A stretch of 64,000 nt of DNA from a virus: the IMG/VR virus record IMGVR_UViG_3300025849_000018, positions 30,928 through 94,927 of that record, one strand, 5' to 3'. Under the pieces are notes generated by a model. That model was not told the origin of the DNA and ran no database searches. It saw only the letters and a list, made by a program, of their open reading frames with translations. Shown in pieces: positions 1 through 64,000 of this stretch. Position numbers and translations under genes: made by a program. Each line of letters starts with the position of its first letter. The stretch's first letter is position 1.

Positions 1-52
1 TCGAAGCGCCGTTTGGTAAAAACTGATTTGAATCTATACGATATTGCGCCAC
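1..52 (-). CDS. Start of a further structural-region gene (partial, GTG start)
   Basis: Reading leftward from a GTG at 50-52, the frame stays open to the window edge and gives MAQYRIDSNQFLPNGAS. It lies just beyond the stop of the preceding gene at 56, so it fits the tightly packed minus-strand operon. In T4 this place, after gene 67, holds gene 68 and the prohead protease gene 21. Only 17 codons are visible, the SD is weak, and the protein cannot be identified from them. Confidence 0.4.
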   Translation of the reverse strand, partial: MAQYRIDSNQFLPNGAS

Positions 53-55
53 AGA

Positions 56-520
56 TTAGTATCCAGACTTCGCTTTCTTTTTGCTTTCTTTCTTCACTTT
101 TGGATTAGTTTCAATTTCGACTTCATCATCGTCGTCTTCATCATCGTCGTCTTCATCATCATCTTCATCATCATCGTCTTCATCATCGTCGTCACTTTCG
201 AAGATTGCTGCAACCAACTCATCATAACCTTCTTCTGTTGCAAATAATTCTTCAAGAGCTGCGCGATCTTCCTCAGATGCTTCTTCTAGGAAATCTTCAA
301 CTGCTTGTGTGATGTCAGCGGCGTGCTGTTCATAAACTTCCTCGTCTTCGCCGGGAGTATAACCCTTCCGATCAGCGAAGGAAGAATTTTCAACAGCTGC
401 ACGAATCTCTGCGTATCCTGGTCCTTCCATTGCAACAACGGTGTGCTTATTGATGAATTTCTCTTCATCACCACTACGTGGTTCATATTTTTCCAGAATC
501 TCTAGTAGTCTATCCTTCAT
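56..520 (-). CDS. Acidic-tailed protein next to gp67-like core gene, function unknown
   Basis: A 154-residue protein. I chose the ATG at 518-520 because GGAG lies 9 bases upstream; a longer reading to 640 would run back through most of the gp67-like gene. Residues 1 to about 105 are a helical, Glu-rich domain. Residues about 110-135 are almost only Asp and Glu, followed by a Lys-rich end (VKKESKKKAKSGY), giving a strongly bipolar tail. It overlaps the preceding gene by 11 bp. T4 prohead core proteins gp67 and gp68 are also small and acidic, so a scaffold or core role is plausible by place and composition, but I recognise no family. Confidence 0.72.
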   Translation of the reverse strand: MKDRLLEILEKYEPRSGDEEKFINKHTVVAMEGPGYAEIRAAVENSSFADRKGYTPGEDEEVYEQHAADITQAVEDFLEEASEEDRAALEELFATEEGYDELVAAIFESDDDDEDDDDEDDDEDDDDEDDDDEVEIETNPKVKKESKKKAKSGY

Positions 521-698
521 CGTTATCTCCAGCTTCTTCTGTATCTGTAGTTTTGTTAAAAATTGCCGAAGACACTGAATCATACTTCGCCTGCAAAGCA
601 GAAACCAATTTAGATTCAATCGCGGCCGAGAACGCATCATATGTTTGATTCGGCTTCTCTGATACGGCCGCGGTAATAATGTTTGTAATATTCGTCAC
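510..698 (-). CDS. 67: Prohead core protein, gp67-like
   Basis: A 62-residue protein starting at GTG (696-698) with AGGAG 8 bases upstream. The N-terminal two thirds form a short helix-rich domain (SAAIESKLVSALQAKYDSV) and the C-terminus is acidic (TDTEEAGDNDEG). T4 gp67 has the same plan (helical N-terminus, acidic tail, about 80 residues) and the same place directly after portal gene 20. It would form part of the internal scaffold of the prohead and later be cleaved by the gp21 protease. The assignment rests on synteny and composition, not on catalytic motifs. Confidence 0.68.
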   Translation of the reverse strand: MTNITNIITAAVSEKPNQTYDAFSAAIESKLVSALQAKYDSVSSAIFNKTTDTEEAGDNDEG

Positions 699-716
699 AA
701 TTAAACTCCTCTCAGT

Positions 717-724
717 TATTTATA
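717..724 (-). promoter_or_regulatory. T4-type late promoter before gp67-like gene
   Basis: The minus strand reads TATAAATA, the exact T4 late -10 consensus recognised by RNA polymerase carrying gp55 and gp33. It sits between the portal stop (727) and the GTG of the gp67-like gene (698), leaving a short leader. Confidence 0.72.
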
Positions 725-726
725 AA

Positions 727-2352
727 TTACTTTTGTTCAGATTCTTCTTCGTTGTCTTGTTCTACTTCATCCGGTTGTTTATCTTCCGGTGGTTCTGGTT
801 TTGGTTCTGGTTTTGATTCTGGTTCATCATCATCGTCACCTTCAAAATCCATATCAGCATCAGCATATCTCGGATCATTCTTTTCACTGGCAATCTGTTC
901 ATCAATACTTTTAATGTCTTCTTCACTTTGTTGAAGAATTTGTCGCCGCGTGTATTCGTGTGAGTAATATGTACCGATCGACTCTTCCATCTCTCGCAAA
1001 AGGCTTACTCTATCACGAAATATTTCCATTTGCTTTAGTTCATGAAAATAATTATCAATCGCGTAATCGTATTGTATTATATGTCGCCACTCTTTCCAAT
1101 CATCAGGCGTACAAATACCCTTTAGTAACAACTGTTGTTCAAGAAGTTTATTAAACAGTTCGCTGAACTTATTTCTCAAACGAGTAATAAACTTAGAGAA
1201 CTTTACTTCATCTCTTGTGATCTCAGTGGCACGACCTAATGAAAATGTAGAATCAGACTGTAAACGAGTAATTGGAACATTCAGAGACTTATACAAAAGA
1301 TTCTGAAAATATTGTACATCTTCTATTTCACCGAGATTCTGACCACCTGGCAATGTAGTGATTTCTGTACCACGACCACCATCTCGTCTCGGTAACCAGA
1401 AATCCTCAAGCATCGTCATAAACTTACGATCATCTCGAACTTCACCCGTGCCTGAATCATACACAACTTTATTTTTAAACTTTGTCATGATGCTGTTTAG
1501 ATACTGTTCTGCCTTTGCTTTTGGCAGTCCACCAACATCAACATAAAAAATTCTGCGTTCTGGTGCTCTTGATATACGATAGATAACAAGAGAGTCTTCC
1601 ATAGATCGTAACTGATTCAATGGTCGAATCGCTTTATGCATATATGAAAGAATTAAATTATTGTCTGTTGCTTGTATACCACTGGTACAATAAGCAATTG
1701 AGTCTTTTGAAATCTTGATACCAGCTGACTGGCCAGAACCGCCGGTTGAATTTGATCGGTTCAAAAAACCTGCTGGATTGTAAATGTAATATTCTGCAAC
1801 AACTTTTTCAACAGTCACATCTTGTGCTGTCTTTTCTTTTTTTACTTCACGAACTTTCTTGATATATCTTGGATCAATATAACGAAGTTCAATAATTCCT
1901 TTGTTTGGTTTACTTTCATCAATAATGACATGATAGTATAATCGACCATCAATGTACCACCGACGGAATATTTCGTAACTCAAATAATCAAACTCAAGTT
2001 TTTGTAATAATGTGGTAAACTCTTTACGGATACTGTTCTTAATGCTATCACTAACTTTTAGATTGTCGAGTACCAATTGAACAGTTTCTTCATCAGAATC
2101 TTCAACAATTGCTTCATTGCAAATATCTTGAACAGCGAGATCAACAATAGGATCCAATGCCATTGTTCGGTACTTGGTTACAAGTTCCGCTTCAGTTCTA
2201 ACACTGCCGTCTAGATCAACATATGTACCATAAACTCCACCCGATGCAATGGTTAACGAACCATCGTCATTGGATGGAGGTACGAAAGAAACAACTTTCT
2301 CTTGTTCCTTTTCCTCTTTTTTTCTGTTAATTTGAAAACCAAATAAATCCAT
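727..2352 (-). CDS. 20: Portal vertex protein gp20
   Basis: A 541-residue protein, close to the 524 of T4 gp20. The N-terminus (MDLFGFQINRKK) and the stretch after it (GGVYGTYVDLDG, then RTEAELVTKYRTMALDPIVD) are typical of T4-type portals. The dodecameric portal sits at one head vertex, nucleates head assembly, docks the terminase gp17 and later the neck, and is the DNA channel. The last 55 residues are an acidic, proline-rich tail with repeated PEPKPEP, longer than usual. It follows gp19 and precedes gp67, as in T4. A hairpin terminator and a possible late promoter lie upstream. Confidence 0.96.
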   Translation of the reverse strand: MDLFGFQINRKKEEKEQEKVVSFVPPSNDDGSLTIASGGVYGTYVDLDGSVRTEAELVTKYRTMALDPIVDLAVQDICNEAIVEDSDEETVQLVLDNLKVSDSIKNSIRKEFTTLLQKLEFDYLSYEIFRRWYIDGRLYYHVIIDESKPNKGIIELRYIDPRYIKKVREVKKEKTAQDVTVEKVVAEYYIYNPAGFLNRSNSTGGSGQSAGIKISKDSIAYCTSGIQATDNNLILSYMHKAIRPLNQLRSMEDSLVIYRISRAPERRIFYVDVGGLPKAKAEQYLNSIMTKFKNKVVYDSGTGEVRDDRKFMTMLEDFWLPRRDGGRGTEITTLPGGQNLGEIEDVQYFQNLLYKSLNVPITRLQSDSTFSLGRATEITRDEVKFSKFITRLRNKFSELFNKLLEQQLLLKGICTPDDWKEWRHIIQYDYAIDNYFHELKQMEIFRDRVSLLREMEESIGTYYSHEYTRRQILQQSEEDIKSIDEQIASEKNDPRYADADMDFEGDDDDEPESKPEPKPEPPEDKQPDEVEQDNEEESEQK

Positions 2353-2370
2353 TATAATTCAACTCCGAAT

Positions 2371-2403
2371 AAAAAAAGTGAGGGCATAAAGATATTTATG
2401 CCC
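2371..2403 (-). terminator. Rho-independent terminator between gp19 and gp20
   Basis: Inverted repeat GGGCATAAA (2382-2390), loop GATA, TTTATGCCC (2395-2403). On the minus strand the hairpin is followed by TCAC and seven T (2371-2377). It lies after the gp19 stop and before the gp20 start, so it would end tube transcripts or reduce read-through into the portal gene. Confidence 0.7.
2393..2400 (-). promoter_or_regulatory. Possible late promoter variant before portal gene
   Basis: The minus strand reads CATAAATA, one mismatch from TATAAATA. It lies inside the terminator hairpin and about 40 bases upstream of the gp20 ATG. The overlap with the stem makes it ambiguous. Confidence 0.33.
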
Positions 2404-2434
2404 CCATATGTGACGAAGTTTGCGCTCGATGGTA

Positions 2435-2941
2435 TTAACTACCGGGAGCCATCACATCAAATGCCCATGTCACAGAATAAGTACCGATTGTATCAGTTGT
2501 ATTCCAATCCAATTCAATAGTACCTACATCTGTTGGCCAACAACCTTCGAGTTTGTAAGAACGAAGCGCACTGCCTCCACCCTTACCATACAAGAAAACT
2601 TCTGCGTCAGTCTTATATGCTTCAAAGACTTCATCACGAGTATTACCAGCAGCAGAGTTAATTGCTTCTTGCCAATCCTCTAACTCATTTCGCAGAGCGA
2701 AGTCTTCTTCAATCATGAGCGTTGTTGTCCATTCGGCATATGTTCGATCGCCAGCAACTTTGATCTTACGACCAAAGTAAGGAACCTCAATTACTCCCAT
2801 TGTCATTCCAGGAACTTGCGAGGCCTGACAAAGGAAGTTCATGGGATTACCTAATCGTGTGACTTGCACTTCGAACAGGGCAGGACGATACCCACCCGCT
2901 GCGATCGCGCCATTCTTAAATGATTCAATACTGAAAGCCAT
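2435..2941 (-). CDS. 19: Tail tube protein gp19
   Basis: A 168-residue protein (T4 gp19 is 163). It shows family features: MAFSIESFKNG start, GGYRPALFEVQV, CQASQVPGMTMGVIEVPYFGR, and a C-terminal YSVTWAFDVMAP strand. It forms the stacked hexameric rings of the inner tail tube through which DNA passes. SD is AGGAG about 8 bases before the ATG. Located between sheath gp18 and portal gp20 as in T4. A second gp19-fold protein is encoded at 60601-61137. Confidence 0.96.
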   Translation of the reverse strand: MAFSIESFKNGAIAAGGYRPALFEVQVTRLGNPMNFLCQASQVPGMTMGVIEVPYFGRKIKVAGDRTYAEWTTTLMIEEDFALRNELEDWQEAINSAAGNTRDEVFEAYKTDAEVFLYGKGGGSALRSYKLEGCWPTDVGTIELDWNTTDTIGTYSVTWAFDVMAPGS

Positions 2942-2965
2942 TTTTTATTCTCCTATTATTTTATC

Positions 2966-2973
2966 TATTTATT
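2966..2973 (-). promoter_or_regulatory. Possible late promoter variant before gp19
   Basis: The minus strand reads AATAAATA, one mismatch from the late consensus. It sits over the gp18 stop and about 25 bases before the gp19 ATG. In this AT-rich gap it could be chance. Confidence 0.28.
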
Positions 2974-5281
2974 AAAATTGACCGATAACTTCGGAGAATT
3001 CTACGCCAGACCTAACAGCAACAAAGTTCAGCTGAATGAAGTTAATGGATCGAGCAGGTTTGATGTATATATCACCAATAAACTCATTGCGATCAACAAC
3101 TTCTCCAGTATTGTTTGTTTCGTCACAGATTACAACAAAATCAGTAATACCACGACGACCCTGTACATTACGCAGGAACGGTGTCACTAGATTGACGAAT
3201 GAAGCACGAGTAAATGAATCGTTGAACTCAAACAGAGTAAACTTAGCAGATGTCGCAATCGCCTTCTCAAGAACGATAAACAGACGACGAACATTGATCC
3301 GATCAAAGGCGGATGGTTTCGCCAGAAGAGTCTTGTCGCCGAATAATACAGTACCTTGTCCGGGGAAGTTGACAACTGGGTTTACACCATTTGAATAAAG
3401 TACATCGCGTTCTGCCTTCTTAGGATTCCAAGAAAGACGAAGAATGTTCTTTACTTGACCACGATTGAATCCAGCAGGTGACCACCACGCATCATTAGTG
3501 TCTGCGGTATATGCAGTCAAACCAGCAGTATCGCCGTTCAAAGGAACATACCGATATTGATCATTATACTTGTCATATTGATACTTGTATGCAGAATCAA
3601 GCACACCATAAGAAGTTGATCGAAGTGCATCTCTGAAAGCAAGGACCTGTTGCTCGGTGTCACCATAAGTCTGGTTGACAACATCAGCACGATCGGGCGA
3701 ACAGAATACAAGACAGTCTTTTCGCGTTTCAGCAATGTTATCTATCAGATAGTTGGCAAGTTGTTGTCCTACAGAACCACCACGAGATTTGCCGGTGATG
3801 AGTAGAGAGATATCGATATCTTCTGCTGACTTATAATGGTCATATGCATTAATAACATCTCCAACCGCAATGTTGGTTTCGTTTTTGGTATCACGACCGC
3901 CAACAAATGACTTACTATAGGGTGCAGTGTTAGTGGAGGACGCTAAGTTATCAGAGGTTGCAGAAGCAGCGCCAGATATGTCGTGCCCGTACCAAACATA
4001 TTCTGAAGTTGTATTCAAGACATCTTTATAGTAGTTATTTCCACCATCAAGAGTTTTCGCGTCAGTTGCGCGAGATAGTCCCTCATACACTTCAAGAGCA
4101 GTGCCAGGTATACCTGAAATCTTACCATCTTCATCATAAACAATAACGTGCATCTCATCTTGAGCGGCAGTGTTACCGTTTGCTAGTTGATAGGGTGATT
4201 GCTTGGGTGCTTTATTCACAAGACCAGCACCGCCCCAGAGTCTTCGTAGAGTTGTATCTGAGAAGTCAGAACTCAGAACAAATCGATCGCTGAAGTTGAT
4301 AACAACAGTTGCTTCGCCGTTTTCTGATTCCTCGACCACTGTTTTATTGATAACACCGATTGAGGTGATCACTAAGTCCTGTTCACCTACAGAACTATTG
4401 CCTGCTCGAACTAAGTCATTTACAGCTAAAGTTCCGATTATTGTTGTAAGCGCGCCTGAACTTGAGTTCGCATCACCATTTGCCGTCGCACCGACAGAAA
4501 TTGTAGCAGTGTTGGAACCAATTGTGAAAGCGATATTCGCTGTTTCAACGTGATCAGCAGTGTTTCCGCTGGTATTAGCAGACTGTACAGTCAATAGATT
4601 GGTGTTGCTACTAAAGGCAGCGGCACTGTCACATACTGAGATACGCAGAGAGTTACCGAGTTCTCCAGGATACTTTGCTACAAATTGAACATCTGAATCA
4701 TAGTTGCCTTCCGCGGTAATATAGTCCTCATCATTCTTTGTGATTTGAGAGGCTAGGTTTGCAATATTGGTATTTGCAATCGCATTGAATGAATAGTTGG
4801 CATCAAAGACTTGAATGTCCGCTGCGGCAACACTGTTTGCAGTAGCAGCTACAGACAGTTCAAACGCGGTATTACTAGTAACCGATGCGACGGTTGCGTC
4901 AGCTGGTATACCTGGACCAAATACAGCATCTCCAACAGCGATGCCGGTTGTGTTACTAACAGTTACAGTGGCATTAGCTGCTGTTGTTGTGGCTCCACTG
5001 AATGAAAAAGTATTACCAGTTGAGTGATGTGCGCGACTTACATATAAGGCATCAGCATATGCCAAGAAGTTTGCGGCGCTAAAAAATGTTTCGTAGTTTG
5101 CGTTAGTCGGTTTACCGAATCGGTCAACTAACTGATCTTCGTTTTGAATCAGTAGTGGTTTGTCTACTGGTCCCCAACGAAAAACACCACCGATTGCTGC
5201 TTCAGTAGTAGATACTGCTGGAATTACAGTAGTCAAATCTACTTCGGTGACATTTACGCCCGGACTAAGTTGAAAAGGCAT
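2972..5281 (-). CDS. 18: Tail sheath protein gp18
   Basis: A 769-residue protein (T4 gp18 is 659). The N-terminus (MPFQLSPGVNVTEVDLTTVIP, with AAIGGVFRWGPVDKP soon after) and the C-terminal region (FGDKTLLAKPSAFDRINVRRLF, then VVICDETNNT and GDIYIKPARSINFIQLNF) are diagnostic of contractile sheaths. The C-terminal domain forms the interlocked mesh that contracts. The extra length lies in the Ser/Thr/Asn-rich region of about residues 90-330, probably surface-exposed insertions. A consensus late promoter lies 75 bases upstream and GGGAG precedes the ATG. (The first motif is 21 residues in the protein; its key part is PGVNVTEVDLTT.). Confidence 0.96.
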   Translation of the reverse strand: MPFQLSPGVNVTEVDLTTVIPAVSTTEAAIGGVFRWGPVDKPLLIQNEDQLVDRFGKPTNANYETFFSAANFLAYADALYVSRAHHSTGNTFSFSGATTTAANATVTVSNTTGIAVGDAVFGPGIPADATVASVTSNTAFELSVAATANSVAAADIQVFDANYSFNAIANTNIANLASQITKNDEDYITAEGNYDSDVQFVAKYPGELGNSLRISVCDSAAAFSSNTNLLTVQSANTSGNTADHVETANIAFTIGSNTATISVGATANGDANSSSGALTTIIGTLAVNDLVRAGNSSVGEQDLVITSIGVINKTVVEESENGEATVVINFSDRFVLSSDFSDTTLRRLWGGAGLVNKAPKQSPYQLANGNTAAQDEMHVIVYDEDGKISGIPGTALEVYEGLSRATDAKTLDGGNNYYKDVLNTTSEYVWYGHDISGAASATSDNLASSTNTAPYSKSFVGGRDTKNETNIAVGDVINAYDHYKSAEDIDISLLITGKSRGGSVGQQLANYLIDNIAETRKDCLVFCSPDRADVVNQTYGDTEQQVLAFRDALRSTSYGVLDSAYKYQYDKYNDQYRYVPLNGDTAGLTAYTADTNDAWWSPAGFNRGQVKNILRLSWNPKKAERDVLYSNGVNPVVNFPGQGTVLFGDKTLLAKPSAFDRINVRRLFIVLEKAIATSAKFTLFEFNDSFTRASFVNLVTPFLRNVQGRRGITDFVVICDETNNTGEVVDRNEFIGDIYIKPARSINFIQLNFVAVRSGVEFSEVIGQF

Positions 5282-5355
5282 AGTGTTTTCTCCCTTTATT
5301 GGTTTTCAATTATAGCATTTTAAATTATTGTGCTTTAAGTTTTTCTTCTATTTTT

Positions 5356-5363
5356 TATTTATA
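5356..5363 (-). promoter_or_regulatory. T4-type late promoter before sheath gene gp18
   Basis: The minus strand reads TATAAATA, a perfect late consensus, in the gap between the gp17 stop (5385) and the gp18 ATG (5281). The predicted leader is about 65 bases, suiting high expression of sheath and tube. Confidence 0.75.
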
Positions 5364-5384
5364 AGATTTGATATTTCTCATAGT

Positions 5385-7040
5385 TCACCGTTCATCGTCG
5401 GCAAAAAGAAATGCATTACCTTTTACCGCCATGGGAGGGTTATCTTCAAAGTGATCCTGCCCGTCATCAATGATTCCGAAAGGAGTTAATTCATTCATCA
5501 GTTGTTCATCATTCATTTCTCGTAACTGACTAATAGTATTTATATCAGTTAATTCTTTAAAGAATTTCTGATTAGATACCCAAGCAAAGAGTACAAGTCC
5601 CATCACAAGATCATCATGACATCCAGATTCGGCTTCCCATCCTACACCTTTTTTACTGAATGTTGACAATTCTTTAATCGTATCAAAATCATTTATTATC
5701 AGTTGGTTCTGTTCAATCAACAATTTCAGTATAGAACAACCTACCGACTTAACGGTTTTTGTTGTTCGTACACCCTTATCAGACTTTGATGAGAATCCAG
5801 TAGTTAATCGTTTCCCGCCGCGGCCGGCATTTTCAGTGAATAACATATTCTCATATTCAAAATCTTCATATAATGTACTGGAGACTTGTTCACCAATATC
5901 ATTAACCTCAACAAGAATTTGTGCTTCATTATAGAAAGTACCTATTCTATGGATTACTGAAGAATAATCCATCGGAGAAATCATATTGTCACGATATGCA
6001 CATACTTGCATATAAGGCATTTGAGTGGTGTCTATGACTTGAAATGCCGAATAATCTAATCCTTTACCGCGAGAAACATCAACCACAATAGTGTAATTGT
6101 GATCGATCACCGGTCTATAGAACATAGACAGACCATTCTTTTCTTCAATCGGTTCACGATACACAAGTTGTTTTAGTTTATTACCTGATATAAGTGTACC
6201 ACTACTACCTTGAAATTCACACTCCATTTCTTGTGCGAACTTCTCAGTGTCAAAGTCCAGCGCGGCGAGCGTTTCTTGTTTCCAATTCTCGTCGCGACCA
6301 GGAACATCATACCACATTACAGATACAAACTGATATCCATTTTTACCTTCTCGGGCACCTTCACAAGTTTTATAAAAATGATTCAATCCGTTTGGTGTAG
6401 ATGTAAGCAATATTTTTGTGGTTGTGCCTGAAGATATTGTTGGAAATACTGCGGCGAAGAATTGATCCCAGTTCGTAACGAAAGCTGTCTCGTCAATGTA
6501 TAGGAAAGATACGGATTTGCCACGAATAGCAGTAGAGGAAGTAGCGGTTGCGATGATCTTTGATCCATTTTCAAACTCTACTGATCCTTTGTTCCATTCC
6601 ACGACTCCTTGTTGTAACCATTTTGGTAATGCTTCGTAAGCTGTTTTGATACGATCCAATATTTCTCTTGCAGAGTCTCCTTTATCAGCGAGTAGAGCGA
6701 CAAGTTTATGATTATTGAAAAGAATATAATGAAGTATAAGACATACAGCAGTCGTTGTTTTACCAGACTGCCGCGCTGTAACGACACATGTTCTTCGGTT
6801 GTTTGTTGTCTTTTCAATGATATCTCTCTGATAATCATATAGATCAATAGGTATTAAACCACGATCTACATGGACTATTTGAATATATTTTTCTGAAAAA
6901 TAAATCGGATCAGATGAACAAGTTACATATTCGCGGATCATATCCTCCGTCCACGAAATATCTACACCGTGTCTTTTTAAATTGGTGTTACCCAAATACG
7001 ATCTATATTCTTCAATATCTTTAATCGGTACTGACATCAT
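5385..7040 (-). CDS. 17: Terminase large subunit gp17
   Basis: A 551-residue DNA packaging motor (T4 gp17 is 610). The ATPase domain has Walker A ARQSGKTT (89-96), Walker B FLYIDE (179-184) and coupling motif TSTPNG (213-218). The nuclease domain has the acidic triad expected of the RNase H fold: D321 in VVDVSRG, E378/D381 in LVEVNDIG, and HDD at 475-477. It pumps DNA through the portal and cuts headful lengths. It overlaps the gp16 gene by about 20 bp, consistent with coupled translation. Two adjacent ATG codons could serve as start. Confidence 0.97.
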   Translation of the reverse strand: MMSVPIKDIEEYRSYLGNTNLKRHGVDISWTEDMIREYVTCSSDPIYFSEKYIQIVHVDRGLIPIDLYDYQRDIIEKTTNNRRTCVVTARQSGKTTTAVCLILHYILFNNHKLVALLADKGDSAREILDRIKTAYEALPKWLQQGVVEWNKGSVEFENGSKIIATATSSTAIRGKSVSFLYIDETAFVTNWDQFFAAVFPTISSGTTTKILLTSTPNGLNHFYKTCEGAREGKNGYQFVSVMWYDVPGRDENWKQETLAALDFDTEKFAQEMECEFQGSSGTLISGNKLKQLVYREPIEEKNGLSMFYRPVIDHNYTIVVDVSRGKGLDYSAFQVIDTTQMPYMQVCAYRDNMISPMDYSSVIHRIGTFYNEAQILVEVNDIGEQVSSTLYEDFEYENMLFTENAGRGGKRLTTGFSSKSDKGVRTTKTVKSVGCSILKLLIEQNQLIINDFDTIKELSTFSKKGVGWEAESGCHDDLVMGLVLFAWVSNQKFFKELTDINTISQLREMNDEQLMNELTPFGIIDDGQDHFEDNPPMAVKGNAFLFADDER

Positions 7041-7437
7041 TCTCTTGATTAATCATTTTTAATAAATCACTCGTAGACCCAACAAATAAATTATTATTTA
7101 CGGTGTTGGGTGACACATTTTCTTGTTCAGTATTTAAGAGTTTCTTTTTCTTGTCGTGAAGATCAATTAAATCTTTATTCAGTTCGCTCATATTTTTAAT
7201 CAGTCCTGAGAGAACCTCATATGATCTAGGATGTTGCGATTGATCAGCAATTGTTAATAACTCATCCATTGACCTAGTACCCTTCTCTATTAAGTCGTAC
7301 ATATTCTTACGAACATATGCTACATCTGTTTCTGCCTGTCTATTAGAGGACATAGTAGGTTCATAAGTTGTCGGAATGTTTTCTTCTTTTGGCATTGGAG
7401 TAAGATCAAGAACTTCACCGATTATATCATCTGACAT
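7021..7437 (-). CDS. 16: Terminase small subunit gp16
   Basis: A 138-residue protein from the ATG at 7435-7437, chosen because GGAG lies 8 bases upstream and it abuts the gp15 stop; an ATG 10 codons earlier is less well placed. It is mostly helical, with a central coiled region (LSGLIKNMSELNKDLIDLHD) like the oligomerisation domain of T4 gp16 (164 residues). It recognises DNA for packaging and stimulates gp17. The assignment rests on this pattern and the location between gp15 and gp17. Confidence 0.88.
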   Translation of the reverse strand: MSDDIIGEVLDLTPMPKEENIPTTYEPTMSSNRQAETDVAYVRKNMYDLIEKGTRSMDELLTIADQSQHPRSYEVLSGLIKNMSELNKDLIDLHDKKKKLLNTEQENVSPNTVNNNLFVGSTSDLLKMINQENDVSTD

Positions 7438-7438
7438 A

Positions 7439-8299
7439 TTATGCTCCATCATCTGGGAATGTTTCATCTATGTCCACTATATAACCAAAGTTTTCATCAG
7501 AAGAGATATTATTGGAAGAAACAGTCAAAGATGCGTTTGATGTAGCCGCGCCGTTTGCTGTTTGACCTGGTGTGACTGTAATTCTCGATATAACATCAGT
7601 GTTGCCAACAGCATCATCAATGTCGTTAAACAGTGTCGCATCATATAACTGAGTATTCGCGAGTTTGATGATCTCACTCTTCTTGGTAGGTCCAAAGAAG
7701 AATCCTTTCATCGTGTAATCAAAGGTAAAGATCAACGACTTTCTTTCCTCAAACGAACCTTCATACACATCATCTTGTGAGGTGCCTGTTAGAACCAGAG
7801 GAATGTCAAGAGTAATATCTGGATCAGAAATCAACTGAACTGTCGTTGTCCACTCAGGAGTAAAAAACGGTAGAATCTGTTCTATGATCTGAGTACCATC
7901 ATCAACAGTCTTTACAAAAATTGACAAAGAAAACTGAATATCATAAGGCACTGGGTTATACTGGTATCTCTTTTGATCTTCATCCGCATCTGATGGTGTC
8001 GTTACAAATCGTCGAATTGTTGGCAATTTTCTCTCAGGCGCATAACTAAACCCGGTGATTTCAAATCCCATTCTCGGTAATGTAATTGCGAATGGCTGAT
8101 CCATTGGATCGAGGTCTTGATCAACTCCATCAATACGAGCAAGAAACTTTTCTTTTGGTCCATATGCGAGAGGAACTTTGAATGATGCCTTAACATTACC
8201 ATCAGAATCTTTGCGATTAATCCACACATCGTTAAATAATGTGCCAAACAGTATGACATATTTTCGAAGTGTACCATGTGCGAAAGTTTGACCAAACAT
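7439..8299 (-). CDS. 15: Tail sheath terminator (completion) protein gp15
   Basis: A 286-residue protein (T4 gp15 is 272). It begins MFGQTFAHGTLRKYVILFGTL, the conserved start of the family (key part TLRKYVILFGTLFND), followed by an early PLAYGPKEKFLARI. It forms a hexameric ring capping the sheath and tube and joins the tail to the neck. The C-terminal 60 residues are Ser/Asn/Thr-rich and probably disordered. It lies between gp14 and gp16, with only one base between its ATG and the gp14 stop. Confidence 0.94.
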   Translation of the reverse strand: MFGQTFAHGTLRKYVILFGTLFNDVWINRKDSDGNVKASFKVPLAYGPKEKFLARIDGVDQDLDPMDQPFAITLPRMGFEITGFSYAPERKLPTIRRFVTTPSDADEDQKRYQYNPVPYDIQFSLSIFVKTVDDGTQIIEQILPFFTPEWTTTVQLISDPDITLDIPLVLTGTSQDDVYEGSFEERKSLIFTFDYTMKGFFFGPTKKSEIIKLANTQLYDATLFNDIDDAVGNTDVISRITVTPGQTANGAATSNASLTVSSNNISSDENFGYIVDIDETFPDDGA

Positions 8300-8300
8300 A

Positions 8301-9029
8301 TTAGATAGACCCTTCTGAGAAAGGATTTGTTTCGGTGAAGTCTATAATATCAGCACCGGATGACTGGAACGTAGCATTCTCGGAAAATGGATCATCAGTA
8401 GTGTAATCAGGTGCGGAAACTGGTCGTCCAGTGTTCGCGTCCATAATAATATCACCGTTCGCATATGTTGAGTCGGCGTTTGACACGGCAATATTTTCAG
8501 AATATAATTTCTCTAAATTGTCAATCTCAGGAACGCCTGTATTTAAATCTTCATGACTATATTCAAACAATTCGCAACGCAAATCATAACACTGTAAGGC
8601 ACCCATTTGATAAAAGTTAGGTGCTTCATGTTCAGCAATCTTGATAACATATACTTTACCGGTAAGTGGGAAAAATATCAAGTCACCTTCTTCAGGCCGA
8701 ACCTGTATTTCTGGCGCGCCTATTTCGTTGGAAAATACTCTCTGTGAAACAGTGAAGGTAATTTCATCACGAATCTGAATATTGAACTTAGAGAGAAAGT
8801 CACCTTCACCCTCAAACCCCTCAACATTCTTAATATACATTTCAACCAGATATGCATCATTATAGGAGGCAACGGTAACTTCTCCAAAAATATCATCTTG
8901 TTCATCAATTGTTCTCGGGCAGTAATACAAATCATGACCGTAGATTTTAATTGATTCAATGATCAAATCTTCGATTAGATTTTGTTCTGCATAACTCTGA
9001 AAATTATTGAAGAAGACGTTGGTTGTCAT
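8301..9029 (-). CDS. 14: Neck protein gp14
   Basis: A 242-residue protein (T4 gp14 is 256). The family signature FFNNFQSYAEQNLIEDLIIE near the N-terminus and YGHDLYYCPRT just after it are clear. Together with gp13 it makes the neck that closes the filled head and accepts the tail. The C-terminal 60 residues are rich in Ser, Asp and Asn with repeated DPFSENA and NPFSEGS motifs. Its ATG is 4 bases after the gp13 stop. Confidence 0.93.
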   Translation of the reverse strand: MTTNVFFNNFQSYAEQNLIEDLIIESIKIYGHDLYYCPRTIDEQDDIFGEVTVASYNDAYLVEMYIKNVEGFEGEGDFLSKFNIQIRDEITFTVSQRVFSNEIGAPEIQVRPEEGDLIFFPLTGKVYVIKIAEHEAPNFYQMGALQCYDLRCELFEYSHEDLNTGVPEIDNLEKLYSENIAVSNADSTYANGDIIMDANTGRPVSAPDYTTDDPFSENATFQSSGADIIDFTETNPFSEGSI

Positions 9030-9033
9030 GTAA

Positions 9034-9777
9034 TTATCCCAACATATCAGAAACAGGGAGGGAATAATTGTTAATCATTTCTTCTTCCAATCTCTTAATT
9101 TCGGTATCGGCATCATCGTATATCTTATTGCCATTAAATGTCACGCCGCCCGGTAATTGTAATCCCTCAAACTTTGTTAGGTTTGAACCCCATTGCCTTT
9201 TAATGAGTTGTGCAGTATAATGTTGTAACCAACGATCTGCCCACACATCAGTGTATACATCAGGATCAACAACCTCATAAGCCTCCACTAACAAATACTG
9301 CCCAACAGTCATAGTAGATTTAGTTTTGTCGAGGTGTAAAATGTCGCGATGGCGATTATAACGTATCGGAGTTTTGCCAACAAGCATCTCTTGAACAAGT
9401 CCAAGATGTGTCATTGTCGCATAATAGTTTGTAAGTCCAATATTAGACAATGTATGCATGTCGTTGAGTGCGATTTGATACTTTATATTAAACAGATCAC
9501 CAGTGGATGAGGTAGGATCGCCGAGTTCAAATATCTTAACAACACCAATGATATTCTCGGGAAGAGTAATCGACTGCGTTGATATCGTATTCGCGTCTAT
9601 CTGATGTTTATAATACGTTTTTTCGGTTCCATCAAAGTGATAATCCCAATAGAAACGTATTGCCTGGTCAATACGATCGTCGACTTGATCGTCATCAACG
9701 TTGATCTCGATGACAGGTTTGCCGAGTGATCGCAGGCAGTATTCTTTAAAATCAGAACGTGTAGCAGGGACTGCCAT
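9034..9777 (-). CDS. 13: Neck protein gp13
   Basis: A 247-residue protein (T4 gp13 is 309). It shows the family start RSDFKEYCLRSLGKPVIEIN, then VDDRIDQAIRFYWDYHFDGT, and a late WADRWLQHYTAQLIKRQWG. It forms the head-proximal neck ring that binds the portal after packaging. It is the last head gene before the accessory block and has its own consensus late promoter 35 bases upstream. Confidence 0.93.
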   Translation of the reverse strand: MAVPATRSDFKEYCLRSLGKPVIEINVDDDQVDDRIDQAIRFYWDYHFDGTEKTYYKHQIDANTISTQSITLPENIIGVVKIFELGDPTSSTGDLFNIKYQIALNDMHTLSNIGLTNYYATMTHLGLVQEMLVGKTPIRYNRHRDILHLDKTKSTMTVGQYLLVEAYEVVDPDVYTDVWADRWLQHYTAQLIKRQWGSNLTKFEGLQLPGGVTFNGNKIYDDADTEIKRLEEEMINNYSLPVSDMLG

Positions 9778-9809
9778 TTGATATCTCCGTAATTAGTTTG
9801 TCTCGGTGT

Positions 9810-9817
9810 TATTTATA
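9810..9817 (-). promoter_or_regulatory. T4-type late promoter before gp13
   Basis: The minus strand reads TATAAATA in the 48-base gap between the sulfotransferase stop (9826) and the gp13 ATG. It restarts late transcription of the head-neck operon after the accessory enzymes. Confidence 0.74.
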
Positions 9818-9825
9818 TAATCAAA

Positions 9826-10629
9826 TTATTGTCTCCAGAACTCAAGACCCCGCACATCACTTATAACTTGTGGAGGCAAAACATCCGCTGGCTTTCTACA
9901 ATAGTATTTTATTTTAGAACTGACATGATGCATATCAGACAATCCATAGACTTTATTATCCTTCTCTCTATGTTTATTATATAGATTTTTATAATCATGT
10001 TGATAATAGGGTTGTTCTATAAAATTATAGATTGATTTCATAGTCGCGTCTGTATTTTCTACTAGATCAGAATATTCAACTAAGAGTATGTTATCCTTTA
10101 ATTCGCCCGACAAAGCATTTTTCAATCCTGTATATGCTCTTCCTAGAGGACCATCTGATGCGATATACTGACAACGTGTAAAATCATTCAGAGGAAGATT
10201 ATTGGATTGTAGAAACCTATCAATAAAATTCAATTTCTTGTCTTGATTTCGCGAAATCATCGCGATGAAAGAAGTTAACACTTCGTCGAGATTTCGCACA
10301 GTACATATAATCTTTGGATTTTTTATATCAAAATATTTTGAAATATATTCGGGTCGGTGTGTCCAACTTCTATTCTTATCAAAAATAATATCTTCTTTTA
10401 CATCATTATAATAATTGTATAATGAAGATTGCAACATGCTTTTTTTATACGCGGGTTTTGGATATGATTTATACAGGTCATTATTTTCTATAGAAGATTC
10501 AAGTGCGACGATCGAACCACATACAGGAGAACTTGGACCACTATAAAATGTAGGATTTTGATTTAACAAAGCAGACAACATTGAACTGCCGCTTCGCGGA
10601 AGTCCAGACAAAAAATAATAAGTTTTCAT
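9826..10629 (-). CDS. Sulfotransferase-family enzyme
   Basis: A 267-residue cytosolic-type sulfotransferase. The PAPS 5'-phosphosulfate loop is visible as SGLPRSGSSMLSALLNQNP (8-26) and the 3'-phosphate motif as CTVRNLDEVLTSFIAM (109-124, with Arg112 and the Ser/Thr expected for PAPS). It should move sulfate from PAPS to a hydroxyl or amine of an unknown acceptor such as a glycan. There is no signal peptide. It is the second gene of a two-gene unit with the oxygenase 3 bases upstream; both share a sigma-70-like promoter at 11200-11228. The DNA looks AT-richer than the flanking gp13 and FG-GAP genes, which suggests acquisition. Related sulfotransferase genes occur in marine phages; the substrate here cannot be inferred. 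Confidence 0.87.
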   Translation of the reverse strand: MKTYYFLSGLPRSGSSMLSALLNQNPTFYSGPSSPVCGSIVALESSIENNDLYKSYPKPAYKKSMLQSSLYNYYNDVKEDIIFDKNRSWTHRPEYISKYFDIKNPKIICTVRNLDEVLTSFIAMISRNQDKKLNFIDRFLQSNNLPLNDFTRCQYIASDGPLGRAYTGLKNALSGELKDNILLVEYSDLVENTDATMKSIYNFIEQPYYQHDYKNLYNKHREKDNKVYGLSDMHHVSSKIKYYCRKPADVLPPQVISDVRGLEFWRQ

Positions 10630-10632
10630 AAT

Positions 10633-11172
10633 CTACTTCTCAAAGAAAATACTCAGACTAAAACGATACTTTGGACCTAGTCTCGATTGCGGCCGGATTG
10701 TATGTGGAATTTCTCCATCAAACCAAATGATTCTTCCTGGCACAAATCGCGATCCAAAGATAATATCGTGGTTCTCGTTCTTATCATAGAACAATGTCTC
10801 ACCCGACCAATGATCTTGCCAATCCATATTTACATAATATAGAAAAACATTTTCGTTGATGTGTGTATGTGTCCAATGTGTGTTTGTACATACATCATTG
10901 TTTACAATACAACGAATGAATTTGTCGGGATTAATTTTCTCGTGTAAAGGATGTCCCTCTACAAAATCAGAAAAGAAATTGATTGAATTGAGTTTTTCGG
11001 GAGTCCACCGAGAGAACATATATTGTTCGGAATTGTCAGTATTATCAGACCACCCTATCTGATAAGGACATTTTTTCACCGACTCTTGTATATCAAATCT
11101 TTTTGCTAAACTAAAGACATTATCATATACATCAACTCCTTTTATAGGAGAGTAGTGTGTTATCTTTTTCAT
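10633..11172 (-). CDS. 2OG-Fe(II) oxygenase-like protein (prolyl-4-hydroxylase type)
   Basis: A 179-residue double-stranded beta-helix protein. The C-terminal half follows the 2OG-Fe(II) oxygenase pattern: THTHIN (101-106), a YYVNMDW strand, GETLFYD (124-130), PGRIIWFDGEIPHTIRP with distal His157, and R170 in YRFSLSIFF for 2-oxoglutarate. The usual H-x-D iron motif is not evident: the site reads H-x-H or H-x-N, so either the carboxylate ligand differs or activity is altered. The likely reaction is hydroxylation using 2-oxoglutarate and oxygen. SD is GGAAG before the ATG. It leads the sulfotransferase unit from a sigma-70-like promoter. Confidence 0.8.
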   Translation of the reverse strand: MKKITHYSPIKGVDVYDNVFSLAKRFDIQESVKKCPYQIGWSDNTDNSEQYMFSRWTPEKLNSINFFSDFVEGHPLHEKINPDKFIRCIVNNDVCTNTHWTHTHINENVFLYYVNMDWQDHWSGETLFYDKNENHDIIFGSRFVPGRIIWFDGEIPHTIRPQSRLGPKYRFSLSIFFEK

Positions 11173-11199
11173 TATAAACTTCCATTGTGTTAGTCTTAT

Positions 11200-11228
11200 A
11201 TCATATCACAAAAATATATTACTGTCAA
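11200..11228 (-). promoter_or_regulatory. Sigma-70-type promoter for oxygenase-sulfotransferase pair
   Basis: On the minus strand TTGACA (11228-11223) is followed by exactly 17 bases and TATGAT (11205-11200): 11 of 12 consensus positions with optimal spacing. It begins at the stop of the FG-GAP gene and lies about 28 bases before the oxygenase ATG. This is a host-polymerase promoter by pattern, unlike the TATAAATA promoters of the structural genes. Confidence 0.75.
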
Positions 11229-12445
11229 TCTAAAATATCCAGATGATGTTTTACGAATGGTGTGTTCCAAATATATGCTGAACCAGATGAACCACCATTA
11301 TCGTCATCCAGATAAGAACCAACCACGATTCTACCTGATCCTACCGCAACTGATCTACCGAACCTGTCATTTGACGCAGCATCACTGGCAACTATCTTGG
11401 CGAGTTGAGTGCCATCCAGATCAAAGATATATGATGAACCAGAATCATCACCATCACCATAAGCACCAACCACGATTCTACCTGATCCTACCGCAACTGA
11501 GAAACCGAAACTGTCACCCGACGCACCATCACTGGCAGTTATCTTGGCTAGTTGGGTGCCATCCAGATCAAAGATATATGCTGAACCAGTCTGACCACCA
11601 TTGACGTCATCACCATAAGAACCAACCACGATTCTACCTGATCCTACCGCAACTGAGTGACCGAACCTGTCACCCGCCGCAGCATCACTGGCAGTTATCT
11701 TGGTTAGTTGGGTGCCATCCAGATCAAAGATATATGCTGAACCAGACTCACTACCATCATCGTCATCCAGACTAGCACCAACCACGATTCTACCTGATCC
11801 TATCGCAACTGAGGTACCGAACCTGTCACCATTGTTAGCATCACTGGCAGTTATCTTGGTTAGTTGGGTACCATCCAGATCAAAGATATATGCTGAACCA
11901 GATGCAGAACCATCATCGTCATCCACCAAAGCACCAACCACGATTCTACCTGATCCTACCGCAACTATTTCCCCGAAATAGTCAGTCGCCGCACCATCAC
12001 TTGATTTTATCTTGGCGAGTTGGGTGCCATCCAGATCAAAGATATATGCTGAACCAGACTGACTACCATTATCGTCATCACCCGAAGCACCAACCACGAT
12101 TCTGCCTGATCCTATCGCAACTGAGACACCGAAAAAGTCACTTCCCGCAGCATCACTGGCAGTCATCTTGGCGATTTGAGTGCCATCCAGATCATAGATA
12201 TATGCTGAACCAGACTGACTACCATTATCGTCATTACTATAAGCACCAACACAGATTCTACCTGATCCTACCGCAACTGAGTAACCGAACTCGTCACTTG
12301 ACGCACCATCACTGGCAGTTATCTTGGTTTCATTGCTGGGTGTAGTGGTATCATCATATTCATCAGTAACACCCATATCCTCTTCATAAAAACTTAGGTC
12401 TCTGCTTAAAAAACTACCAAATGTAGATATATTTCTATAAGGCAT
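11225..12445 (-). CDS. FG-GAP repeat propeller protein A (putative fibre or adhesin)
   Basis: A 406-residue protein of seven near-identical blades of about 52 residues (about residues 43-395), each with DxFGxSVAVGSGRIVVGA, a DDDNGS-type acidic loop and SGSAYIFDLDGTQLAKI. Seven FG-GAP blades predict a closed integrin-alpha-like beta-propeller with calcium loops. The short N-terminus (MPYRNISTFGSFLSRDLSFY) differs from the two paralogues and may be the virion attachment part. No signal peptide. Neighbouring fibre-assembly-like and fibre genes suggest a receptor-binding tail component; that role is inferred. SD is GGAG in the end of the upstream gene. Confidence 0.85.
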   Translation of the reverse strand: MPYRNISTFGSFLSRDLSFYEEDMGVTDEYDDTTTPSNETKITASDGASSDEFGYSVAVGSGRICVGAYSNDDNGSQSGSAYIYDLDGTQIAKMTASDAAGSDFFGVSVAIGSGRIVVGASGDDDNGSQSGSAYIFDLDGTQLAKIKSSDGAATDYFGEIVAVGSGRIVVGALVDDDDGSASGSAYIFDLDGTQLTKITASDANNGDRFGTSVAIGSGRIVVGASLDDDDGSESGSAYIFDLDGTQLTKITASDAAAGDRFGHSVAVGSGRIVVGSYGDDVNGGQTGSAYIFDLDGTQLAKITASDGASGDSFGFSVAVGSGRIVVGAYGDGDDSGSSYIFDLDGTQLAKIVASDAASNDRFGRSVAVGSGRIVVGSYLDDDNGGSSGSAYIWNTPFVKHHLDILD

Positions 12446-13066
12446 TTACAATGCTCCAATTGTGTCTATAGCACTCCAAGTTGTATCATCTTCTGTATCA
12501 ATGCTGTTTAACTTGTTTTTGTTATCCTGATAACGACCGAGTAAATCACCGAAGGCCACTCGCATTAGGTTATCTTTGTCAACAATCTTCTGAGCAAGTA
12601 CATCAACAGTTTCACCACGATTCGTGGACATTATTGAAATCATTGGTACAACCGAAGTGTTATCAGCAAGGTATCTCTCTGCTTCAGAAACCTGTACATA
12701 CCAACTTTCCCTTTCTGACAGAGGGTAGTCTTTTACCATTTCTCCCGACAGATATGCAAACCGTTTCTCATTATTCTGATCTTTTGTTTTATGTAATGCC
12801 AGAAATTTCTTCTTACGGTCTGCATCATCTTCAAAGTATCGAGCTTCAATCGTATAATTTAAAATATATGCATCACCATTTCTAGTAATATCAGCATATC
12901 GTAAAACCTCATCCCACGCAGTCGCTGGCCGATTTGTGTAGGTATCAACTTCAACTACATCATCCGGTAAAGTCTCGCCCCTTTGAATATTTCCAGTGAG
13001 TTCATTATTCCTATAAGGAAACTCAATAACGTCACCTGTTGTTGTATCTATTCTTGCGTAATTCAT
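12446..13066 (-). CDS. Tail fibre assembly-like protein
   Basis: A 206-residue protein. The N-terminus (YARIDTTTGDVIEFPYRNNEL) resembles the small domain that starts many phage tail fibre assembly proteins, compare the MYVKIANNLVETYPYSVRQL of the gene at 19149. The C-terminal half has the pattern WYVQVSEAERYLADNTS..P.I..M...RG, as in DUF4376-type assembly proteins with a repeated helical hairpin (key residues W, E, A, L). It sits between FG-GAP genes A and B, as an assembly chaperone beside its fibre. The role is inferred from pattern and place. (The N-terminal motif is quoted through its first 20 residues.). Confidence 0.7.
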   Translation of the reverse strand: MNYARIDTTTGDVIEFPYRNNELTGNIQRGETLPDDVVEVDTYTNRPATAWDEVLRYADITRNGDAYILNYTIEARYFEDDADRKKKFLALHKTKDQNNEKRFAYLSGEMVKDYPLSERESWYVQVSEAERYLADNTSVVPMISIMSTNRGETVDVLAQKIVDKDNLMRVAFGDLLGRYQDNKNKLNSIDTEDDTTWSAIDTIGAL

Positions 13067-13067
13067 A

Positions 13068-14267
13068 TTAGTATCCTAATTGTCTTTCAATATAAGTGTC
13101 GAAATTTTCGTCCAGATCATAGATATATGCTGAACCAGAATCAGTAGCAGTATCGTCATCGAAATCAGCACCAACCACGATTCTACCTGATCCTATCGCA
13201 AGTGAGACACCGAAATGGTCAGCATTCGCAGCATCACTGGAAACTATCTTGGCGAGTTGGGTGCCATCCAGATCAAAGATATATGCTGAACCAGAACCAG
13301 TAGCACCGTACGGAGGATGTCCGCCAACCACGATTCTACCTGATCCTACCGCAACTGATCTACCGAACTCGTCATCTGCCGCGCCATCACTGGCCTTTAT
13401 CTTGGCTAGTTGGGTGCCATCCAGATCAAAGATATATGCTGAACCAGAATTAGAACCATTATCGTCATCGTCATAAGCACCAACACAGATTCTACCTGAT
13501 CCTATCGCAACTGAGAAACCGAAACTGTCATCTGCCGCGCCATCACTGGCAGTTATCTTGGTTAGTTGGGTACCATCCAGATCAAAGATATATGCTGAAC
13601 CAGAATTAGAACCATTATCGTCATCACGATAAGCACCAACCACGATTCTACCTGATCCTACCGCAACTGATCTACCGAACAGGTCACCTGCCGCAGCATC
13701 ACTGGCCTTTATCCTGGTTAGTTGGGTACCATCCAGATCAAAGATATATGCTGAACCAGCTAGACCATCATCTGCATCAGCACCAACCACGATTCTACCT
13801 GATCCTACCGCAACTCCGGCACCGAACTGGTCACCTGTCTGCAAACCGGTACCTTCTATAATGGCGATTTGGGTGCCATCCAGATCAAAGATATATGCAT
13901 GACCCCCGCCCGCCTTGTAAGCACCAACCACGATTCTACCTGATCCTACCGCAACTGAGAAACCGAAAAAGTCACCTCCATCAGCATCACTAGCAACTAT
14001 CTTGGCGATTTGGGTGCCATCCAGATCAAAGATATATGCTGAACCAGAATTAGAACCAGCTAGACTATCATCACGAGAAGCACCAACCACGATTCTACCT
14101 GATCCTACCGCAACTGAGAAACCGAACTGGTCATTTGACGCAGCATCACTGGCAACTATCTTGGTTTCGGTACTCTGTATGGTTCCAGTCAGGCGATTAA
14201 ACGATTTGTGCAATAGTTCGCCTTTGTCACTTATTACTATATCACTTGCGCTGTCTTTAAAGGCCAT
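13068..14267 (-). CDS. FG-GAP repeat propeller protein B
   Basis: A 399-residue protein from the ATG at 14265-14267, which overlaps the stop of the upstream gene as TAATG and has AGTGG upstream; a 20-codon longer reading is unlikely. Seven FG-GAP blades follow a 30-residue head (MAFKDSASDIVISDKGELLH). Blades 2, 3 and 6 are shortened or altered in the acidic loop (KAGGGH, DADDGLAG, HPPYGATGSG), so the exposed loops differ from paralogues A and C while the core strands are nearly identical. Ends in ERQLGY; paralogue C ends in WESGY. Probably a fibre or adhesin tip; the receptor is unknown. Confidence 0.84.
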   Translation of the reverse strand: MAFKDSASDIVISDKGELLHKSFNRLTGTIQSTETKIVASDAASNDQFGFSVAVGSGRIVVGASRDDSLAGSNSGSAYIFDLDGTQIAKIVASDADGGDFFGFSVAVGSGRIVVGAYKAGGGHAYIFDLDGTQIAIIEGTGLQTGDQFGAGVAVGSGRIVVGADADDGLAGSAYIFDLDGTQLTRIKASDAAAGDLFGRSVAVGSGRIVVGAYRDDDNGSNSGSAYIFDLDGTQLTKITASDGAADDSFGFSVAIGSGRICVGAYDDDDNGSNSGSAYIFDLDGTQLAKIKASDGAADDEFGRSVAVGSGRIVVGGHPPYGATGSGSAYIFDLDGTQLAKIVSSDAANADHFGVSLAIGSGRIVVGADFDDDTATDSGSAYIYDLDENFDTYIERQLGY

Positions 14268-15511
14268 TAGTATCCACTCTCCCAATCTTTTACATCGAAC
14301 GGTGTAATAACATCTGGTGTGTCCCAAATATATGCTGCGCCAGCACTACTACCATCACCATAAGCACCAACACAGATTTTACCACATCCTACCGAAATTG
14401 CGGCACCGAAATTGTCACCTGCCGCACCATCATTGGCATCTATCTTGGCGAGTTGGGTGCCATCCAGATCAAAGATATATGCTGAACCAGAATTAGAACC
14501 ATTATCGTCATCCAGATAAGCACCAACACAGATTCTACCTGATCCTATCGCAACTGATCTACCGAAATAGTCACCTGCCGCACCATCATTGGCATCTATC
14601 TTGGCGAGTTGAGTGCCATCTAGATCAAAGATATATGCTGAACCAGAATAAGTACCATTATCGTCATCACCATAAGCACCAACACAGATTCTACCTGATC
14701 CTACCGCAACTCCGGAAGTGCCGGAGGCGAATGGCGCCGATCGACCGAAATAGTCGCCAATGTCACCATCACTTGGTTTTATCTTGGCGAGTTGATTGCC
14801 ATCCAGATCAAAGATATATGCTGCGCCAGAATAAGAACCATTATCGCTATCCCCCGAAGCACCAACTACAATTCTATCGCATCCTACGGCGACTGATTCA
14901 CCGAATCGTTTACTCTCCTCTACATCACTGGCAACTATCTTGGTTATTAGAACACCATCCAGATCATAGATATATGCTGAACCAGAATTATTCTCATTAC
15001 CGTCATTGATACCGTCATCAAATAGGGCACCAACTACGATTCTACCTGATCCTACCGCAACTGATCTACCGAACCTGTCATTTGACGCAGCATCACTGGC
15101 AACTATCTTGGCGAGTTGAGTGCCATCCAGATCAAAGATATATGCTGAACCAGCTTGACTAGCATCACCATAAGCACCAACACAGATTCTACTTGATCCT
15201 ACCGCAATTGAAGCACCGAACAGGTCACTCGCCGCGCCATCACTGGCAGTTATCTTGGCGAGTTGAGTGCCATCTAGATCAAAGATATATGCTGAACCAG
15301 ATGCAGAACCATTATCGTCATCACCATAAGCACCAACACAAATTCTACCTGATCCTACCGCAACTTGCCCACCGAAATAGTCCGAATCCGCAGTATCACT
15401 ACCAACTATCTTGGTTTCATTGCTGGGTGCAGTGTCAACATCTCCTGATCCGTACATAAACGGAATTCCACTCTGACTCAAAACTGCAACGTTATTTACT
15501 TTAAATGTCAC
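14267..15511 (-). CDS. FG-GAP repeat propeller protein C
   Basis: A 414-residue protein. I place the start at GTG 15509-15511 (MTFKVNNVAVLSQSG) because GGAG lies 6 bases upstream; the TTG four codons earlier has no SD. Seven blades follow, two with inserts: blade 3 carries FDDGINDGNENN in its acidic loop and blade 5 a duplicated segment (SAPFASGTSGVAVGSG). Several VV pairs are replaced by CV (RICVGAY). It is the first gene of the FG-GAP operon, with a consensus late promoter about 50 bases upstream. Predicted closed beta-propeller, probably surface-exposed on the virion. Confidence 0.85.
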   Translation of the reverse strand: MTFKVNNVAVLSQSGIPFMYGSGDVDTAPSNETKIVGSDTADSDYFGGQVAVGSGRICVGAYGDDDNGSASGSAYIFDLDGTQLAKITASDGAASDLFGASIAVGSSRICVGAYGDASQAGSAYIFDLDGTQLAKIVASDAASNDRFGRSVAVGSGRIVVGALFDDGINDGNENNSGSAYIYDLDGVLITKIVASDVEESKRFGESVAVGCDRIVVGASGDSDNGSYSGAAYIFDLDGNQLAKIKPSDGDIGDYFGRSAPFASGTSGVAVGSGRICVGAYGDDDNGTYSGSAYIFDLDGTQLAKIDANDGAAGDYFGRSVAIGSGRICVGAYLDDDNGSNSGSAYIFDLDGTQLAKIDANDGAAGDNFGAAISVGCGKICVGAYGDGSSAGAAYIWDTPDVITPFDVKDWESGY

Positions 15512-15529
15512 TAAATTCTCCAATACATA

Positions 15530-15558
15530 TTGACAAATGAGTTAAATATAAGTATAAT
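15530..15558 (+). promoter_or_regulatory. Perfect sigma-70 promoter for glycosyltransferase-methyltransferase unit
   Basis: TTGACA (15530-15535), exactly 17 bases, TATAAT (15553-15558): a full match to the bacterial housekeeping consensus. It reads rightward into the plus-strand glycosyltransferase with a leader of about 35 bases. It lies back to back with the late promoter of the minus-strand FG-GAP operon. Confidence 0.82.
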
Positions 15559-15560
15559 TG

Positions 15561-15568
15561 TATTTATA
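15561..15568 (-). promoter_or_regulatory. T4-type late promoter for FG-GAP operon
   Basis: The minus strand reads TATAAATA, a perfect late consensus, about 50 bases before the GTG of FG-GAP gene C. Its transcript would run across the sigma-70 promoter of the plus-strand unit, so late transcription could interfere with it. Confidence 0.73.
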
Positions 15569-15599
15569 CTAAAACAATCCTCTTTGAGAACCTTATTAT

Positions 15600-18233
15600 A
15601 TGAAACTTTGCTTTGTTGATACACTCGGCCTCTGTTATGATGGATCCACACTCGATAAAAGAGGATTAGGTGGTTCCGAGTCCGCAATCATTCTAATGTC
15701 AAAAGAACTTGTTCAACTAGGATTCGAAGTTACTGTATTTAACGACTGTATACACGACGATGCAAATCCAGGCATCTATGACGGTGTTACATATCGTTCT
15801 CTACATGACATAGAACAATATCATAATTACTTCGATATTTATATCTCTTCAAGATCAGTGGTTTCATTTGCACCCAACTCAATGAAAGAAAGATTTAAGT
15901 GGGCAGACAAACTACCTAATCTTGAAAGTGTCGCAATGACATCTAAACATCGTGTACTCTGGATGCATGATACATTCTGTGATGGTGATGATCTGATTGA
16001 AGACTTTGTATTACGAGGTCGCATTCATGAAATCTTTACTCTGTCTGATTGGCATACATCATATGTAACAACATGTAATCACGGCAAACAACGAAGTTAT
16101 GAAACACTGAAACAATATATTTTCCAAACTCGCAATGGTATTCAACTTCATCACGAATGGGTAGATGTAAAAGCAAAAGACCCCGATCTGTTTGTTTATA
16201 ATGCGTCAGTTACAAAGGGTATGATACCTCTTGTGAATAATGTGTGGCCGATTGTCAAAGAAAAACTACCTAATGCGAAACTCAAGGTCATTGGTGGTTT
16301 CTATCGATTTCGATCTACACATGGTCCAGATCAACAGGAACTTGACTGGCGAGATATGGTTGATAATCCAGTTCACGCAGATAGAGACATAGAGTTTACT
16401 GGTATCATATCACAAAAAGAAATCGCTGACATACTTGTGAAGTCTTCATATATGATATATCCTTCTGCGTTTCCTGAAACATTTGGCATCTCTACACTTG
16501 AGTCTCTCGCATATAATACACCACTCATTACTTGTCGTTTCGGCGCACTTGAAGAAACTGCGATTGATGTTGCTTGTTATAAAATACCTTATCCAATACA
16601 ACCAAACTTTCAATTACCGTCAATTGATACCGATATTCAATCGGCAATCTTTGCTGATGCTGTTGTTCGCGCATACAACACTCCTTATCTACATCAACAG
16701 AAGATGTATGCTTGTAATCAAGTCAAAGATATTTGTGCGTGGTCAACAGTCGCATTACAATGGAAACAACACTTCTATAAACTAATGGGTGACTTCTTAT
16801 CAATCCAAGAATATCGTAAAGTGACTGATATTAACAATCGTGTTCATAAAGTATTTGGTCGCCGTTTTCATAACTACGAAGAAGCGACCATTCGCAAACA
16901 GATAGAGAAACCTATTGTAGTTATTACTGCTGTTTATAATGCAGAGAATTATATTGACAAGTGTATTCGTTCTGTTGCGGCACAGGATTATGAAAACTAT
17001 CGGATGATTATTATTAATGATGCATCAACAGATCGCACTGCTGAGGTGATTGAAAATACAATCGCTGAAACTGGTCTTGAAAACTTTGAGGTGATTACTC
17101 GTAAAGAAAATGTGGGAGCAGTGTTCAATCAAATATCAACCATTCAATCAAAATGTGACCCAGAAGATATTACAATGATCCTTGATGGTGATGATTGGTT
17201 AGTCAATAATTCAAATATCTTTAACCTGTATAATAATCTATATCATGATGGCGCAGAATATACCTATGGCAGTTGCTGGTCGTTAGTTGATAAGATACCA
17301 TTGATTGCTCAACCTTATCCACCAGAAGTCAAAGCGAATAAGTCTTATCGCGATTATAAATTCAACTGGAACTTTCCGTATCCGCATTTAAGAACTTTTC
17401 TTGGTAGACTTGCCTTGGACCTAGACGCCACACTGTTCCAAGACGCGCAGGGCGAATGGTATCGTGCAGGTGGGGATAACTCTACCTTCTACAACATCAT
17501 TGAACAGGCAGACCCAGAGAAGGTCGTATGCGTGCCTGACATCGTATATAACTACAACGACACCAATCCAATCAACGACTATAAAGTGAATGGCACAGAA
17601 CAGAATGAAACTGCAAATAACATTTTAGGAAAAAATATGAAGAAAACTAAACGAATATTGATTGCTATTCCCACAGCGAAGTATATTGAACCAGAGACAA
17701 TGAAGTCAATCTATGATCAGATTATTCCAGAAGGTTATCAAACTGAGTTTCAGTTCTTCTATGGTTATCAGATTGATCAAATTCGTAATCTGATTGCTAA
17801 CTGGATGGAAAATAAAGATTATGATTATTTGTTCTCCGTTGACTCGGATATTATATTCCCTCCTGATACATTGATTCGCCTACTCGATCATGATAAAGAT
17901 TTGGTCACAGGAATATATCGGCAACGACTGCCTAATCAAACTCTTGAGGTATATGATCAAAATCTACAGAATATTCCAATTGAAAATTTACCTAATAACT
18001 CTCTAATAGAAATTGGCGGTTGTGGTTTCGGTTGCGTTTTAGTTAAGAAAAAATTATTTGTTAAGATTGGTTATCCGCAGTTTGTTTATCATTCAGCGAT
18101 TGACCATAAAGATACTTTCAGTGAAGATAATTATTTCTGTAAAGCAGCGAGAGAAAATGGTTTTCAACTGTATGCTGATACCAGTCTTTTCTGCGGTCAT
18201 AAAGGAACACATGTATACGAGGTTGTCAAATGA
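15600..18233 (+). CDS. Three-domain glycosyltransferase (GT4-like, GT2 and a further GT-A-like domain)
   Basis: An 877-residue cytosolic protein. Domain 1 (1 to about 395) is GT-B/GT4-like: Gly-rich GLGGSES loop (22-28) and PSAFPETFGISTLESLAYN (about 288-306) with the nucleotide-sugar E-x7-E pattern. Domain 2 (about 435-640) is GT2: VVITAVYNAENYIDKCIRSV, NDASTDRT and metal site LDGDDW (about 527-532). Domain 3 (680-877) is another GT-A-like fold with SVDSDIIFPPD (about 746-756). Met680 is preceded by AGGA, so domain 3 might also be made separately. It should add two or three sugars to an unknown acceptor (envelope glycan, or phage protein or DNA). It is driven by a perfect sigma-70 promoter and translationally coupled (ATGA) to the FkbM methyltransferase. 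Confidence 0.88.
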   Translation: MKLCFVDTLGLCYDGSTLDKRGLGGSESAIILMSKELVQLGFEVTVFNDCIHDDANPGIYDGVTYRSLHDIEQYHNYFDIYISSRSVVSFAPNSMKERFKWADKLPNLESVAMTSKHRVLWMHDTFCDGDDLIEDFVLRGRIHEIFTLSDWHTSYVTTCNHGKQRSYETLKQYIFQTRNGIQLHHEWVDVKAKDPDLFVYNASVTKGMIPLVNNVWPIVKEKLPNAKLKVIGGFYRFRSTHGPDQQELDWRDMVDNPVHADRDIEFTGIISQKEIADILVKSSYMIYPSAFPETFGISTLESLAYNTPLITCRFGALEETAIDVACYKIPYPIQPNFQLPSIDTDIQSAIFADAVVRAYNTPYLHQQKMYACNQVKDICAWSTVALQWKQHFYKLMGDFLSIQEYRKVTDINNRVHKVFGRRFHNYEEATIRKQIEKPIVVITAVYNAENYIDKCIRSVAAQDYENYRMIIINDASTDRTAEVIENTIAETGLENFEVITRKENVGAVFNQISTIQSKCDPEDITMILDGDDWLVNNSNIFNLYNNLYHDGAEYTYGSCWSLVDKIPLIAQPYPPEVKANKSYRDYKFNWNFPYPHLRTFLGRLALDLDATLFQDAQGEWYRAGGDNSTFYNIIEQADPEKVVCVPDIVYNYNDTNPINDYKVNGTEQNETANNILGKNMKKTKRILIAIPTAKYIEPETMKSIYDQIIPEGYQTEFQFFYGYQIDQIRNLIANWMENKDYDYLFSVDSDIIFPPDTLIRLLDHDKDLVTGIYRQRLPNQTLEVYDQNLQNIPIENLPNNSLIEIGGCGFGCVLVKKKLFVKIGYPQFVYHSAIDHKDTFSEDNYFCKAARENGFQLYADTSLFCGHKGTHVYEVVK

Positions 18234-18895
18234 GTTACGAATCTCTAACACATCAAGTAGAAGAAAAGATTGACAATGTGGAATCTTGGACTTGGATTGA
18301 AAAAGACTGGGAAGGTTTTCGTTGGCCAAAAGAAGATTGGCAAGATGCGATCAAAGGGTTGATTGAAAAACATGTGAACAGTAGAACTGTTGTCGTTCAG
18401 GCAGGAGGATTACAGGGAATGTATCCAAGATTACTCAGCGATATGTTTGAACGAGTATATACCTTTGAACCTGATCCTCTCAGTTTTCATTGTCTTGTCA
18501 ATAACTGTCAAAAAGATAATATCATAAAAATACAAGCTGCGGTCGGTGAACACAATGGTCTCATAGACATCAATAGATTTTGCGAACACAATGTTGGAAT
18601 GAACAGTGTGATACAAGGTAACAAGTATCCAATGTTTACCATTGACTCACTGGGTTTAGATACATGTGACTTTATACAGTTAGATGTAGAGGGGTTTGAG
18701 ATTCCCGCATTGCGTGGTGCCAGTAACACCATTGATAAATTCAGACCAGTGTTGTGTATTGAAACAAGAGTGGGAACTGAAAAAGAGGTGAATGATTATA
18801 TGAGTAATTTACGATATTACAATATTGATACGTATCATCACGATAGTTTTTGGTTGCCGATTATTCAACATCAACCAAAGGGATTTGTTTCCTAA
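18230..18895 (+). CDS. FkbM-family SAM-dependent methyltransferase
   Basis: A 221-residue protein. SAM-binding motif VVVQAGGLQGMYP (54-66), acidic loop YTFEPDP (77-83), and the FkbM signature TIDSLGLDTCDFIQLDVEGFE (137-157; key residues D139, D151, E154, G155, E157). FkbM enzymes O-methylate sugars or polyketide hydroxyls and often sit with glycosyltransferases. It starts in an ATGA overlap with the glycosyltransferase, so the pair probably builds a methylated glycan. Its stop overlaps the stop of the convergent gene at 18892, leaving no space for a terminator. (In the quoted signature the key stretch is CDFIQLDVEGFE.). Confidence 0.88.
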   Translation: MSYESLTHQVEEKIDNVESWTWIEKDWEGFRWPKEDWQDAIKGLIEKHVNSRTVVVQAGGLQGMYPRLLSDMFERVYTFEPDPLSFHCLVNNCQKDNIIKIQAAVGEHNGLIDINRFCEHNVGMNSVIQGNKYPMFTIDSLGLDTCDFIQLDVEGFEIPALRGASNTIDKFRPVLCIETRVGTEKEVNDYMSNLRYYNIDTYHHDSFWLPIIQHQPKGFVS

Positions 18896-19152
18896 TACTC
18901 GTCGGGTAGATGAGAACCTTTCACTTCAGACATATATGAGTGATAACAATGATTTGTCTCCAGTGGTCGGAATAGAAAGTCAAGAATTGGCCTCATAATC
19001 CTTCCAATTCTTTTGTCGTCTCGTTCAAGTCTCCAACAAGCAGCGGAAATAGTCTCGTCAGGCCACGCGGCACCCAACGAGATTACAGAAAATATAAACT
19101 GATCCAGAGCAATCAATAAATGAAGTATTCTTCTTTGAAAGGTTAGTTTCAT
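18892..19152 (-). CDS. Small conserved phage protein with GWPDET-like motif, function unknown
   Basis: An 86-residue protein from the ATG at 19150-19152, in an ATGA overlap with the upstream assembly-like gene; a TTG three codons earlier is less likely. It has a hydrophobic N-terminal helix (LHLLIALDQFIFSVISLGAA), then WPDETISAACWRLERD and an HCYHSYMSE end. I recall similar short proteins next to fibre or lysis genes in many tailed phages, but no function is established to my knowledge. The hydrophobic part could be membrane-associated. Confidence 0.7.
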   Translation of the reverse strand: MKLTFQRRILHLLIALDQFIFSVISLGAAWPDETISAACWRLERDDKRIGRIMRPILDFLFRPLETNHCYHSYMSEVKGSHLPDEY

Positions 19153-19694
19153 GATGGCCAAGTCATCACTGGCAATTCAGCAATTAATTCTGAAACTGTT
19201 GGCAAAGTTCTAGTCTCTGCCTCAACATCTGCTAATACTTGCTCGACGTATTCCCAAACTGCCACTCTCCAAGTCAATGCTGCTTGCCCTTCTGTAGCAT
19301 ATGTTCCTGTACCAGAAGCATATGAACAAGCAGACATAATATTGTCGTACAGTTTCGTTTTTGCTTCTGTGTCTAAATGTTCTTGTACTGCTTCAGAATA
19401 TTCACCAATTAAAATTTGTTTATATGCGTCTTTTTCTTCTGCTGTCATTTCTACAACAGTTTTATTTATAGTCCAAACTCCATCAACTAAAGATGGAGTA
19501 GAACCAACTACAATCTTATGCGTGACTTTATCATATGTGGGATCTTCGACAATTGTTACAGGATAAACACCCCACTCTGCTAACAGTTCTTCTGATGTTT
19601 CTTTCGGAAAAGAAACATTAGCATTATCTGTTTTTAATTGCCTAACAGAATATGGATATGTTTCAACTAAGTTATTTGCTATTTTAACATACAT
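19149..19694 (-). CDS. Tail fibre assembly-like protein
   Basis: A 181-residue protein. N-terminal module MYVKIANNLVETYPYSVRQL, then NANVSFPKETSEELLAEWGVYPV, is the common start of small marine-phage fibre assembly proteins. The C-terminal half is helical (SEAVQEHLDTEAKTKLYDNI, then WRVAVWEYVEQVLADVE). It follows a LamG-like protein and collagen-like fibre genes, the expected place for a fibre chaperone. The first residues match those of the gene at 12446, so the two are probably distant paralogues. Confidence 0.68.
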   Translation of the reverse strand: MYVKIANNLVETYPYSVRQLKTDNANVSFPKETSEELLAEWGVYPVTIVEDPTYDKVTHKIVVGSTPSLVDGVWTINKTVVEMTAEEKDAYKQILIGEYSEAVQEHLDTEAKTKLYDNIMSACSYASGTGTYATEGQAALTWRVAVWEYVEQVLADVEAETRTLPTVSELIAELPVMTWPS

Positions 19695-19707
19695 TTAATA
19701 TTCTCTC

Positions 19708-20325
19708 TTACGATCCAAATCCTGAAGCATCAAGTCCTGAGTCTTCAGTCCAAATTCGAATCTCATCTATAGTGCCATTAAAGTTTACTTCATAAGCAGA
19801 GCCAATGTCTGCAATGCCTGAGTTATTTTGCCCGTATCCTTTACCGTTGCTTCCGTAAACTTGACTTTGCCCCCCGCCAGCAGTATCAGTTCCTAGTTCA
19901 ACTATTGAGTTTGCCGATCCTTTGCCGCCTTCTTGTACATAGACCGTGAGAGTAAAGGTGCTTGCATCAACAACAATATAATAGGTTGCGTCTGATCCAG
20001 TATATGAGGATATATCGACCTCAACCTCTGCTGCATCTGGATCAGTTCCCCATGAGGAATTTCCAGCACTGTCAAAAGCCCTTGCGCGTAAAGTCCCATT
20101 ATTGACCCCAACAGCCAAACCAGCACCACCATTGCCGCCCAAATCAATTAAAACACCGTCATTAGTTGATGAAATGTTGGCATCAATCGCTATGAGAACA
20201 TCATAAAAACCGAACACCCCAGTTCCGGTGCTTGGGAAAGACGTTATCGTGTAGTCTGGCGTACCGTAGTCCGCTTCATAATCAAACTCGACAAAAGACG
20301 AAAGTAGTGCTTTAAATCTGAACAT
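19708..20325 (-). CDS. LamG-like (concanavalin-fold) virion protein
   Basis: A 205-residue protein from the ATG at 20323-20325, a TAATG overlap with the upstream collagen-like gene; a 17-codon longer reading is unlikely. It has a jelly-roll lectin pattern: VLIDLGGNGGAGLAVGVNNG, a TFTLTVYVQEGG strand, and the closing motif NFNGTIDEIRIW that is typical of LamG domains. Probably a carbohydrate-binding fibre tip or accessory protein paired with the collagen-like stalk encoded just upstream. Confidence 0.74.
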   Translation of the reverse strand: MFRFKALLSSFVEFDYEADYGTPDYTITSFPSTGTGVFGFYDVLIAIDANISSTNDGVLIDLGGNGGAGLAVGVNNGTLRARAFDSAGNSSWGTDPDAAEVEVDISSYTGSDATYYIVVDASTFTLTVYVQEGGKGSANSIVELGTDTAGGGQSQVYGSNGKGYGQNNSGIADIGSAYEVNFNGTIDEIRIWTEDSGLDASGFGS

Positions 20326-20699
20326 TAAGAAGAAACCCCAACCAATGCTCCATATAATACTGAACCAACTTTCCACACATTAATAATTGTTTCATTTGTT
20401 GTATCAAGCGTTGGAGCAGTACCGCCAATCCATTCCATTGTCGGCCAAGTAATTGTGTATGCTGTTCCGTCGAGAATATGCATTGTGATATATTCGCCTG
20501 TTGTAAGACTATCACTGAATGTAGAACTCGCAGAAAGTGTCAAGTTTTGAATTGTACCATTTGAAGGATCAAGGGCAAATGTTGCACCAACTGTCGCGTT
20601 TGTATAAACATTTTCTTGAATTGCTTTTGCGAATGTTACAGTTTCATCTGAACCAATAGTAATTGCCGTGGCATCACCGTTGTCTACAATACTCGTGAC

Positions 20700-22918
<2,219 letters not shown>

Positions 22919-22931
22919 TTTATTTTATCTC

Positions 22932-25900
22932 TTAATCTGAACTTGACTTGCCAGAAATACCATATGAAGCATCAAACTCTAGATAGACGGCGTGCATTCC
23001 ATCTTCAAAAGATGCTTCTGTGTGACCGCCGATAATCAATTTATTCCCCAAAGATTCTATTGAAGTACCGAATTCATTTGAACCTGTACCTATTTGATAT
23101 TGTTTCCAAGCATCAGCATCCATGTCTATAATACCAACAATTAAATCTAACAACCCAGAAGTCTGATTATCATCTGCGAAGAATCCGGAACTATGACCGA
23201 CTATCGCAATTCTACCATCTGGAAGTTTAGTACTGTGATGCCCGTTCTGTGTTACCAAGCACGACCTTAATGTTCCTGTTTGATACGCATCACCCCAAAC
23301 ATCAGTTACATAATTAAATTTAACTACACCGAAATCTTCTGATCCAGAGTTGGTTTGATTACCAAGCGCACCATTTGTAGAATATGTTACAACTAATGTA
23401 TTCGCGCCAATATCATGTATATTTATACCACTATCATTGAAGCCACTTCCAGTTTGATAATATTCGGTAGTGTGAGTTGTCATCTCGTGGATACCTAAGA
23501 AAATATCATATCCACCTAGATTCGTATGAGTAGGATCACCTAACGTGCCTGTTGATCTTCCAGTAATAGCAATGTCTGTATTCTCCAATTCTGTGACTGC
23601 ATATATCTCTTCATCTTTGGTAGAACCATTCTGAAAATACATAAATGCGCCAGTTGATGGATTAATATGATAGATAATATAATCATACACACCAGACTCA
23701 CCAGTGTTTTTTCTTCCTATATCTCCTGATGTCACACCAACAGGTACAATCATTCCTCCGCTGTGTTGTATAATATCATATCCAAATGCGTTACCATCAT
23801 CAGCAGTACCATCACCAACAGTAGCTACTTGATAGAAATTAAAGATACTATCGGTAAAGTTGTATCTCAGCCCTGAAGTTTTATCCGATCGATAAGAATC
23901 TGTATTTAAATAATTTTGCACATCAGACAAGTCAACTGACGCTGCCCAGAACTGAAATACACCTTGCGCGCCGAATGAACCATCATATTCTTCAACAGTA
24001 GCAAAGGTTGCAGTGTATGTCGGACTGCCGGCCGCAGTTCTTGTCCAACTAGCAGTTGAATCGGCAGAAGCAGAAATAGAAGTAATTGTCGCACTATTTA
24101 AAGATTCCGTTAAAGTTGTTGCTTGATATAACATCTTTGTGGTTGGGTTACCATTAATATGATAGTTACCCGTTCCGAACTCTTGTTTCCAAGATCGGAA
24201 TAACATTCCATCAATACTGTCAGAGTGACTTGTTTTGGTTCCAACAGAAACAATATTATCCTGTGTAGCATCATCAATCACAGCAACAAGATTTTCTGTT
24301 CCCATGAACCCTATGCTATTTTGCCATTGAATTGCACCAGTATTATCATACTGTACAATAACACCATTTGCTCCTGCTTGACCAACAACATGAATCTTTC
24401 GATTCGTATTGCCAATAACCCAGTTTGGATTTGTGTAGTTTTCAGCAACAACAGAATTAAAAGTACACGAACCAAGAGTCCTTGACCAAGTCTTACCGAC
24501 GTTATATGATGCAGAACCTAAAGTTTCGTCAACCTGTAACTGTAATACAAAACCATCAGATTCTTCATTACCAACTACCGCGTAATCAGCGCCGTTACCA
24601 GAACCATCAGGGTCGCCAATACATGCAATATCATTCGCGGCACCATTGGCAGAAGCAGAAAAACCACCAATCCATTGAATCATTCGATTTGATGTACTGT
24701 CAGTTTCACCCATACCATAACGAATCTTATTTGCACCATTATCGCCGGAGAATAAGAATCTGCCTTTTGTGCTATCAGTATCAGGGCGAAGTCGATTTAC
24801 ATTCAGATTAGAAACGGTGTTAACTTCTGTCACAGTGCCGTCTAAATCAACAACGGTAAAGTATGTTGTTGTACCAGTTTCCATCGCCATAACAACATAC
24901 TCTGTACCGCCATCGTTTGTTACGACTACGCTCTTCGCAACTTCAGCACTAGAAGTTCCATATGCATATGACCAAGTGACAGAAGAAGTTGTGCCTGTTG
25001 GATTTATTTTAATTAAAAGAGCATCGGTGCTACCTGCGCCGAAATTAACAGTGCTTCCACAAATATAAAGATTGTCGCTAGAATCTATCGCGATACCATA
25101 TGCTACATCTGCGCCAGTTGATCCACTATCATATTTGTATTGCCAAACTTCCTCGAAGTTTTTATTTAATTTATAGATAACAATGTAACCATCTTCATGA
25201 TTTGCCAGTGTGTAGTAGTTTTCATCAGAGTCTTGTATTACATCGACTGGAGATATTTCGTTTAATCCGTCTTCAATATTCCTCAAGAATCCATGGCATT
25301 TGATATCACGCTTCGTGACAAGTTCTGATTTAGTGTACCCCGTGAGCCATATTTTATCATCAGATGCTTGACACACGCCAGTACAGAAATCTACACCCAT
25401 TCCACCATAAACAAAATGAACTTCACGATCTGTGTTATCACCATCAATCAAACTAAATAAGATATTTTTTTCTGATGTATTTGCAATATTTAATCCATTA
25501 ACTTGGCCAACCGCTACTTTTCTTCCATCATTTAAAGGAAGAATATGTTCATAGATTTCTTCACCACCCAAATCAATTTCTTTTTTACGATAGAAACTTG
25601 GACTTCCTGTGGAATATTCCAAAATTCTTTTATCGGTCGCGATACCTTTTGGTTCGAGATTATTGTATCTGGACACAGAACCATTGTTTGTATCATACTC
25701 AAGATATCCGGTGTTGGCGGCTGAACGAGTTAAAAATCCTCCAGTTGAGGAATCATAATCGAGGTGTTCATAACCAAGAAATTGTTCGTCGAGTTGAAAC
25801 GAATAAACTCCATCGCCCTGATAGGTTGAAGCACCGCCATCAGATGTCCCACTTAATAAAAGGTAGAACGAGGTGTCTGATGAGTTATAACGAAAACCAT

Positions 25901-27104
25901 GTACACGGACAGGACTTGCGCTTATATTTGTAAGTACCTGTCCCTCGTCAGTCCAAGTTGTTCCATTATATGAATGTATACGAATACCGCCATTGATGAT
26001 ATCGCTATATGCGACAAATAGATCGGATCCGACCGAAACACATTGAGCATCGCATGGACCAAGAAAATCAGATTTTAATACTTGTCTAACGAGATCACTA
26101 CTGTCTTGTGTTGCGGCGCTCGGTATCGACCAAACTTCCAAATCCGTGTTAGCAGAATTGGTTTGATTTGTCATTAAGACTGGGAAATATACTCTAGTGT
26201 CTAATAAGTCTCCGCAACTTGCTCTTACTGGCCAATTCTTTTGTACACCAGATGTGCCATTCGCAGTAAAGACAGGATCCCTCAAGTCGAATGTTCCTAA
26301 CTGTACCTCACCTGTAAAAGAAGTTGCAGAATCGTTGTATGTTTTACTGAATACATCCCAACTAGTGTTATTCGCGCTAATATAAAAGTAATGATACCGA
26401 TCACTTGTGCCGCGTATTAAACCGCCTGTCATATAATTTTTATTTGCCGTGCTGGGTAGAGTTACATCATTGTGTGAGTTGTGCGCGCCACCAACTGAAG
26501 GAGTATGAACTCTTGCTAAACGACTCTGATATTTTGTTCCTTGAGTATTGACATCGATACTAATCGAATATCCAAAAGATTTGTCATCAGAATCAATGAA
26601 TCCACCGCCAGAAGTTGTTTCTCGGCCGCCCTCATAATCCACATAGAAAGAAGGTAGGTGTTTGTGATACTGATAATAATACCATTCAGTATCGCCTTCT
26701 GGAAGATAAAAACGATCCCAATAAAATGCATCGTCAGGCACGGCATATGCTCCCATGTGGGAAAACATTATCGCGTCATCTTCTATTGCGTTGGTAAGAT
26801 CGTTAACTCCCGCACCAATATGTTCAATTGCTCCTGCGTGATAGTTTACAGACGATCCATCCCAATCTTCAGACAACAAAGGAATTGTACCTTCTATTGT
26901 CAAATAATCGGCCGCGCTTTCCAGGTCAGCAATATTGCCCCACTCGTGTAACCTTACCTTAGCACCGACCGTATCATTTGAACCATTGACAGGAAGATAT
27001 GTATACCAAAATCCTTGCCTATCAATGTTATTGTTGATAGGCAACGGTGAATACTCAGAAGTATTTGCTGAGTATTCGTATGTTACATTAATGTAAGTTG
27101 CCAT
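22932..27104 (-). CDS. Large propeller-type virion adhesin
   Basis: A 1390-residue protein and one of the largest in the window. N-terminus MATYINVTYEYSANTSEYSP. The centre and C-terminal half contain irregular propeller repeats with an SBBP-like pattern, for example DSSDNLYICGSTVNFGAGST (about residue 670) and GRKNTGESGVYDYIIYHINP (about 1150), in which GxDx, a strand and NxxVxGxT recur. No signal peptide or anchor. Placed in the fibre locus between a collagen-like fibre and small structural genes, so a long exposed fibre or receptor-binding protein is likely. No closer family is recognised. Confidence 0.72.
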   Translation of the reverse strand: MATYINVTYEYSANTSEYSPLPINNNIDRQGFWYTYLPVNGSNDTVGAKVRLHEWGNIADLESAADYLTIEGTIPLLSEDWDGSSVNYHAGAIEHIGAGVNDLTNAIEDDAIMFSHMGAYAVPDDAFYWDRFYLPEGDTEWYYYQYHKHLPSFYVDYEGGRETTSGGGFIDSDDKSFGYSISIDVNTQGTKYQSRLARVHTPSVGGAHNSHNDVTLPSTANKNYMTGGLIRGTSDRYHYFYISANNTSWDVFSKTYNDSATSFTGEVQLGTFDLRDPVFTANGTSGVQKNWPVRASCGDLLDTRVYFPVLMTNQTNSANTDLEVWSIPSAATQDSSDLVRQVLKSDFLGPCDAQCVSVGSDLFVAYSDIINGGIRIHSYNGTTWTDEGQVLTNISASPVRVHGFRYNSSDTSFYLLLSGTSDGGASTYQGDGVYSFQLDEQFLGYEHLDYDSSTGGFLTRSAANTGYLEYDTNNGSVSRYNNLEPKGIATDKRILEYSTGSPSFYRKKEIDLGGEEIYEHILPLNDGRKVAVGQVNGLNIANTSEKNILFSLIDGDNTDREVHFVYGGMGVDFCTGVCQASDDKIWLTGYTKSELVTKRDIKCHGFLRNIEDGLNEISPVDVIQDSDENYYTLANHEDGYIVIYKLNKNFEEVWQYKYDSGSTGADVAYGIAIDSSDNLYICGSTVNFGAGSTDALLIKINPTGTTSSVTWSYAYGTSSAEVAKSVVVTNDGGTEYVVMAMETGTTTYFTVVDLDGTVTEVNTVSNLNVNRLRPDTDSTKGRFLFSGDNGANKIRYGMGETDSTSNRMIQWIGGFSASANGAANDIACIGDPDGSGNGADYAVVGNEESDGFVLQLQVDETLGSASYNVGKTWSRTLGSCTFNSVVAENYTNPNWVIGNTNRKIHVVGQAGANGVIVQYDNTGAIQWQNSIGFMGTENLVAVIDDATQDNIVSVGTKTSHSDSIDGMLFRSWKQEFGTGNYHINGNPTTKMLYQATTLTESLNSATITSISASADSTASWTRTAAGSPTYTATFATVEEYDGSFGAQGVFQFWAASVDLSDVQNYLNTDSYRSDKTSGLRYNFTDSIFNFYQVATVGDGTADDGNAFGYDIIQHSGGMIVPVGVTSGDIGRKNTGESGVYDYIIYHINPSTGAFMYFQNGSTKDEEIYAVTELENTDIAITGRSTGTLGDPTHTNLGGYDIFLGIHEMTTHTTEYYQTGSGFNDSGINIHDIGANTLVVTYSTNGALGNQTNSGSEDFGVVKFNYVTDVWGDAYQTGTLRSCLVTQNGHHSTKLPDGRIAIVGHSSGFFADDNQTSGLLDLIVGIIDMDADAWKQYQIGTGSNEFGTSIESLGNKLIIGGHTEASFEDGMHAVYLEFDASYGISGKSSSD

Positions 27105-27107
27105 ATA

Positions 27108-27476
27108 TTAAGTTCCTGAGATAGGAGTTCCTGGTCGAAAAATAATATCAGTTGAATTAACTGCGAACCCTATAAACAGTGATCGCACTGTTGTTGAGGG
27201 TGTCGGGGGAGAACTGGTTGGTGTTCCATCTGCTGCTAGAAAAAGTGTAGAACCTGCGCTCAATCCAGTAAATCCTTGAACTAATCCCCAACTATAATAT
27301 ATATCATTTATTTTGATTAAAACATTGTTGAGTTGTATAGATGTGTCACTCGAATCTGCATCTGTAACGGTGTTAGTTCCATTGATGCGAACAATCTTGC
27401 CATTAGTACCTCCAGTTAAACCGCTCACTGTGAGAGCAACATCGGTAATCACATTTGTTGATTTAACAAAAGACAT
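27108..27476 (-). CDS. Small virion-type protein, unknown
   Basis: A 122-residue protein beginning MSFVKSTNVITDVALTVSGL, rich in Gly, Thr and Ser, with a predicted all-beta pattern and a Pro/Ser patch (TPTSSPPTPSTT). Strong SD (AAGGAG) precedes the ATG. It is packed between two fibre-locus genes. It looks like the small beta capping or decoration domains of phage fibres, but I recognise no family. Confidence 0.62.
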   Translation of the reverse strand: MSFVKSTNVITDVALTVSGLTGGTNGKIVRINGTNTVTDADSSDTSIQLNNVLIKINDIYYSWGLVQGFTGLSAGSTLFLAADGTPTSSPPTPSTTVRSLFIGFAVNSTDIIFRPGTPISGT

Positions 27477-27478
27477 TT

Positions 27479-28432
27479 TTAAACTCCTTTCCTTGATATT
27501 TCTATATATGCGGTATTAGAAACAGAACCAGTGTTATCTGAATTTTGAACATACATTTCCAGATAATCATTCTCAGCGAGCGAATATATTTCGTCCAAAG
27601 AAACTGTGGAGTTTGGACCGAGAGTGGCTGTTTCAAGTGTTGTTGTGGCATTTTTCTTTAAAGAAAAAGTATACGAATCAGAAGAACCTGCTGATGTCGT
27701 TGTAAACAGACCATTTACTCTATAGTATCCATCAACCTTTATTGTCAGTCTTGATGCTGTACCATTGCTCCAATATTCTGATCCCAATACATCAGCATTT
27801 TGATCATATTCTGTTTCGGAAAAGGTGATCGCCGTGTCGCTGGATGTTACCGAAAAGGGAGAGGTCAAATAAGTCTTAGCACCTGAGAAAGCACTCCAAG
27901 TAGAAATGCCTGTGCCGAGAGATAGACCTTCTTGAGTAAATTCTATGAAACTTGTATCGCTTTCTATTGAACCTGCGGCCGTGCTTTCTGCCGCAAAAAT
28001 TTCTATATAATCTCCAACAGTTAGTTGTAATACATCTTCAAAATTGACAAACTGATTACTTGATACAGTTGTTGTTGATAACTGTGTTCCATTTTTATAA
28101 ATCGCGATTGTATATGAAGAAGCAGTACCACCCGCAGTTGTGTTTATCTGACCATTCAACCGATAAAATCCATTCTCAGTAATAGAAAATCTTGTCGGTG
28201 CTGAGACAGTCCAAAGACCAGCGGTGTCAAATTCTTCAGTTGTCCAGGATATTCCTGTCATCGTTTCACTTAACGCGAAGTCCGAAGATAACTTGAGTTT
28301 CGCACCTTTAAATGCTCTCTTTGTTGAACGTGTGATCACGTCCCACTTCTCGCCATCCCATTGCCACACAGCAGCATTGTCATCTGTATATGTGTCATTC
28401 GTTGACGGTGATGTTGGAAAATCTAATGCCAT
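27479..28432 (-). CDS. Fibre-locus protein with two C1q-like domains
   Basis: A 317-residue protein. The N-terminal module FPTSPSTNDTYT..WQWDGEKW (about 4-33) is shared with the two collagen-like genes at 20325 and 21041. Two tandem domains follow (about 38-170 and 180-317), each with FKGAKL or FSGAKT, a RFSITENGFYRLNG-type strand pair, an IYKNGT or LKKNAT hairpin and GDYIEI or NDYLEM, the jelly-roll pattern of C1q/TNF-like domains. Such domains trimerise at fibre ends and bind ligands. It arose by internal duplication. Confidence 0.74.
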   Translation of the reverse strand: MALDFPTSPSTNDTYTDDNAAVWQWDGEKWDVITRSTKRAFKGAKLKLSSDFALSETMTGISWTTEEFDTAGLWTVSAPTRFSITENGFYRLNGQINTTAGGTASSYTIAIYKNGTQLSTTTVSSNQFVNFEDVLQLTVGDYIEIFAAESTAAGSIESDTSFIEFTQEGLSLGTGISTWSAFSGAKTYLTSPFSVTSSDTAITFSETEYDQNADVLGSEYWSNGTASRLTIKVDGYYRVNGLFTTTSAGSSDSYTFSLKKNATTTLETATLGPNSTVSLDEIYSLAENDYLEMYVQNSDNTGSVSNTAYIEISRKGV

Positions 28433-29217
28433 TATTGTGTCGCTCTTATTTTTTTCCTAATATTAGGACTTGTTAATTCACTTGATGTAGATTGACCATA
28501 TAAAAACTCAACGCCTTCGTTAGTCCGCGTTTGGTCCGATCCATCCAATTTAAAATAAACTCCTATCATCAAATATCCATCGGCAGAACCTAATTCGTCT
28601 CCTGCGGATGCAAAACTGTCACAGTACCAAGAAATATTCATAGTCGCGGCAGACATATTGGTTTCTCTTTGACTTTCTGCTGTTGTAATTGATGTTGTCA
28701 AACCAGCATCAGAAAACATTGGGACAGCACCAGGAGAAGAATAACCAGAAGCAGGAACCCATTGGTTAGTTGATGTGTCAAAACCACCAACGAACAGTTG
28801 CGCGCCCATTCGCATGTCTAGTCTTTGTCTACTGGTCCTGATGTTCTGTACATCTAATGATAACGACCACTGGCCAGCATCAAATTTAGTATTGTAAGGA
28901 TATAATAATGCTATTCCATTATTTACCACTAATTGTTCGCTCGCGCCAGATGTCACGTTTCTCGTAAAAGTTCCTGTCGTCAGCGATGTGCCAGCGGTGA
29001 CGCTCCAACTTGGTAACGAACCAGACAAGTTATTATCATTTATCTCACTACCTCCAGTAAAAGTCTGGTCCATCCATCCATATTGCGTACCACTCTCACG
29101 GCTAACATTCCAAATACTTGTAGTTGAATCATTAGTTCCTGTTGGTACGCCAGTCAAAGATGGTTGCCAAACTAAAGCATTATTAATTTGATTTAAATAC
29201 CAAGTCTTAGTTGCCAT
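28432..29217 (-). CDS. Virion-type protein, unknown
   Basis: A 261-residue protein starting MATKTWYLNQINNALVWQPS. Composition is Ser/Thr/Asn-rich and predicted beta-rich. It has a central Arg-containing helix or strand (DVQNIRTSRQRLDMRMGAQL). It overlaps the next gene as TAATG, so the two C1q-like domains and this protein are probably made together. It is likely structural; there is no family match that I can name. Confidence 0.62.
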   Translation of the reverse strand: MATKTWYLNQINNALVWQPSLTGVPTGTNDSTTSIWNVSRESGTQYGWMDQTFTGGSEINDNNLSGSLPSWSVTAGTSLTTGTFTRNVTSGASEQLVVNNGIALLYPYNTKFDAGQWSLSLDVQNIRTSRQRLDMRMGAQLFVGGFDTSTNQWVPASGYSSPGAVPMFSDAGLTTSITTAESQRETNMSAATMNISWYCDSFASAGDELGSADGYLMIGVYFKLDGSDQTRTNEGVEFLYGQSTSSELTSPNIRKKIRATQ

Positions 29218-29228
29218 TTCAATTCACC

Positions 29229-31823
<2,595 letters not shown>

Positions 31824-31851
31824 CTCTAATTCTCTATATAGAGTTCAATAA

Positions 31852-31872
31852 AGGATTATATAATCCTAATAC
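31852..31872 (-). terminator. Weak hairpin between S74 fibre and collagen-like fibre genes
   Basis: Palindrome AGGATTATATAATCCT (31852-31867), stem of six with loop ATAT, followed on the minus strand by TTTATT. It is a marginal terminator because the stem is AT-rich. A second palindrome, CTCTATATAGAG (31832-31843), lies next to the start of the collagen-like gene and could mask its SD. Confidence 0.32.
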
Positions 31873-31877
31873 TAATA

Positions 31878-33536
31878 TTATTTATTTTTTAATATATCAA
31901 CTTCTTTCTTCAGGTCTTTGACTGCTTCAATTAAATATCCAACCAAATTACCATAAGAAACAGTGAGATATTCTCCGGTGTTGTCCACTAGTTCAGGAGC
32001 AATTTCTTGCATTTCTTGTGCGATTACACCACTTTCTTCTCTACCACCTTTCGTGTATGAAACACCACGCATATCATAAACTTTTGTACCATCAAGAGTT
32101 TCTATGTTGTCTTTCAATCTCACATCAGAAGTTGAGTTGAAATTAGCTGCCGACATATCACCTGTTATGGTTACAGAATTTGTACCAGAGTTGAAAACAA
32201 ATCCAGATGATCCCGCTAATGTTCCACTATTATTAAACTGAACCTGTGTGTCTGATCCGGCGACACCAGATGGAGCGGGTATCCAGTCATAATCAGTGCC
32301 AGTCCAACTCAACACCTCAGAAGATGCTGCTGAACTGGTGTTTAAGTGAGTATCTACATCTGAATTGGTATAACCAGCATTATCTACCCACGCATAATCT
32401 GTTCCATTCCAACTCAGTACATATCCACTTGTTGGATTGGTTTGATTTAGATGTGTATCTACTCTAGCATCTGTATAGTAAAGGTTAGTCGAACCTTCTG
32501 ATACATCATCAGTATCAGCTGCTGCAATTCTAGCATCTGCTCTAGCATCTGTATAGTAAAGGTTAGTCGAACCTTCTGATACATCATCAGTATCAGCTGC
32601 TGCAATTCTAGCATCTGCTCTAGCATCTGTATAGTAAAGGTTTGTTCCTTCACTTAAATTTGTTGTTGACTTAGCAGTGAATCCTGCATCTACTCTAGCA
32701 TCTGCTCTAGCATCTGTATAGTAAAGGTTAGTCGAACCTTCTGTTATTTCATCCGTATTATCTTTTGTTAATATTTGAGTATCAACGTATGCTTTTACTG
32801 ACTGTTGTGTTGGAACTAATGCATCACTGTTAGATAACATGGTATCTTCATCAATAAATCCATTGATTACGTGTGCTGAATCCGCTGGCACCGCGCCAGT
32901 AATTATTAAATCAGTGCCATCATGTTTTATTGTAACATCCGATCCAGTACCAAACGACAACGGAATATTATCATTAACCCTTGGACCAGAAGAAGTGAAG
33001 ATTAGAAATCCGCTGGTATGAATATCCTGTGCATCTGATCTTAAAAACGACGTTGAATCTAAATTATCAAATGTATTTGCGTTACCTGAAATCTCAACGC
33101 CATCAGCAGAGATGTTTGTGAGACCCGATCCATCGCCCCAAAATTTAGTAGCACTAACATCTCCTACCACGGTAAGCGCATTAGAACTAGGTGCTGTGTT
33201 GACGCCGACTCTATTATTTGTAGTATCTATGTATAGGGTATTAGCATCGAAGTTTACATTTGAACCCGTTACGTTTAACACAGTGCCATTGTGGGTGAAA
33301 GTGACATTCGGACTGCCACCAACGATTACACTGGTGGAAGTATGAATGTCTCCTGCCACATCAAGTGCATAGGAAGAACTGGGTGTTGTGTTGACTCCGA
33401 CACTATCTGCGGATGTGTCTACAAAAAGGGTGTCTGTATCGACTATAAGATTGGCAGAAACGGTCACTGTATTTGTAACATTGACCGCTCCAGTTGAGTT
33501 GATACCATCGAGGGTCTCAAACTTCTTATTCGCCAT
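31878..33536 (-). CDS. Tail fibre protein with S74 chaperone domain
   Basis: A 552-residue protein. The N-terminal 250 residues are beta-helix-like (TDTLFVDTSADSVGVNTTPS, DVAGDIHTSTSVIVGG). A repeat region follows, with units NLYYTDARADARIAAADTDD (about 285-385), and the motif VPTQQSVKAYVDTQI common in phage fibres. The C-terminus from about residue 470 is an S74 intramolecular chaperone: SDVRLKDNIE, GVIAQEMQEIAPELV, SYGNLVGYLIEAVKDL. It probably forms a trimeric fibre that self-cleaves after folding. Confidence 0.86.
   Translation of the reverse strand: MANKKFETLDGINSTGAVNVTNTVTVSANLIVDTDTLFVDTSADSVGVNTTPSSSYALDVAGDIHTSTSVIVGGSPNVTFTHNGTVLNVTGSNVNFDANTLYIDTTNNRVGVNTAPSSNALTVVGDVSATKFWGDGSGLTNISADGVEISGNANTFDNLDSTSFLRSDAQDIHTSGFLIFTSSGPRVNDNIPLSFGTGSDVTIKHDGTDLIITGAVPADSAHVINGFIDEDTMLSNSDALVPTQQSVKAYVDTQILTKDNTDEITEGSTNLYYTDARADARVDAGFTAKSTTNLSEGTNLYYTDARADARIAAADTDDVSEGSTNLYYTDARADARIAAADTDDVSEGSTNLYYTDARVDTHLNQTNPTSGYVLSWNGTDYAWVDNAGYTNSDVDTHLNTSSAASSEVLSWTGTDYDWIPAPSGVAGSDTQVQFNNSGTLAGSSGFVFNSGTNSVTITGDMSAANFNSTSDVRLKDNIETLDGTKVYDMRGVSYTKGGREESGVIAQEMQEIAPELVDNTGEYLTVSYGNLVGYLIEAVKDLKKEVDILKNK
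31879..31886 (-). promoter_or_regulatory. Possible late promoter variant before collagen-like fibre
   Basis: The minus strand reads AATAAATA, one mismatch from TATAAATA, at the very end of the S74 fibre gene and about 55 bases before the ATG of the collagen-like fibre. AT-rich context lowers its value. Confidence 0.27.
32460..32725. repeat. 78 bp tandem repeat in S74 fibre gene
   Basis: About three and a half copies of a 78 bp unit coding NLYYTDARADARIAAADTDD plus VSEGST. The first two full copies look identical over the segment agtaaaggttagtcgaacct; the last copies diverge. Confidence 0.85.
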
Positions 33537-33561
33537 TAGTTATACTCTCTTTTAAATTCTT

Positions 33562-33993
33562 TTAAAGTTGAAAAATACCACTAGCATTCCACTCAATTTC
33601 GATATTTGAATTGTTTGGCGACACAGGCAGACCAGAAACGCTAGTATCTAAAAACGCAACAAGACGCGAAGTTGCTTCATCGCCAGTATCAATCCAAATG
33701 AGTAATGCATTACCTGTAGCTACTGGAACGCGGGGGGCCAGATCACTTGCGGGAAAAATCACATCATCACCATCAAATAACCCACCGACAACTGTTGTGT
33801 TTCCTATAGTTATTGTTGACAACACACCTTGATCGGTAACATCATCTAAATCACTATAAAATGTATGACTAACATCATATGGTGTAAGAGCTGTATTGAT
33901 TAAGGATACCTTTACATTAGTGCCTGTAAGAGATATATCTGTGGATCCGCTTATAAGTGACTCTTTATATTTTGGATAAATCGCATTAGCCAC
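33562..33993 (-). CDS. Conserved small virion protein (fibre or baseplate associated)
   Basis: A 143-residue protein starting at GTG (33991-33993). The start ANAIYPKYKESLISGSTDIS, the middle HTFYSDLDDV and the end GLPVSPNNSNIEIEWNASGI are features of a family seen in many phages near tail fibre genes and usually annotated only as structural or hypothetical. Predicted jelly-roll-like beta protein. It overlaps the coiled-coil gene upstream by 8 bp. Confidence 0.76.
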   Translation of the reverse strand: MANAIYPKYKESLISGSTDISLTGTNVKVSLINTALTPYDVSHTFYSDLDDVTDQGVLSTITIGNTTVVGGLFDGDDVIFPASDLAPRVPVATGNALLIWIDTGDEATSRLVAFLDTSVSGLPVSPNNSNIEIEWNASGIFQL

Positions 33994-34228
33994 CTACCTT
34001 CTCTCCCTTAACTTGATCGGACTTTGTTTCTTTTTTTTGTGTCGCGTGTTCGAGTTTGTAGATTGATGCATCAAGTTCGCGTATCTTCTCATCTTTTTCT
34101 AATAATGATTCTCTCAAAAATATGTTTTGAACTTCCATGTTTAAGACATCGGATTGAAGGGTATCAAATTTCGATCTTAAAACTTGTATATATTTATTCA
34201 CAAATTGCGCGTTAGCATCTTCAGACAT
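33986..34228 (-). CDS. Short coiled-coil protein, unknown
   Basis: An 80-residue protein. A heptad-like stretch runs from LRSKFDTLQSDVLNMEVQNI through LRESLLEKDEKIRELDASIY (about 17-60), then a charged tail with many Lys. It follows a clear terminator and is coupled to the next gene by overlap. Possible assembly or linker protein; no family is recognised. (The two quoted segments lie nearly side by side.). Confidence 0.66.
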   Translation of the reverse strand: MSEDANAQFVNKYIQVLRSKFDTLQSDVLNMEVQNIFLRESLLEKDEKIRELDASIYKLEHATQKKETKSDQVKGEKVGG

Positions 34229-34251
34229 AATTTACTCCATACTATTTGTCA

Positions 34252-34278
34252 TAATAAAAGGGGGAGAAATTCTCCCCC
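34252..34278 (-). terminator. Rho-independent terminator after the long fibre-type gene
   Basis: Stem GGGGGAGAA / TTCTCCCCC (34260-34278) with a minimal loop, followed on the minus strand by TTTTATTAT. It sits between the stop at 34294 and the next ATG at 34228. Confidence 0.78.
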
Positions 34279-34293
34279 GATTCTCAGTACTAT

Positions 34294-36201
34294 TTAGAAC
34301 GTTCCACCATCAAGTGTTCCGAACTCAGGCACGCCACCCGAACCTGCTTGCAGTACTTGACCTTCAGTGCCAGCGGCTGTTACGTCAAGTGCATTTGAAC
34401 CGTCACCGTAGATGATACCGTTGTCAGTAAATGAAGTTACGCCAGTACCACCTTGAGGCACCGCGAGTGCGGTTGTCAGTGTTAAACTAGCAGCGTCAAG
34501 AGCACCAACGTCTAAGGCAGCAAGAGATTGTCCCGTGGCATCATATGCCATTCCTGTTGGTTCAACAGTAAGACCATCGAGCAGTTTCCAAGTACCTGAA
34601 TCAGACGCATCTCGAATGAATCCAGAATACTTCTCAGCACCGTCATTATATTGACCATATACACCGAAGTCGGTAGTTGTGTTAGCACTAGATGACGCAA
34701 GACCAATCATGTTGTCTTCAACAAGCAACTGAGTTGTGTCGATAGTTGTTGTGGTACCCGATACTGTGAGGTTACCGGAAATGGTTACGTCATCTGGGAG
34801 ACCGATGGTTACGGATCCAGTCGATGTATCAACTTCAATTTCGTTTGCGGTACCAGTGATGTCACTTACATAATCGCCAGTCAGTTGCGAAGTAGCGATA
34901 GAAAGTGTACTATCAATGACATGCAAACCAGTCGTGTTAGCAACAAGTGAAGTATCGCCAGAATCATCGACATTCACTCCGCCAGCTGTTACGGAAATAC
35001 CGTTGGCGGCAGTAACAGACAGTGAATGTGCAATCGTTTCACCTGTAGTCGCACCCGTTGATTCAATACCGTTTCCGCCAGTTACCGTTGCAACATAGTT
35101 TCCTGTAGTATCAGTGCCAAGTGTAACATCATCAGAGATTTGAGAAGCAGTAATTGAAAGATCACCTTCGTGCTGCGTAATCATTCCGGAGGTAATATCG
35201 CCATTTTGAATTGTAGAGTCAACCCAAGCACTTCCGTTATATCGGAGGAACTCACCAGTAGCAGCAGCAGTGATTGTAACATCTGACACATCATTTAATG
35301 CTACGGTTGTCAGGTATGTACCCAGATCGCTGATTTGTGATTCAGTGATAGAAAGTGTACTATCAATGATATGCAAACCAGTTGAGTTAGCAACAAGTGA
35401 AGTATCGCCAGAATCATCGACATTCACTCCGGCAGCTGTTACGGAAATACCGTTCGCGCCAGTAACACTAATGTCATCTGCGGCCACAGTTATACCGTCA
35501 CCTGCGCCAACATTGAGTGTGACATCACCCGCAGTACCACCACCTGTAAGACCGCTACCAGCAACAACACTTTCAATATCACCTGCATCATTAGTAAAAC
35601 TGAATTCACCAGTACTTGAGTTATAACTGAGATCACCAGCTGCACTAAACAATCCGCGGATATCAGAGTCGACTACTGCCAGTGTATAAGTATCAGTGCC
35701 ATTCGCGTATGAACCTGAGAGGGCATTACCTGCTGTTAATGTAGCATCAACCCACTTCGCTTCAGTCGCGTCATAAACAAGGAAAGCACCTTCAGCGGGT
35801 GTTGCAACATTCACATCTGAAACATCATTTAGATTAGAAACGCCAGCGCCTGCAACCGAGTCAACATATGCTTTGATTGATTCAGAAGTAGCGAGAGCAG
35901 TATTTGAAACACCACTGTCAAAGCCGTCTACATCGATGACAGATGTTACTGCATAGCCTGATACTGTAAGACTAGCTGTATCCAATGAATCTATCTTTCC
36001 GGTACTATTCGCAACGAGTGCTTGATTTGCAGTTAAAACTCCAGGTGTCTGTTCACCGCCAATACGAATATTAGCAGAAGAACCATCTGGATGTCCAATA
36101 TATAATACATCGCCGTTAGCGGTGTAGGCTAATTCGCCATTAGCTAAATTTGGTACGGTCGCGTTATTTAACGAACGCTTGATTTGCATTAAGTTTGCCA
36201 T
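34294..36201 (-). CDS. Tail fibre-type protein
   Basis: A 635-residue protein. The N-terminus ANLMQIKRSLNNATVPNLAN, then GELAYTANGDVLYIGHPDGS, is the same attachment module as in the collagen-like protein at 29229. The middle holds repeated beta-helix units (ANGISVTAAGVNVDDSGDTS twice) and SESIKAYVDSVAG. The C-terminus has VSGTTTTIDTTQLLVEDNMI, a common fibre motif, and ends TLDGGTF, almost the same as the end of the small gene upstream (ELDGGTF). A consensus late promoter lies upstream and a strong terminator downstream, so it may be a single-gene unit. Confidence 0.82.
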   Translation of the reverse strand: MANLMQIKRSLNNATVPNLANGELAYTANGDVLYIGHPDGSSANIRIGGEQTPGVLTANQALVANSTGKIDSLDTASLTVSGYAVTSVIDVDGFDSGVSNTALATSESIKAYVDSVAGAGVSNLNDVSDVNVATPAEGAFLVYDATEAKWVDATLTAGNALSGSYANGTDTYTLAVVDSDIRGLFSAAGDLSYNSSTGEFSFTNDAGDIESVVAGSGLTGGGTAGDVTLNVGAGDGITVAADDISVTGANGISVTAAGVNVDDSGDTSLVANSTGLHIIDSTLSITESQISDLGTYLTTVALNDVSDVTITAAATGEFLRYNGSAWVDSTIQNGDITSGMITQHEGDLSITASQISDDVTLGTDTTGNYVATVTGGNGIESTGATTGETIAHSLSVTAANGISVTAGGVNVDDSGDTSLVANTTGLHVIDSTLSIATSQLTGDYVSDITGTANEIEVDTSTGSVTIGLPDDVTISGNLTVSGTTTTIDTTQLLVEDNMIGLASSSANTTTDFGVYGQYNDGAEKYSGFIRDASDSGTWKLLDGLTVEPTGMAYDATGQSLAALDVGALDAASLTLTTALAVPQGGTGVTSFTDNGIIYGDGSNALDVTAAGTEGQVLQAGSGGVPEFGTLDGGTF

Positions 36202-36248
36202 TGTTTTTTCCTATTTGATGGTACCGGTTATTATTCTTATTACCTTAT

Positions 36249-36256
36249 TATTTATA
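36249..36256 (-). promoter_or_regulatory. T4-type late promoter before fibre-type gene
   Basis: The minus strand reads TATAAATA (perfect consensus) in the 58-base gap between the stop of the 81-residue gene and the ATG at 36201. Confidence 0.74.
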
Positions 36257-36259
36257 ATA

Positions 36260-36505
36260 TTAAAATGTTCCACCATCAAGTTCCGCCTCAACAACTTCAT
36301 AATTAAGGGTTGAGGAATTGTATTGAAGAAATGCTCCATCAACTTTATTGACAGCCTCAACATTTCCTATTGATTCTATAGTATTCACTGTTGCCGTTGA
36401 TCCTTCTCTAACAACATTTCTCAGAGAAACTGGTTTATTGGTGCTACTCAAAACTGATCCAGATTGATTTAAAGCAATTCTATAACCACCTTGTTGTAAT
36501 GCCAT
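36260..36505 (-). CDS. Small structural-type protein with LDGGTF end
   Basis: An 81-residue protein starting MALQQGGYRIALNQSGSVLS. The last 30 residues (DGAFLQYNSSTLNYEVVEAE plus LDGGTF) resemble fibre linker repeats and match the C-terminal motif of the 635-residue gene next door. It starts in a TAATG overlap with the upstream gene. Probably a minor virion part or the remnant end of a duplicated fibre. Confidence 0.66.
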   Translation of the reverse strand: MALQQGGYRIALNQSGSVLSSTNKPVSLRNVVREGSTATVNTIESIGNVEAVNKVDGAFLQYNSSTLNYEVVEAELDGGTF

Positions 36506-36837
36506 TATCGTGTGACTCCTGGGTTAATTGTTACGATTCCTTCCATGATCCTGGAAATAGTACCATCTGAGGTATAAGTTAGTTCCACATCATAAAGATA
36601 TCGGCCGTGATCCATAGCATTAGAAGTAGCCGCATCAAGTTCCAATTGAACAGTACCAGTGTCAGCTTCTATCGTTACAGTAAAACTATTATAAGTTGTC
36701 GAGGTATAATATTTTCTAATATGAGATTCACCGGTGTATCCTGTGAGACTTAACGCAGTACCATCATCATCTGTCAATGTAACAGAAGTGATGAAATCCG
36801 ATCCTTGATCAATATTGAGATTAGCCTTTGTTCCCAT
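36505..36837 (-). CDS. Ig-like small virion protein
   Basis: A 110-residue protein: KANLNIDQGSDFITSVTLTD, then LTGYTGESHIRKYY and GRYLYDVELTYTSDGTISRI. This beta-sandwich pattern is a common small protein of T4-like and other phages, resembling the N-terminal domain of BppU-type baseplate upper proteins. It is coupled by TAATG overlaps on both sides. A structural role is likely. Confidence 0.72.
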   Translation of the reverse strand: MGTKANLNIDQGSDFITSVTLTDDDGTALSLTGYTGESHIRKYYTSTTYNSFTVTIEADTGTVQLELDAATSNAMDHGRYLYDVELTYTSDGTISRIMEGIVTINPGVTR

Positions 36838-37709
36838 TATCGTGTCTCTATTCTGACAATGTTAAACGAATGTGTGTTGGCGCCAGTTGCTGAGTCACAG
36901 GTGGCCGACAATACTACATTCGCTCCGCTGATGCTTGGTGTTATTACTGCGTCAAAGTTATTGGTGAGTTCACCGTATCGAGTAAAAAATATATCGGTGT
37001 CATTATGACCACACATCAATTCAAGAGTAAACACGCTGGAAGCGTCACTGTTGACTCCATGAATAATATATTTGAATCCTTTAGAAGTTGTTTTATCAAA
37101 CTGATCAATCACAAAAGTTGATGAACTTGTTGTGGATGCATTGGCCGTGAACATTCCTCCATCAGGAAATGTTATATCTCTAACAGATAGGTTTCCAGTG
37201 ACATCCAGGTTTACAAGGTTGGCAGTATCAGAGACATCCAGATTTGCACAAAAAGCAGTATGAGTAATGTGTATGTTTGCAAAATGCCCCTCTGAGAATT
37301 GATAAGTGGTGTTTCCTACAGTGTAAGTGAGATCGGTGTTTGCAATGACATTTTCAAAACCAGTGTTACTTGAACCAAAGTTTAATTGTCTATCAACAGT
37401 CAATGTGTTGGCGACTGTTACCAAATTACAGTCAGTATCAAACGTAGCGTTTGAAGAGATAGTCAATAGAGCAGCGGAAATATTACCGCTGACATCTAAG
37501 TTGCCGCCTTGTAAACTGTCAACCACGGAAACAGTGTTAGCAACAAATGATCCAATTAATCTGGCATCACCATTTGTGTTAGCGACAGTGGAGTTAGCAG
37601 TGAGGACATCTTCGCGCATCAAAGTAGACATGTCGTTGGTTCTCAACAACCAATCACTGAACGTGTTGTTAGCAGCGTCAATTAAATCAAAACCTGAGTT
37701 AAGTGCCAT
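36837..37709 (-). CDS. Fibre or virion structural protein
   Basis: A 290-residue protein. The N-terminus (NSGFDLIDAANNTFSDWLLR) is typical of marine T4-like virion proteins. The middle is a repetitive beta stretch of the type NLDVSGNISAALLTISSNAT, and the end is a compact beta domain (FVIDQFDKTTSKGFKYIIHG). It lies directly after the baseplate block and its coiled-coil gene. Probably a short fibre or baseplate appendage. Confidence 0.75.
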   Translation of the reverse strand: MALNSGFDLIDAANNTFSDWLLRTNDMSTLMREDVLTANSTVANTNGDARLIGSFVANTVSVVDSLQGGNLDVSGNISAALLTISSNATFDTDCNLVTVANTLTVDRQLNFGSSNTGFENVIANTDLTYTVGNTTYQFSEGHFANIHITHTAFCANLDVSDTANLVNLDVTGNLSVRDITFPDGGMFTANASTTSSSTFVIDQFDKTTSKGFKYIIHGVNSDASSVFTLELMCGHNDTDIFFTRYGELTNNFDAVITPSISGANVVLSATCDSATGANTHSFNIVRIETR

Positions 37710-37903
37710 TAAGTTAACCTATTTTCTATGTTATATAACCTACTTTGTAGGTCGCGAACTTCTTTTTCTAAAGAGTCTACTTTCGACTCCAATGTTTTTT
37801 TATCAATAATCTCACGCCGGCGTTGTTTATATTTCTCATATTCACTGAGATTATTATTGACTACAACACCATCATCGTTTTTTATGTACTCACTATTTAT
37901 CAA
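37709..37903 (-). CDS. Short coiled-coil protein (TTG start)
   Basis: A 64-residue, highly charged helical protein with a leucine heptad stretch at the end (LESKVDSLEKEVRDLQSRLY). The only usable in-frame start is TTG at 37901-37903, overlapping the TGA of the upstream gene as TTGA, and its stop overlaps the next ATG as TAATG. It is therefore fully coupled to both neighbours. Probably an oligomerisation or attachment piece for the fibre protein downstream; no family is recognised. Confidence 0.6.
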   Translation of the reverse strand: MINSEYIKNDDGVVVNNNLSEYEKYKQRRREIIDKKTLESKVDSLEKEVRDLQSRLYNIENRLT

Positions 37904-40653
37904 GCAGATACACCGATTACACGATAATCATTTATCTTTGGTACAGTCACAGAACTAGTAGACAACATCACGGTTTTAATTACAACTCCTGAATATGTGT
38001 CATAAATCTCACCAGTAGATCCAAAGTAACGCACGATATTTAAATTTTCTTTATTATTAAATGCTGTATTTGGTGTAGTTAACTTATCTATTTTCAAACC
38101 GGCATCAGCAACAATATTGTTATTAGAGACAGGTGTTGATAATGTAATCGCAGTATCGCTGTCAACCGAGGCGATAGAGAATATACCATAGTTCTCATCA
38201 GGAAACAAAGGGTCGTAAATTCGAATCACATCGCCATCTGCTAGATCAGAAGTAAAAGTTGTACCAGCACCATTAACAGTTGAATTGGCCAGTGCAGTAT
38301 TCGCCGTTCCAACTAAAGTTCTATCAGTTGGTGGGAACGAGGGAAATCCAAATTCATATTCACGGAAATCGTCGTATTGATTAGTCACACTAAATTCATT
38401 AGCTGACTTCAGTTCCAACTTCGTCCAAGACTTATCACCGATCGGTTCTGGGTCTTCACTATTTATAATTTTCGCAAAGCACAGAACATCAGTACCAGGT
38501 GGTCTATATGAATTATATATAACGCGAATGTCTTCAGCTGCATTTCCTTCACCAAATGTTAACATTCTTGATATGTGTTTAGAGGCAGAATTACCGTATG
38601 CAGTATGCTCATTGGTAGAATCATTATTAATAACCCACTGTGTTGATGAAATATTAACATCATTGATATTAATCGTGGGTGTCTCAAATGATAACAAGTC
38701 TTGCGGTCCAGTGTATTCAACTTGGAGAGCAATATTAGCAGACTTAGCACCTGAAAGGTTGGCAACTTCCAATGATCTAGATAAAATATACGCAGTATTG
38801 TTGGCAATTAAATTTGATCTGAATAAATCTAGGGTTGCCGGGGCGGTCATTCCATTGGTACTATTGGCGAAACTATATGTTCCCGAGACTTTATAGTTTG
38901 TGGGAAGTTTCATATCCATGCTAGTCGAGAATGCTGAGATAGGCACTTTATCTAAAGAAACAACATTCGCTGAAACACCAGATTCAGTGCCGATAATAGT
39001 ATTGCCAGCCATTATTTTTCGCGTTGAGTTAGCAGTACTTTCAGTCAAATACAACCGACTATTAGAAGCAGCAAAATTTGTTACTTCGGCTGTTGTAGTT
39101 CTAATGTAAGTACCAGCGATGGTGTTCATTACAGGTTCACCAACTTTAACTAATGTGGCACTCTCAAGTCCGCCGCCGGACGCTGTTGGAGAATCTCCGA
39201 TTTGAACCACCTCTACTTTTGTTGGATCACCAGTGTCTATCAGAACAATTACTTCATCGTCAGTCAAAGCAGTGAAGTCGGTGCCTACACCGATTAAATC
39301 TGTCGTGCCTGCGGTGATAGAGACGGTTCCAGTCTGCGCGGTAGCGGAAACATACACAATTTCACCAGCGAAGAATTTTAAACCACCTCCAGTAGGAGCG
39401 GTGATAGTATCGACAGTTAAGAATTCATCTTCATCGTTGTTTATAATAAGATCGATATTGGTTGATACGTCATATTCCGCAGCGTGTATCTCGAACTTTA
39501 GTTCAGTTTTGGGTCGGTTTTTAAAGGCACTGTTTATCTGACTGTTGGGGTCAGAATTACCATATTCAAATAAACCACCCCTATAATCTTTCTTTGCTCC
39601 TGGTGACGCATCGTTAGTACCAAGTGTTCTATCGCCAGATTTACAGTCCCATAGAATGTATCCTGGATCTTCGAGGTCAATCACAATACCATATTGCCGA
39701 CCGGTCTTCAACGAAATCGGATCAGAGAACGCAAAGGTTGTACCAACAGATGCATCTGAAGAAGCAGTAATATTGCCATATTTCATTTTTTTAATTGATT
39801 TCGAATATTGACTTGTTACCACTGGTTGCCCATTGTCAACATCAACCAAAAATATAGTAACTCCTGGACTTTGAATGCCAGATGCATTTGAAATTGCATC
39901 TGGTTTTGCTTTGAAGAACAGTGTAATATCAGAAATATCAACTTCATCAACATTGTCGAGTTTGTTTACATCCAAGTCAAATGTCTGTATAAACTCAAAA
40001 GGTATTTCTTGATAAGTTTGTGCGGGACCCGGGTGAAGATATCCGGGGGATCCGAAGATTACCGGATCAGGGTTGGTTGATAAACCTGAATTTATCGTAA
40101 AGACACCACCACCGGCATCTGTTAGTTCAGATACAGGTAAAACAATCAGATCAGATTTTGGGCTTTCAGTTAAGGATTGTTCAATCTGCGTATACAGACC
40201 TGAACGATTAAAGTTTCCTCTGCGCCACAATCCATGCCAGAAAATTCTCAACTCTAATTCGCCATCGTCATCACTTAAAAAGTCGTCTCCACCCCAACTG
40301 TATCCATACTTGGAGTTTGAAATCAGTCGGCGGTTCGATCCTGTTATTAAGCGATTAACAAAGTTATTATAGTATCTTGAACGCCCCCGAGGGAAACAAA
40401 ACCCTGTGATATCATAATAACTACTTGTTCTGACATTACCAGACTTTGGCGCTACAAAATTTTCATTGGGAACTAATACTTTGTATTTCGTGTTTGCTTT
40501 TAGGTTCTCAAATTCAAACTCTCCATATCCACCCCGGAATCCTTGATTATATCCTCTAAGTTTAAATTCTACGGTGGCATCAGACAGTCCAACACGATTG
40601 GCTAGTGAACTAGGTATATCTAGCAACTTCTCGCCTTTTTTTGTGTTACTCAT
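37900..40653 (-). CDS. Baseplate or virion structural protein, unassigned
   Basis: A 917-residue protein between the DUF4815 protein and the fibre genes, the region of T4 genes 9 to 12. An N-terminal beta domain (GYGEFEFENLKANTKYKVLV) leads into an Arg/Tyr-rich stretch (FCFPRGRSRYYNNFVNRLIT). The middle has a jelly-roll-like domain (FSDPISLKTGRQYGIVIDLE) and the C-terminal half has YGNSASKHISRMLTFGEGNA and REYEFGFPSFPPTDRTLVGT. The last two resemble features of cyanophage baseplate proteins of unknown function. No enzymatic motif is seen. Confidence 0.72.
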   Translation of the reverse strand: MSNTKKGEKLLDIPSSLANRVGLSDATVEFKLRGYNQGFRGGYGEFEFENLKANTKYKVLVPNENFVAPKSGNVRTSSYYDITGFCFPRGRSRYYNNFVNRLITGSNRRLISNSKYGYSWGGDDFLSDDDGELELRIFWHGLWRRGNFNRSGLYTQIEQSLTESPKSDLIVLPVSELTDAGGGVFTINSGLSTNPDPVIFGSPGYLHPGPAQTYQEIPFEFIQTFDLDVNKLDNVDEVDISDITLFFKAKPDAISNASGIQSPGVTIFLVDVDNGQPVVTSQYSKSIKKMKYGNITASSDASVGTTFAFSDPISLKTGRQYGIVIDLEDPGYILWDCKSGDRTLGTNDASPGAKKDYRGGLFEYGNSDPNSQINSAFKNRPKTELKFEIHAAEYDVSTNIDLIINNDEDEFLTVDTITAPTGGGLKFFAGEIVYVSATAQTGTVSITAGTTDLIGVGTDFTALTDDEVIVLIDTGDPTKVEVVQIGDSPTASGGGLESATLVKVGEPVMNTIAGTYIRTTTAEVTNFAASNSRLYLTESTANSTRKIMAGNTIIGTESGVSANVVSLDKVPISAFSTSMDMKLPTNYKVSGTYSFANSTNGMTAPATLDLFRSNLIANNTAYILSRSLEVANLSGAKSANIALQVEYTGPQDLLSFETPTININDVNISSTQWVINNDSTNEHTAYGNSASKHISRMLTFGEGNAAEDIRVIYNSYRPPGTDVLCFAKIINSEDPEPIGDKSWTKLELKSANEFSVTNQYDDFREYEFGFPSFPPTDRTLVGTANTALANSTVNGAGTTFTSDLADGDVIRIYDPLFPDENYGIFSIASVDSDTAITLSTPVSNNNIVADAGLKIDKLTTPNTAFNNKENLNIVRYFGSTGEIYDTYSGVVIKTVMLSTSSVTVPKINDYRVIGVSA

Positions 40654-40666
40654 TCAATTACTTCCT

Positions 40667-43600
40667 TTATTTAAGTGAAAATCTGGCCGTGCTAACGAGG
40701 CCCGAACCAACCATCGATCTATCTAATGAACCACCAGAAGAATAACTAACATCTGTTGTTGATGGTGCTGTTATATTATATCCTGTCAGATCAGGTATTG
40801 TCATGCCACCGAGATTTGTTGGCAGATATGTTGAATTAATTTTCTGAACCGCTTCTTCAATTTTAGTTTTCTGTACAATAGGTATCTGAGTGGTGACGGG
40901 TGGCGGGTCAAAACTCGCACTAGGACTAAACCCGAGTAAATCTTCCCTATTTGTCTTAGGAAGTCCTGTATCAGGTGTCTTGATCGGCACAGGAGTTTTC
41001 ACCGGTCGTATACATATTGGCCAACGGACTGGCCGCGTAGGCGGCTTATAAGTCGGCTGCCATGGGGGTTTGATGACCGGATTACTGGGTGAAGGTGGTC
41101 TATCAGGATTAGTTGCCCAAACGGGTAACTGTATATCATTTAGACAGTCTCTCGGATATGTAATATAGTACTCATGGGCCCACGAAGCTTTCACCACTCT
41201 CACCTTCAAGTATCGACCAGCACTAGCATTATATGGAAAAGTTAGAACACCAATATGTGTGGTCCAATAGTTCTGCACAGCGTCCTTACTCGATTGTGCG
41301 AAGTCTTTGCGACCCGTCCAGTTTGGCGCCCAATGCTTGTTTATGTTATAGTTTGGGTCTTTATTCTGTAGTTGTCGCCTTCTGTCTGGTGTGATATTAG
41401 TAGGAGTTAAAGTCTGACTATTATATATCTCTGTAAATCCAGTTGACGGCGATGACGATTGGAAAATTTCGAATCTATCCTTTCCGCCGTACAAATCAAA
41501 TTCGATCGTAATGTTCATCCCATCAGCATCGGCATTTGAAGACAGTGTAAATGTATTTTCTTCGAATACCGTACCGTTGTTTGCATTCTTTCGGTGATGG
41601 TTTGAAATAAACACCTCGGTATTGCAAACAGTGATCTCCGGCGGCGGAGGATCGATATCAACGATTACCGGTCCATCGGTGATATCATTCTGAGAAATAA
41701 TTTTGCGTCTGTCGGAGGATAATTTTGCTTCGTGTAAAGAGACAAAACTATTTTTTGTATTTTCATCCATATTCAACTTAATATTGTAAGACTCGCTCGC
41801 TGGCAATAATAATCCGCCAAAGAAAGTTGTGTTCTGCTCTGGATGTGCGAGATCAGTAAAACTGGCACTTGTAAAATTATCAACAAAAAATCCAAACTTA
41901 AATCTTTCTAATGTTGAATCAACTGAACTCGGAATAGTCTTGTCTTTTACCTGATCTTCTGTTTCACTTAAATTGACATAATACTCCAGTGTGGCAATTC
42001 TTCGTTCAAGTTTGCCAATCTCTTCCATTGTATATCCGGGTGCCTGATCATCGATTGAAGAGATTTTAGTTGTGTATCGTTGCCTTCTTAGTTTAGCAGA
42101 TGAACCCGCAAGTCCAGTTTCGAGAATGTCAACAATTTCAGTTGACAATGCGCCAGGCAAAGTTGGATATGCAGGTACATTAATTTCATAAAGATTTAAT
42201 TCTGATGCAGTTTTAGTGGGTGTTTTTTTAACATCAGTTAAAACAGTATACGGCCGACTTTGGTCGTCCTTCGCAATCACAATATCTTTTCGGGGATTAT
42301 AAAATACCATTGAACAGAACATATCACTTTCTGGCGCGGGAAACTTTATAGTCCCAGCAAATCGTGATGCATCAACTGCTTTTAATGGGTTTACCGGAGC
42401 GTCTGCGGCCGCGGTATTGGCAGTTACCGTGTTCGATGTGACTGGTCTAAAATCAATCGCTTCTCTTAGATCGTGATAGTTACCAGTGCCGCCAACAAAC
42501 TCTGGAATCTCAAGTGTATTGACATTTGCCGTCAGGTCAGTTAAAGCAACACCATCTTCAACAGTGTATGAACTGACAGTCTTGACACCTTGTCCAGAGT
42601 GTGATGTATAATCAAACTCAACGAGAATAAACTTGTTCTCTAAACTCAGACTTGATCCGTATTTCAAGTGTAAGGATCCGAGATCATAATAGTTTTCAGT
42701 GTGATTTGCGTCAATATAAAACTGATCAGTAACATTCGTATCGGTCTCATCGACAGCAGAAGCAGAACCCAGATAAACATTTCTAAGACGAATGATGTCT
42801 GAATGACCAAGACACCAAGGACCAGACGAACCAGCAGCATTGAGGTCGGTATTTATTTTCACAAAAACATTTCTTACGGCAGTTTTAGCAACAGAGTTGG
42901 TCGATGTTCCGTCAGCGCGTTGATTGTATACTACGGAGACATTTGCAGCTGCCGAGATGTTAATGTCCATATCTACTGTTAAAGTAGAACCGGTCACTGT
43001 CGCAGTAGCATCGGGTCTGCCAGATAATGGTATTGGGACGCCGGTAGGATAACACCGCGTTAGAGCGCCAGTAGAAAGCGTTGAGGTGGGCAAATAATTC
43101 AATACTGTATCACTTACAACTTCCTTGACAAGAACAGTGGTGGCACCAATTTTAATATAATCGCCTGCACTTAGAGTGGTAAGAAAAGCAGACGCGCTGG
43201 CGGTGAGCACCCCTGTTGTTGATGAGACCCAAGTGCCAAGCGAGAGAGTGTCAATAAAATCTTCTTCGGGAGTAATGATCAATTCTCTTTCTTCAACAAA
43301 AGATAACGCGCCACTATAATTCCAAGTCGCGTTGGTGTCTGCCGAAAGTGTGAAGATTCCCGCCGTGCTGGATTCGACATTGGTCGCAGTAGATCGGTAT
43401 TGATAGTCAACATTTGCTACCGACTTGAGAGGATATACTGTATCAAACAACAGAGAGTTTCTGTTTGTTTCTTTCATTACAGCACCGGTACCTGAGGTCG
43501 CGCCTGCCACCGGTTCTAATATCAAATCGCCGATTGCCCCAGCAACGAAGATTGATTTAACATCAAAGAACTTTTTGCCTTGACTCATTTTAACATCAAA

Positions 43601-45445
43601 TAAGTACACGCGATAAATTGCTTCTGGTGTACCTTCAATACCATTCTCGTGTATAATTGAACGAACTCTCGCGTCACCTATTTTGGCGCCGGGAGTAGCA
43701 ATCGCAATATCAATACTGGTACTCAAATAATTTTTAGCAGTACTATGTAACTCTATTTGACTGCCGGTAGTGAAGTTGTGGAATCCAGCAAACTCACTAA
43801 CACGAATATAGTTACCATAATAAATGTCTATATTGGCATTTGCTAATGTTGTTTCCCTAGTTCCCTTCTCTACATTCTCTGAATAGTTTCTAATTGTCTG
43901 AACACGCTTACCATTAATATATGCGTGACCAGGATCAATTACATAAGAGAAGTGTGAGTCGGTGTTGGCGATGGACAGTGTTGAACGAGTTTGTAAGTTA
44001 AATCTATCCAGTACATAGTTACCGGACTCTTCATATGTTCTCCTGGCAAGTTCGTCACCTAACTTGTCATATTGTGTATTTTCTAAAATTGAAAATACAC
44101 GACCCTCGGAGAAATTCACGAGAGGAAGGTATTCTGAATTTCCTTCTGCCTCTTCTTTAGTTTTATTTGTAAGTATCGGCACTAACTGAAGTCTATCAGC
44201 TCCTGGTGCATTTTCATTTAAGAATCCAGCAGAATTATCAAAGAGTGAGGTATCTTGAGAAGAAGTTATAATTGATTCTTGGGTAACATATCCAACCGAC
44301 TCTTGGTCAGGTGAAGTATTATACTTGCTGATAATCAAAGATTGTGCGTCAGTTCTCAGAAAATGTCCTTTCTGATAAATCACACCCTCTGATACAGAAA
44401 CACCATAACCGAATCCTATAGGATTAGTGGCAGAATTAGAAACAGTAACATTTGCTAAAAAGTTATCTGCCGTCAATACCAGTGCAGTAATGGTGCTCGG
44501 TTGATTGTTTTCGGTGGACACTGTAATGTGAGGAACAATCCGATATCCTGTTCCTTTATTTGTCATCGTGACTGTATTGATGCCACCCTCACCGGTGGTG
44601 GTCAGACTTGCGTTCGCACCCTGTCCGACGAAATTAGCTAATACGGAATCTGAAATACCTTTAGCGGTTACAGTAATGTCCTGATTTATTTCAAAATCCC
44701 AATTATCGGTGTTCGCAATCTGTAAGTCGCTGGTGAGTGGTTTGATCCGTAAAGTGACTGCCTGTGTATTGGCGGTTGTGTCAACGGAAATCACGGTCGC
44801 ATTCGCGCCGGTGGAAGATTGAGTAATGATGTCGCCGGCCGCGAACACTACTGAACCAGTCGTATTTGAGAATGTTGTGCCGCCAGTAGTGTTCTGCACT
44901 TCAATTGCGCTTAGAACTACAATACTGTCGGTGTTAGAAAATCCACTCGATCGAGCGACCACTCGTATTTCTTCTATTCGATTGTCGTTGTTATATATTG
45001 TTAAATTTTCGTCAGCAGCAAATGATGCGACATTACCGGCAGTGCCATCATTGAGATAAGTGACATACAAAGTGTTTAAATCTGGATTCTGTAATTCAAA
45101 ACCCGAGACTGTTGAATTGATCTTGGCAATTTTACCAAGCGCATTCTTGGCAAACAATCCTTCATAGTTGGACACCGCAACTGCAAAATTTCGATCGGTA
45201 GTATCTCGTAGTTTAACATACGGAATCTTTTTCTGAAATGAGAATTGACAACCTTCAAGGACTGTTCCTCTCTGTAGAATATGATCTCCAAAAGTTTCTA
45301 TCTGCTGTTGCAACAAAGTCTGTAGTTGGTTTAATTCTCGTACCTGAACAGGGACAGACGGTTGGAACAGTATTTTGTAATAGTCTTTATCTTCTCGATA
45401 ATCATCGAAATAAGGAGTGACTGATAGGTCTGTTTCAATTGACAT
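40667..45445 (-). CDS. DUF4815-containing baseplate protein with proline-rich tail
   Basis: A 1592-residue protein, the largest in the window. The N-terminus has the DUF4815 signature: TPYFDDYREDKDYYKILFQP, then VQVRELNQLQTLLQQQIETFGDHILQRGTV (key part QVRELNQLQTLLQQQIETFG). A C-terminal jelly-roll region (about 1290-1430) with W/Y-rich KVRVVKASWAHEYYITYPRD is followed by about 50 residues of Pro-rich sequence (about 1443-1493, for example PPWQPTYKPPTRPVRWPICI). Position after gp8 matches T4 gene 9/10. A baseplate periphery protein that carries the fibres is likely. Confidence 0.82.
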   Translation of the reverse strand: MSIETDLSVTPYFDDYREDKDYYKILFQPSVPVQVRELNQLQTLLQQQIETFGDHILQRGTVLEGCQFSFQKKIPYVKLRDTTDRNFAVAVSNYEGLFAKNALGKIAKINSTVSGFELQNPDLNTLYVTYLNDGTAGNVASFAADENLTIYNNDNRIEEIRVVARSSGFSNTDSIVVLSAIEVQNTTGGTTFSNTTGSVVFAAGDIITQSSTGANATVISVDTTANTQAVTLRIKPLTSDLQIANTDNWDFEINQDITVTAKGISDSVLANFVGQGANASLTTTGEGGINTVTMTNKGTGYRIVPHITVSTENNQPSTITALVLTADNFLANVTVSNSATNPIGFGYGVSVSEGVIYQKGHFLRTDAQSLIISKYNTSPDQESVGYVTQESIITSSQDTSLFDNSAGFLNENAPGADRLQLVPILTNKTKEEAEGNSEYLPLVNFSEGRVFSILENTQYDKLGDELARRTYEESGNYVLDRFNLQTRSTLSIANTDSHFSYVIDPGHAYINGKRVQTIRNYSENVEKGTRETTLANANIDIYYGNYIRVSEFAGFHNFTTGSQIELHSTAKNYLSTSIDIAIATPGAKIGDARVRSIIHENGIEGTPEAIYRVYLFDVKMSQGKKFFDVKSIFVAGAIGDLILEPVAGATSGTGAVMKETNRNSLLFDTVYPLKSVANVDYQYRSTATNVESSTAGIFTLSADTNATWNYSGALSFVEERELIITPEEDFIDTLSLGTWVSSTTGVLTASASAFLTTLSAGDYIKIGATTVLVKEVVSDTVLNYLPTSTLSTGALTRCYPTGVPIPLSGRPDATATVTGSTLTVDMDINISAAANVSVVYNQRADGTSTNSVAKTAVRNVFVKINTDLNAAGSSGPWCLGHSDIIRLRNVYLGSASAVDETDTNVTDQFYIDANHTENYYDLGSLHLKYGSSLSLENKFILVEFDYTSHSGQGVKTVSSYTVEDGVALTDLTANVNTLEIPEFVGGTGNYHDLREAIDFRPVTSNTVTANTAAADAPVNPLKAVDASRFAGTIKFPAPESDMFCSMVFYNPRKDIVIAKDDQSRPYTVLTDVKKTPTKTASELNLYEINVPAYPTLPGALSTEIVDILETGLAGSSAKLRRQRYTTKISSIDDQAPGYTMEEIGKLERRIATLEYYVNLSETEDQVKDKTIPSSVDSTLERFKFGFFVDNFTSASFTDLAHPEQNTTFFGGLLLPASESYNIKLNMDENTKNSFVSLHEAKLSSDRRKIISQNDITDGPVIVDIDPPPPEITVCNTEVFISNHHRKNANNGTVFEENTFTLSSNADADGMNITIEFDLYGGKDRFEIFQSSSPSTGFTEIYNSQTLTPTNITPDRRRQLQNKDPNYNINKHWAPNWTGRKDFAQSSKDAVQNYWTTHIGVLTFPYNASAGRYLKVRVVKASWAHEYYITYPRDCLNDIQLPVWATNPDRPPSPSNPVIKPPWQPTYKPPTRPVRWPICIRPVKTPVPIKTPDTGLPKTNREDLLGFSPSASFDPPPVTTQIPIVQKTKIEEAVQKINSTYLPTNLGGMTIPDLTGYNITAPSTTDVSYSSGGSLDRSMVGSGLVSTARFSLK

Positions 45446-45448
45446 TCT

Positions 45449-47575
45449 TTAAAACTCCAAAATAATACGGATTTGTTCTGATTGAGTTGATTCTCTTGTA
45501 ACGGATACATCGTTCTGTAGATAGATGATATTGCCGCTCGTTGGATCGATATCACCATCATATTTATAAAACCCACTCTCAAAAATCTCACCAGAAGTGA
45601 CACCAACAATATTGATATTTGTTGCAAGATTGCCCGATAATCTTGTTAAACTCAGCTGAGTTGTGTTTGATGAGTGTACACGAGCTGTCGATATTACAAC
45701 ATTGCTTGAGTTAGTTTGTTTGACTTCTTCATCGTTTGTAAACTCACCTCCGGTGCCCACACAACGAACCATCTGGTTATAAGTTACATAATTAAATGCG
45801 GGAGTTGATCCGCCAATTCTTTCATTCACATCAACGCCTGTGATCGTGGCAGAGGCGAAACTGTTCGCGGCAATAATAAAACCTTCTTTCGAAAAACCTG
45901 GACTGCATTTCTCAAGATACAATCTTGTTGAACTTGAGATAGATTTCACCACACCATTAGCGACCGGTCGGGCAAAGTGTAATCGTGCTGATGTTGAAGT
46001 GAAGTTAACATTAGATGCAACCACGATGTGCGAACTATTGCTGACCGAAGTCACGGTTGAAATAAACTTATTCTCAACAGAGGCACCGACAGTCTCATCA
46101 GATATATATATAAAATCGCCAGTCTGAAAAAACTTTTCAAGATCATTTGTATCAGCTGATGGGGATGTTATAGCAACTGTGCTTATTGATGAATTTACTG
46201 TTACCAAATCATTTAACTCAATTGTCTGAATTTGTCTAACAAGTTCACCGGTTCTGAATATGCCATCTGATCCCGCGCTATTGCTTTCTTTTTCAATATA
46301 AATTTCTACATTAGAATAGAGAGGATCACGGATTAGACCAAATGTGCCAAAAGTATTTTCGGCAGAGAGTGTGTTGCTTTCATCACGAGAAAATAATGAA
46401 GAAAAACATATTGCGGTCGAGTCTAACTCCGATGCAGGATCAAAACCGTGGCCACCTGGAGGTGAAAGTATTGGCCGCACAGTTGCATTTGATGGTGTTA
46501 CTACATCAGCAATACCTTGAAGAACAGATGCAGTTGAGAAAGAATAATTTTTCCCTGGATTTAAGACCTCAACCTTACTTACACTATTAGAGGATAAAGG
46601 ATCGATAATAGCTCTCGCGAAAGCATTCACTGTCTGTTCGCCATTATCTGTCAACAAAACTTGCGGCGATATTTCGTAATGTGTATCCTGTGTTGGGCTT
46701 ATTGAAAATGTGTTAGCGTCTGTAGTATCTACGCCTGCAATTTCTACAAATACACCACTAGTATTTCCGACGGAACTTATAACTTTCTTAAATTGTCCAG
46801 CACCGGTGCCTGAAGTAAGAGTAATAATGGTATTACTATAAAAGTTTTGAGTTGAATTTGTAACGCCAGATAACTTAAATAGTCTCTGATTACCGTCAAT
46901 ATGAATATCACTGGCAGTAAATGTCGTGTCAGTGATATAATTATTATAATTTTTACCGGCCGCATCAACCTTAACCACATTGATTGCCCCAGCAACAGCG
47001 GTATTCTGCACTGATGTGTTTGCAATCATAGGAATATATTCTTGTGAAGAAAACTTATTGAAATCAACCGAAGAGATCGTGTACATGTATTTCCACTGAT
47101 ATCCATCAGAAGTCTCATAGTAGTCATCACCGGCGGCAAAGAGTGCCTCGTCAAATGTGTTGTCCTGAAAGACAGGCTTTACAGTTGATGCTTGACCATT
47201 ATTATTGAATAGACATTTGTATACATGATAGTTACTAACCTCTTGCACTACAACAAAATACTTCTTTGTACCTAATAGAGCATCTTCGTCATCATACATG
47301 TCATATTTTGTATCTGAGGCCCAATCGTATCTTTTAACCATTAGGGTAATATCACTAGGCGTTAACTTTTTACCGAATATCATATTCCTAAAAGTTTCAA
47401 CCGTCAAGTTACGATAACTTTCGTTAGGTTGGGTGACATCATTCTCAGTTACACCAGTGGCCATGTGATCACCGGCAAAGGCATAATATGTTGTGTTTGC
47501 CGGTTCACCAACAGATTCCGCCAATTGTTGCAGAATGAGTGTTTTTATTTCACTGGGTACAATTTTCTTTGCCAT
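45449..47575 (-). CDS. 8: Baseplate wedge protein gp8 (enlarged)
   Basis: A 708-residue protein, about twice T4 gp8 (334). The N-terminal 170 residues carry gp8 features: TTYYAFAGDHMATGVTENDV, MIFGKKLTPSDITLMVKRYD, YHVYKCLFNNNGQASTVKP and DGYQWKYMYTISSVDFNKF. The remainder is a repetitive beta region with FDPASELDSTAICFSSLFSR. It lies between gp7 and the DUF4815 protein, as in the T4 order 7-8-9/10. It forms part of the baseplate wedge. Confidence 0.9.
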   Translation of the reverse strand: MAKKIVPSEIKTLILQQLAESVGEPANTTYYAFAGDHMATGVTENDVTQPNESYRNLTVETFRNMIFGKKLTPSDITLMVKRYDWASDTKYDMYDDEDALLGTKKYFVVVQEVSNYHVYKCLFNNNGQASTVKPVFQDNTFDEALFAAGDDYYETSDGYQWKYMYTISSVDFNKFSSQEYIPMIANTSVQNTAVAGAINVVKVDAAGKNYNNYITDTTFTASDIHIDGNQRLFKLSGVTNSTQNFYSNTIITLTSGTGAGQFKKVISSVGNTSGVFVEIAGVDTTDANTFSISPTQDTHYEISPQVLLTDNGEQTVNAFARAIIDPLSSNSVSKVEVLNPGKNYSFSTASVLQGIADVVTPSNATVRPILSPPGGHGFDPASELDSTAICFSSLFSRDESNTLSAENTFGTFGLIRDPLYSNVEIYIEKESNSAGSDGIFRTGELVRQIQTIELNDLVTVNSSISTVAITSPSADTNDLEKFFQTGDFIYISDETVGASVENKFISTVTSVSNSSHIVVASNVNFTSTSARLHFARPVANGVVKSISSSTRLYLEKCSPGFSKEGFIIAANSFASATITGVDVNERIGGSTPAFNYVTYNQMVRCVGTGGEFTNDEEVKQTNSSNVVISTARVHSSNTTQLSLTRLSGNLATNINIVGVTSGEIFESGFYKYDGDIDPTSGNIIYLQNDVSVTRESTQSEQIRIILEF

Positions 47576-47607
47576 CTTTTATCTCAGTGGTTAAAGGTTC
47601 TATATGT

Positions 47608-47615
47608 TATTTATG
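47608..47615 (-). promoter_or_regulatory. Possible late promoter variant before gp8
   Basis: The minus strand reads CATAAATA, one mismatch from the late consensus, overlapping the gp7 stop and about 35 bases before the gp8 ATG. Confidence 0.33.
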
Positions 47616-50600
47616 AAATACTAGCAGTATAAAATGTGTTTTGATTCTCAAACAAACTAAAACTAACAAACATCTCAGTCAAACGAACTATATCTACTGT
47701 AATATCAAGTGAAGCTCCAATATCAGATGATGTCGTACTAAAATATTTACCAAAAGGTTTTGTGCCTGAAACATGTAATACATCAACTAAAACTTTACGA
47801 TAAGTATCAAAAGGTAATGAGGTTAATACTTGATAAGAATACTCTTGATAAAAATCATTGTCATGTAGGTATTTATCACTACTTAAAAACCCCCTGCGAC
47901 TTGTAAAGTAACCAGGAGCAATGCCCTGTTTTCCAAGACCTAGTTTGAAAGATGATGTGACGGTCGGATCACGATTAAGCGTAGCGTTTACTGTCTCACC
48001 ATCACTGTAACCAAATCCAGAGTCAATCAAGGTTGTAGTAGAAATAAAATTATTACCAGACAGCGCCTCTGAAGTGACATTCGCGTTTAACCCAGTCCTA
48101 GGATAGTTTCTAAATTCGTTGACATATGACAATGTAACTGTAAGACCCGTTTCAAGACTTGTAAAAGTTTCACCTACAACAAAATCGTTTGTTGATGGAT
48201 CGTCGTCCGAAATGGATTGAAAACCTCTTGATGTGGGTAGTGTAATTCTAGTTGCGTTGATAGTCTGTGTATTTAGGTCATGTGAGGTGATTACCGCCTT
48301 GGCATAACCGGTGTTTCCTTCAATCGTTTCGCCTACGACAAAGTTTTGACCGACACCCGAATATTTTAATTCATAATCATATCTTTCCAAATAATAAGAC
48401 TTTGGTTCGTGTATTATAAAAATGGGGTCTTTGGCGTATAGTTCGCCTTGAGTGGTCTGAACAATGAACTCAACAGAACCAATCGAAACATCTTCGAAGG
48501 TAAGACCGGTCGTGGCCGTATAATCAATATTGGCAGCGCCACCGCCATAAGTAGTAGAGACATCTAAATTTGCAGTGTTGTATCCAGTAATATTACCTAT
48601 AATAGTATTAGAGTAAAAATTGGTATAAGTTACCTGGTTGTTGCGACTACTGACGGTAAAGTTTGCTGGTGTGCGATAACTAAAAACTCTACCATTTGAA
48701 TAAGATCCGGTTTCAACGCCGTATGTATTGGCATTTTCATAGAATATATTATTGATACTGATTACACCAACTTGAAACTCACTTATTTTTTCAATAGCAT
48801 ATGACTGTGCCGTAGATCGCGAATATATTGGGCGATCTGTTCTGAACGCGCCTGCGCCCGGATTTGTTGTTACTGTTAGTTGATACAATGGAGGTTCAGT
48901 TTTAATTTCACTGACTTTAGCACTGGCATATTCTTGATCGGAATCATTCAGTTGATATATTGTTTCATTCACTGTGATCGCATCATTGGCGCCGATTGTA
49001 TAATCAATTTTAAAAGTGTCTTTGACTCCGATTACATTTGCTGTGGCAGAAATATCAGTATTGGTTGATATTTCGCTTGACAATGTATCGTTTTTTAAGG
49101 ATAATGTATTAACATCGCCTATATAGTCTGTATTAAAGGAAGAAGCTCCTGCTGGAATGGGAAGGGTGGTGTAGAGTTTAAGATCGTCAAAATCGCCAGT
49201 TACTCTGCCAGTGTTATATAATCCAAGGTTTAAATCATTATTATATGTCTGAGTCCCCGGTAAAGTATCTGAAGCAACCAAAAGACCATTTAAATATAAG
49301 TATAAATTATTTCCGCTCTTTACTAACGTATAGTGGTTCCAGTCTGTCCAAGTGGGTTGTGTAGAAGCAACAGTAGTTTGCCAACCTCCGCTCACAGTGT
49401 GCCGTATCTGCAAGCTTGGAGTGGTTGAATTGGGTGCTGTTGCACCTATGTGGATTAACTGATTGCTGTATCCAGTGCCTATGACTGCGGATGTATCTCC
49501 AAAAGCAGAGCCGTCTTGTTTGAACCAAACCGCCCACATAAAATCACTGTTGTTATTCGTGGGTGAAGTTGCAAAGCGCAAAGTGTCGCCTGATGTATAT
49601 TCGAACGCGGAATTGATCACGCCATCTTGACCAGTTTCGTATGTTGGTGTAGCGCCAGAAGTGATGTTTATAGAACCACTGCTACTTCCATCGTTGTCTA
49701 AATTGCCGTTGAACTTATTCCAAACATAAGGGGTTGGGGCGATCGGTACAAAACTATCATAGTCCATTACAAATCCAGTGGCTGAAGACTTTGTTACTCT
49801 TCCCGCATAAACCACAGCATTGGTTACAGAATCGATAATCTCAACATTAGAAGATACTGTAAATGAACTCATATCTTCATTGGTATTAGCTAAATTTACA
49901 CTGACCAGATTTTGTTTGATTGTTTCAAATTGTTTAAACGCTGTCTGATGGTAAAACCACTCCTCGTTCTCGTTGGTCAAGTCATTCATTAAAAGTATTG
50001 ATTCTGATCCTAGAATGCTAGCATTCGCCGAATAACCCCAACCACCATTTATTAACTCAAACTCTACCAAACCTGTTTTGTCTACTACCGAGTCAACACG
50101 CAGTTTACCTCCACGGCCATCACCGTCAGTGAAAGCGATGATGTCACCCAATTTGTATCCTTCGTCATTTTTAACAATCGTTAACGATGAGAGTGATCCG
50201 AGAATACGCGCACTTACATTAGTAGATAAATCATATGTTCTTACATCTTCACCTGTTTGAAAGTTACCTGAAACATTCTCAAGATAAACGACTTCAATAA
50301 ATCTAGAATTCTTCTTGACACGAACCAGTCTATCAGCATAGGCAGTTGATCCAGTTATAGTGCCAGTGATTGTCTGACCAATCAACTGTACATTGGTTTC
50401 ATTCGGATCAATTTCAAGATATTGTACATTGACAAACTCATTGTCTGATGCTTTCAACAAATCATCAGCAGGATAATATATACCAGCTTCAATACCGTAT
50501 ATTAATTTGAAAAATAAATCTACTGCTCTCTCGGTGCCCTTTGCCCTATAAAAGTCTAAAGCATTTTTGATAAAGAGTCTTTTGTTTGACGCGGTGTTGA

Positions 50601-51048
50601 ACTGAATATCAGGTAGATACTTGTTCTTAAATGAAACAATGAACTTCTCAATAGTCGTGTCAATGTCACGAATATCTACTAACTTTCTTGCGAGGTATTC
50701 GTGATTAAAACTTTCAGCGGTGTTAATGTATGATGAACCACCGGAAGAACTAGTACAAAGAGTCAAGTCATTACAGAGAGTGTTACACCTAAACTGATCC
50801 AGTTTATCCAGCTGAACCATATAATAAGTTGAATACACAGCAATGATTTTACCAGTGGTATTTCCCTGCGTGACTGTATCGTTTTTATTGAAATTTGTTG
50901 TATCTTCAAGTGTCAGTAGTTGAAGATTATTTTCTGCCCACTCATAATATGCCTTTACAAAGGTAACAAACATTTTTCCTTCGTCACGATAAAACGCAGG
51001 AAACTGTCCCTCAACAAGAGGACTGATAAAGTCTTCAATCTGACGCAT
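47611..51048 (-). CDS. 7: Baseplate wedge protein gp7 with inserted LamG-like domain
   Basis: A 1145-residue protein (T4 gp7 is 1032). N-terminal part: FISPLVEGQFPAFYRDEGKM, then FVTFVKAYYEWAE and KNALDFYRAKGTERAVDLFF, as in cyanophage-type gp7. At about residues 437-640 a concanavalin/LamG-like domain is inserted: VWNKFNGNLDNDGSSSGSIN, FMWAVWFKQDG, DWNHYTLVKSGNNLYLYLNG, GDFDDLKLYTTLPIP. The rest is made of beta repeats. gp7 is a central wedge clamp. It overlaps gp6 as TAATG and precedes gp8 as in T4. Confidence 0.87.
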   Translation of the reverse strand: MRQIEDFISPLVEGQFPAFYRDEGKMFVTFVKAYYEWAENNLQLLTLEDTTNFNKNDTVTQGNTTGKIIAVYSTYYMVQLDKLDQFRCNTLCNDLTLCTSSSGGSSYINTAESFNHEYLARKLVDIRDIDTTIEKFIVSFKNKYLPDIQFNTASNKRLFIKNALDFYRAKGTERAVDLFFKLIYGIEAGIYYPADDLLKASDNEFVNVQYLEIDPNETNVQLIGQTITGTITGSTAYADRLVRVKKNSRFIEVVYLENVSGNFQTGEDVRTYDLSTNVSARILGSLSSLTIVKNDEGYKLGDIIAFTDGDGRGGKLRVDSVVDKTGLVEFELINGGWGYSANASILGSESILLMNDLTNENEEWFYHQTAFKQFETIKQNLVSVNLANTNEDMSSFTVSSNVEIIDSVTNAVVYAGRVTKSSATGFVMDYDSFVPIAPTPYVWNKFNGNLDNDGSSSGSINITSGATPTYETGQDGVINSAFEYTSGDTLRFATSPTNNNSDFMWAVWFKQDGSAFGDTSAVIGTGYSNQLIHIGATAPNSTTPSLQIRHTVSGGWQTTVASTQPTWTDWNHYTLVKSGNNLYLYLNGLLVASDTLPGTQTYNNDLNLGLYNTGRVTGDFDDLKLYTTLPIPAGASSFNTDYIGDVNTLSLKNDTLSSEISTNTDISATANVIGVKDTFKIDYTIGANDAITVNETIYQLNDSDQEYASAKVSEIKTEPPLYQLTVTTNPGAGAFRTDRPIYSRSTAQSYAIEKISEFQVGVISINNIFYENANTYGVETGSYSNGRVFSYRTPANFTVSSRNNQVTYTNFYSNTIIGNITGYNTANLDVSTTYGGGAANIDYTATTGLTFEDVSIGSVEFIVQTTQGELYAKDPIFIIHEPKSYYLERYDYELKYSGVGQNFVVGETIEGNTGYAKAVITSHDLNTQTINATRITLPTSRGFQSISDDDPSTNDFVVGETFTSLETGLTVTLSYVNEFRNYPRTGLNANVTSEALSGNNFISTTTLIDSGFGYSDGETVNATLNRDPTVTSSFKLGLGKQGIAPGYFTSRRGFLSSDKYLHDNDFYQEYSYQVLTSLPFDTYRKVLVDVLHVSGTKPFGKYFSTTSSDIGASLDITVDIVRLTEMFVSFSLFENQNTFYTASIS

Positions 51049-52823
51049 TAGAGTCTGACCTGTTCAACAGTCACGGTAATATCTTCTGGACGGATTTTTA
51101 GAATGGTTCTTCGCTCTGACTTCACATCTAGATCAAAAGTTTTAGCAAAAATATTAAAAGATTTATCAACCAGTTCTGTAGGCGCAAATTGATTTATTAC
51201 TAAAACGCCTGTCTCATAATTAACTGTACCAATGTTACGAAGAGCAACGTGGGTTCCGAATGATGTTGTGCCGATATTCAGTATACCACCGCCGTCATCC
51301 TCAATGAAACATTCGTGTCCGCTAAAGATAAATTTAGAAGATGATATGATAGAAGTTTCGTTGGCACCGTGAACACTTGGTAACTTAGGTATATTGTCTT
51401 TTAACTTGACTCCAAAATCAACGGTGAAGTTTGTAGGTTTCTTAACCACTGGCACAATCGTTTTGACAGCGAGAATCTCAGTATCGTTACTAACGATTGA
51501 TATCTGAGAACTATCAATACTAGCAAGAAGGCGACTATAACGAAGCGTCTTATTAAATCCATTCAAGGTGCTCGCATTATAATTTTGAATTGATGACTTG
51601 ACAATGAACTGTATATCGTTTACTGTCAACTGAGTTTGGTTCAGGTTATAACGAACTTTAGAATCCACTTTAATGTAAGTATATTCGGGTTTCACGAATA
51701 TGGGATCAATGGCCAATGGCGAACGCTTCTTTATGAAACTAGCGAATGCCGCTCTTCGTGAAGGAGGTAACTCATCTGTTGATTTCAAGTCAACAGCAAT
51801 AATCACTTTACCAAACTTCGGCGGCACGAACTCTTCACCACCATAAGCTGAGACATCATTGATTTCAGTAAACTGGTTAGACAGCAGTGTTTCATAATCC
51901 CTTGATGTAACAACGCGCTCTTGTGTAGTGAACGCACGAGGAGCATTGAACTTAATGGAGTCTAGACTTTCTGAGATTGTTCCACCCTTAGCAGCCTCGT
52001 TCACAACAACATTTGTAATGAGACTTGTTCCTACTTTGCCATCAGCTGAGAACAACGCAATCCCGTTAGGTAACTCACCGTTACAAGCGCGATACTGAAT
52101 CGTTACGATTGCTCTATCTTTTGGTTTGCGACCAATGATACCATCACCAAATACAATCTCATATCGGTCGTTGTCTGCCGGCTGAATAAAGAATACCTCA
52201 GATGTTGATCCAAGACCAAACAGAGAATCTGATCTGGTATATGACTTGAGAGTGCCGCCGTTATCTTCAAGCACACCTACAAGAAGACTTGTAACATCAA
52301 TTGTTTTATTTGATAATATAAATCGTTGTGAGTCATCGTTATTGACTACAAATGAATCTGAAACATAATCGCCTTCGTATAAATTAATATTCTCTGCGAT
52401 GAAAGTATTAGCCGCAACACCCGGCTTCGTAACAACATTATCACCAGTTACAAAAGTATAGTTGCGATTGCCCGATGTTCCAGTGAACGAGGTGCCGCGA
52501 GGAATAATAACTGAGGCCGCGTCACCATCATAGATAGATAAATTGACATTCGCAGTAGCAGACCTAAAAGAACGAGGTAAATAGTTAAGTTCTTTTGTGT
52601 GAGATATAACAGAATCGCGCAGCTGAGCGCTGTCAAGAAACATTTCACTTCCTAACATATTCAAATAAAATCCATTAAGATAACTATTATATGAAAGAAT
52701 ATCTAAAAGAACATTGATGTTTGACCCTTCAAAATCATAATCTTGAAAGACAGTTTGTTCTTTTAGATAATTTTTTAAATTTCCCTTGATTGAATCAAAA
52801 TCAAGTGTTGTTAAGTCAGTCAT
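51048..52823 (-). CDS. 6: Baseplate wedge protein gp6
   Basis: A 591-residue protein (T4 gp6 is 660). The N-terminus DFDSIKGNLKNYLKEQTVFQ, then DYDFEGSNINVLLDILSYNS and LGSEMFLDSAQLRDSVISHT, is diagnostic; the C-terminal gpJ-like part contains FNAPRAFTTQERVVTSRDYE. gp6 dimers form the continuous inner ring of the baseplate that triggers contraction. The gp25 stop is directly before its ATG, matching the conserved gp25-gp6-gp7 core. Confidence 0.96.
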   Translation of the reverse strand: MTDLTTLDFDSIKGNLKNYLKEQTVFQDYDFEGSNINVLLDILSYNSYLNGFYLNMLGSEMFLDSAQLRDSVISHTKELNYLPRSFRSATANVNLSIYDGDAASVIIPRGTSFTGTSGNRNYTFVTGDNVVTKPGVAANTFIAENINLYEGDYVSDSFVVNNDDSQRFILSNKTIDVTSLLVGVLEDNGGTLKSYTRSDSLFGLGSTSEVFFIQPADNDRYEIVFGDGIIGRKPKDRAIVTIQYRACNGELPNGIALFSADGKVGTSLITNVVVNEAAKGGTISESLDSIKFNAPRAFTTQERVVTSRDYETLLSNQFTEINDVSAYGGEEFVPPKFGKVIIAVDLKSTDELPPSRRAAFASFIKKRSPLAIDPIFVKPEYTYIKVDSKVRYNLNQTQLTVNDIQFIVKSSIQNYNASTLNGFNKTLRYSRLLASIDSSQISIVSNDTEILAVKTIVPVVKKPTNFTVDFGVKLKDNIPKLPSVHGANETSIISSSKFIFSGHECFIEDDGGGILNIGTTSFGTHVALRNIGTVNYETGVLVINQFAPTELVDKSFNIFAKTFDLDVKSERRTILKIRPEDITVTVEQVRL

Positions 52824-53258
52824 TTATCTTACTCTATAAAGTGTAATGTTGAGTTTTTCGGGTGTCGGCGATGTTGATGTCGCAAACTTTAAACTTATAA
52901 TTAACTCGTCTTCTTTCTCATTTGTAGTTACATTCAGTTCTAGAATTCGCACCCTCGGTTCATTATTGTCAATTGTTTTCCTAACACGATCTTCTACCTC
53001 ACCCAATACTGTTTCAGAAAAAGGTTCAAACAGATACGCCGAAATAGTAGAACCGAAAGCAGGATTTCTTCTTCTCTCATATTTATTAGTCAATAAAAGA
53101 TTCCTAATTGCCATAGAAACCGAAGATTCATTGGTCTTACGAGACAACTGCCTAGTAAAGGGATTAGGCAAAAAAGATTTATCAAAGTCACTATATATTT
53201 CATAGTCAGCATCAGTCTGTTTATACTCCTGATTATTCTTTATGATTCTTGCGGCCAT
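52824..53258 (-). CDS. 25: Baseplate wedge protein gp25
   Basis: A 144-residue protein (T4 gp25 is 132) of the GPW/gp25 family. It has the conserved KNNQEYKQTDADYEIYSDFD start, SVSMAIRNLLLTNKYERRRN, PAFGSTISAYLFEP and the EPR core motif (residues 100-102, EPRVRI). gp25 is the sheath initiator: it joins the baseplate ring to the first sheath layer. It abuts gp6. Confidence 0.96.
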   Translation of the reverse strand: MAARIIKNNQEYKQTDADYEIYSDFDKSFLPNPFTRQLSRKTNESSVSMAIRNLLLTNKYERRRNPAFGSTISAYLFEPFSETVLGEVEDRVRKTIDNNEPRVRILELNVTTNEKEDELIISLKFATSTSPTPEKLNITLYRVR

Positions 53259-53268
53259 CTGTTATACC

Positions 53269-53844
53269 TTATGCGTTTTTCGGACCACCGGTGTCGCCGG
53301 AAATAGTAAATCCATCCGAGAATGTATGAGTGTGCGCGGCGAAATCAAGACCCGAAGTTGATCCAGTTGTACCAGAAGCACCGCCACCATCCGTGAAGAA
53401 GTGTTCGTGCGTCTTCAGATTAATAGTATCAGCAATGACATCCGTTGTACCTGTGACTGTTGCTCCAGTTATATTGCCTGTTGTAGTAATATTTGCTGCC
53501 CCGAAATTTGCAGTTGTAGCGCCACTCACTGTAACCGAAGAACCAGAAACAGTAATTGTCACTGTCCCGTTTGTAATTTTTACTGTTTGATTTGCATCTA
53601 TTTCGATATGCCCCGCAGAAGCAGCATTAGGATATGGATTATATGCGCCAGCAGGATTGTTTGCGCTAAATGTACTGTTAGCAGTTAATCGAATGCTTCG
53701 AAGTTCTATATCTAAATCTTCAAGTTCTTCTGGTATTGCTGCTGACTCTGCATCTTTAGTTACTTTTAATGTTTGAAATTCAGTAACTAAATCATCAATC
53801 TCGCTTTGAAAACTTGTTACAAATTCCGGTGTAGTATATGCCAT
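53269..53844 (-). CDS. Baseplate spike-tip-like protein with HxH metal motifs
   Basis: A 191-residue protein from the ATG at 53842-53844, with AGGA 9 bases upstream (an earlier TTG is too close to the SD). The N-terminal 50 residues are helical and acidic. Residues 80-143 form a repetitive beta region (TVKITNGTVTITVSGSSVTV, NITTTGNITGATVTGTTDVI). The C-terminus has DVIADTINLKTHEHFF (HEH 146-148) and AAHTHTF (HTH 171-173). Beta-helical spikes of P2 gpV type end in a similar 'xGDVxAxxxSLKxHxH' segment that binds iron at the tip. It follows gp5 and an unassigned gene. A membrane-piercing tip or spike extension is inferred. Confidence 0.72.
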   Translation of the reverse strand: MAYTTPEFVTSFQSEIDDLVTEFQTLKVTKDAESAAIPEELEDLDIELRSIRLTANSTFSANNPAGAYNPYPNAASAGHIEIDANQTVKITNGTVTITVSGSSVTVSGATTANFGAANITTTGNITGATVTGTTDVIADTINLKTHEHFFTDGGGASGTTGSTSGLDFAAHTHTFSDGFTISGDTGGPKNA

Positions 53845-53850
53845 TATCAA

Positions 53851-54492
53851 TTATCCTGGAATTGTTATGTTTTCTAAATCAGTTATGTTATCCTGTACGC
53901 CGGCCACAGAACTAGAAACGCTATCAATTTGAGTTGTTACTTCACCAACAGCATCGCTGACTGTTGTGCTTAAAGAAACAATCTCATCATAACCAAGTTG
54001 GTCAAGTGCTTGGTCTTTCAAAGAATCGACGATACCTATTGCTTCATTCTTAATTGCGATTGCACCATCCATTACTGCGTCTGCTAAATCGTCTAAAGTA
54101 TTTCTTACAAGATCAGTAATACAATCTGCCAACTTTGTAGCAAGACTAGCAACTGCCCCTGCAATTTTAGCAATTGCACCAGCAAGTTGTGCAATTTGAA
54201 TTGCTAATTCGATTGCCGCCTCAATCGCTGGACCAGCGAGTCCGAGGACAACTTTTTTCGCCCACTTTAAAATCTTCAAGGGATCGGTGGGAAGCGACAA
54301 TATCGGCGCATACTTTGATATGAGATCAGTCATCTGTGTAACTTTCGCTAAAATTAGATCAGTCACAGTTTTTACATATGTGTCTACTTGTAATTGCAAG
54401 GCATCACAATTTAATGCACCGCCAGCAGCAGTGAGTCCATCGATGCTGTCTGCCCATTCATTTACTGTATCAATTGTTCCTTCTAATGACAT
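53851..54492 (-). CDS. Hydrophobic helical virion-type protein, unknown
   Basis: A 213-residue, almost entirely helical protein. Residues about 78-122 form a long hydrophobic, Ala/Ile-rich segment (VVLGLAGPAIEAAIELAIQI, AGAIAKIAGAVASLATKL), flanked by amphipathic helices and a C-terminal coiled-coil-like part (VSDAVGEVTTQIDSVSSSVA). No signal peptide. It lies between gp5 and the spike-tip-like gene, so it may be a tail-lumen or membrane-interacting factor used at DNA entry. No family is recognised. Confidence 0.68.
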   Translation of the reverse strand: MSLEGTIDTVNEWADSIDGLTAAGGALNCDALQLQVDTYVKTVTDLILAKVTQMTDLISKYAPILSLPTDPLKILKWAKKVVLGLAGPAIEAAIELAIQIAQLAGAIAKIAGAVASLATKLADCITDLVRNTLDDLADAVMDGAIAIKNEAIGIVDSLKDQALDQLGYDEIVSLSTTVSDAVGEVTTQIDSVSSSVAGVQDNITDLENITIPG

Positions 54493-54548
54493 ATATTATT
54501 TCAACCTATGTGATGTCTGTTATGATCCCGGTTTGGGTGTGATGTCTG

Positions 54549-56099
54549 TCACTCATCGATGTCTGTTACAATGCCTTTCGTTACTGTGATGTTTTTTCCG
54601 TTGATATCAGTGAACGTTCCTGTAACACCTGTACCAACAGTCAAACCTCCTTTGATATTCACGCTGCCTAAAATGCCGACAGAAGGTGTATCTAATGCAA
54701 CTCCCACTGCTTTTAACTGAATTGCCCCGTCTAAACATTCCATGAATAGTGAAGTGTTTGAAGTGATTTTATAATCTTTTTGTACTGTCTCTGATCTATT
54801 ACCTTCAGTCAGAGATTTATAATTCTCGCCAACATACACATGATAATCTTTAGCAACGTCAATATACATTGATTGACTTTTTGACGGCGACTTGTCAATC
54901 CTTCGTTCGTTTTCAGGTGTTACACCAACACTCAATACAAAGTTATTACCTGAAGTTTGTATTGTATTATTAAGAACATCAAGGTATAAATTGTATTTAT
55001 CAAGTCCACCACCTGCGTAATCAGTTTTTCCGTTATCATTTATTCTATTTTTCGGTGTTTCTTGATGGCCGACTGTCCAGTGTGCTGAGTTACCAATCTT
55101 TGTCGTTTCAATATTGCCAATCTCAACGTTGTGATCTCGTTTGATTAGTTCGTTATGATCCTTTCCAACCACCTCAAAGGACGAATCCATGGTTTTCTTG
55201 CTGCGTCTTCCCTTATAGTCGGGTTCTGAAACGCCACCCGCAGTCTTATATTGAAACCCAGTTGGACCGTTTTCAGGCCAATCCTTCTTTTTATTCTCAA
55301 ATGATCGTGTATCGCCATCTAAAAAAGGTGATGGTCCATTTGATATTTCTTCATAACAACCTGAGTTGTGCCAGATGTGTATGCGTTCATGATTGGGCGT
55401 ATCATCCAGTTCTATCGCGTGACCAGACTTGGTTGTGTATGTTGTGTTATATGGATATTCTGTATTGTATGCTGTTGGAAACTCATCTACTGGTGCCTGA
55501 TCTTTCGCTTCCTTTTTCCAAAGAGTGCTAACTGTATACGGTTCTTTTGGTAGTGTCTGACCAGAACCCGCAATCTTTTTTTCAGCATCGATGAAGTAAC
55601 CCTTTGCCAACGCAGCAACATCACTGTAAAAATAATTTTGCTTTGGATTCTTTTCCAACTGAAGCATCGACTTTTTACCAGTCGGGATATCTGTCAGTGG
55701 TTCTGGATATCTGGATTCTTTATGGTATGTTCCAAAAATGACAGGTATGTTTTGTTCATGTCCATCAAGATAAAAACCAAACACATATGTTGAAAGTGCG
55801 ATACCTGTCGGTGAAAGACCTACCGCATCAATCCAATCTGGAGTTTCAAACTCTTCCATCTCCTTGACTTTAATCCAACTGAGAGATGCGGACTGAACTG
55901 CTGACATCGGCCATGCCCATAGAAGGTCTTCATCAAGAATACCCTTGGGCATCGCGCCGCCTACGATAGACTTCTTACCCATCTCACCGGTCTGATCGTT
56001 TATTACACGAACCTTAACACGACCCAGATATCTAGGATCCTTAATGTCAACAACTCGACCCATAAACCATTTAAATTGTTCGCCAACCTTATAAAACAT
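54549..56099 (-). CDS. 5: Baseplate central spike protein gp5 (no lysozyme domain)
   Basis: A 516-residue protein. The N-terminal OB-fold is clear: KWFMGRVVDIKDPRYLGRVK and VRVINDQTGEMG, then LLWAWPMSAVQSASLSWIKV. The C-terminal half is a repetitive beta-helix with YTTKSGHAIELDDTPNHERI and HIWHNSGCYEEI, typical of gp5/VgrG needles. T4 gp5 has a lysozyme domain between OB fold and needle; I see no such domain or its Glu-Asp-Thr catalytic pattern here. It forms the trimeric cell-puncturing needle. It starts in a TAATG overlap with the hub gene. Confidence 0.88.
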   Translation of the reverse strand: MFYKVGEQFKWFMGRVVDIKDPRYLGRVKVRVINDQTGEMGKKSIVGGAMPKGILDEDLLWAWPMSAVQSASLSWIKVKEMEEFETPDWIDAVGLSPTGIALSTYVFGFYLDGHEQNIPVIFGTYHKESRYPEPLTDIPTGKKSMLQLEKNPKQNYFYSDVAALAKGYFIDAEKKIAGSGQTLPKEPYTVSTLWKKEAKDQAPVDEFPTAYNTEYPYNTTYTTKSGHAIELDDTPNHERIHIWHNSGCYEEISNGPSPFLDGDTRSFENKKKDWPENGPTGFQYKTAGGVSEPDYKGRRSKKTMDSSFEVVGKDHNELIKRDHNVEIGNIETTKIGNSAHWTVGHQETPKNRINDNGKTDYAGGGLDKYNLYLDVLNNTIQTSGNNFVLSVGVTPENERRIDKSPSKSQSMYIDVAKDYHVYVGENYKSLTEGNRSETVQKDYKITSNTSLFMECLDGAIQLKAVGVALDTPSVGILGSVNIKGGLTVGTGVTGTFTDINGKNITVTKGIVTDIDE

Positions 56100-57373
56100 T
56101 AACCCAATGACCTCTTCAAATTTGGTCTCCTACAGTCGAGAACCATAAAATGTTCAAACTTACCTGTGCCTTCTTTCTGTTTATTTAACATGTGACGGAT
56201 TGTTTTTACCAGAAAAATACCAGAATATACTTCTTGATCATCTGGAGCTGTAGAAAGAGCAGTGATTTCTGGAACCTTTACATCAATACAATCACCTACC
56301 ATTAAATTGGTGTCACCATAAACTCGTAAATTCATACCATAAGCAAATATCTTTTGACGAAAGGCAGCCTTATAATGCATGTGTTGATTAATTCGCATCT
56401 CAGGGCGAGTTCCGTCTTTTAACGCTAGATTGACAATAGATGGAGATGTTTCGGCAAAAGAGTTAAATGATGAACTGTGTATGTCATCTGACGAATCCGT
56501 GTTCTTAAATGACTTATGATCGACACTATTCACATACTCTTGTTTCGCAAAATAGTCGCCGTGTAAGATATCAAACTCCACATATTTATTTTTATGTGCG
56601 CCTTGTTTTATTTTATTCATAGAATCGCCTTGATTGAATACTTCATATTTCAAGATGTTTCTATGATTCACTCGTTTGTCTACATCCTTGGCTCCTGTGC
56701 CTGTTGGATATTCAAACTCAAACTGACTTGCCTTTGATTTGCGTGTCTCAATCAGATGTTCTATTGTCAAGAATTGATATTTTTCATTATCTTCGTAGAA
56801 TATATAATCAGAACCTTTATGTTCTTTTGACACCGCTCGTTCACAAATTAAATCTATTACTTGAAAGGGTCTGGTACGATTTACAGTGTAATCAAAAAAT
56901 CCATTGGTTCCATCCGGTGTTTCTATTGTCTTACCACTACCGAGGTCTTTCTGAACAACCTCCTTTAACGCCGCAACATATTCCATGTCCTTATATCTTT
57001 TAGTAAACAGACTATAAGAATTTTTCATCGCGTCCATTGTCACGCACCGAAGAACATATGACTTCAGCGAGGACATGTCATTTGACTGCATGTTCGTGAT
57101 GCTCTCTACAAAGAAATTATATGAAATCTCCTTGCCACTCGCGGGTGTTTTTATTTTAAAAGTAACTTTCTCTTCAGCGCCTATGGGAAGAAAGTTCATA
57201 AGTTCAATGCCTTCCGTCACCATAATGTCACAGACTATAGTATAATTATCTAAAGACTCAAAGATATCTACAGCCGTTACAAGATGTGATATCTCTTGAG
57301 GGTTACCACCAGTAAAGGTTGTGATTTTTATACTATCAAGTTCTACCGAACCCGCGTCAACTGTTTCCGCCAT
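56099..57373 (-). CDS. Baseplate hub protein, gp27-like
   Basis: A 424-residue protein. It has the N-terminal tube-like domain pattern SVELDSIKITTFTGGNPQEI plus FESLDNYTIVCDIMVTEGIE and a second domain with QVIDLICERAVSKEHKGSDY and YIFYEDNEKYQFLTIEHL. This matches the general hub fold (T4 gp27, P2 gpD) that links tube to spike. The location directly before gp5, with which it overlaps by one base, supports this. T4 gp27 is 391 residues. Confidence 0.82.
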   Translation of the reverse strand: MAETVDAGSVELDSIKITTFTGGNPQEISHLVTAVDIFESLDNYTIVCDIMVTEGIELMNFLPIGAEEKVTFKIKTPASGKEISYNFFVESITNMQSNDMSSLKSYVLRCVTMDAMKNSYSLFTKRYKDMEYVAALKEVVQKDLGSGKTIETPDGTNGFFDYTVNRTRPFQVIDLICERAVSKEHKGSDYIFYEDNEKYQFLTIEHLIETRKSKASQFEFEYPTGTGAKDVDKRVNHRNILKYEVFNQGDSMNKIKQGAHKNKYVEFDILHGDYFAKQEYVNSVDHKSFKNTDSSDDIHSSSFNSFAETSPSIVNLALKDGTRPEMRINQHMHYKAAFRQKIFAYGMNLRVYGDTNLMVGDCIDVKVPEITALSTAPDDQEVYSGIFLVKTIRHMLNKQKEGTGKFEHFMVLDCRRPNLKRSLG

Positions 57374-57381
57374 ACTCTAGA

Positions 57382-58290
57382 TTACCTCATAGATTCGGTG
57401 AGTTGGCTGCTCAAGGTCTTTGAGTTGAGCTTGTCAACTAAAAAGATTTCTTTTTTCTTATCATTTAATTCAACTTCATAATCATAATAAGAAACTGCCT
57501 TTTGATAGACAACCTCGGCCGCGGGAATTACTTGTCTATCTGTCTTAACCGAGGCAGCATTTACTGTTGCTGTTACACCGGCATCGTTGGTAATAGTATA
57601 GTTACTACCGGATGTAAAATCACCTAATACATTCTTAACATTGCAAACAGATGTATTCGCAAAAACAATTTCGCCGTGATTATATTCGTCTCTCTCAACT
57701 ATGTCACCAAGTGTAAATGCTGTTGTCATTGGAGTCGTAAAACCAAACGACATAATCTTATTTGTGTTATATAAAATGGTTTCCTTGGATCGTTCGTAAC
57801 CGACAACTCCAATTGCCGATACTAAAGGTGCCCAATACTTTTTAACATTACTAACTGAATCTGGGTCAATATTTTCACCTAGACTAAATGTCGGTGACAG
57901 TGCTTCATATCCGCTTTTAGATAAGATTGTATCATCAGATTGATAATCACTCTTATAATGAATAATTTTTCTAATCGCATTGCGGCGAGAACCATACTTC
58001 TTAACGATATATTGATCAAAGTCAAGTCCAGACATAGAGGTGTCATAGTGTGGATCAATAATGTCATTTGCCAGATAAACCAACCAATCGTAGTTAACAT
58101 CGTCGTAGTAGTTAAAAGCAAGTTCATCAACCGTTTCATCGCGCTTCATTGTGTGAGTGTAAAATGCCGTCAAGTATTTTTTGACCGATGTTGACAGTCC
58201 AACTCTCTTCAAAATATTAATTGAAAGTTGTCCCTTATATTGCGTCAAGGGAAACTTACTGAAATACGATCTTTGCTTGTTAATCGCCAT
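57382..58290 (-). CDS. 53: Baseplate wedge protein gp53
   Basis: A 302-residue protein (T4 gp53 is 196). The LysM-like N-terminal part is conserved: YTHTMKRDETVDELAFNYYD and YDWLVYLANDIIDPHYDTSM, then FDQYIVKKYGSRRNA. gp53 locks neighbouring wedges around the hub. The extra C-terminal 110 residues include FGFTTPMTTAFTLGDIVERD and a closing coil. It lies between gp48 and the hub gene, as expected from T4 order 53-5. Confidence 0.92.
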   Translation of the reverse strand: MAINKQRSYFSKFPLTQYKGQLSINILKRVGLSTSVKKYLTAFYTHTMKRDETVDELAFNYYDDVNYDWLVYLANDIIDPHYDTSMSGLDFDQYIVKKYGSRRNAIRKIIHYKSDYQSDDTILSKSGYEALSPTFSLGENIDPDSVSNVKKYWAPLVSAIGVVGYERSKETILYNTNKIMSFGFTTPMTTAFTLGDIVERDEYNHGEIVFANTSVCNVKNVLGDFTSGSNYTITNDAGVTATVNAASVKTDRQVIPAAEVVYQKAVSYYDYEVELNDKKKEIFLVDKLNSKTLSSQLTESMR

Positions 58291-58292
58291 CG

Positions 58293-59465
58293 TTAGGAAC
58301 CCTCTCTAACATCTTCTCTGGTAAACAATTCAGCTTCTCTCAACTGCATTGACAGAGCGATTGAAACCGGTGACCCATCATTAAAGAATGCGGAAGTGCC
58401 TTCTCCTGTATAGTTAACTGAAAATGTTTCAACGAACATGGTTTTGAATACTCCATATTGTTCTGCTCCTCTACCCTCAATCTTAATCTCAAGCAAATCG
58501 GGATATACCATAAAATCGTCTGACACACTTGGGAGAATCTTGAACTTGATTTCATCAATAATCTTTTTTAAGTTTGATGCATCATCCTTATCAAGAGGCA
58601 CAAGTTTCCATGAAAAATTAAATGATCGAAGCGGTAAACCTTTGAAGAACACAGAAGGGTGTGGATTATAAATTTGACCCATTTCTTGTTGTATTACACT
58701 ACCCAAGCTTGGTAAAGGACCGGAGTCTGCGGCCGCAAAGGCAGCGCGACCCACCACTGCCGCGCCGCCACTGAGCGCCGTCTCGAGCCCGGCGAGGGCC
58801 TTCTCACCCGCACTATCAGCACCTTCGAAAGATTCCATCATTTGTTCTCTGATTGCGCCAGTAGCACCTGTTTCCTGAGTATCATAAGACACATTTAAAT
58901 CTTGTTGGAAATTTTCCGGTAAAGGCAAATAAATGTCTCCAGCCGGTCCGGTAGTTCCTTCAGATTGCGCGTCTGTTCGTTTATACGCAAGAAATTTTAA
59001 TTTCAAGTAAGTGTGCGCTGCATTTTCGAGATTAGCGGGAAACATCATGGATTCCCCCGCCCCCTCACCTTGTGCTTTGCGTGCCTTCTCTGCTTCAGTG
59101 TCGGGATTGCTTTTACTACTCTTGACATTTGATGTACCAGATTTACCAGTCCCCGCCGTGCTGTCGGTCGCACTATCAGCTAAAGAATTCTTCTTATTAA
59201 CCGCATCTGATACAATATTGTTTGTGAGGCTGTTTATTTGTGTAGAAGTGAATCCCGCATCCGCCAATCCAGAAGATATGGTAGACTGTATGGCATTCAA
59301 ACCCGACTGAGTACTATTAGTGTTTTTCAGTGCGGTGACACTTGTTCCGTTGGTTGAATTTGGTGAATATGTATTGACACCAGTAACACCCGATTGTTGG
59401 ACATTGATATTATCAATACTTCTTTGTAATGAACCAATCTCAATTGACGTTGGTAACTGTGACAT
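58293..59465 (-). CDS. 48: Baseplate tail-tube cap or initiator, gp48-like
   Basis: A 390-residue protein (T4 gp48 is 364). The N-terminal 140 residues are low-complexity, Ser/Asn/Thr-rich. The C-terminal third has gp48/gp54 features: YNPHPSVFFKGLPLRSFNFS followed by WKLVPLDKDDASNLKKIIDE, and YPDLLEIKIEGRG. It caps the hub and starts the tail tube. An Ala/Gly-rich segment (about residues 217-247) is coded by an unusually GC-rich stretch at 58725-58810. A late promoter lies 41 bases upstream of the ATG. Confidence 0.8.
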   Translation of the reverse strand: MSQLPTSIEIGSLQRSIDNINVQQSGVTGVNTYSPNSTNGTSVTALKNTNSTQSGLNAIQSTISSGLADAGFTSTQINSLTNNIVSDAVNKKNSLADSATDSTAGTGKSGTSNVKSSKSNPDTEAEKARKAQGEGAGESMMFPANLENAAHTYLKLKFLAYKRTDAQSEGTTGPAGDIYLPLPENFQQDLNVSYDTQETGATGAIREQMMESFEGADSAGEKALAGLETALSGGAAVVGRAAFAAADSGPLPSLGSVIQQEMGQIYNPHPSVFFKGLPLRSFNFSWKLVPLDKDDASNLKKIIDEIKFKILPSVSDDFMVYPDLLEIKIEGRGAEQYGVFKTMFVETFSVNYTGEGTSAFFNDGSPVSIALSMQLREAELFTREDVREGS

Positions 59466-59481
59466 CTATATTTCCTATAAC

Positions 59482-59489
59482 TATAAATA
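59482..59489 (+). promoter_or_regulatory. T4-type late promoter for the plus-strand tail block
   Basis: TATAAATA, a perfect late consensus on the plus strand, about 60 bases before the gp4-like ATG at 59550. It faces the minus-strand late promoter at 59506-59513. Confidence 0.72.
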
Positions 59490-59505
59490 GTGTAACTGAT
59501 TACTT

Positions 59506-59513
59506 TATTTATA
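59506..59513 (-). promoter_or_regulatory. T4-type late promoter for the baseplate block
   Basis: The minus strand reads TATAAATA (perfect), 41 bases before the gp48-like ATG at 59465. It is the first promoter of the long leftward baseplate operon. The gap holds two facing late promoters 16 bases apart. Confidence 0.74.
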
Positions 59514-59549
59514 CAACTTATCAGATATGGCACGGAGAAAGATGTAGAT

Positions 59550-59993
59550 ATGCCTAGATATTATCAAGGTGTTTTTAAACCTTATAACCCGCATAAATAC
59601 AAAGGCGACTCATCTAATATTGTCTATCGTTCGCGGTGGGAGTTTCGTTTAATGGAATATTTAGACAAACATCCTGATGTAAAACAATGGGCAAGCGAAG
59701 AACTGATCATACCATATCGTTCACCAATCGACGGCAAGGTTCATAGATACTTTCCTGACTTCTGGGTTCGTAAAATTAACCGAGAAGGAAAAGAAGATGT
59801 CGTGGTTATAGAGGTAAAACCAAAAGCACAAACAGTTGAACCAAAGATTCAGAAAAAACTCACTAAGAAGTATTTATACGAAGTGCAGACTTGGGGAGTA
59901 AATAAATCTAAATGGATTGCAGCAGAAGACTATTGTAGGAAAAAAGGATGGCAGTTTTCCATTATGACAGAACATGATTTGGGGATAAAATAG
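59550..59993 (+). CDS. 4: Head completion protein gp4 (gp50), nuclease fold
   Basis: A 147-residue protein (T4 gp4 is 150). It matches the gp4 family: MPRYYQGVFKPYNPHKYKGD, VYRSRWEFRLMEYLDKHPDV and PDFWVRKINREGKEDVVVIE. A TnsA-like endonuclease core is visible: E31, D70 in FPDF, and E88-x-K90 in VIEVKP. In T4 it is needed to finish filled heads before tail joining. The nearest SD, GGAG, is about 12 bases before the ATG, longer than usual. It is the first gene of the plus-strand block. Confidence 0.9.
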   Translation: MPRYYQGVFKPYNPHKYKGDSSNIVYRSRWEFRLMEYLDKHPDVKQWASEELIIPYRSPIDGKVHRYFPDFWVRKINREGKEDVVVIEVKPKAQTVEPKIQKKLTKKYLYEVQTWGVNKSKWIAAEDYCRKKGWQFSIMTEHDLGIK

Positions 59994-60595
59994 TGGCATC
60001 ATATATCTTTCAGAAAATCGCTAAAGAAGGTGAGGCAGCAGGTGTCAAAGCTGGGTCTGAGGAGTCGAAGGATTGGTTCCGTGATCAGGCAATGACAGTT
60101 GGCCAGGTCAATGTTCAGAAAGAGATGAGGAACAAAGAACGATTATCAAACAAACTGACGCAAACTGACATAGGTCGCATGTATCATTTCTTTTATGATC
60201 CAAAACATAAAAACACTTTGCCATACTATGATAGATTTCCTCTTATTTTTGTAATGGAAAGATATGGCGATGGATTTCTTGGTATGAACTTACATTATCT
60301 TCCTCCAGTATATCGCGCACGACTGATGGACGCACTATATACTATTGAGAAAAACGATGCTGTTAGAGACTCTAAAAAACTGAAGATGTCTTATAGTCTA
60401 TTAGCAGGCGCAGCAAAGTTCAAATATTTCCAACCGTGCGTGAAAAGATACCTTGAAAATCATGTTAGGTCGAGGTATTTGTATATCCCTGCTGAAGAAT
60501 GGGATGTGGCATTGATGTTACCCACAGAGCGTTTTAAGAAGAAGAAAAAGTCATCGGTCTGGAAGGATTCAAGGAAATCAGTTATTAGGAAATAA
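59993..60595 (+). CDS. Conserved marine T4-like phage protein, unassigned
   Basis: A 200-residue protein starting at GTG, overlapping the gp4 stop as TAGTG. It has a helical N-terminus, then MYHFFYDPKHKNTLPYYDRF and a PLIFVMERYGDGFLGMNLHY block, and a basic C-terminus (RFKKKKKSSVWKDSRKSVIR). T4 gene 2 (DNA end protector) neighbours gene 4, so a DNA- or head-related role is possible by place, but I cannot show homology. The basic tail fits nucleic-acid contact. Confidence 0.72.
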   Translation: MASYIFQKIAKEGEAAGVKAGSEESKDWFRDQAMTVGQVNVQKEMRNKERLSNKLTQTDIGRMYHFFYDPKHKNTLPYYDRFPLIFVMERYGDGFLGMNLHYLPPVYRARLMDALYTIEKNDAVRDSKKLKMSYSLLAGAAKFKYFQPCVKRYLENHVRSRYLYIPAEEWDVALMLPTERFKKKKKSSVWKDSRKSVIRK

Positions 60596-60600
60596 AAAAT

Positions 60601-61137
60601 ATGGCATTCAGTATTCAAGACATGAAAGACACCATCAACACCGATGGATATTTACACGCAGCAAACTATGAGGTGATAGTCATACCTCCTGCTGCTGTTG
60701 GTGGCGGCGAACTCTTGAGAATAAGAGCGGAGTCGGTATCATTACCAGGAGTTTCTTTTGCTTCTGTTGATGGTTATAAAGCATACGGAACAGGAAAAAC
60801 TTACTCAGTACCCCATACATTTACTCCGGCAGCAGTTGCGGTAAATCACTTAATTGATAACAGCGGTGAAGTTTTAAAAATTCTAAACGACTGGAGTAAT
60901 AAGATTGTAGATTTCAGAGGGGCTGGAGATGGCCGTTACACAGCATCATATTTCAGTACTTATGTTGTTGATGCTGATATAGTTTTATATGGTTCTGATC
61001 AGCAAATAGTCAAGACGATTAAGTTGTATGATATGTATCCATCAACCGTTGACCAAGTACAGATGTCTTGGGGCAGCTCCGACGAACTTGCGAAAGTAAG
61101 TGTTCAATATCAATTTGTAGATTATACTATTAGTTAA
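60601..61137 (+). CDS. Second tail tube-fold protein (gp19 family, possible tube initiator)
   Basis: A 178-residue protein whose start MAFSIQDMKDTINTDGYLHA parallels gp19 (MAFSIESFKNG), with RAESVSLPGVSFASVDGYKA in place of the gp19 QVPG motif and a late WGSSDELAKVSVQYQFVDYT strand. T4 has tube-fold paralogues (gp48 and gp54) that start the tube at the baseplate; this may be the gp54 counterpart. It lies between the unassigned gene and gp26, on the strand opposite true gp19. Confidence 0.78.
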   Translation: MAFSIQDMKDTINTDGYLHAANYEVIVIPPAAVGGGELLRIRAESVSLPGVSFASVDGYKAYGTGKTYSVPHTFTPAAVAVNHLIDNSGEVLKILNDWSNKIVDFRGAGDGRYTASYFSTYVVDADIVLYGSDQQIVKTIKLYDMYPSTVDQVQMSWGSSDELAKVSVQYQFVDYTIS

Positions 61138-61153
61138 ATTAAGGTGGAATATT

Positions 61154-61861
61154 ATGTTACCCAAACTTGCCGTACCAACTTTTGAAATGAAACTCCCGTC
61201 AACTGGCGAGAGAATTTTATACCGGCCGTTTCTGGTCAAAGAAGAGAAAGTCCTGCTGTTTGCCAAACAAAGTGGTGAACGAGTAGATATTATAAATGCG
61301 ATTAAACAAGTGATTACCTCATGCGTTTTAAATGATGATTTTGATATAGATAAGATCACTGTATTCGATATGGAATATTTGTTTATTAAAGCACGATCAG
61401 TATCCGTTGGAAATGAAATTTCATTCACTGTCAGAGATAGTACTGATGAAACAACATATGAGTTTAAACTCAATTTGGATGAGGTTGAAGTAACTTTTCC
61501 AGAAGACGCGAATAAACAAATATTACTCACGGATGATATTGGCATTATGATGAAGTATCCGACTATGGAGTTATCTGAGAAAATCGCAGATATCGATGAT
61601 GTTTTAGATATAGCATCAGAGACGGTTAAGCATTGTATTGATTATGTCTTTGATAAAGAAACCACTTATCCTTGGAGTCAAGAGCCCGAAGAAGACAAGG
61701 ATGAATTTCTCAATCATTTAGATCAAAGTCAATATGAAAAGATCACGGACTTCTTTACGCGAGTACCCAAGATAGAACACATTTTTGAGTACACGAACGG
61801 CAAGGGGGAAGACAAGAAAGTTTATTTCAGGAAAATAGAAGATTTTTTTCTATTGGGCTGA
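61154..61861 (+). CDS. 26: gp26-like baseplate hub / tail assembly chaperone protein
   Basis: A 235-residue protein (T4 gp26 is 208) of the T4 baseplate protein family. Conserved: PTFEMKLPSTGERILYRPFL, VKEEKVLLFAKQSGE and FDMEYLFIKARSVSVGNEIS. It lies immediately upstream of a short ORF and the probable tape-measure gene, the position of lambda gpG-type tail assembly chaperones. Its last codons contain seven T in the X-XXY-YYZ frame (GAT TTT TTT CTA), and the -1 frame is open into the next ORF. AGGTGGA precedes the ATG. Confidence 0.86.
   Translation: MLPKLAVPTFEMKLPSTGERILYRPFLVKEEKVLLFAKQSGERVDIINAIKQVITSCVLNDDFDIDKITVFDMEYLFIKARSVSVGNEISFTVRDSTDETTYEFKLNLDEVEVTFPEDANKQILLTDDIGIMMKYPTMELSEKIADIDDVLDIASETVKHCIDYVFDKETTYPWSQEPEEDKDEFLNHLDQSQYEKITDFFTRVPKIEHIFEYTNGKGEDKKVYFRKIEDFFLLG
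61843..61849 (+). other. Putative -1 ribosomal frameshift site
   Basis: T-TTT-TTT heptamer in the exact slippery arrangement relative to the gp26-like frame, four codons before its stop. After a -1 shift the ribosome reads TCT ATT GGG CTG AGT TAT and then the ATG of the next ORF, with no stop, so a 290-residue fusion is predicted. No obvious downstream stem was identified by eye. Confidence 0.55.
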
Positions 61862-61866
61862 GTTAT

Positions 61867-62022
61867 ATGAGTTTACAAAACTTATATAAAATCAATTTCG
61901 ACATAACTCAGTATCACAAATTTACATTGACAGAAATTGAAAATATGATTCCATTTGAACGGGACATATATGTTATGATGTTAGAAGAAAAGATTAAAAA
62001 AGAAGAAGATGCCAGAAAATAA
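61867..62022 (+). CDS. Short ORF: candidate frameshift extension of the gp26-like protein
   Basis: A 51-residue ORF (MSLQNLYKINFDITQYHKFT, then LTEIENMIPFERDIYVMMLE and a Glu/Lys-rich end). It is in the -1 frame of the gp26-like gene and 5 bases after its stop. Independent initiation is possible, but the SD is poor (GGGCTGAG). The PFERDIYVMML pattern with an acidic helix recalls the T part of lambda gpGT-type chaperones, which are made only by frameshift just before the tape-measure gene. I recall similar short ORFs after gp26 in cyanophages; no function is assigned. Confidence 0.72.
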   Translation: MSLQNLYKINFDITQYHKFTLTEIENMIPFERDIYVMMLEEKIKKEEDARK

Positions 62023-62037
62023 AATAAGGTACTACGC

Positions 62038-64000
62038 ATGATCGGACCATTAATAAAAATTATCATGAAACTGGGTAAAGGTACCTCAGCAGTGGGAAGA
62101 GGTGTTGCCAAGGGTGCCCGCGCAATGGGCAAAGGCAAAGGCCTGATGAAAGGCGCTATGAAGAAGGGTGGTCCTTTGGCCGCTATAGGTGCCATAGGTT
62201 CTTTATTTGGTGGTGACGATGAAGATGATGCGGCGGCGCCGGGTGCCCTTGGCGCGGCCGGTGAAATCGGTACTCCTTCATCGTCGGCAACAGGATCAGG
62301 TTCATCTTTAGTTTTAGTTGACTTTTCAAATGTTCTTGAGCTCAATATGCCAACCGTACCTGAGTTGCCGTCACTCGATATAAATGTAAATGATTATAAT
62401 GAAGTCGAATCAACACTAAACAAAGATGTTGAAATACCTTATGACATAGAAAAAATGTTCGATGAAGAACAGGGTTCGTTGATCATACCCAAGAATACTT
62501 TCCTCGACTTTTCTTCTGATAAATTAAAGGCGTTGAGCGCGTCTGTTCTTACACTGTCATCAAACTTAAATCAAGTCAATCAACAAATAGCTTATCTCAA
62601 CAGTAGAGTTGGTGGAATTGAAAATGCGGTTGCGCTGGCAGATGATGGTAATCGCCAAGCAGTCTTAAACCATGAAAGAGCGAAGGATGAAGAAGCGATA
62701 GAAGGATCAAAACCTAGTTTTAAAGATAAATTAATTGGAAAGGCAAAGAATGCAGGAGAAACAGCTAAAACAGTAGCGACGGGCGGGTTAATGGCACTTG
62801 GCGCTCAAATAGGAGCGGCCGCACTCGGTGTTGGTAGTATGTTATACTCTGAGCAAGTGGAAGCCGAATCGGGCGACGGCGAAATTGGTGCTGCCGAGTT
62901 GGCTGGACTAACAGCGGCCGCTGCGGGAGTTGGCATTGTAGCTCATAAAACAGGGAAAGTTATTGGTAAAAAGATTGCCGAAAAAGGCCTCGCTAAGGCC
63001 GCTGGGACACTTGGTCAAGAAGGCGCAGAAGCAGCTACGAAGGCAACCACGAAGGCACTTGGTCAAGAAGGCGCAGAAGCAGCTACGAAGGCAACCACGA
63101 AGGCACTTGGTCAAGAAGGCGCAGAAGCAGCTACGAAGGCAACCACGAAGGCAGCTACGAAGGCAGTAAGTAAGGCAGCAGTAACATCGGCAATCGAAAC
63201 AGTAGCACCAAAGAAACTGGCAGGTTTAGCAGGCAAGGCAGTTCCGGGAATTAGCTGGTTGGTTGGTGGTGCGATTGCTGTCACACAATTGGCGAAAGGT
63301 GACTTCGCTGGTGCTGGTTTATCTGTCGCCGGAAGTGTAGGCGGGATTGCCACTGCTTTACCGGTTGTCGCCATAGAAATCATAAGAGAAGTTTATAATG
63401 CTGTTTATGGTAATCCTGACGGCGAAACGACGTATGAAAAATTCCCGCATGAATGGGATGCCGCGAACCCAGAAGAATCTGATTATGCTGAGAAACAAAG
63501 TGAGATTTATGAACCTGTACAGGAATATATCGGTTCATGGTTTGAAAGCAATGCAGAATATCCAGAAGATGAAGAGTCTTTAAAGTCTGCTATTGAGAAA
63601 GGAATATACGATCACGACTATGTTGGTGATTCAGAAGTAGATTTAAACAGAGTCTCAGAACTAACTGTTCCTGAGATGAAAGCAATTATCGGTGATGACG
63701 ATATCGATGACGAGACGAAACAAGTTCTACAGAAACAAATAGACATTATCGAAGACCCAGTACCACCAATACCAGAGTCGGGAGCGGGTGTATTGGAACT
63801 TGATTTTCTTGCTGGTGCAGGTGCTTCAGGCACTTCAGGTGCTTCAGGCACTTCAGGTGCTTCAGGCACTTCAGGTGTTGCTGGTGCTTCAGGTGTTGCA
63901 GGTGTTGCTGGTGCTTCAGGTGCTTCAGGTGTTGCAGGTGTTTCAGGCACTTCAGGTGTTGCTGGTGCTTCAGGTGTTGCTGGTGATTCAGGCACTTCAG
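62038..64000 (+). CDS. Probable tail tape-measure / inner tail protein (partial, runs off window)
   Basis: Open frame of at least 654 codons from the ATG at 62038. The N-terminus is basic with a hydrophobic stretch (GPLAAIGAIGSLFGGDDEDD). Residues about 165-235 are helical (ALSASVLTLSSNLNQVNQQI). Residues about 245-450 contain Ala/Gly hydrophobic helices and three perfect copies of a 16-residue unit (LGQEGAEAATKATTKA). Residues about 460-590 are acidic. From residue 595 on, Gly-X-X triplets (GASGTSGVA) run to the window end. It follows a tail-chaperone-type pair, the expected place for the tape measure (T4 gp29), but the repeats are unusual and the identity is inferred. Confidence 0.68.
   Translation, partial: MIGPLIKIIMKLGKGTSAVGRGVAKGARAMGKGKGLMKGAMKKGGPLAAIGAIGSLFGGDDEDDAAAPGALGAAGEIGTPSSSATGSGSSLVLVDFSNVLELNMPTVPELPSLDINVNDYNEVESTLNKDVEIPYDIEKMFDEEQGSLIIPKNTFLDFSSDKLKALSASVLTLSSNLNQVNQQIAYLNSRVGGIENAVALADDGNRQAVLNHERAKDEEAIEGSKPSFKDKLIGKAKNAGETAKTVATGGLMALGAQIGAAALGVGSMLYSEQVEAESGDGEIGAAELAGLTAAAAGVGIVAHKTGKVIGKKIAEKGLAKAAGTLGQEGAEAATKATTKALGQEGAEAATKATTKALGQEGAEAATKATTKAATKAVSKAAVTSAIETVAPKKLAGLAGKAVPGISWLVGGAIAVTQLAKGDFAGAGLSVAGSVGGIATALPVVAIEIIREVYNAVYGNPDGETTYEKFPHEWDAANPEESDYAEKQSEIYEPVQEYIGSWFESNAEYPEDEESLKSAIEKGIYDHDYVGDSEVDLNRVSELTVPEMKAIIGDDDIDDETKQVLQKQIDIIEDPVPPIPESGAGVLELDFLAGAGASGTSGASGTSGASGTSGVAGASGVAGVAGASGASGVAGVSGTSGVAGASGVAGDSGTS
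63010..63153 (+). repeat. Three perfect 48 bp tandem repeats in the tape-measure-like gene
   Basis: Three identical copies (63010-63057, 63058-63105, 63106-63153), each coding LGQEGAEAATKATTKA; a partial fourth (GCT ACG AAG GCA) follows. Perfect identity at the DNA level means recent expansion. In a tape measure, unit gain or loss would change tail length. Confidence 0.93.
63820..64000 (+). repeat. Gly-X-X coding repeat at the window end
   Basis: About 20 consecutive nine-base units ggtgcttca, ggcacttca or ggtgttgca coding GAS, GTS and GVA triplets, continuing past the window edge. Confidence 0.88.

What the first reader, a model, noticed from the sequence alone, without database searches (positions are those of the whole stretch)
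15530..18895. Perfect sigma-70 promoter drives an inverted glycosyltransferase-methyltransferase cassette inside the late region
Directly seen: TTGACA, 17 bases, TATAAT, reading into a plus-strand two-gene unit flanked by minus-strand late genes. A 12 of 12 match with ideal spacing is unlikely by chance. It suggests early or constitutive expression by host RNA polymerase, unlike the TATAAATA structural genes. The enzymes (three glycosyltransferase domains plus FkbM) would then act on the host, for example changing envelope glycans to exclude other phages, rather than decorate virions. The function is inference.
Basis: partly seen in the sequence, partly recalled or inferred. Interest (0 to 1): 0.85.

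Follow-up and report, generated by a model that had tools for sequence, protein, structure and literature searches.

The report
Phage sugar-enzyme pair with shared two-way promoter
An uncultured T4-like phage carries a back-to-front pair of sugar-attaching and methyl-adding genes with its own host-type promoter, squeezed against the phage's late promoter for a surface protein on the other strand; relatives keep this layout inside the tail-fibre genes, so the enzymes may well decorate the phage's own fibres rather than the host, which only experiments can settle.

Summary
TTGACA-N17-TATAAT lies at 15530-15558 (+), 41 bp before a glycosyltransferase (GT) gene and overlapping FkbM methyltransferase gene, an inverted unit in a long run of minus-strand genes. 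The perfect match alone proves little: two of the record's five perfect sites lie inside genes. Placed sites are convincing: 7 observed upstream of genes, 0.25 expected; only two are in the late region.

Two points change the picture. First, the same 76-bp gap carries a minus-strand TATAAATA two bases from the -10, driving the neighbouring FG-GAP gene; the phage encodes a gp55-like late sigma. Across 26 divergent loci, 22 keep that late box and 10 have a significant sigma-70 site (p=2.5e-7; none on the other strand). Second, relatives place the GT beside collagen-like fibre and fibre-assembly genes, and several fuse FkbM into the same polypeptide.

So host-RNA-polymerase expression is well supported. 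'Acts on the host, not virions' is not: early timing cannot decide it, and location leans towards fibres. Some relatives also have a plus-strand late box, so early-only expression is unproven. Glycosyltransferases in the host-recognition region of T4-like phages, and a host O-chain role, are already in the literature.

The parts
15530..15558 (+). sigma-70 promoter TTGACA-17-TATAAT for the GT/FkbM pair
15561..15568 (-). late promoter box TATAAATA (reads TATTTATA on +) for the leftward FG-GAP gene; two bases from the sigma-70 -10
   Evidence: kept in 22 of 26 divergent loci
15547..15554 (+). TATAAGTA, 7/8 match to a late box overlapping the -10; possible second (late) promoter for the GT, unproven
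15600..18233 (+). 877-aa glycosyltransferase: GT-B domain (about 1-420, EX7E E293/E301 invariant), GT-A domain (about 436-675, D529-G-D531 invariant), second GT-A domain (about 683-877, D748-S-D750 nearly invariant)
18230..18895 (+). 221-aa FkbM-type methyltransferase, overlapping the GT stop by 4 bases
14267..15523 (-). FG-GAP repeat protein, divergent partner; likely start GTG at 15511 behind GGAG
11225..14327 (-). FG-GAP protein 13068-14327, a protein of unknown function 12446-13066 and a further repeat protein 11225-12445 (shares the weak phrog_7808 match of the FG-GAP proteins)
10633..11172 (-). weak 2OG-Fe(II) oxygenase-like protein; the only other late-region gene with an >=11/12 sigma-70 site (TTGACA-17-TATGAT, 11228-11200)
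9826..10629 (-). sulfotransferase, next gene downstream of the oxygenase-like gene
20325..22918 (-). two collagen-like (Gly-X-Y) fibre genes on the other side of the cassette

Best explanation
The cassette is a glycan-building module of a T4-like phage with its own host-RNA-polymerase promoter. The 76-bp gap is a two-way promoter region: sigma-70 RNA polymerase transcribes the GT and methyltransferase rightwards from early in infection; later the gp55-type late holoenzyme takes the overlapping TATAAATA and transcribes the adhesin gene leftwards. Because both polymerases need the same DNA, and late minus-strand transcription runs against the cassette, the late phase would tend to turn the pair down (inference). 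The soluble three-domain GT builds a short saccharide and FkbM O-methylates it, as the trifunctional WsaE does. The most likely acceptors are the phage's own fibre/adhesin proteins, with the enzymes made ahead of their late substrates. Shown by sequence: promoter elements, their recurrence, domains, active-site motifs, fusions, neighbourhood. Inferred: timing, mutual exclusion, acceptor.
For: Position-specific sigma-70 enrichment. Of 26 divergent loci, 10 have a significant sigma-70 site on the GT strand and none on the other; 22 have the opposed late box, usually 19-42 nt before the GT start, against 1.4 expected; none of 13 co-directional relatives has it. The close relative L016 (85% identical GT) keeps -35, -10 and late box with a changed spacer (TTGAAA-17-TATAAT). 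A gp55-like sigma is encoded. FkbM domains are fused into the GT in L018, L019, L022, L062, L069 at different positions. Loci with the GT hold collagen-like genes in 13 of 22 clusters against 4 of 39 lineage loci without it (p=8e-5); the immediate divergent neighbour is collagen-like in 9 of 24 (about 4 expected); a tail-fibre assembly homologue (phrog_3304) lies next to or within a few genes of the GT in about half of the divergent clusters.
Against: No transcript or glycan data. Sixteen of 26 divergent loci lack a significant sigma-70 site. Some relatives have a plus-strand late box (6 exact, 0.8 expected), so the pair could also be late. The collagen association compares unequal windows and related phages. 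In the window the divergent partner is an FG-GAP protein, not collagen-like. Sister phages carry Kdo- and heptose-type sugar genes in the corresponding slot, which hints at envelope sugars.
Confidence: 0.5

Rival explanations
1. One reading: early-made GT and FkbM alter host envelope glycans (LPS or capsule) so that competing phages cannot adsorb.
For: sigma-70 promoter; proposed in the literature for glycosyltransferases in pelagimyophage host-recognition regions (PMC7029224); sister phages carry inverted cassettes with a KdsA-like DAHP/KDO synthase, an HldE-like kinase-cytidylyltransferase and a nucleotide-sugar epimerase upstream of the same head-tail gene.
Against: No gtrA/gtrC-like membrane partner genes recognised next to it; location inside the tail-fibre module and fibre association point the other way; early timing does not discriminate.
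Confidence: 0.3
2. The pair is expressed late, or both early and late, from weak plus-strand late boxes, and the sigma-70 match contributes little.
For: TATAAGTA at 15547-15554; exact plus-strand TATAAATA in 6 of 26 loci against 0.8 expected; one operon of this phage that includes the tail tube gene (before -4247) has a sigma-70 site and a TATAAATA side by side.
Against: No exact plus-strand box in the window or in 20 of 26 loci; the sigma-70 site is perfect and recurs without spacer conservation.
Confidence: 0.15
3. The perfect promoter match is a chance event and the cassette is read through from elsewhere.
For: Two of five perfect sites in the record lie inside genes.
Against: No plus-strand gene of note lies upstream in the late region from which to read through; position-specific enrichment 7 vs 0.25; recurrence in relatives.
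Confidence: 0.04

Closest known systems
T4-type sigma-70 early and gp55 late promoters
   Same: TTGACA/TATAAT-type sites before early-region genes, TATAAATA before late genes, gp55-like sigma encoded; T4-like phages are known to carry early promoters before novel ORFs (PMC1524935)
   Different: here the two promoter types sit back to back within 76 bp, with the boxes a few bases apart or overlapping in many relatives
WsaE, trifunctional enzyme of Geobacillus S-layer glycan assembly (PMC2943079)
   Same: soluble enzyme joining two glycosyltransferase domains with a sugar O-methyltransferase that caps the glycan
   Different: phage enzyme has a GT-B plus two GT-A domains; FkbM is a separate gene in the window and fused only in relatives; no sequence test of homology to WsaE was made
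Glycosyltransferases in the host-recognition region of pelagimyophages and cyanomyophages (PMC7029224)
   Same: GT genes among tail-fibre genes of T4-like aquatic phages that also encode collagen-repeat proteins
   Different: the family most represented there is GT8; this is a GT4-GT2-GT2-like polyenzyme with FkbM and a shared promoter
Viral collagen glycosyltransferase R699 of Mimivirus (PMC9546862) and human LH3/ColGalT1
   Same: tandem GT-A folds matched by Foldseek; collagen-like genes nearby
   Different: no sequence-level match, low TM-scores over the tandem, no linked hydroxylase
STIV A197, a GT-A glycosyltransferase-fold protein of an archaeal virus (2c0n)
   Same: third domain matches it by sequence profile and fold
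   Different: single-domain protein of an unrelated virus

Membership tests
host sigma-70 (early-type) promoter | -35/-10 hexamers with 16-18 bp spacing at a proper distance before a gene | tested here: met
   12/12, 17 bp, -10 ends 41 bp before the ATG
host sigma-70 (early-type) promoter | transcription starts there early in infection | not testable with these tools
   no RNA data
T4-type late promoter (for the divergent gene) | TATAAATA before the gene and a gp55-like sigma in the genome | tested here: met
   15568-15561 and phrog_234 hit E=7e-56
classical moron | own promoter | tested here: met
classical moron | own terminator | tested here: not met
   no terminator-like site between 18895 and 19591; FkbM overlaps the convergent gene by 4 bases
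classical moron | absent between the flanking genes in relatives | tested here: met
   only 4 of 80 loci around the head-tail gene carry it in the stretch held (two of them are this phage)
GtrABC O-antigen conversion | gtrA/gtrB/gtrC membrane gene set | tested here: not met
   only a weak GtrB-like (phrog_841) match of the GT-A domain; no such neighbours
collagen glycosyltransferase (LH3/ColGalT1/R699) | sequence homology | tested here: not met
   profile search of PDB sequences did not hit them; fold-level only
collagen glycosyltransferase (LH3/ColGalT1/R699) | partner 2OG-Fe(II) hydroxylase linked to the GT | tested here: not met
   8 of 28 GT records against 11 of 28 control records
WsaE-like GT plus O-methyltransferase | GT and methyltransferase domains in one polypeptide | tested here: inconclusive
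   separate genes in the window, fused in L018, L019, L022, L062, L069

The most novel reading that the evidence does not exclude
A compact early/late toggle: overlapping, opposed sigma-70 and gp55 promoters first make a glycan-assembling, O-methylating polyenzyme and then, by promoter occlusion, switch the same spot to making the collagen-like or propeller fibre that the enzyme decorates before it folds: a phage counterpart of collagen glycosylation, spread over many uncultured T4-like phages.
Probability: 0.2. Interest if true: 0.72.

Novelty: new variant of a known kind. Interest (0 to 1): 0.45.

Why it matters
If right, it would be a timing device in which the DNA that starts a modifying enzyme is the DNA that later starts its substrate, and it would make phage fibre glycosylation testable in a large uncultured group. 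If the host-envelope model is right instead, it is an example of a known competition strategy. Either way, the shared promoter region and the GT-GT-GT-FkbM polyenzyme give concrete markers for finding such modules.

Tried and rejected
Cultured or deposited phages: no DNA match, no full-length protein match. Linked 2OG-Fe(II) oxygenase as a collagen hydroxylase: no association. Cellular homologues as a guide to substrate: the only full-length hit is a phage-like contig in a gammaproteobacterial MAG (L089); the others match only the first domain or less, in Brocadia, planctomycete and Syntrophobacterales bins. Anchoring the collagen test on the fibre-assembly gene gave only 7 loci, too few. A terminator for the cassette: none. 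Foreign base composition: GC 0.37 against 0.40, not decisive. Literature on phage GT plus FkbM: nothing specific.

Full report
What is there. The window is bases 30928-94927 of a 94,927-base IMG/VR record of a T4-like myovirus: portal, sheath, terminase, scaffold, major head protein, UvsY and a gp55-like late sigma are recognisable. TTGACA-N17-TATAAT at 15530-15558 (+) is real and precedes an 877-aa glycosyltransferase gene and an overlapping 221-aa FkbM methyltransferase gene, the only plus-strand unit within the late region up to 59465.

Chance. Perfect sites are over-represented in this record (5 against 0.13 expected), but two of the five are inside genes, one of them antisense, so the perfect match alone is weak evidence. 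Restricting to sites of at least 11/12 placed 10-75 nt before a gene on the right strand gives 7 against 0.25 expected; five are in the early region, and the late region has only this one and one before the oxygenase-like gene 10633-11172. The site therefore belongs to the phage's own promoter class.

The 76-bp gap also holds TATAAATA on the minus strand (15568-15561), 38 nt before the ORF call of the FG-GAP gene, whose likely start is GTG 15511 behind GGAG. TATAAATA is enriched in the record (20 against 6.9) and often sits before late genes. The gap is thus a divergent sigma-70/late promoter pair.

Comparative test. About 80 viral loci encode relatives of the GT, in 34 clusters at 90% identity. 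Most are inverted relative to their left neighbour, others co-directional. Among 26 representatives of divergent loci (the window, 22 further viral representatives, and L089, L139, L165), 22 carry the opposed TATAAATA (1.4 expected), and 10 have a sigma-70 site at p<=0.05 on the GT strand (binomial p=2.5e-7) with none on the other strand; none of 13 co-directional loci has the opposed late box. Strong sites are scattered on the GT tree (8 changes of the label). The close relative L016 keeps -35, -10 and the late box but not the spacer. Caveats: 16 of 26 lack a significant sigma-70 site, and an exact plus-strand TATAAATA occurs in 6 of 26 (0.8 expected); the window has TATAAGTA at 15547-15554. 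Early-only expression is therefore not established.

The enzyme. The AlphaFold2 model (34 sequences, mean pLDDT 87, pTM 0.73) is confident. Domain hits, the profile search and fold matches divide it into a GT-B domain and two GT-A domains. Active-site motifs are conserved: E293/E301, D529-G-D531, D748-S-D750. The last domain matches STIV A197 by profile and fold. Fold matches of the tandem GT-A part include heparosan and chondroitin synthases, Mimivirus R699 and LH3/ColGalT1, but with low TM-scores, so they show fold, not function. FkbM domains are fused between or after the GT domains in several relatives, so the two activities most likely act in one pathway. WsaE is the closest working analogue (PMC2943079).

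Target. GT-bearing loci are rich in collagen-like genes (13 of 22 clusters against 4 of 39 controls, p=8e-5; windows not identical and phages related). The divergent neighbour is collagen-like in 9 of 24 clusters (about 4 expected). A tail-fibre assembly homologue (phrog_3304) lies next to or within a few genes of the GT in about half of the divergent clusters. This favours the phage's fibres as acceptors. Against it, sister phages carry other inverted sugar cassettes upstream of the same head-tail gene, including KdsA-like and HldE-like enzymes, and the literature proposes host O-chain change for such genes (PMC7029224). A linked hydroxylase, expected for true collagen chemistry, is not found.

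Verdict. Observation confirmed; host-polymerase expression well supported; the host-versus-virion conclusion does not follow and is at best open. The promoter pair and polyenzyme are a new variant of known phage parts.

Noticed in passing
window 10633-11172 and 9826-10629 (-): A weak 2OG-Fe(II) oxygenase-like gene (PHROG label 'DNA endonuclease V') with its own near-perfect sigma-70 site, followed by a sulfotransferase; a second enzyme unit in the late region.
   Followed up: partly
window 8480-8508 (+) and 42582-42612 (+): TTGACA/TATAAT sites (spacers 17 and 19) antisense inside minus-strand structural genes.
   Followed up: no
window 13068-15523 (-): Two adjacent FG-GAP repeat proteins (integrin-like propellers, seven matched repeats each) beside the cassette.
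   Followed up: no
L108:6975-9936, L117:11-5764, L141:8615-9915, L145:5687-9349: In sister phages the slot upstream of the head-tail adaptor gene holds other inverted cassettes: GT2 + 2OG-oxygenase + KdsA-like (L108); eight genes of which three were searched without a Pfam match (L117); DUF6445 (L141); HldE-like kinase-cytidylyltransferase + epimerase (L145).
   Followed up: partly
window 27479-28432 (-): Sub-threshold match to the BclA C-terminal domain, one gene away from a long collagen-like gene (29229-31823).
   Followed up: no
L088, window coordinates -4159 to -4217 (-): A perfect sigma-70 site and a TATAAATA close together before a small gene and the tail-tube gene, so sigma-70 sites do not mark only non-structural genes.
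   Followed up: partly
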